Part shown: positions 1 through 64,000 of the stretch, piece after piece | Layout of the letters: each line of letters opens with the position of its first letter | How positions within the stretch are numbered: position 1 is the stretch's first letter | Assembly: GCF_020382885.2 (NCBI RefSeq) | Contig: NC_058506.1 | Location: 11,076,318-11,140,317 of the forward strand | DNA: 64,000 nt | Direction of reading: 5' to 3' | Origin: Scatophagus argus | Lineage: Eukaryota; Chordata; Actinopteri; Scatophagidae | The notes under the pieces: model-generated | What the model was told of the DNA's origin: nothing | The model's database searches: none | What the model saw: the letters and a program-made list of their open reading frames with translations, nothing else | Translations under genes and position numbers: made by a program

Positions 1-19122
<19,122 letters not shown>

Positions 19123-22100
19123 GTCTGCACTAGAAGACCCGCCCCCGCCCACCCGAGTGACATTCTCTGCAGTGAAAGCACACCGCGATCATCTTCGGAC
19201 CGGGCCTGGCCCGACCAGACTCATTCCAGCCTTTGGGACTCATTCCATCAACCCTCATTTAACTTAACTTAGTGCAGCTGTGATTTCCTCTTATGGCCCA
19301 CTGCAGCACTGGATGGATTTGGTCATATTTACACATCACTCTCCTTCTCAGCCAAATGAGTTCAACATCTGATAGCATGCAGAGCTGATGCTCATCATTA
19401 AATGATTTAAGCCGACCTCTTTATTCCAAAGTTAGCTTTCATCATGACTTGCCAGGATTGATGATATTCTCTTTCTGAACATTTTAATTTTTTTCTGACA
19501 AAGGCACTCAGTGTCTCTATGGACAACCTTTAGGTTGGAGCAGTAGTGACAGGCCAGAAAGGCCAGTGCAATTATAAGGGATATTTTGCTTGAGGATTGA
19601 TTATTTTTCTATACTGGAGAATAGAGGATCACCTCTGACTTTGTCTCACTTGACATCTGCAGCAGTGCTTTTTTCCCCAAAACCAATTTAAGAAAAGAAA
19701 AAAAAAAAAGACCTTACACAAATGTTGCTGTATGTGCAGGTGAAGGATACATGGAAACCATGATAAGCCTTGTTTTGTTTTTCCCCACTTTACCACACTC
19801 ACTGAAACTGCAGTCGTGTGTCAAAAAATGTTTAACAGTACAAGTTCAGGAGCCTCCAATTTTTCTCCCCTGCACATTATACATATTCAGCAAGGAAAAA
19901 AAAAAACATCACATCCCCATCGAAATTGTCATCTTTGTCCTCTGGTGTATTTTTTTAGAGAGGTGCCTGACAACATCAACACTCAACAGTTCTGTCTTAG
20001 AGCAAGTTTCAGGGAAAAGCAAAAATTTAAAAATAAAAAAAAAAAAAAATCAAAAGAACTCCCTTCCATCTTAGCCAACATGTGGTGCTTATGCCGCTAG
20101 TTTACAGTCTGTTTAGGCCTGCACACGAGTCCTGAATCTGACTAGCAACATGGAGATGTGGGATGACTTGGGACAGAGCTGGTGCCCATGGATCAGAATC
20201 AATCTGTGAAAATTGTGTTGATCACAAACCTGCAAACTGGGAGTGTCAGAAACTTAAAAGCCTTTTTTTTGATGAGTGGAATGTCCTTTTTTGTTGTTGT
20301 TGTTTTTTTTTTTACTTGAAGAAGCAAGAGTTCCTCAGTGTTTAATGCGCACTGAGTTTGTTTTCTTTGGATGACCGATCAATGACGCCCTCTCTGAACA
20401 GATCCACTCAGCTCATGACTTTTCCAATAGCAGGGACCCACCTCTGCTTTGTGTGGGGAGCTCTGGTTTCTTTGCCTGCAGTATGGCGCCTCACGTTACT
20501 ATACTACTGCTTCTGCATCTCCTGCTACTACTAATATACCCACTACTACTGCTGTTTCTACCACAGTTAAATCCAGCGTTTTAGTTGGAAATCAACAAAG
20601 TTGAATAAATACTGAAAGCAAAGGTGGAATATTTATTTGATTAATATTGTCTTACAGATATCTTTAACGAGATTTGTCAATATGGTGTGCTGATGTATCG
20701 AATTGGAAATCTGCCTTCTGTCAACTGTACCACACCCCCACCCACCCACCTCTCCCTCAGTTTGTTTGGTGTCCTCACATTTTTATCATCTCACCAGTGG
20801 CTGGCTGTTTTCTTTTCCTTTCTTTTTTTTTTTTTTTAAGTGTATAGCATAACTGGAAATATTCCTGAGAAGTCACTTTAAGTTGGTTTCTTTCCCACTC
20901 TTGCACTCTTTTGTTCCACTACTGTGAAACACTGATAGGGGGTTGAAGTAGATCATGCAGCATGGGAAAGACGAGAAGTTGGCCGCAGATGTTTCCACAG
21001 GTCCAGTGGCTTTGCACCCCCAACCCACGTTGCCAGTCGCCTGCAATGGTTGAATGATTCTGAAAAGCTAAAGCATCGCCTCACCAGAAGACTACCTTGT
21101 ATGCTCGCTCTCTCACCAAACAACCTCTCGGTAGCAGTGTTCCCTGTAGGAAACTTGAAAGAAGGCCAGCGTTCTCAGGGTCTAAAACAGGAAAGAAATT
21201 GACTTCTTCTGTGGGAAGACTTTTTGGCCAAAGGGGGAAAACTGAAAGGGGGATTAAAAAGAAATAAATGTCAAGACAGGTTGAGTACTGGGATCACGCT
21301 GACATTACAGGCGATGCCCCCTTTACAGGGTTTTACTCTCTGGGTTAAAATGTGTTCTGCACACTGCATGCTGTTAAAACCCACACCCCACTTTCAACTC
21401 CTCTAACAACATCTGAACAAGGGACACACCATTTAAAGCTTTTTTTGTTTTTGGTTGTTTTTTTAAAAAAATCTTTTTAGCAGCTCTGAGATTTCTGTCA
21501 GTCTCGGCTGTGAAGAAGCTACGACAGGAGCGCGTCAGTACCCCTCTCAAAAACACGTTAGCATCTCCCTCGACTCAGGAAAAACAGAGACGTTCTGATC
21601 AGTGCTGTTTTCTGTTTTTCTTTTCTCCTCATTCATCTTACATCCAAAGCAGCAGGGAGTGTTGTCATTTTTATTACTTCATTAGTTTCATTGCTGGGAG
21701 TGAGGAAAGCACAAGTTCACAGACAGACCTGGGTGTCAATAAAAAGGGATTTCTCAATCTCTGAAATTATGTACAGCATGTTTCATATATAAATATATAT
21801 TTAAAATATAAATCTATTTTATTATTATTGAATTTTGGGTTCTTTTACATTTAAGACACTATTGTTGAGGTTTAGGGGAGGGACTCTTGTGTTTACCCAT
21901 CAGAGGGGAGAGCTGAGTGAAGAGAGACACTCTTCACATTGAAATGTGCAGTTTGGGAAGAATCAGTTAATACTTCTTTTGCACAAAATGTATCATACAC
22001 CATCCCACTTTGTTTATCGTTTATTTTTAGTTCTTTTGGGAGAGGGGTCTTTTTATTTAAGAAATTTAAGTCGATGTTCAATATTCTGTACAGTTTTTTT

Positions 22101-22160
22101 ATGTGATTTTTTTTTTCTCCTCCTATTTAAATTAAAGGTTTTTGTGTCTTTGTTTGCAAA
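19123..22160 (+). other. Probable pcnx3 3' untranslated region
   Basis: Follows the pcnx3 stop with no convincing further exon. T-rich and A-rich tracts are frequent. Candidate poly(A) signals on this strand are AATAAA at 21738-21743 and ATTAAA at 22131-22136; which is used cannot be told from sequence. Short open frames here have no recognisable product. Confidence 0.55.
21738..21743 (+). promoter_or_regulatory. Candidate poly(A) signal AATAAA for pcnx3
   Basis: Canonical hexamer about 2.6 kb after the pcnx3 stop, before the convergent immunoglobulin gene. Other candidates exist downstream (22131 ATTAAA, 22923 AATAAA), so the choice is uncertain. Confidence 0.35.
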
Positions 22161-23135
22161 TCAGCTGCTCTGAGTGATTTCATTTACCTGTTTTTTTTTT
22201 TTTTAATTAGTATTATTTTTTTTAGTCTGGAGAATTTCAAGATTTGGCTTTTAATTTGTACTTTCCTTTAAAATATAATGTTAAACACCCTACAGTGGTG
22301 CTGCAGTGCCGTGTATTCTGTATTCAAATGACCCAGTGGTCATGTGCTGTGAATCAGCTAACTTGCTGTTCACCAAGCAATTAACCTTCTTAACCTCTGA
22401 CTCAGTGCACAGTAATTATCTAAAATAAAAACTTTAAAATATTAACAGGAATACGTACAGATAAAGGATCTCTGGTTAGAAACTGAGCGTGTTGACCACA
22501 TTTGTTTAAGGTTTGTCTCTGCCAGCAGAGAACAGACCTGACAGCCTCCTTCATCTGACATTCAGGTCCTTGCAGTACTTGTCATCGACACAGTGAGCAT
22601 TATTGATCCAAATAGGTGTTTTTGTTAAAGATTCGACACAGACCATGGTGAACGACTCCATCTGAAGCATCGACATGTTTGCTTGTTCAGAGATAGAGAT
22701 CATGCTGATGTTTGGCCAAAAGAGACTAAGATCGAATTGTACAAGCGCAGAAGATGTTTTCAGAGTATTTTCTTATTTAGGGCTTGACAAATTCAAAGGC
22801 TTTAGGTTTGAGGTGAGGACTTTAAGGTCAGGATACTGAAACTCAACATGGAGGCTTGTCTTGAGGTGTATTTTTGGATAGATGATTAAAGCCAAGGGAT
22901 CCTGTTTTTATCACGTCATGTAAATAAAATACCACACCTACGGGAAACTGCATTTATTTTTAAGCTTGTGATGCTGTACAGTGATGCAGTAGTATGCAGG
23001 GAGCACGAATTAGGCTGTAAAAATTAATTCTCTACATGAAGCAAAGAGTCTTGGAGGTCTTATTTGACAACAGGGTTGGAGAATTTCTTTTCTCTCTCGT
23101 TTTTCGTTTTGTTAATTCCTACGGACGTTGAGACG
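22161..23135. other. Tail-to-tail intergenic region between pcnx3 and the immunoglobulin gene
   Basis: No supported exon on either strand. It contains a candidate - strand poly(A) signal for the immunoglobulin gene: tttatt on + at 22953-22958, about 180 nt past its stop codon. It also has a + strand AATAAA near 22923. The two genes therefore converge here. Confidence 0.5.
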
Positions 23136-25467
23136 TCAGACAAAGGAGCGCTTCATCAGAGACGGAGTGTACCGTATCTCATTGTAACACTCCTCTTCTT
23201 TGCCCTCGCTCCACCTCCTCCCGTCCTGTCCCGTGCGATGGAGCCACAGCACGAGCACCAGCAGCATCAACAGCACCAGGCACATGGACAAGGTGAGCAG
23301 CACACCCTGCAGAACGCCTGAGGAGCTGCCTGGGGCTGCGGGAAAAAACACAAAACCATCACTGAAATCATTTAGCTGGCTGCAGCGGAAAAAGGCAGAG
23401 AGAGTTAACGGGTGATCAAACAGGCTCTCACTGCTGTAGATGGACAGATTGACGTAGCAGTTCTCTGTTCCCAGGAGGTTTGTGGCGGAGCAGCGATACA
23501 GGCCGGACGTCTGAGAGGACACGTTGACAATCTGGACGGAGCCTGACAGATCCCCTGAGAGACAGAAAGACCCTGATGATGTCCTACTGATGTTATCGGG
23601 GGTTATCTCCGCCTGGGCTTGAGACTTTAACGTCTTGAGACTTTGGGTTTGAAATGGCATTTAAGATGCAGGAGCAGGGGGTCAAATTAAAGACAGCATC
23701 CAGCTGCTTTATGGGAAGTCTTGGATCCAGTTTTTCCTTGTTATTTTTTACTTTAATCCGTAGTAGCGAATGAAAGTAATGATATTTCAGCTTCTATTGC
23801 TGTGCTTTTAACTCTTTTTAAAACAGTCCCTTCTGATATCCCCAACAATACAAAATTGCTGGAGTGCCCCTTTAACTGTCACTTCATATTGAGGTGTGAT
23901 TGTCTTACATAAAAAAAAAAGGCAAGGTGCGGGTAAATACTTTTTAGAGGCACTGAAGCTGCTTGATGCAGCTTTATCACACTCAAAATGAGGAAAGTAC
24001 TGAAATCCAATACAAATTTTCCACACATTATAAAATTCAATTTGTGGAAGACAAATTGAATGTTATGAACAATTTCATAAATAATTCTCTGACATCTTTC
24101 AGAAGATTTTAAAATAATAAAAACAAAAAGATTATGATTCTGCAAAAGGGTCCTTAAGGTCTGAGACAAACACTTAATGATGTACACGAGCGGTGTGTTA
24201 CTGACCCTCCATGTTGATGGGAAGTGCGATTTCCTCCGGATTCAGTTTATCCCAGCGGATCTCTGGAGTGGGGACGCCCTCTGCCACTGAGCAGGACAGC
24301 GTGACACTTCCTCCCATTTCAATGTCGCCGTCCCACTGGCACGCAGGCAGCGAAGGTGGCGCTAGAAAAATAATGAGTAGATCGGTTCGTTAAAGGTAAA
24401 TGATGAATTGCTTCATATGTGTAAGTACCACTGAACTGGCTTCCTCTGACAGAACTGGACAGTATGTGAAACACTCACCCAGAACGCTGAGCTCCAGTTC
24501 TCCTATGCCAGGATCTGCGGTCTCGGGCGGGTTGTTGACCATGCAGCGGTAAATACCAGCATCTGATACACGTGTGTCATTCAGGACAATGTCTGCACTC
24601 CAGGGTATACCTACAATTGTGGTTTACATAAAATCACCGTATTTTTATCCTTTCATCAATTTCTAAATTCATCCTTTGATTTTTTTTTTTTTTTTTTTTT
24701 TTTTTACAGTTGAGAAGTGAATTAAATAAGGCCACAGTTCAAAAAAGGGGTTGGGTGTCTTACCTGTAAAGCCCACCCTGCCAGTGAGGGTTGGATCTTC
24801 GATCACCTGTCCATGGTCGTACACAATCACCTGTGAGCGAGAACAGCTCTTAATAAGCAGTTTCAGACCACATACTGTACATACAGACAGGCTTGTTGGG
24901 TTTCACAGAAGCTATTCTATGCTGCACTTTGATTTTGGCTTTAATGTGGATCATGAATCTTCTGGGAAGTTGTTACTACTTTTACCAACATCCAGTGCAG
25001 AAGTGATTTTAAAAAATGCATAAAAATGCAAACCACCTTCAAGAATAGCTCAGATGTACGGTCAGTTTGTAAGGCTGCAGCTCGTTGAGGGAGTCTGTCA
25101 GAGGTGTGTGTTGGGATTCAGACCTGGATTGGGGCATCTGGACTGGAGAAAGGAGCCAGAGTCCAAATGACATTGAGTCTGGAAAGAGGGCTGGAGGTGA
25201 AGAAAGAGCAGGGCAGGACCACAAAATCACCCTGAACCACCTTTAGACTGGATTCCCTCATGGTGACCCTGAGTGCAACTGTGTCAATAGACGGGATAGA
25301 ACAGGTCAAACAATAACTGTACAAGTTGTTTAAAATATTTGCATGTTTTATTCTGCTTTTAACGTCCCTAGTTTCTCAGTTGATGAGCAGACTGCAGGGC
25401 TCCTCCCTCTCCTCCTTCATTACTGAAATAATGACCCCCCCCCCTCCAAACCCCCATCATCCCCAGG

Positions 25468-25504
<37 letters not shown>

Positions 25505-26276
25505 AATTCAGCGTGCATATTAGTCGTTAATTACACTTGACAGATTTGAGGTTGAGCCAAACTCGTCACAGACTGAGCGGAACAACAGCCCACTTCACTG
25601 GGACGTGTTCATGAAAACATACTGTCAATTCCCGACATTGTCTCCATGTAGATCGGCAGTTTGTAAAGCGTCAGGCTTTACAGACCCTTTCAAGTTATGA
25701 CACTCAAAATGACAAACATAGGCGTTATTGGATAGAACCAAAATTTAAAATAGGCTGTTTTTCAGGGGCAATTTCTGATTACGTAATTAAGAAATAAGCG
25801 CACAAATGAAATCGTTAGCTCATCAGTCTTACATGTGGTAATTTGTCTGTACAATCTCACATCTCTGGTTTGGAAAAAAAAAATGTACCTGACTAACCTG
25901 TTAAACTGTCAGCAATGTTTACAAATGACACTTTTAGTAGGCTGTCAAAACAAATCTGCAATCTCACAGTCAGACATGAATATTCTCAGCACTGAGGGTC
26001 TGTGTGACACACTCAGGTCCATACTGTAGGTTTTAAGGGTCTGAAGTCCCTCTGTTTACAACAGAAAAACAAAATGAACAAACATACAGCTCCACTTGCA
26101 GCTTTGCATATCCCTCAGATCACTTGAAGTCATAGCAATGTGTACAAAGTGTCCAGTATTTTTCCTCTCGTCTAACTCAGTTTGTAGCAAAGCTTAAGAC
26201 AGACCCACTCACCATTCTCCAGAGGGCTGAAACACACACACAGGGTCCACAGCATCCATCTTGCAGAGGAGCCCAT
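23136..26276 (-). CDS. CTX-family immunoglobulin membrane protein, IGSF11-like (298 aa)
   Basis: Predicted single-pass cell-surface adhesion protein. Exons on the - strand, 5' to 3': 26276-26213, 25278-25124, 24830-24764, 24610-24479, 24361-24206, 23554-23432, 23335-23136; all junctions keep phase. Residues 1-21 form a signal peptide. A V-set domain has Cys45, Trp60 and DAGIYRC (Cys118). A C2-set domain has Cys163, Trp176 and Cys213, plus the extra pair Cys147/Cys224 typical of the CTX family. A membrane helix spans about 241-264. The V domain (LNVIWTLAPFSSPDAPIQV, GRVGFTG) closely resembles IGSF11 (BT-IgSF). However, the cytoplasmic tail is only about 34 residues, much shorter than IGSF11, and ends SFV, a class I PDZ ligand. 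It could be a fish-specific IGSF11/VSIG paralogue, so no symbol is given. Confidence 0.88.
24680..24705 (+). repeat. Poly(T) tract
   Basis: An uninterrupted run of about 26 T within the intron between the second and third V-set exons of the immunoglobulin gene. On the transcribed (-) strand it reads as poly(A). Confidence 0.85.
25472..25501 (+). repeat. (TG)n microsatellite
   Basis: About 15 perfect dinucleotide units in the first intron of the immunoglobulin gene. Confidence 0.9.
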
Positions 26277-27984
26277 GGCTGAGAGGAAACACGGACAGAG
26301 GCAGCCCTCTTTCCCCTTGAATACAAGCTGGTGGCCAAAAAACCAGGCATGCATGATTAATCTATTGAGCGATGCAACCAACCCCACCCTCCTTTATTTT
26401 CACCCTCACTTTATTCTTACCTGTCATTGTCTGTTTGCGGGGGGTGGAAAAATATGTTTGTCAAACTGAAATGACCGCAGAAGGATTTTTATTAAGTCTT
26501 ATTAACTGCCCATATTGGAACTAACAAGTCTGGACACAGCAGTATGATCTGTTTCTCCAGTGTGCAGTCAATAACAGGTCAGCTTGTAGTCTAATTAGTT
26601 AGTGCGACGCGAGTAACCGCAGCTGCTCCACAGAACACAAACAACCCATTAGGTATGAGATCCCATAATGCTGCAGGGTGACATACAGTATGTGGTGCAT
26701 GGCGGTCAGCTTCTGTTGAGGCAGACTACACTGAGGACTTCCTGTCAGCTAACGTTAGCCATCACAAGCTAACGATCAGATCAGACATAGTGAGGCTGCA
26801 GCAGCAAAACTTTTTACATCCGAAAGCTACACAGCCTCACTTTGAGGATGAAAGTCACTTTTCTTAATTACTGGAATGATTAATAGACTTATCCATAAGG
26901 TATCCAGCAGAAAATGAATCCACAACACTTTTCTAGAAATTATTAATTTCTTAAGTTTTTTTTAATTTTTAATTAAGTTATTTATCATTCCAACATCTCA
27001 GACATGAGGATGGGATGCTTTCATTATTTCATATTGAATCTGTATATCTAATAATTTCTGGGGTTTTGGGGCGCAGCTTGGACAAAACACAAAAACTTAC
27101 CTTTTTTTACATTTACATTTTAAGGTATAGACTGAATGTCGATTCAATTAATACAAAAACTGACTGATTAATTTGTGAACTTGAAACTTTCCAAGATTTT
27201 TAAGGTTTCTCCACTCATGTTGCTCTCTCACAGTGTTGTGGGTAATACGCTCCAGTCATCTGCCACTTCTCACTTTTTCTTCAAAGTGTAGCTTGTTTCA
27301 CTAAGCAAAAGTGTGTTCCACTTGTTGGTTTCTCAAGATTGTGAACCCAACAACTAATTTGGGATCATTCATTTCTACTCAAAGCACATCTAAATGCTGA
27401 AAGACCAGCTTCAAACTTTCATGGCTACAATAAGTTTTTCTGAGTTAGTGTGAATATAAAAAAGAAAAATCTACAGGAAGAATGAAACCTTTCAGTCAGA
27501 GCTGCTTCATTATTCAAAAAATAAGAAACAAAAAGCACATGATGCACATGACACAAATAAAAATCTGAAGAAATTCCTCCAGAAGCCTGTCTTTCCTGGT
27601 GGAGCCCCCAAATCAGTACTTTGTTTCTATCCAAAAACAAAAAGGTTGTTTTACTCTCCTCTGCGTATGATGATTCATGGATTCAAGGCAGCCGAGGAGC
27701 CGAGGTCGTCTTGTCACAAATGTGAGGAAATGTTCAAAGTTTAGTTTTTGACACTTGAAAGCGAGTGGTCTGCTGATAAGGACATCAGCTCGTTATGACC
27801 TATGGGCTAAACACAACTTTGTCATCACTGCTGCTTTTGATGGATTTACATAAAATGTGTTAGTTATTCGTGACTCACATAAGTCGATCTGCCTGCCGAG
27901 TTCTCCAGCGATCATCCAATCACGTTCCAGTTTAGATAACCAGACATCACATAGTGGAGTCACACAGTTTGTCAGATTTAATCA

Positions 27985-28190
27985 GTGGTGGAAAGTTATG
28001 AAGTACATTTACTCAAATGAGGTACCTGCACTTGAGTACTTAGGCATTAAGACATTTTGTACTTCAACTGCACACATCACAGAGGGAAATATTTCACTTT
28101 TTACTCGACTACATTTACAGCTTTACCAGATACTTCGCATTTATTACTTTAGACGATTAAAACAAATAGTTGTGATGCATTATTGTGAGT
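27985..28190. repeat. Teleost interspersed repeat (tggtggaaagt…aagtacatttactcaa type)
   Basis: Contains gtggtggaaagttatgaagt, acatttactcaaatga, gtacttgagtac-like text, agagggaaatatt and tttttactcgactacattt in the order seen in a very abundant fish non-autonomous repeat. The copy is diverged. Family assignment is from memory; I cannot name the class with certainty. Confidence 0.7.
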
Positions 28191-28417
28191 TACGATAACC
28201 AGCAGTGTATCAAATAATTAAGATTATTCCAATTTTTACTGAATCCTATCTGAGTACCTCTTCTCCCACGACATCTGATGAGTCCAACATGGGAGCATGA
28301 CGAAAAGGATTCACACGTGAGCATTATGGTGATTTTTGATTTTCGACAGACAGTCGCCAATAATCCTGCTGCCAGATGAGCTGAGTGTTGAAGCAGAAAA
28401 AAAAGTGTAAGAAAGTA

Positions 28418-28420
<3 letters not shown>

Positions 28421-28452
<32 letters not shown>
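28421..28452 (+). repeat. Poly(A) tract, A32
   Basis: Uninterrupted A run; may be the tail of a retroposed sequence or a simple repeat. No recognisable retrogene precedes it. Confidence 0.85.
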
Positions 28453-28456
<4 letters not shown>

Positions 28457-28669
28457 GAGGTTCAAGTCGAAACGGAGCCAAAGCAAAAAGGTTCTTGAGG
28501 TGAGAGCAGCAAAGCAACATGTGACCTTTTCAGGTTTTCAAATTCGACCTTTTATCATGTCACCTTGAGGAGGTCAGCCATGTCCCTTTTGACTATACAA
28601 GCTGGTCTGCTTCTCCTTCTCTTCCTTTCATTTAAATACACGATACTAGATGCTATGGATTTTTCTTAT

Positions 28670-28688
28670 GGGGGGGGGGGGGGGGGGG
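28670..28688 (+). repeat. Poly(G) tract, G19
   Basis: Uninterrupted run of about 19 G. Long G homopolymers are rare in vertebrate DNA and hard to sequence, so the length should be taken with caution. Confidence 0.8.
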
Positions 28689-28724
28689 TAAGTGAATCAG
28701 CTGCTGACCCAGATATGTGAGAAA

Positions 28725-28726
<2 letters not shown>

Positions 28727-28755
<29 letters not shown>
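28727..28755 (+). repeat. (AC)n microsatellite
   Basis: About 14 perfect units, close to the poly(G) tract in the 3' flank of dlat. Confidence 0.9.
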
Positions 28756-28758
<3 letters not shown>

Positions 28759-29465
28759 ATTAACTGCAGGCTGAGATATCGCAGCACTAATAAACAAAAA
28801 GGCAGAACGTGTCAGACTTGTTTTGTTTGTTTGTTTTAAACAAACTTCCAAATTGTTGCAGATTCTGTGTGATCACATTGTAAGTACTCTTTACATTCCT
28901 ACCTACTTTCATCTGGGTCCTTACAAGAAGTCTAATTCTAAGCCAAAGAGCCTGTGGCACAAGGTTGACTTCTCCCGATTTATTGAAACAACAAATAACA
29001 TCAGCACCAGCTTTGTGCGTTCCAGCTGTAAAACAGAATATTTCAACGTGTTTTACTCTGAGACTAGAAAATAAAACTGAAGAGAGAGAATTGGCAAAAC
29101 CGTGGAGTACTTCCTCTAAGAGTATTTGTTATCATTCAGGACTGTACAGATATTGAATTACAAGGTGAGGCTTCATCAGAGCTTACTACCACACCCATAT
29201 ATATACAGCACTGTGTTTGTCCCACAGTGAGGAACATACACATTTAACACACTAAATATTTCAATTGTGTGTGTGTGGCCACAGAACAGTGTCAGGTTTG
29301 TGTGTAAGTGTGTGTGTGTGTGTGTGTATATGTGGGCTCAGTGTGTCTCAAAGTTTACTTCTGCAAGCAGACAAAAATCATAACCCTTTAACTGACAAGG
29401 CCCACAGATAGTCACACTCCCACTTTTCTTTATCGCTTTTACACAGAATCACAGATGAAAGTGGG

Positions 29466-29470
<5 letters not shown>

Positions 29471-29508
<38 letters not shown>
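29471..29508 (+). repeat. (AC)n microsatellite
   Basis: About 19 perfect units, 390 bp downstream of the dlat stop on the - strand, hence probably in its 3' UTR as (GT)n. Confidence 0.9.
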
Positions 29509-29511
<3 letters not shown>

Positions 29512-29673
29512 TACATACAGAAGCTTTGGGATAAATATGCCCGCTGGCTGGACAAGTAACACTTCCGTTTGTAAAACATGGTCAATGTTTTAGTGATGTA
29601 TGTTTCTATTCTAGGATAAATTATACCTAATTCAGGTCTCTCCAGAGATGGGGCCCTTAATAAATAGAAGATG

Positions 29674-29676
<3 letters not shown>

Positions 29677-29712
<36 letters not shown>
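29677..29712 (+). repeat. (GA)n microsatellite
   Basis: About 18 perfect units, about 190 bp downstream of the dlat stop codon, probably transcribed as (TC)n in its 3' UTR. Confidence 0.9.
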
Positions 29713-29716
<4 letters not shown>

Positions 29717-29897
29717 AAACAGGGAGACAGACGGGTAAGCGGAGTGAGCTCTGCCTCAACCCCTTCAGGGTAACTGGGAGTGACCTGGTGGCAGGCTGGC
29801 CACTCACAGGAGGATCCATGCGGGCTTAGACCAATCAGATCTCTTCAGTGAGGGGCCTCAGCCTATTGCTGCAGTTTTAAACAGCAGTACAGTCCAA

Positions 29898-36502
<6,605 letters not shown>

Positions 36503-37539
36503 TTCGCAGCGGTTGAAACACTACACAGAGCTGTTAAATAATGGATTTGTCTTACACCGGCATCAGAGATACGCTGGCACCGAATGTGTGGTCTCTACGC
36601 CTCGATAACCGGCCCGTAGCCTGCTCACTCCTCACTTTCTAATGACCTCCTCCAGTCCAAAACACAACGCTTTACGTCTCTCCTGCTTGTCCTGCCGTCC
36701 CTCGAAAGATGTGTCGTAAACGTTGGCCGTTCAAATTTCAATCAAATAAACAGCAGCACTCTGCATAAACTTACAAACCCACCCAAGGTTAATAGAATAA
36801 TAATATTTTTTTTAAAAAACGATAAAGCATCAATCCAAAGCCTGATTGTTCAAACTAAAAACTCTGGATAAATATTGTACTGCAACTACATCAGCGACCG
36901 CGCGGTGGCAGTCAAATATTTGACAGTAGAACACATTTTTTACAGTCAAATATTTTATATGCGTCTATGAGCCATGGACTCTGCTGCCTTTTCATAATAT
37001 TATTATTTTTAATTCACACACTATACAGGCATAAATTTTCATTAAATGGGGTGTGTGGGACGAATCAAACAGCATAGATGAGACAATAATATCAAGACTT
37101 AGATTTGAACACAATAGACTTAACAGTACACTGTCCAGAATAGGAAAATGTAGCCTAATACAGGAAGTATGACTACTGTGTGCTAGAGGAACCAGTAGAG
37201 CAAGTTATCACAGACATGTGAGGAAAAAGAAAAACAACCCATTCAAAACCTCGTAAAGATAAAAGTACACTTCGATCTAAAATATATGGTTCAAATCGAA
37301 TCATATTTTAGTAACTTAGATTTAAATGACTGAAAAGATATGAGTATTTTATGAACTTGACATTACGATCCGCACGCCGTACCAGTTGGGGGCAGTGATG
37401 CGCTAATTCGTTGTTTACTAACCTCAACAGAAGCTCCAAGAAGAAGAAGAAGAAGAAGAAGAAGAAGAAGCAGCAGCAGTCGTCAAGACGAAGCACTTAT
37501 TTATGTATTAAGTATTTAAATAAAGTGTTAATTATTATT
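36503..37539. promoter_or_regulatory. Divergent intergenic region between dlat and the MULE-derived gene
   Basis: The dlat ATG (- strand, 36502) and the MULE-derived gene ATG (+ strand, 37540) face away from each other across 1.04 kb. The dlat-proximal part (about 36500-36720) is GC-richer than the rest, as for a housekeeping promoter. The far end carries (AAG)n(CAG)n directly upstream of the second gene. No TATA box is placed with confidence, and shared promoter activity is inference. Confidence 0.5.
37438..37479 (+). repeat. (AAG)11(CAG)3 trinucleotide repeat
   Basis: Eleven AAG units followed by three CAG units, about 60 bp upstream of the MULE-derived gene ATG and therefore probably in its 5' UTR or promoter. 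The frame through it is open and in phase with the gene, but no upstream ATG exists, so I do not translate it. Confidence 0.88.
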
Positions 37540-40500
37540 ATGCGCAACGCGTGGTGCAAGACCTGCAGTAAAGCGACAGACCAGGACCAGTCGTTGATGA
37601 TTTTGGAGGTGAGGGTTGTGTACACTGTGTGTCTTTGCTCGTCAGCTAACGCAACTAACTGCTTGTAAAAAGTGAATACAATAAACCTCAGAGGGCTGTC
37701 TGTCTTGTTAGCTCATAGCTAAAGTTGGGAAAGCCACTTAGAAAGTTACGATAATGTGGTACAGACTGTGGTACTACTGTAAGCCTCAAACCATGGTTAT
37801 AGTGTTGTGATAGCTCGCTAAGATGTTCGTTACATTCTTTGAAGTCGAGGGGGGGATTGTTTTTACAGAAACTATTGCCGCAACAATACAGCCACACTGT
37901 CTGCAGCTATGAGACGATAGGAGAGAACAATTTCAAGGCAGCCTTAAAACTGAAGCTGTCCAGTGTGAAAGAGGCAAAGAAATGGCTTGAAGACTTCCAG
38001 AGTTCCTCAGGCTTCACATGGCGAACGTCTAAAACGTACCCCAATGTTGGACGCTACAACAAGTATCGAGTAAGTATTAGTCCCACAATCATCCGTCCAC
38101 ACTTATGATTACACCACGTGACCCTCAGTTTAACATTCATTGAGGATGTCCGTAGGAGAGCAGTTATTTTTTAGGTGAAGAAAGAAGACTTTTAAAGGTA
38201 TAGATCAATACGTATCAGTACGTGCTTGTATACCTGTCTTTATGTTTAAAATTGTCTTCATTTGCTATGCCTGACTTTTGCTGTGACGTGACACAGGTGG
38301 ACTACAGGTGCAGGACGATAAAAAAGAACAATTCTTGCCCTGCTACTCTGTTCCTGATCCTGAAAAGGCACCCAGAATGTGGAGAACGGAAGTCGAGGTC
38401 AGTAGTTTGTTTTTGTTTTTGGTTTTTTTGGGGGGGCTTTGTTTTTTAAAGGCTCACAGTCAGTCTTTCGTGGTAACAGATTATTACACCTTTGTGACTT
38501 CACTTTGTGTAAAAAGTCATTGTTGGCAGCCATGCAGGAATTCAAGGAAATAACTTAAAATAAACAAGCTTTCTGTTTTCTCTCAGTATTTTTGCAATAG
38601 GATCACAGCACATGTATTTCTGATCTCCCTTGAATAGTCAGCCAGTTGTCACTGAACAAAGAACAATAATATGTATAACAAATGTCTTAGCAACACCTGC
38701 CTTATTATTTTGGCTGTTATTGTTTGCCTGATTTACTGTTACTCATTTCAGATCCGGAGATCCTCACATGAAGGAGGGACTCTTCTTTCATATCAACTTA
38801 CGCAATGAGCACAACCATCTGGTTTCATCTGCTGAAGTCATGACAAGGAGAGAAGTTTCAGGAGAAACCATTGAAAAGCTGAAAAAGCTATTTGAAAGTG
38901 GTCACTCGCCTTCATCTGCGCTAAAAGTACTTAAGTATGATTTACAAAAGGAGGAACAGGACAACTATGTGTATGCTGCTGCAGATCGTTCTGTCTGTCC
39001 AGATTTGCAGTTTTGTTACAGGTGAGTGACTAATCCAGTCAGTCACAAATGTCTTGTATTTGTTTAATCTGAATTATCCTAAAGCAAGAAAAATGAATCA
39101 ATATATTTAAATAAACCCTTTATAATATCCCAACATATATTACAGTTTCTATGAAATTCAGTTGAAATGTTAAGATTTTAAATACTGGAACATTCTTTTT
39201 TTTTTTTTATTGCAGACTATACTACAAACTGTTCAAAAAAGCGTACAATGCAGCAGCAGGGGAAGAAATATTCAAAGATCTAGAACAAACTCTTGAAGAT
39301 TACAACAAGGAGCAAGGGGATGTCTGTGCCAGGATGTACAAAACCACTGACAATCAGTTGGTGATTGCCATATGCACCCCAATGATGAGGAGGGTCCATG
39401 CCAGGATAAGAGAGAGCAGTGAGATGGTGTTTGTGGACTCCTCAGGGAATTGTGGACGCCTTAATCACCACCTTTTCCTACTCCTTACCCATTCCCCAGC
39501 TGGTGGTTTGCCTTTGGGTGTGTTCATCACCACGTCTGAAACCCAGGCAACCATTTCAACTGCCATGGAGCTGCTACAGACTGTCTTTCCCCCTGACAGG
39601 TTCTTTGGCCACCCGGAGGGGCCTCTTGTTGTCATGACTGATGACTGCCCCGCACTCAGACAGGCACTGCATGAGGCATTCCCCGAAGCCACGTTGGTCC
39701 TTTGCGTGTTTCACCTCCTTCGGGCCATGTGGAGACTACTGTGGAGCAGCTCAAATGAGGTTCCCAAGCAGCACCGGGCCCTCCTCCTAAAGTCCTTCAG
39801 AGATCTGGTGTATGCTTCAACACCAGCGGCACTCACGGAAGTCTACACCAGGCTGATGGAGGACCATATTGCTTCACAGCACCCAAAGTTTGTGCAACAC
39901 CTGCAGGAGGTTTTCAAGCGGCGAGAGGAGTGGGCCATCTGCCTGCAGGCACAACTGCCCACCAGGGGGAACCATATCAACAGCTATGTGGAAAGTGCCA
40001 TGGGGGTGGTAAAAGAGAAGGTTCTCCACCGACTGAAGTCCTACAATGTGACGCAGTTGGTGAACTTTGTCGTCACAAGGATGGAGGCACATTACATCCG
40101 CCGCCTCACAGACATCGCCAACAACCGGCTACAGACTCCTCTTAAGAAAATGTTGAAAATAAAGGATCTCGGGAGACACTCCATTGTGCAGGTACACTAC
40201 TGTGGCATGCAGATGTACAACTGAGACCAGACATTAGCTTAAAATAGGGCTGTTTTAACATTAACACTGTGCTAAGTTAGTTAGCTCTAGCTTACGCTGG
40301 GCCAAAAATATTTGACCGTTATTGTCTTCAATGTAAATCAAGGGTATTAAACTGAATCGTAAAAGAGCCAGTGTGGATGCTGTGTGAATTAGAGATTTGA
40401 TTGGTTGATTCATTTTTGCGTTCCTAATGTATGTCAGAGGTATACTATGCAGGATTTTCCTAAAGAGCAATCTTTACACTCGTACAAAAGTAATGCCTCT

Positions 40501-42129
40501 CTGATGTGAAAGCTGTCAGTGAAACTCTGGTGCGGATCCACTGCTTTGTTCTCGCTAACGCCGCTCCCTCTCTTCATTCACTCTCTAGCTCACTCAACCA
40601 CCGCTGCTCTCTCTCGCTCACTCGTTGAGCCGGGGAGGAGGAGCCGCCTGTGAATGGTGTGTTTACAAACTGCAGCCAACAAATCCTGCATAGTACTCCT
40701 TTAAAAGAAAGGCATGATGGAATGTATTGGGTGAAGATGTAGTTCCACACATTCTAAAATGGACTTTGCCTCTTCATTTTGCAATGCCAATGCTACAGGA
40801 AGATCAAGACAACTACATCGTGACAAACTCATCAAATGCCACAGTGTCCTACCATGTTGACGTGGCCATCGGTTGCTGCACGTGCCCAGCAGGGATTATG
40901 GGTGGACACTGTAAGCATCAAAGTGCGGTTGCCAGGATGTTTGGACATACTGACAGCTTCTCGCATTGCTTGTCACCAGAAACACGGAAGCTGTGCTATC
41001 AGATTGCCACAGGTAAGTTTAGTCTAGTCTTTATCGACGAGACCCTCCCATGGTGTCCCAGTTTCAGTTGTTCCCTAACTAGTATATATATGGACATATA
41101 CAAGTCAGTAACCTTTGAAGCGTGTGGTGTGAATGAGATCAGAAGAAACAAGTTGCTCTTAGCTAAGATTAAACCACTGCATTTTTCCTCTAACAGGGAA
41201 GGACGTTCCAGAAGATGGTTCCGGACGGTTTCCGACAATAGTGCTGAAAAACACATCTCCGTGTGAAAGAGCTGCACAAGTTCCCACAAGTGAAATATAC
41301 TGCTGTCCTGACACAGGTAAGCCAGTGACTCCACAGTCACCAGGACATTGAGACCGTTTCAGATGCTTTGGGTGTTGCTTCTCTCTGTTACTTGTAAGAA
41401 TTAGTCAAGCACTAGTCTGTTTGGAGCTTTGGCTAACTGTTAAACGATTTGGCCCTGCTCCAAACCAAGATGAGTGACTGCAGTGCTACAAAGCACACAG
41501 TTGTAACCCCAAAAGGCTGACTTCTTCTGTCTTTCTCTGGAGACACTGATGCTGATATCATGCAACAGCCAATGGAGTCATCACTGATCCAAACGCAACC
41601 AAATGCATCAGTGGAGACAGATTCCGGTAAAATAAGACTTTTATGTGCAATATTTCTTATGTTTGAGAGGAGAGTATATTGATAAAACTCTCCACAAATC
41701 CTTTTACCAGGTGAAGTGCACCTCAAGGAAAGGCTGAACAGCATATTCCTGGACATCAACAAGAAGCTGGACAACCCTGATTTCACTCATTCCATCACTT
41801 CATTTGTTGAGACTTATGAAAACATCAAAACAGACAGTGCCATGATTTCAGCTCTCTCCTCATTTGGAAAGTCTCTCCAAACAAAGGCCAGAGGGTGCAA
41901 AAGACAGTTGCCCTACCTTCAAACCTCTGCACAAATTGGAGTGCAGCTGCCTGCTGTGTTGAGCAACAAAACGTCTTTGGATGGAGGGAGGGTCCTGAAC
42001 AGTGGACAACCACCGAAGCTGTTAAGAACGGAGCATCTCTATGGAAGAACTGGGACAAACCCAAGTGCTCAGATTCATTCAGTTGTGCACTGTGTGGAGG
42101 AAAGCATGTGCCTTGGGGGGATCAACTAA
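37540..42129 (+). CDS. MULE transposase-derived protein with SWIM zinc finger, ZSWIM1/3-like (817 aa)
   Basis: Nine exons join with consistent phase into one open frame: 37540-37608, 37869-38069, 38297-38397, 38752-39021, 39216-40191, 40799-41012, 41197-41316, 41543-41626, 41711-42129 (TAA). The order of parts is that of Mutator-like transposases. A C-x8-C…H-x-H finger (Cys95, Cys104, His144, His146) resembles WRKY/GCM1/FLYWCH DNA-binding modules. The transposase core has Asp288 (VFVDSSGN), Asp356/357 (VVMTDDCPAL) followed by the CxxH motif at Cys377/His380, and Glu473 (NSYVES). A SWIM finger has CTC…CKH (Cys566, Cys568, Cys577, His579). A roughly 200-residue tail follows. The DDE residues look present. 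Eight introns and an intact frame suggest a domesticated host gene rather than a recent element, and I saw no terminal inverted repeats bounding it. Function unknown; nuclear DNA binding is inference. Start chosen as the only ATG in the first exon. Confidence 0.85.
40443..40695. mobile_element. MITE-like element in an intron of the MULE-derived gene
   Basis: Perfect 15-bp terminal inverted repeats, tactatgcaggattt at 40443-40457 and its reverse complement at 40681-40695, bound a 253-bp segment with no coding capacity. The size and structure fit a miniature inverted-repeat transposable element. I do not see a clear target-site duplication, so the superfamily is unassigned. It lies wholly inside the 607-bp intron 40192-40798. 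Confidence 0.7.
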
Positions 42130-44647
42130 TAAGTCCCCACCCTACCCAGAGGTTGGCCACTGGGCCTCAGTGCACTTGATCGTCCCCTCCCTGTTTGTAC
42201 ATAGTGGTCCATAGTTCCTCATACAGATCTATACACAGCTACAGCTCTCATGTTCGACTGTAAATCCCTGCTATCAATGACCTGTTCCTCTTGTCCGAAA
42301 TGAGTCAGGACACATCCAACATTTGTGTTTTTGTCACAGCTGAATTTACTGTCTGTTGGAAACTGGATACCAACAAACCTACAAAAGTGAGCAACATTGT
42401 CATCACTATTGATAATTGTTTAGTTTGACTTATGTAGTTGAGTGTATTTTAACTGATAACTGATGATGCTGGAAGATCACTGAGTCTGCACAGATTGTCA
42501 GTCTGCTGGACAGTGGCTGCTGTAGCCAATAATTTATTTGGTCATAATCCAGTTATTAAAAATATTATTAAAATTAAATAATGACAAATTTGCTCTCTCT
42601 TCCTATAGCGGCTGTGTCAAACACACTGCTGTCTGACATTTCATGCAGGTCAGTCAAGCAAATATGGCTGGCTTTCACCTTTGAAAAGGCTGTCACAGAT
42701 AAGTAAACCACCGCAAGGTTTAGGATCCCAAATCAGTTTATTGCACAACTTATAGTACCAGTAACAATCACTGCCTCATTTTGGCATGTCAAAATGTTAT
42801 TCTGACTAGTTAAAATGTGGATTAAAGAAATCTGTGATTTACAGATATCTTTAATTATGGATATCAGTAAATATCTGGCGAGTGTGCCGACCACCATCTA
42901 CTGTAGGGTCAGAAGGTCTGTCAGGTAAAATAAAAACTGGAACAATGACATCTTTTTTCAAAACTATTTATTTCAAAATGCCTGTCTAACATTCAATAAA
43001 TCCTTTTTTGTTTTTTAAATCAGACTGTATCCATATTTTGTAAAACCTAAAACATGCTAAATAACCATTTCACCAGAAAATTGTATATTTTACAGTACAG
43101 GCAGTTATGGCATTCAAGTGGGTCATATTTAAAATTAGACAGATGCTTATTTCTGTTGGCGTGTTAGTGAAGGCAAGCACACTGAGCCCAAACGGGCACA
43201 AAAGAGGGAAAATGTGTGTGAAAAGTTTCAGTCTGTTGCTATACAGGTCTCCTAACACTGAGCACTTTCCTGCATCAAGTAAAACAGCTCTAACCACTGT
43301 TCTGCTGGCATTTACACACACACACACACACACACATACACAGTCTCTCTCTCACACACATACTAACACACAATAAATAGTGGGATGGCCCATTGTTCAA
43401 GGACAAAAGTCTCCTTTAAATCTCACATCCACAGCATTCTGCTAACAGGAGCAGATGTGTTGTCAGCTCACAAGAATCTCTCTCTCTCTATTGAAACAAA
43501 TAAGAGACATAAACATCCAAAACATTTAAGGATATGGTGAAAATATTTAACACACATTTACAAAACAGTTTCCTAAAATAAGTAAAAAAAAAAAAAAACA
43601 GAAACGGTGCCGTTCATCTGCATTTCAATCCATTGACAGCAGTTCAGTTTGCACTCATGCTGGTGTGCTACATGCTGGCATTTAAAGCCACATCTGCATT
43701 TGGGGCCTACTTAGTCAAACTGATTAGTCTGAAACACATTCAGTTTTGTTTCTTTTTAGCAACACTATTCTTGTTTGGACATCTCCAGATCAGCCTCCTA
43801 TTTTCTTATTTTTCTTGTTTTGTTTTGTTTTTTTTTTCACCTAGCTGGTATCGGGTCAGCGTACTGGTCAGCAGTAGGTCAGAACGTAGATGAACTTTGT
43901 GCAGCACTAACACAAAATGAAGCTTGTACAAAGCTTATCTGACATTTTCTATCCTTGAAAAATTTATATTAGGAAAGTGGTGCTTTTTTCCATAACCCAG
44001 ACATTTCTTTCTGTCTCGTTATGATTGATAATACTGTATATTCACTTCACATTCACAAAGAAGGCTGCTGATATTTATGTACCTGCGGTCAAGAACAGTG
44101 GATATCTGACATGCAATCTCATAGTATTTGTTTAAAACACTATGTCACTGCACACTGAAGGAAAAGTGATGCATAACATTTAAAAACGACATACTTTTAG
44201 TAAGCTGCATGTGAAATAACTACATAAGTGCGGTTTTAGAGACACTTCACTTGACAATAATGTCACTTTTGTGTCCAGTTTTGATACCACAGTTACAGCC
44301 TGGCAATAATAAACACATGATGGGAACAGCTTTCATTTGTAAGGCACTGAGTTTTAGGATATTCTATGTATCAGTTACAGATTTACACCAGCTGATAAAC
44401 CCAAATCTCTTACTGACAATTTTTCCAGTTATTCCCCAACAGTTTGAATCTCAAAAAGCGTCTGCTTGTGCCTCCTTTGGGTGCCTCGGTTGTCTCTGTG
44501 ATCCTCTGGGATCAAAACAACCGGGAGCAAAAACAAGAAGTGCTTCCTCAGCTTGAACCTACAGTGGCCTAAGACAGGAAAGAGAATGCAGTCCTTGAGT
44601 AGTGAGAGTCAGGAAAATAAAGAGACAGACACAGAATCAACATGTTG
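42130..44647. other. Tail-to-tail intergenic region between the MULE-derived gene and dixdc1
   Basis: Presumed 3' UTRs of both genes. Candidate poly(A) signals are ATTAAA at 42555-42560 (+, MULE-derived gene) and AATAAA on the - strand (tttatt on + at 42966-42971, about 1.7 kb past the dixdc1 stop). (CA)n is at 43315-43336. A segment at 42609-42647 is flanked by tatag and gtcagt but cannot be joined to a coding frame. Confidence 0.5.
43315..43336 (+). repeat. (CA)n microsatellite
   Basis: About 11 perfect units, probably in the 3' UTR of dixdc1 (as (TG)n on the transcript). Confidence 0.85.
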
Positions 44648-47636
44648 TTACCTTTCCTCACCGCGGTCCTCTTCTACCCAGGCCACTATTTTTCCTTCCC
44701 AGCCAGGAATGATTGCTCCATCCAGGAAAACCTGCACACGGATGTAAGGACATCATCATCGTGTTTGATTGCTCTGCTGTTATGGCTATACTCTTGTACC
44801 ATGTGCGTGTTGGAAAGTATGCTTGTTTCTAGCCTTCTCTTACTTCTTCTTTCACAGTGCCAAACTCGGGGTCCAGGGCCTTGAAGTGATACCTGTAGTT
44901 TCCCTCTCGATCCACAGCTGCCTTAACGTCCTTAAGTGTCACTTCACCCAGCCTGTACAATGTGTACAAAAAGACTCACTGACTCATTCATGCTGACCTT
45001 AGTAAGACTGCTTTACTAAGTGTATGTGTTGGAATTATCAGCATCACTGGTCAGTTTTATTTTTTCAAGTGAATTAAGCAAAACAAATAAAAAAGTTCAA
45101 CATATTTAAATGTTTGAGAAAGAAAATACCTCAACATACACATGCACACGCACACGCACACACACACACACACACACAGACAGACAGACAGACAAGACAA
45201 ACCTTTTCGGTATACTAATCATGGAAGGCGTTGGAGATTTTCCAGTAAAATAAAGGATTTTAGTGGAGGCAGAAGATCCACTGTGGGGCTGGCAAACGTC
45301 TGTAACGAACACCAGAAACACATTTAGTGAAAAGAGAAATATTCTGTGTACACTGCATGTGTATTTGTGTACAGGTTGGAACAACGTACTTGTGCAAGGC
45401 CACGTGTCAGCGTCTGACTGCTGACCTTTGCGTCTTGGAGATTTCCCCCTTCCCTGCAGTATTTGGATTAAAAAAAAAAAAGCAACTCATGATTTTAAAT
45501 CTCTACATTTTGTCAAAGTCAACTCTATGTAAGAAAATTTCATGGTATAAATCAACATTGTGGTTCACTCTTTCATTTGTGCTCACTCGTCAATTACACA
45601 GTCAAATGTGACTTTAAAGTGGCCTTGATGGTTTAATAAGCTTACAAATCAGTCTCTGTCATAACTTGAAGGTCAACTTGAGTTACACATTAGCCTCCAC
45701 CACAGACTTAGCTGCTGACCCACAAAAGTGCCGAAGCATTAAAGCTACTCTTTTATTGTTTTTGGACAGAAAAATGGTTTGTAAGTGGATTATATTTCCT
45801 ACCCTGTGTGTATTCAGAACGTGCAGTCTGTCAATGAGCGATACTATGCCCTGCTCCAGGGTATCCAGTGTGTGGTGCTGCGGGTCGTGGTCTCTGAAGT
45901 TGTTCCTCAAACTCCTAAGTGCATCTCTGAGCAGCTGAACCTCCTCTGCCTGCTAACAGAGCGCAAACACAAAAATGTGAGTATACCTGTGTGATGTTTT
46001 GTAAGCACCTTGACATGTAGAACAATATGAACAGACCCCCTGACTGAACAGCAGTATAAACAGAACTAATACTTACGCCTGACATAGAGGGAGCTGGATT
46101 TCCGGAGTAAGAACATCCATTGTTTTCTGTGCCAGTGGGAATCTGGAAAAAAAAAATCCCAACAAAAAAGGTGTCAGTTGTGTAACATTTAACTGAATTC
46201 ATGACTGTCTGGTGCAGACTGAATATGACACTAAAAACCTCATCTATTTATTAAAACTTTGGTGCAGAAATTGTCAGTAAAAAAAATAAAAAAAATAAAA
46301 ACAGTCCTACCTGCATGCTGTTTTTATGCTCCAACTCTCTTTGCAATTCACTCTGCCAAACAGACACACAGACATCAACAAATATACATGCTAATATAAA
46401 CCTGCTGGAATATATCTAGTCCAGGCCTCACATTATAAAAGTGACTCGCTTACTGAATGTGTTGAAGTAATTTTACACTTGTGCTGTAAACATGTTCTCC
46501 TGAATTAAGTTTTAGCATTCATTTTTAAAACTGAGCTTAATCTGAGATTTTCACACACACACCACTCAGCCGCATGTAGCTTCTTTAACTTCCTTTTCAA
46601 ACTGGCGAACGTACCTGCTTTTTTTGGCTTTCTTCAAGCTTGTGTTTGAGTTGCTGCAGTAGCCTGTCCTTCGGTGCCATCTCTTTCTGCAAGCAAGCAA
46701 CCACAGAGAAGTAGGGTACATTTAGTACAGACTAGATAAACAGGTGCTTTAACATGAAGTGCAGACGATTAAACCAAGATGCAGAAAACCATTAGAAGAA
46801 ACCTGGTGGAGTGGCTCACCCTGCATTCACCCCACAGCCTGTTAGACTCCTCCAGCTTCCACTGCAGCTCTGCCTACAGAAGGAGAATGTGCAATACGCA
46901 CTTATAAAAATACATGCCTTACTTAACAATTTTAAAGACTGTTTTGAAGATTTTGCATTAATTAACAGAAGCAGGCTTGTTCGTACGTTCTTGTTTACGA
47001 GTTCATCCTTCGTCATGCTGGCTCTGAGAAGCTCTTGCTTCATCTGCAGTATTGACGCCTCCTGAGTGCACAGCCTCTGCTGCTGGGCATCCTGTACGTT
47101 CACCAAAACAAAGACCCAACCTTAGCCAGAAACTTTCCTACAGCTTTGCTGCAATCATACTCAATGCTGTAATAATAATAATTAACTGCAGATCTTGCTT
47201 TGTCTTGCCTTGACTCCCTGCAGGTTTCTCATCTCCTGCTTACAGCGCAACAGTTCCCTCTGAAGCAAAGAGCAAACAATCCACTCTGAATTAAATATTA
47301 ATCGCAGTGTGCATACCACACATTTATTCTCTCAGTAATAAGACAAGTGCATCAGCATGCTCAAAGTTTGGAGAGGAAAGAAATTATTTACCTTGAGCTC
47401 CAGAGCTTCCTCCATACTCTGATCCAAACGACTGCGAACGACAACCTGGAAAGAGAGAGAAAACAAGGGATGTGTGAGAGAACCACAATGTAGTTAGTAA
47501 GAAGAGAAACTGATACCCGTGTCACCCTCTGACACACACATAAGCAAGCAAACACACACACAAGCAGAGTCAAGAAAAGAAATGTGATCCACGCTGAACA
47601 CAAAGAACCAGTGAAACGGAGCGAAAGGAGTGATAC

Positions 47637-47672
<36 letters not shown>

Positions 47673-50600
47673 AGAGAAGGACAGAAAAGAGAGATGAAGA
47701 ACTAAAAATAAAAGAAGAGGCTATCATTACCAGTTGCTGTTCAGCGTTGTCTTGGTCCAAACTCAAAGACACATCCTGCTCGTCCTCGGGCAGTGAACCA
47801 TGCAGCAGCAGGGCCTTAAGAACACAAGGGGTGTAACATGTGACACCAGTCGTGTCATGAGAATTGAAAGACACACACACACACACACACACACAGGTAG
47901 TGCCACCAACCAATAGGAGACTAAAAAATATGCACTCAGCAATTCAATTTCTATATAAAAGTCAACAAAAAGACGTTGTGAATGATAAAACAAAAAGACG
48001 ACTCAAAGTCAAACCTCATTACGCACGAACCTGTAAAGCAGACACCATTTTTCTTGTGTCCTGCACCTCCTTCTCCAAGGTTTCACTGAGAGAATCCTCC
48101 CACGCTGTCTTCACTGCAACATGAGATGACTCGGCTACACGCACAAAGACGTACACAAGCAGCACAGTGTTACACGTGTCCAATGAGAAATCCTGAGGTT
48201 TACCAGTCATATGACATACTGGTTTACGGGCGGTCCAGAACTCACCACTGATGTCCTGCTGTTGGCAGTCCTCCTGCTGTCCTTCCGAATGGCTATTGAG
48301 TGGAGCTCTTGGAGATGAGAGTGGACTGACGGAGCTGAGGCTCGAGGAGGACAAACCACTGATTAATTAATTTCCAGAGAAGCAACCTAACAGTAGCTGT
48401 CACACAAAGCCACAGTGTCTCTTTGCAACTTTGTTCATTTTGTTGAAATTCTAACTCATAGTCAGAGGGCTCATAAGAGAGGAAGACAGAGAAGCTCTTA
48501 ATCCTCACATGCCTTTGCAAATCAAAGCATGGTGCATACAGATCTTAACACTTAACACAATTTACTGCTTCTTTTCAAACTGCATTGTAGTGCGCACACA
48601 CACACACACAGACAGACACAAACAGCCTCACAGTGTCAGGTCTTACCATTTAATCTGGGTCCCCCCCATAGTGGGCTACAGGTGCTTTAAGCTGTGTATA
48701 ATACTCGAAAGGAGTTTAAGTTCCACCCTGCATGTGGCTCTCTGGCTTCAGCATCTTGACAAACTCATGACAGTGTGCGATTCTCTTCGGTCCACCCCTT
48801 GCCTTTCAGCTAAGTTAACAAGGCAAACAGTGCAGCAGACACTACTGCTGAGCATCCCTCACTTTATTAAGCTACTATGTAAGGACATTATAGCTCTGTT
48901 TAATGTCTCCAAACAAAACCACATCATTGTTCTACAAACAATCAATGCGTGCACTTACAGTATGTCTATGATTGTAAAAAGATGCACACGCTGGGCGCAC
49001 TTTAAAACACACACAAATGGGTGGTGGTAAAAAATAGCACCACAGAGAACAACGGCAAATTGGACATGTGATTTGTGAGGATAAAGAGCGATTATTTCTT
49101 TTTTTCTATCATCTGCCTGTGTTTGGTTCAGACGTCTATGAGCTACCACACACACATACACTGTAGGGTGATGTTTGGAGTACCAAGAGCAAAGTCATAT
49201 GTTCTGTCAGGCAGACACACACACAAATGAACCACAGAATGCAGTCTAACATTTTCAAACTGAGGCACTAAAGATGGCAGCAAAAGCGCTCACCAGAAAT
49301 AGCAACAAAGTGGAGTTTATTTTCTGAAAAACACTAACTTGCACTGTCATGTAAAAATACATCTTTTGTGTAGAAACCTAATTATAGTATTCACCCTGAG
49401 GCCACGAAACTGCAACAACCTCCTTCATGAATTTAGGCCCACAAAGCCAATATGCTTTTAAGTAAGGTTTGATTTATCTGGGCATTTGAAAGCACTAAGA
49501 TGCTAGTTATCTACTTTTCCTCTCAAGATATGATGTTTGCCTAAATTAAAAATACTGAATGGATGAAAATCACTGAAGGAAATCACTTTCAGAGTAAAGT
49601 CATTTCTCTCAACATGCTCCATAAGGTTGCTGTGCTTAGATCAAGTGTGAGCCTGCACCCGCTTTTGCTGCAAGTTTTTTCTGTACCTCTCGCCTTGTAA
49701 TACTATGAAGTGATCGCTGAATTAAACCGTGACTGACAACTGGTTCAGGCAGCATATTAGTGAAATTAGTTTTTGATTGACGGGGGATTGTAAGCCTTTG
49801 TTGGCCAAATTAAAAAATGATTGACAGTCACCACACCTATTCAGTGTCCAGTCCGCAGAAATACAAACTTGGGGGCATTTGCTATAGACCATTTAAAATT
49901 CCAACTAATTTAATTCAATCACTGACTGCATGACGATTTAATCATTACTTCAGCATTTGTGAAAGCAGATTACCTGCTCTGCTGAGGATTGTCCTGCTCA
50001 TCCGGAGATCGCCTTTCATATTGCTCAACCAGTGCACGGACACACACACTGTTCTCCAACGTCCAGCCACTGAAAAACGACAGACAAGGCACAGGTTATT
50101 TAGTCATAAATAAGAGCTGGCATGACAAATTTAAAGAGACAAGCTCTATTTCAGCAGTTGTGAGAATGATAATCTGAGTTTGTCCACCAGGGGACAGCAA
50201 AGACTACACATCTCACATATTTGAGCATTGTCGAAAGATACTGACATGGGTTTGTGTCTGTGTTTGTGATTATGGTGACCAGCATACCTGTGGATTCGTG
50301 CGGTACATGCAGACTGTGAGGCATCGAGCCGCGCTGATGCCAGTGCGGCTGCCGCACCTTGTGCTAGTGCAACAGTGGAAAGAGGGTTGTGGCTGGCAGA
50401 GCCCCTCGTCAAACCTCTCCCACTTGCAGAGGAAGCCCTGTGATTGGCCGAGGGCTTGAAGTGGGCAGCCAGCGCCAGAATTATCCTCATTACAGATTTC
50501 AGATTACCAGAGACAATGTCTGCAGACAGAAAGGGAACATATGTCCATCAATACTGAACTAAACGTACAGTATTTGCAACACGGTAATGTGAGATTGTAG

Positions 50601-52828
50601 ACTGAACACACGTGAACAATGTGTATTTGTTATGATACAAACATGTAACATTTCGGGATCAAATAAAGTTTGTGACCACAATACAGGGTCAGCAACCAGA
50701 AAATTTTAGGAACACTTGCTCTAAAAATGACAATGAGAAAACACAGACTTCTCTGTGGTTTACCTCCTGCGGATATGTGTGGCATGCGTATGTGTCTGGA
50801 GGAAATGAACTGCAAGACTTTGTCCACATTCTTCCTGCTTTCCTCTTTGTTTTGTGGAGCTACATACACTCCCTCCAGCACTTCTCCAGCTGCCAATTTC
50901 AATGAGATTTCAGAGAGAGAGTGAGAGAGAGAGAGATAGAGAGAAAAAGATTTATTTTTTTTTTAATCAATGGCGCAGCTACATCTTAGGCGTTTTCATC
51001 AGTGCCATATGAACAATAATACAGTACAGTTCAGGTACAATTGAAACCATATTGCAGTTTAATATTTTATAGGCGTACTATGTTATTTCCCAATAACGCT
51101 GTTAATAACATAATAATAACAATTTTATAGTTGATATCACTGCACGGGATTCAGGTTAATGTTTTTTTTATCATGAATGGTGCAACAAGATAATAAAAGA
51201 AATTCTTGTGGAATTATCAACTAATACTGCAACACTGCCAAAAGCTGAAGAGTATGAACAATAACCTCTCTTTAAACAGCGTATTTAGAGTCAACTGTGA
51301 TGGATAACTGAGAGAAGGGATATTCTGAACAAAGAGTCTCCACTGTTCACACTTTCATCTCCAGTTCATTCTCACAATGAATTATTAAAGCAGATTACCA
51401 CAGACTGTCAACCTTAAAGAGCCTGACGTGCACTGACAAGTACACATATTGTGCTATCTTTCAGAATCCTACAGACTAAAAAAAGCGAATATGTGAGAAA
51501 TTTTCATTTATACATAATTTTTTGAATGAAAATACTTAATAATCCATATGAAGTTTCACATCTTGCTTCAGGTGATTTATTGTCAAAGCTTTAAAAAAAA
51601 TGTGAAGCTAAAATGTCACTTCTCTTTATTATAGAAGTCACTTTCAAGGTAAAGCATCTCAGACTAGTCTTGCTGAAAGATGGAATGTAAGTAATGGCTT
51701 GTGGCTCTGCAAGCTGTGTAAGTACAAACTGATAATAAATACAAAATGTTTTAATTGTATGCACCCATATACAAACTAATTAATTTATTTTGATCTTCTG
51801 ACACCTGGACTTATTTGTCCTCCAGTATTAGTACACCATATGACCCATCTGTGTGTGTGTGTAACTGTGCATATGTGTATTTACCAACTATCTCTATTAG
51901 CTGTGTGAGAACCACCCCATCCTGTAGATCATGCCTGAGGTCTGTAATAGGCTTCAGGCCTGGTTTCCTCTTCAGCTGAGAGTTCACCCAGGAAATATAC
52001 GCTGCCAGTTGCTGCTGCAATCCATCAATCAGATACACACAAATCCACCAAATCACAGAAAAACACATGCACAAACACACAGCTTAGATTGGGGGCCAAA
52101 GAAGGCTGAGACCATGGCATAACAAATGAGTTTCTTTGTTTATTATGTTGGGACAGGAGGGGGGGGGGTCAGTCTATTGTCCCACTGCCTATTAAATGTT
52201 GCTTTTATTGTGAAGGCCAATCGTATTATTCTGTGTTCTGAGCAGAGCTGCATGGTTCAGCACTCTTCCCCTCTATTTCGCACGGTTAACTTTACCTCAC
52301 CTTTACCGATCTCGTTCAGTCACGTGACAACCCGTCGCCCTGGTTACATTACAAAGAACGAACCCCGTTTTGAACACAAGAGAGAACATTTCACTTACAG
52401 AAAACCTCACCGTGGTCTTTGGTGTGTCAATTACCTTTTACATATCACTCTAAAGTTAACGTTACTCTTTTTAATTTTAAGCCAATTACAAGCTAACCTA
52501 GCGTTAATGCCAGCTAACTAACGTTACAGAGCGAGAATATGTTTTTTGCTCCTAATTAAGTTAACGTTACATTATCGTCAACACTTGCTTAGTTGGACAA
52601 ACTGTGGAAAGTCGTTATTATTACCTAACGGTAAAGTTGTGGCACCTTACTGTTATGCTAGTGAAACTGTTAGATGTTTAGCAAATTTAACTAGCATCCG
52701 CATGCAAAATTATAGCTAACCTAACTTAACAGACACTAACGTTAGTAACGCTAGATAATCGTTACCTCATTTAAGCCACCATGGAGGACCTCATCCAGCA
52801 AACTTCCTCTAGAAAGTGAGGCGATCAT
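44648..52828 (-). CDS. dixdc1: DIX domain-containing protein 1 (Ccd1), complete, 631 aa
   Basis: Positive regulator of Wnt/beta-catenin signalling that binds Dishevelled and Axin through its DIX domain and actin through its CH domain. Twenty exons, 5' to 3': 52828-52766, 52014-51885, 50889-50764, 50519-50288, 50069-49974, 48358-48246, 48134-48031, 47814-47731, 47445-47392, 47259-47209, 47091-46987, 46873-46820, 46686-46615, 46352-46311, 46142-46077, 45952-45803, 45453-45390, 45299-45203, 44952-44844, 44731-44648. All phases agree. The calponin-homology domain covers about residues 22-125 ([11 protein letters not shown]). A Gln/Glu/Lys-rich coiled coil lies at about 317-442. The DIX domain covers about 550-628 ([43 protein letters not shown]). 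The closest match is human DIXDC1 (683 aa); the middle linker is shorter here. MIASLSRG as the start matches the long CH-containing isoform. Confidence 0.97.
45144..45195 (+). repeat. (CA)n followed by (CAGA)n microsatellite
   Basis: Compound simple repeat 8 bp downstream (in transcript sense) of the DIX-domain exon 45299-45203, inside the next intron. It lies close to the splice donor on the - strand. Confidence 0.85.
47092..47208 (-). other. GC-AG intron in dixdc1
   Basis: The exon 47259-47209 ends …GTCAAG and the intron begins gcaaga instead of gt, with a normal acceptor (gtacag) before exon 47091-46987. Phase and protein alignment (NLQGVK | DAQQQRL, as in DIXDC1) force this junction. GC-AG introns are a known minority class spliced by the major spliceosome. 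Confidence 0.8.
47641..47671 (+). repeat. (GA)n microsatellite
   Basis: About 15 units in a dixdc1 intron, read as (TC)n on the transcript. It may act as an extended pyrimidine tract but lies about 195 bp from the next acceptor. Confidence 0.88.
47871..47895 (+). repeat. (CA)n microsatellite
   Basis: About 12 units in the dixdc1 intron between exons 48134-48031 and 47814-47731; read as (GT)n on the transcript. Confidence 0.85.
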
Positions 52829-53690
52829 CTTTTAACTCGAAAACCCATTTAAGCTAGCTGACTAGCTTCATTGCCTCTGACACGACTCTTGAAACAACGG
52901 GCAGACCTCGTTACTAACTACCGCTGTACAGCAAACGCCAACAAACCCAGACAATTGAGTGGCTGGATGAGACGGCTACCGTTACCCTGGCAGGACAGCG
53001 GTGTGAAGTAACCACGACTGACCTATACGATTTCCGGTTACAGGTTTCAGAATAAAACTGCTCAAACGAACTGAAACTGTACTAACAAACACTTCCGGAA
53101 TTCAAACCGTGACGGCTCAGTTTCTCTTTGCCTAAAAATGCTTGTGGTAAACAAGTATATGCCACATAAAGGGATTAAAAGATTTAGTTTTATAAAGGCA
53201 GCATAAATGCATAAGTGAAAACCAGCCCCTCAGAATGCCTTTGGTTCCTAAAACTAACCTTTGCTATCTCATTTTCTGGCATTAAATGAAGGCTTAAGGT
53301 CCAATCCACTAACATTATCATCTTCTTGTATATTTCAATACAAGAATTAACACCAGACAGCAGCTAAACCCCATTTTGTAATGTTTTATGGTAATGTGGC
53401 TGAATTGATGATGATGATCTCAACACTTAAATGTCACTGTATTATGATCTCATTGTATATCGTATTACTGTACTTCAACATATTCATCGTTAAACATTTT
53501 TACATATTAAAGAGGTACTGAATTCTACTGTTAAATGGACAGTTTGACCTATAGATCAATAAGTATATAAAGATTTTTTTTTTAATCCCTACTCTTACAG
53601 TCCCCTTTCCAGCCTCCATTAATGTCAGCTTGCAGGTAAACACACTTTAAGGTTGGAGAATATGAAAAAAAAAAACTACATACATAAATA

Positions 53691-53823
53691 CATTCATTCA
53701 TTCATTCATTTTCTATACCGCTTATCCTACAGGGTCACGGTGGGACTAAAGCCTATGCCAGCTGACTGTGGGCGAGAGGCAGGGTACACCCTGGACTGGT
53801 CGCCAGTCAATCACAGGGCTACA
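53691..53823 (-). mobile_element. 3' fragment of an L2-type LINE or tail-sharing SINE, with (ATGA)n end
   Basis: Read on the - strand, the segment contains ggcgaccagtccagggtgta, ctcgcccacagtcagctgg, gaccctgtaggataagcgg and then a tetranucleotide (GAAT)n end. This is the widely shared 3' tail of fish L2-clade LINEs and the SINEs that use them. Only the last about 130 bp is present, as is typical of 5'-truncated copies. The family name is from memory. Confidence 0.72.
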
Positions 53824-54041
53824 TAAATACAGAATTAACATAATCATTTTCAATTCTAGACAGTGACAACTGACATTGACTGAAAATATCCATAATGTTT
53901 ACATTCTTTATATTAACATTGTTTGGTCTAGTAAACTCCAACCAGAGTGGCCAGTTATTATTTGCATTTAACTGCTCCCACATATTGTAGCCATGCTAAT
54001 AACCTATTAACAAATAAAACACTTCTGTTTTAATTATCAAG

Positions 54042-54047
54042 TTTATT
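54042..54047 (-). promoter_or_regulatory. Poly(A) signal AATAAA for the cfap54-like gene
   Basis: Canonical hexamer on the - strand (tttatt on +), 41 nt past the stop codon at 54091-54089. The implied 3' UTR is very short. Confidence 0.6.
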
Positions 54048-54088
54048 ACACAGTATGTCATTACACAAAACAACAACATTCTTGCTCT

Positions 54089-57000
54089 TTAACATACAAG
54101 CACCCCATCAGCCACAAAGATCAGATCCACTTCTGCTTCCAGCTCCGTTTCTAAACAGAATAGACACAGGACTGGTATATTTTAAGTATATTATCAGTGA
54201 CTTTTTATTCTGGGCCTCTAGCTGAGCATGGGGTGCTTGTAGGACTAAAGGTGTTTGAGTTACTAAGATATGGAATTTGCGCTTGAGGGTCTCCCTCAGG
54301 AAGGGGACTGTGATGCCTGGACTGAGGCTGGCATTTCCACGACACTGTGATCCAGGATGTGACCTTCAAACAGTGGAAGATAGAGTAAGCTATCTGAGAA
54401 GCTACTTTTCTGACAAAAGAGCAGAAAATAAGCAATTGACAGAAAAATTTTCAGCAACAGTGGCGAAAATTGGTTAATCATTAGGTCATTTTTAAGAGCA
54501 AAAAGGACAAAAATTCTGATTAGTAACTGCTAACATGCTGAACTCATATGGTCAATATTGTAAACATTATCTGTTTAATATGTAAACACCTTAACACTGC
54601 TACTGTGAACATGTTAGTCTCACTGTTAGTGACTGTGGCTGTACACTCTTTGTCTTGTTCCCACAAGATGGCAAACAGTTTTTTTATTTACCAGTTCGTA
54701 AAGTGACCTGGTGGAGTATGTTGAGGTAAGGGAGGTAAATATTGCTGGGTCCTGGAGGAGAGAAACTTATTTTTCCATCATCCAGTACCACTCTCTGACC
54801 AAAGACATGCAGCTGAAAGAAATGGAGAAAGAACACTAAATATTAAATTTTGCTTGCTTTTTGAATACTCACTGGTACCTGTATGTATATATTTGAGTGT
54901 GTATGCATATGTTCGTGTGTTTGTGTACCTGCTTTTCAAGGAGCTTTTGTGTCAGTTTTAGAAGATTAATGTTTTGCACTCCTCGCAGGTCACTGAGTAA
55001 CAAAGTGGCCCGAGCCAGAGTCAGACTAGACCGTGGTGGCATGCATGTCCATCCTGACAGCAGACTCACAGCTTCCTAAACACATCCATACAAAAATGGC
55101 ACACAGCAGAACTGTGATAATCCCAAAAAGTTGCACATTTCACACACCAACTTTGTATAAAAGTATTGAGATCAAGATTGCACATAAGCAGAACAGCAGC
55201 TGACAGAACATCTGGAGAAGGCAAGGTGGCAGGGCTAGTGGCGCAATGGATAACGCGTCTGACTACGGATCAGAAGATTCTAGGTTCGACTCCTGGCTAG
55301 CTCGGTTTAAGCTTTAACTTGAAAACACACTTGTTTCTTCTTTACAAAACTCCTTCCCCACATACTGTCGATCAAAGTACAGTCACAACAGGAAAGAGCC
55401 AAACAAGTTGTAAATGGCCTGTCATCATGTACATCAAGTCAGTTTTGTTTCTGTTTTCTTTCAGTGTTACTTGCTAAAAATCTCGCTTTGAAAAGCAACT
55501 TTTTCTCTGAAGAATAACAATTCACAGCAGCACAATATAAAACTTCCAAGGAACTAGACTGTCTTTTGTAACGTATTATTTAGGAAACCTATGCAAACAA
55601 AACAGCAGTATGTTTGATATTCAAAGCGCCCAATATGCTCTCACAACAAGGTGACACTTGCGACCACGCAGCACTGCTGCTGTAGCCGTGATTGTATAGT
55701 GGTTAGTACTCTGCGTTGTGGCCGCAGCAACCCCGGTTGCAACCCCGGAATCCGGGTCACGGCAGCAGTGATGAACAGTGTGTGTTTTGTGTTTGATGGT
55801 TTCACCTATTCTGGCCTTCACTTCAATTTATATATTTTCAAAGTGGACACCTCAAGCAACTGTTCCCACCAAAAGCCAAATACTTTCCGATTCTATCAGT
55901 CCTTTAACCAGTATTCTCCTCAATGGTCTACAAAATATAATGCCACAATGGGCCGCTTTGAATGTGCTGACAACCAAGCCATTCCCAGAGGTTCCATCAT
56001 GTAGGGCTAGTGGCGCAATGGATAACGCGTCTGACTACGGCTCAGAAGATTCTAGGTTCGACTCCTGGCTAGCTCGGTTTAAGCTTTAACTTGAAAAAAC
56101 ACTTTTTTCTTCTTTACAAAAATCTTGCTTTGAAAAGCAACTTTTTCTCTGAAGAATATTCACAGCAGCACAATATAAAACTTCCAAGGAACTAGACTGT
56201 CTTTTGTAACATATTATTTAGGAAACCTATGCAAACAAAACAGCAGTATGTTTGATATTCAAAGCGCCCAATATGCTCTCACAACAAGGTGACACTTGCG
56301 ACCACTCAGCACTGCTGCTGTAGCCGTGATTGTATAGTGGTTAGTACTCTGCGTTGTGGCTGCAGCAACCCCGGTTCAAATCCGGGTCATGGCAGCAGTG
56401 ATAAACGTTTTGTGTTTGGTTTCACCTATTCTGGCCTTCACTTCAATTTACATATTTTCAAATACTTTCCGATTCTATCAGTCCTTCAAACAGTGTTCTC
56501 CTCAATGGTCTGCAAAGTATAATGCCACAATGGGTCGCATGGCATGTGGTGACATCCAAGCCATTCCCAGAGGTTACATCATGTGGGGCTAGTGGCGCAA
56601 TGGATAACGCGTCTGACTACGGATCAGAAGATTCTAGGTTCGACTCCTGGCTAGCTCGGTTTAAGTTTTAGTTGGGAAACACACTCCTTTCTCCTTCCCC
56701 ATATATTGTCAAAGTACAGTCACAACTGCAAAGATGCTACACTTGTTTCTTCTTTACAAAACTCCTTTCCCACATACTGTCAATCAAAGTACATTTGGAA
56801 ACAGCCAAACAAGCTGTAAATGGCTGTCAAAATGTACATCAAGTCAATTTCGTTTCTGTTTCTGTTCAGCGTTACTTGCTAAAAATCTTGCTTTGAAAAG
56901 CAAATAAAAGAAGATACCATTAAGGACAAGAATGTTCAGAGACAGTTGTGTTTTTGCTTTTATTTTTTTTCCAGCAATGTTAAAGCCATTACCTTTTGTT

Positions 57001-60000
57001 TTCGAGTGAAAACAAAAAATGTTCTGTGTGTTGGTACCTGTAGCATTGCAATGCTGTCATCAGTTTTGCCTCTTTGTGCTTCTAATTCTGCTCTTTCAAC
57101 CATTAACAGGGCTTGAATGTCGAGGTCTCCCCGCAGAGCACATTCATCAAGACCTTCTTGTAACAACCGAGCTGCCTCTTCTACAATGTTCTTACCTAAA
57201 AAATACAGCCCCCCCACATATGTTTATTTATATGCGCACACACACATGCACACACACACACATACACACACACATTTAATACACATTTAATATTTTTCTG
57301 TTGGTTAGTTTGAAGGTGCTAAAAATATTTGAGATTTCAATTTTCTTGTACTCAAAAGTTCTGGCATGCTGGGTGTAATATCCCATCTGTTATTATGTAA
57401 AACAGTGTCAAGAAAAGCAATAGACTAATAATAGTAAAGTAGTCCCCCATTTATTTTTCAAGTGTATGCTCAGTAGTGTTTTGCTTAGGAGGGAAGATCA
57501 GCATTTGTTTTGACATTTGTCTGTTCCAACATTAGCTTTATACAGTATTAACTGTTCTAGCTTGCAATGTATCACTCATTAAAAAGGGCTCAGCACAACA
57601 TGTGAACTGACCTGGGAAAAGGGGAACAGATCCAGGGATGTGAGCAGCCAGACTATGGACCAGAGTCAGGCAGCAACGCATCCACAAAGAAATTCCAATT
57701 CGTTCACTGGCCTCAACTGCTCTGGAGCAGTCTGCATACAGGAAGTCTGACAGGTTGCAACTTTTAGTACTCTGTAGACAAGACATAACACATACATATA
57801 TGTATACAAATGTGTAAAAGTTACCATTCTACTGCTGTTGTGTGGTTATGTGCATTTTTCAGCCCTAACTTTCACACTAAGTTGTTTTCACACTTAAACT
57901 GAACTACCATTAAAACATTGTGTAATTGCATGGGATGATGCTCCTCATGGAGGTGGAAAGTTTCAGCAATATGACTAGATATCCCTCTTTGATGCATGAA
58001 TGCTGGATGTCTGAGCATCTGTGCAAAATATTACCAGGCATGGATCAGAGATCCAAAATTCTTTCTGAGACGTATTGCAAGAGAGGACATAAGGTGGGGG
58101 AGAACATAGGAGGACATAAGAACTAGTGGCCAAAAGCAAAAAAATAATGCATATTGAAGCATATTGCAGCATTTCTATACTATGCAATAAAAAAAGTACG
58201 CTTTCTGTTGCTAAGGTGTATGCTAAACAAATAAATAAATGACATGACAAAGGTAATAGTCATACACATTAATAATGTTATCTGTTGTTTTTCAGGATAT
58301 TGTGTAACACAAAGTGTATCACTCTTGGGGGACAGTAAAATGTACAAGAGTTGGTTCTGAGATGTGTATGAAGTGTTTTGATCACATTAGTGCATTTTGG
58401 ATGTTGGATAAACTGTCATCTGTGAATAAATGGAACTTTGTAAACTACTATTACTAAAGGTGAACTCATTGGAGAAAAATGTGTTTTACCAAAAATAAAA
58501 ACACGTTAATGGAAAAGGGGACATTATTATTTTATTTTTATTTTGTTGTTGTCTGCTAATGTTGTCATGTTCTGCAATGTTTACCACACCGTGCACACGT
58601 AGGAATTTCACATACTTTAGTATTGTAAAGAATATAAGAAACTTATATGACTCCACTTTTCATTTATAGACATCCTACCTGTTGAAATCCAGTCCTGGCA
58701 TTTGGGAGCATGGAATCAGATGCATGTTTCTGAGAGTCGGGTATGGATTGTCTCATGATTAAAGGAGATGTCTGCAGTAGCACCAAGGAAGAAACTGCCA
58801 TCTCAGAACTGCAGGAGGATGTTAAGATGGTTAGGACAGTCAGGAAATGCAAACATAAGCATGTAAACTCACACACATTGCACAATTATATTGTCATCAT
58901 ACCTAAGTGCAACATTTCCTTGCTGCAAGTACATTTTGGCCTTCAGTAGATTGAACTCTATTGTCAGTTCCAGGTTCTCTATTTCCTCACACGACTGATT
59001 TGTGAGTTGCTGTGAAGTGGAGTGCAACAAGGAGGAAGCTCCTTCTAGCAAAAGAAACTACAACAGAGGAGATGACAACATACAACAGTTCAGTGTTGTA
59101 TTCTTGTTGTAATTCACAAAGCAGTGAAGAAAAGATCTACTGAAAAATTCCCTTAAGTCTTACCTTCAACCTTTCTGGAGTAAGCTTCTCCTTCTCTGCA
59201 TCAAGAGTCAGCACTTTTGGCTCTTCTAGACAGGAGCCCTCAGTGTCCAGTTTGTTTTGTTCATGATGTTTTAAGTTCACCGAATAACTTGTTATGCCAG
59301 CTTCCATCTCACCTTCAACAGAATCTGCAAGAGATTCCCACTTAGTGCATAAAGAGCTGTTTGATCCACAGCGTCTCAGAATCTCTTGAACTATTTGACC
59401 AGCTAACACCCAATCCCGAGGATTTATTGGTTCTATTTTTTAAAGTTGCACGGCCTGTATATTTTAAGAAGAGACACAGACATTTGGGATACTGGACATC
59501 TGAAGAAACAGAGGATACAAAAAGAGCATGATCTTATGCTAATAATACATCCTCTACCCTAATTTTCTTGAACAATTAAACTACATAACATAATCCACAC
59601 AAAAAAACCCAGCATAAATTACACAGAAAGAACAAAGTGCTCTCAATTACAGACCTGGTGCAGGAGGGCTGTCCACGGTGTTACTGAGTGCCAAGACTAG
59701 TTGAATACGAGCAAGGTTGAATCGGAGGCACAACGTGGATCCATACAGCATGCGAACCTCTGGAGCAAAGTCACAGTTCACAAGTTCTTCCACAGCCTAG
59801 CCAGAAGCACCACATAAACAGAGATTACACTCAAGAGAAACCAGTGCTGTAAGCAAGTTTAGCAAAAATCAATTTCAGATCTCAAACAATCTGAAGAAAT
59901 CCTTGAAGGTATAGAAAATACCTCAGCATTGTCCAGGAGAGACTTGTTGCTGAAGAATATCTTCACAGGCTGCACAATGAGCACAGTTTATAATATTTAT

Positions 60001-62783
60001 TCAAATGATGGCATGTATAAACAAACAGCATGAGCATTGTCATTCTGTGAAGAGGCAGCAGAACCCACACGCAGACAGTTGAGGTAAGGGGATTTCAGTG
60101 GTTTACTGATGCATCAAAGCTTACAGGTAGGTAGGCAGGAAGGAAGGTAGATTCAGGCAAAACAACGCAAAACAAAGGAAAAGAAAGAAAAAAGCAAATG
60201 TAAAGGGCAGGTAAGTGAGATTAGACAACATCAGGGCTGATGAGGAAAACTGGGAACAGGTGAAGAGATGGACCAGGAATGTGAGATGACTAGGCCTGGA
60301 GGAAAATTGGTTATTGCAGCGAAGATGAGGGAAAGCTGAAAAAGTCTGAGAGCATGAGAGTTAAAGGGCATTAAAGGCCAGAAAATGCATGGGACTGGGG
60401 TAAGAGACACGCGACTAAAGGGAGGGATAGAGAAGAAAAAACAATAACAAGATGCAAGGGTTTTTAAAATGACCTATTTACACAGGCTATGAAAAAGGCA
60501 GAGAGAACATATATGTGTGTGTGTTCATACTTTTAGGCTGTCTTTGGCAATGTAGTGTCCATAAGGCAAAAGGACCCCTGTTCCTTGGGTGAGCTGAACT
60601 GATTCCTTTACAGCTTCAGTGAACAGACACATTTCAGTAAGGGCACGTATCTGCAGAAAAAACCAACCCAGACTAAAAACTCCACCAGAACCACAAGAGG
60701 ACAAGCATTTACATCCACACTTAGAATACAACACAAATGCTGACCTTAAGTATTTTGCCCTCAACAGTGCGCTGCACATCTCTGCACACATTCCCCACAA
60801 AATGTAGGTAAAGGGTTAGTATGGGCAGTAGCTGAAATTACAAACACAATTTAAAACTAAATGAATATTTATCTTGAACATTGTAATCAAAATGAGGAAA
60901 GCATGTTTAAATAAATAAAAAAGTTTTTGTGTGTACCGTGATGTAGTAGCCTGTGGAAAAAAGCCAATGGCAGATGAAATTAAGGCTGGTTACAGTTGTG
61001 CCGAGGTGAACCCTGTGCGGCTCAGAGAAAAGGTTAACCCCAGGGAGCAGTTCTTCTCCGATGTTGTGATCAGCATACTCCAGGTCGGCCTGGGGATGAG
61101 CCAGGGAGCAACACAGCACACACTGTGGAAGCGGGACACACACACACACAGACAAAAGCATTTCAGAAGGAATGTACACAAACACACACAGCAAAACTTA
61201 GTCATGAGATCAAAAAAAATTCCAGTCAACATTAAGCAACAAAATTGTGAGTGGACTACATTTATATAGCGTTATCTTCTTTGCATTCACTCATACACAG
61301 AGGCTACTATGCAAGGTGCCACCTGCTAATCAGGGTCAATTACCATTCAAACAACCAGAAGATGACTGCTTTACCTCTTGAGCCACAAACCATGTTTTTT
61401 GAGGAGAAAATTCAACATCCCGAGGGAGTATTACCTTAAAGAGGTGAGCAGACAGGAGACAGCACTTGGTCCGTTGGCTGATATCAGAAGTTAAGATATA
61501 CCTGTAGATCAAATGACATCCCACAGGAGCAGGTAAGTTTTGAAGGTATATGCTTGCAACACAGACAAATGAAAGCATGTGAAATCATCAAATCAATCTT
61601 ATGAACATCACTGAAACCTACTGTGCAATCTTAGCAGTGAGCCCAGCAGCATGCAGACATCCCCAAATGCCAGCTTGTTTCAGGGTCTGTTGCAGTGAGC
61701 CACCCCCAAAGGACATACCATCCCATTTCTCTACCGTCCCTGAGCATTGTAAGGCACAATCTACAGCTTTACTCCAGTATGAATGTGCTCCCCTTGGAAA
61801 AAAAAGCATAGACAGGAATTAAATCATTATAAAAATGTAAGGAAAATCATGAAAAGGGCTATTGGCTTTTTTTTGCATAATCTCAGGTAAATGCAAACAC
61901 AAATGGATGTAGGCTTGTTCCAAGACACAAACACACACACTCACACACACATAGTACACACTCAGTCAACAATTTCTAACCGTGTGTTTCCATTGTAAAA
62001 CTGCAGGTTTCCCATTTCATGCAGCGCCAGAACTCTGAGGGAGTCATAACCATTGGCGTGGAGATATTCTGAAGAAAAGTGGTATAGACATGGGAAACAA
62101 ATGTAAGACCTTTGTGACAGCCTGGCGCACACACGTCATCCACATATTCCATGTTATTATCTTTTCACCTTTTGCGTCGGTACTCTCAGAATGGCAGAAT
62201 AGTATCAAACTTTATAATAATAAACATTAAAAGCACTGCTTTCACAGTGCTTTTAATGTTGAAGTTTGTATCTCTAGATACTTTGTATATTACTGGAAAT
62301 ATTACAAGTATTTAGATTATTTGCATTATTGCTTTATTGCAAGTATTTGCATTATTTCATATAAGCATGACATAGCATGCTTTTTATGCAAAAACCTGAC
62401 TTGAAACTTGATTAAATATGCCCTTTCAACCCTTTCTATACTTTCTATAACACAGTGTCCCACCTACTGACAATTTGTCAGCACTTGTCTGGTTTCTACA
62501 AAGAGCGCAATAGTATTTTGTGCTCTTACTAATAGAGGTGGAATATGCAGCAATGACGGTCTGCTTATGGTCAGGGCTGATGGGGAGGTTGTAGAGAGCA
62601 CTTGGGGTACTGTAGTCCTCCTCTGTCATGTCACAAGGATGGATGTTTGGAGTCAGCCTAATAATGGGACTGAAATCAACCAGGCTTGCAGAACGGTTGA
62701 GACTTCTGCTCTGACAGCGCTGAAACTGTGCCACAAAGCCTGGGAAGAGAAACAAGCAGTGCAAACAAAAGGTTCAAGCTGTC

Positions 62784-62821
<38 letters not shown>

Positions 62822-63875
62822 CTCACAGGGCTGTGTGTATGCCAGAAGCAGCAGCAGTAATGAACGGCTATGCTGGAAGAGCTGTAGACAATGTGGTCTT
62901 CTCTCAAGAGCTTGACGGTAACAGCTCAGTGTGTCTTCCACATCCAGAGGAACGCACACAAGAGACATGGAGTGTTGTATCTCTGCACCTTAGACACAGA
63001 ACATATACTGTGTCAATGAAAGAGTATACATGTTTCATCTGTGTACTTTTGGTTCTATCTAACATTTTGGTATCTCACTGATTGGCCATTCCTGTGCTGT
63101 TTTTTTTAGCATTTGAATCATTTCAGTTGTAGGGCAGCCATCAACATTTGCTACTATCTGCAATTGCTTGTGTGATTGGAATTTGTTTTGGCATAGTGTG
63201 AAATAAAGTTGGCTGTTTAAACCTTTAAGATCAACTCTCTCTCTAGGAGTGGAGTTTCCTAGTGCTGCTTTTTTACAAGTGGGCAGCAGCTGTGCAGATT
63301 GAGGGGTCCACCCACTGAGCAGCTGGGAGCCTGCATAGCTCCTGTAAGTCACCTGAAATGTAGAGTATAGTAGAGTAGAGTAAGTACTTCATATATTTAC
63401 ATACAGCACAATATACACAATGCTTAAGTTAACCAACAGAGATAAATGAGTTTTACACTTTGAACAGGGCAAAAACACATGATGTGAATATGTTTCTGAA
63501 TATGTTTCTAACTGTTACTGAACAGTTCCTTTGACTTTTTAAACTTGGGACAAATATTAAGATATTATATGGCATCACAAACAAAAACCAAAAGACAAAA
63601 AAAGCCTGAAAACAAGTTTGGTATTTGTTTTATTTTGCCTGGTAATCAAATACCCATCAGCATTTCTACACAAACATTCTTATTGGGTTGGTTTTCTTTG
63701 TTACACTTGAACATGTTTCTGTGTGAGGGTATGTGCCACCTTGTTGCCAGTGGCCTTCTGCGTCTTGACATGGTGTGGTTGTGGAACTGCAGGTCCTCCA
63801 AAAGAACTTATCCTTTCAAGCAACCTCCTCTGCGCATGGACTAGTAGAGGAGTTATGATCAAGGCATAACGTTCC
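54089..63875 (-). CDS. cfap54: Large ciliary-type protein, probably CFAP54, C-terminal ~963 residues (5' part outside window)
   Basis: Twenty exons chain in phase, 5' to 3': 63875-63740 (donor gtggca weak, least sure), 63352-63079, 62988-62827, 62739-62530, 62068-61981, 61792-61622, 61501-61435, 61122-60937, 60831-60745, 60650-60531, 59969-59922, 59796-59655, 59432-59164, 59057-58903, 58808-58679, 57771-57612, 57195-57038, 55075-54929, 54812-54692, 54150-54089 (TAA). The protein is mostly amphipathic helix with TPR-like stretches (e.g. AARLLQEGLDECALRGDLD, FNLLKAKMYLQQGN). Sequences such as EPINPRDWVLAGQIVQEI, TLYLHFVGNVCRDVQRTVEG and FVADGVLVC (C-terminus) fit my memory of CFAP54, an axonemal central-apparatus protein. 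The name rests on recall and should be confirmed. The intron 55076-57037 contains tRNA genes on the opposite strand. Confidence 0.75.
55232..55304 (+). tRNA. tRNA-Arg (ACG), copy 1
   Basis: 73 nt, no intron. The acceptor arm gggctag pairs with ctagctc, discriminator G. Anticodon loop ctacgga gives anticodon ACG. B-box ggttcgactcc is intact. No run of four or more T follows within about 100 nt, which is unusual for a Pol III unit. It lies in an intron of the cfap54-like gene, antisense to it. Confidence 0.93.
55685..55764 (+). pseudogene. tRNA-His (GTG), copy 1, with expanded T arm
   Basis: The 5' half matches tRNA-His: acceptor gccgtga / tcacggc, D arm, anticodon loop with GTG. The T arm is 8 nt too long: gcaaccccggtt is followed by a second gcaaccccgg and then aatccggg. 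The B-box sequence is thereby broken. Probably non-functional, though alternative pairing of the duplicated arm is possible. Length 80 nt against 72 in the other copy. Confidence 0.8.
56004..56076 (+). tRNA. tRNA-Arg (ACG), copy 2
   Basis: Identical to copy 1 except for C instead of A at position 38 of the anticodon loop (ctacggc). Acceptor, D and T arms are intact. A T6 run at 56103-56108 can serve as Pol III terminator. Confidence 0.93.
56323..56394 (+). tRNA. tRNA-His (GTG), copy 2
   Basis: 72 nt, no intron. Acceptor gccgtga pairs with tcatggc (one G-U), discriminator A. Anticodon GTG lies in loop ttgtggc. B-box is ggttcaaatcc. A TTTT terminator begins about 14 nt downstream. As in other tRNA-His genes, the extra 5' G of the mature tRNA is not part of the gene body. 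Confidence 0.92.
56586..56658 (+). tRNA. tRNA-Arg (ACG), copy 3
   Basis: Same sequence as copy 1 across all 73 nt. A TTTT terminator is at 56666-56669. The following unit is truncated: flanking sequence shared with the other copies continues to about 56905, but no tRNA-His follows. Confidence 0.93.
59970..60530 (-). other. Purine-rich intron of the cfap54-like gene
   Basis: The central part (about 60120-60440, + strand) is strongly A/G-rich, with ggaaggaaggtag and repeated ggtgaagag-like words. No open exon fits the phase between the two flanking exons. It may be a diverged transposable element; I cannot assign it. Confidence 0.4.
62223..62260. repeat. Perfect 16-bp inverted repeat (hairpin) in cfap54-like intron
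   Basis: Left arm aacattaaaagcactg (62223-62238), loop ctttca, right arm 62245-62260, an exact reverse complement. Weaker outward symmetry (atcaaactt upstream, aagtttgtat downstream) suggests the centre of a longer decayed palindrome or MITE. It lies in the intron 62069-62529. Confidence 0.8.
62787..62819 (+). repeat. (GT)n microsatellite next to a splice donor
   Basis: About 16 units that begin 7 bp beyond the - strand donor of exon 62988-62827. On the transcript the intron therefore starts gtgagttc and runs straight into (AC)n. Confidence 0.9.
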
Positions 63876-64000
63876 CTGGGATAGAGGTACAGATGCAGTC
63901 ACACAAATACACACACATGCACAATAATGTTGGAGATAACTTTTTGATCCACATTTACAGTCTAGCTGGGCATGTGTTAAGACATGTGAAAGAGTACTAC

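Follow-up and report, generated by a model that had tools for sequence, protein, structure and literature searches.

A single-copy fish gene with a complete Mutator-type active site, probably domesticated from a Mutator-like transposase

We have analysed a window of 64,000 nucleotides from the fish Scatophagus argus, and our main finding is a nine-exon gene on the forward strand that we read, with a probability of about 0.82, as a domesticated descendant of a Mutator-like (MULE) transposase, kept by the host as a single-copy gene, the product of which would act as a nuclear DNA-binding protein and may be competent to cut DNA. Plants are known to have host genes of MULE origin, and so are vertebrates, with ZSWIM1 and ZSWIM3; for the gene presented here, no description has been found among the best-ranked papers of a literature search that covered mostly freely available journals. 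Domestication had already been proposed by the initial annotation of this DNA, and it is supported by our searches of the gene's own genome, where neither a further copy nor convincing inverted-repeat ends have been found, as well as by a 5' end that is undepleted in CpG, like those of the neighbouring genes, and by a reading frame that has outlived an old repeat in one of the introns.

The gene model and its probable promoter

When joined, the nine exons (37540-42129, + strand) give one frame of 817 codons and a stop codon, i.e. 2454 nt, and all eight introns have GT-AG borders; the single frame shared by nine exons, as originally described, therefore holds. The features of the locus are the following:

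37251..37550, no strand: CpG-undepleted stretch spanning the start codon, probable promoter (CpG observed/expected 1.47, 13 CpG)
37540..37608, + strand: exon 1, codons 1-23, with the start codon (its donor ranks at the 99.6th percentile among GT sites; CpG peak at 37251-37550)
37869..38069, + strand: exon 2 (the model frame is the sole open frame of six)
38297..38397, + strand: exon 3, with the C95-x8-C104 half of a putative N-terminal zinc finger (no Pfam zinc-finger match)
38752..39021, + strand: exon 4, with the H144-x-H146 half of the putative finger (sole open frame of six)
39216..40191, + strand: exon 5, MULE/IS256-type transposase core with D288, D356, C377-x2-H380, W453 and E473 (Pfam MULE, NCBIfam IS256, alignment)
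40438..40700, no strand: MITE-like repeat within intron 5, bounded by inverted ends of 20 nt (rough neutral clock)
40799..41012, + strand: exon 6, with a SWIM-like zinc finger, C566-x-C568...C577-x-H579 (Pfam SWIM, below the cut-off on a fragment)
41197..41316, + strand: exon 7 (placed by splice sites and frame alone)
41543..41626, + strand: exon 8 (placed by splice sites and frame alone; GAG acceptor)
41711..42129, + strand: exon 9, with the C-terminal tail and the stop codon (one stop, the terminal one, vs 4-8 in the other frames)

The frame of the model is free of stops in every exon, except for the terminal stop in the last one. Exons 2, 4, 5, 6 and 9 are open solely in this frame (exon 9 bar its final stop), and the short exons 1, 3, 7 and 8 are also open in alternative frames. 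The frame of exon 5 extends over 352 codons from stop to stop, and each of its other five frames contains 9-15 stops; in 200 random 64-kb sequences with the composition of exon 5, the maximum frame length was 330 codons. An origin of this frame by chance is rejected on three grounds: its length exceeds the random maximum, the Pfam MULE domain lies inside it, and the rival frames are ridden with stops.

The splice sites are of uneven quality. All eight donors fall within the top 8% of the GT sites of the window, in a scoring by donor frequencies, and three of the eight acceptors (37869, 38297 and 40799) have pyrimidine tracts that are ordinary or poor. Scoring by codon usage, trained on 963 codons of other genes of the window, on 325 codons of exon 5, or on both, failed to separate the frames, and its result has been left unused. 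It is conceivable, though we do not favour it, that the exon model is partly wrong, with exon 1 or exons 7-9 belonging elsewhere and the core gene being real: four of the exons are short and open in further frames, the codon-usage test is uninformative, and one GAG acceptor occurs in addition to the three weak pyrimidine tracts; against this stand the maintenance of the frame across the junctions, the strength of the donors and the location of exon 1 at the CpG peak.

In vertebrates, undepleted CpG indicates DNA that is unmethylated in the germ line, usually at promoters. The stretch at 37251-37550 has the highest CpG observed/expected ratio among 1274 overlapping 300-base windows, 26 of which reach a ratio of at least 0.9: four at the start of the MULE-derived gene, eight at the presumed 5' end of a dlat-like gene, 11 just upstream of an exon that encodes a CH domain, and three elsewhere. 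The dlat-like gene, located on the minus strand, has been recognised by its lipoyl and acyltransferase domains; its first exon, which matched no family, is presumed to lie at 36197-36520, where it has been placed by reading its frame. If this placement is right, the two genes would be divergent and about 1 kb apart. The ratio dips between the two starts (0.59 and 0.67 in 36801-37400), and despite this dip the CpG peak and the presumed dlat 5' end could form one common region. The names of the neighbours draw on the initial annotation together with the domains, i.e. the lipoyl and acyltransferase domains for dlat and the CH domain for dixdc1; the two reading frames that were scanned have yielded no DIX domain.

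The transposase core and the putative zinc fingers

Judged by its sequence, the core encoded by exon 5 is a Mutator-superfamily (MULE/IS256-type) transposase domain. In the Pfam scan of the 817-codon protein, two models score over their cut-offs, namely MULE (PF10551; residues 295-382, E 4e-7, 30.8 bits, cut-off 27.6) and Transposase_mut (PF00872; residues 351-447, E 8e-5, 22.1 bits, cut-off 21), while ZSWIM1-3_RNaseH-like (PF21056; residues 246-374, E 1e-4) stays below its cut-off and ISL3 gives a weak match. The top NCBIfam match is IS256 (E 1.7e-7), at 30.5 bits far short of the equivalog cut-off of 150. A tblastn search of the protein against plasmids has given matches in 47 records, all of them weak (best E 0.01), and 15 of the best 20 of these carry an IS256 annotation. 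Used by itself in a search of the PDB, the window protein found no solved structure; a profile of four IS256 transposases retrieves the solved Mutator-family transposase 6xg8.

In an alignment with these four IS256 transposases, which were taken from the plasmid matches and are 19-22% identical to the window protein, D288, D356, C377, H380 and E473 all occupy invariant columns. The alignment of the catalytic residues with Mutator-superfamily transposases had been suggested at the outset as a check, and its result upholds the reported succession of Asp288, Asp356/357 with the CxxH motif, and Glu473 in transposase order. The spacings in the window protein are 68 (D-D), 24 (D-H), 73 (H-W) and 20 (W-E); the tryptophan, W453, has been paired by eye, without an alignment, with W401 of the mosquito transposase Muta1. 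A further aspartate, D357, adjoins D356.

The two zinc fingers proposed earlier fare less evenly, each being present as a pattern and falling short as a family match. The N-terminal pattern C95-x8-C104...H144-x-H146 exists in the protein, at the end where a MULE transposase would carry a finger of the WRKY-GCM1/FLYWCH type, and no zinc-finger family of the Pfam scan matched this module. The CxC...CxH motif (C566-x-C568...C577-x-H579) is located after the core, and the SWIM model (PF04434) reaches 19.1 bits on a 50-aa fragment, just under the cut-off of 19.6. A search of the own genome with the SWIM family has given seven weak matches (best E 0.07), five of them counted over the cut-off and two of these five solely via neighbours in frame; the MULE-derived gene is not among the matches, and the search is a poor control.

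Copy number, element ends and persistence of the frame

The searches of the own genome covered 570.7 Mb in 48 contigs. PF10551 has a single match there, the MULE-derived gene (three candidates, three scored), and the same gene is the one match of PF21056 (one candidate). The whole protein matches ten places, with all ten candidates scored: its own nine exons and one chance match (E 1.1). The DNA of 36600-43500 matches itself and 43 other places, 39 of them in the intron-5 repeat and four in an AC repeat; no second copy of this DNA has been found among the 40 of 315 candidates that were scored, so that a further weak copy would be possible by that search alone. In the domain, protein and DNA searches together, neither a paralogue nor a second copy of the gene has been found, and relatives sought in the viral_contigs and genome_contigs collections have not been found either. 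An active transposon family has been rejected, given the lone PF10551 match with no paralogue and no second DNA copy among the candidates scored.

Nor has the genome yielded copies with terminal inverted repeats, which the initial annotation had named as the sign of an active element. Comparison of the flanks of the gene (36601-37540 vs 42130-43500) has revealed no convincing terminal inverted repeats and no convincing target duplication of 8-11 bp. The longest exact inverted match between them is a single 13-mer composed only of A and T, which lies within an inverted pair of 18 nt (36798-36815 / 42553-42570, 89%); we judge this A+T-only pair to be of low complexity, though decayed ends are conceivable. 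Matches in direct order amount to one 10-mer and seven 9-mers, the chance estimate being about five 9-mers.

The persistence of the frame can be set against the repeat in intron 5, which is matched elsewhere in the genome at 71-94% identity. The window copy has a terminal branch of 0.064 and a distance of 0.095 to the consensus of 18 other copies, on a clock built from 157 aligned sites and from 18 copies that were chosen for their likeness to the window copy, several of which align partially and extend into unrelated flank. Choosing copies by likeness lowers the divergence estimates and a consensus other than the true source raises them; if the consensus is not the true source of the window copy, the insertion is younger than it appears. 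In a neutral simulation that counted substitutions, without indels, the whole coding sequence stayed open in 47, 22, 1 and 0 of 2000 runs at K of 0.05, 0.064, 0.095 and 0.15, respectively; for exon 5 alone, the frame survived 332 times in 2000 runs at K 0.064 and 137 times in 2000 at K 0.095, which is not decisive. The simulation supports purifying selection on the frame and is no substitute for dN/dS.

Two readings without host selection have to be weighed against domestication. An intact active site is equally expected of a transposase that has arrived recently, and a lone recent MULE copy, perhaps acquired by horizontal transfer, would account for the complete catalytic set; animal MULEs without detected inverted repeats do exist, according to a review (PMC6446971). 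We consider such an arrival improbable, in view of the old, diverged repeat within the gene's own intron, the promoter-like CpG mark, the eight introns, and the own-genome searches, in which no second copy or fragment has been found. The introns, which had been offered as a sign of domestication, are all present and carry less weight than was given to them, because introns are also predicted in mosquito MULEs, Muta1 having two exons and Muta5 three by prediction. Still less credible is a decaying pseudogene, with a frame that is open by luck: 817 codons without damage to the frame speak against it, as does neutral survival in 22 or 1 of 2000 runs at the two measured divergences.

A third alternative accepts a host gene and concerns its descent: the gene may represent, in fish, the lineage of the mammalian MULE-derived genes ZSWIM1 and ZSWIM3, and not a separate domestication. 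The core is matched by the ZSWIM1-3_RNaseH-like model, and the gene is the sole match of that model in its own genome, with 26.2 bits, or 27.7 with its neighbours in frame, around the cut-off of 27.2. We nevertheless regard membership as doubtful, since the same model remains under 27.2 on the protein (22.4 bits) and on the core (23.6 bits), better scores come from MULE in Pfam and from IS256 in NCBIfam, and the Pfam scans contain no further ZSWIM1/3 model (helical or N-terminal).

Proposed role and comparison with known systems

As a domesticated host gene, the locus would be transcribed away from dlat, its 5' end being about 1 kb from that gene. The protein would be nuclear and would bind specific DNA through the N-terminal Cys2-His2 module and the SWIM finger, while the RNase H-like core may bring together two DNA sites or two copies of the protein. 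Metal-dependent cutting of DNA may have been retained, because residues proven necessary in a MULE by mutation are conserved here. No mobile partner has been found in the genome, so the targets would be host sites, and the protein would either regulate transcription or chromatin or serve as a programmed nuclease. A regulator that only binds DNA is the rather more plausible form of this proposal, and retained cutting a tentative one. By analogy with RAG1, the gene might encode a catalytically competent Mutator-type enzyme, domesticated on its own beside ZSWIM1/3, with which the animal cuts or joins its own DNA at defined sites, and this we think unlikely.

The vertebrate absence of MULEs is posed as an open question in a review that regards earlier reports of them from vertebrates as misidentifications (PMC6446971). 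A fish gene that is single-copy and has every residue of the MULE active site would mean that MULEs have entered the vertebrate lineage, and would offer one gene in which retained catalysis is directly testable.

Among the systems compared, the IS256-family transposases (solved: 6xg8, 6xgw, 6xgx) share the D, D, C-x2-H and E columns with the window protein, but are bacterial and, in the four taken, 399-424 aa long. Mutagenesis of the Aedes aegypti transposase Muta1 has shown that transposition requires each of D214, D283, H307, W401 and E419 (PMC5225508). The window protein has D, D, H, W and E in the same order, and three of the four spacings agree within two residues (window vs Muta1: D-D 68/69, D-H 24/24, W-E 20/18), the H-W spacing differing by 21 (73 vs 94). 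Unlike the window gene, Muta1 is an active MULE that is multi-copy, has inverted repeats and two predicted exons.

The plant genes FHY3/FAR1 and MUSTANG combine an N-terminal zinc-binding module, a MULE core and a SWIM finger, and are host genes without element ends (PMC3435246); the window gene resembles them in its MULE core, in two putative fingers at the corresponding places and in having no convincing element ends. They belong to another kingdom, so the window gene was presumably captured independently of them. An intact DDE is missing from most MUSTANG proteins (PMC3435246), whereas the window protein retains it in full; this retention makes nuclease activity worth asking about.

ZSWIM1 and ZSWIM3 are, like the window gene, vertebrate host genes with an RNase H-like Mutator core, and they have a SWIM finger by family name where the window gene has a SWIM-like finger. 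Human ZSWIM1 and ZSWIM3 have few coding exons and a different gene order; the window gene, by comparison, has nine exons and is closer to the MULE and IS256 models. In humans, longer telomeres are associated with rare damaging variants in ZSWIM3 and with rare variants in ZSWIM1 (PMC11387196), and this association is a lead that genes of this kind may have roles at the level of the chromosome. The window gene most likely joins FHY3/FAR1, MUSTANG and ZSWIM1/3 as a MULE-derived host gene, and its complete active site is notable.

Repeats in and near the MULE-derived gene

Intron 5 of the nine-exon MULE-derived gene contains the following element:

40438-40700, MITE-like repeat; its ends form an inverted pair around TACTATGCAGGATTT

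In a DNA search of the species' own genome, 39 or more further sites matched part of this repeat. Eleven consecutive AAG units (37438-37470) precede the start codon of the MULE-derived gene and lie inside the open frame.

Other features of the window

16253-16525, + strand, exon with a Pecanex C-terminal domain

At 55232-56658, ARAGORN identifies tRNA genes in repeated units: tRNA-Arg(ACG) three times and tRNA-His(GTG) once. A second His-like copy, with an insertion, was recognised by eye near 55685-55760, where ARAGORN made no tRNA call. The stretch 52201-53200, in which CpG is not depleted in 300-base windows, lies shortly upstream of the CH-domain exon presumed to belong to the neighbouring dixdc1, and is perhaps the dixdc1 promoter.
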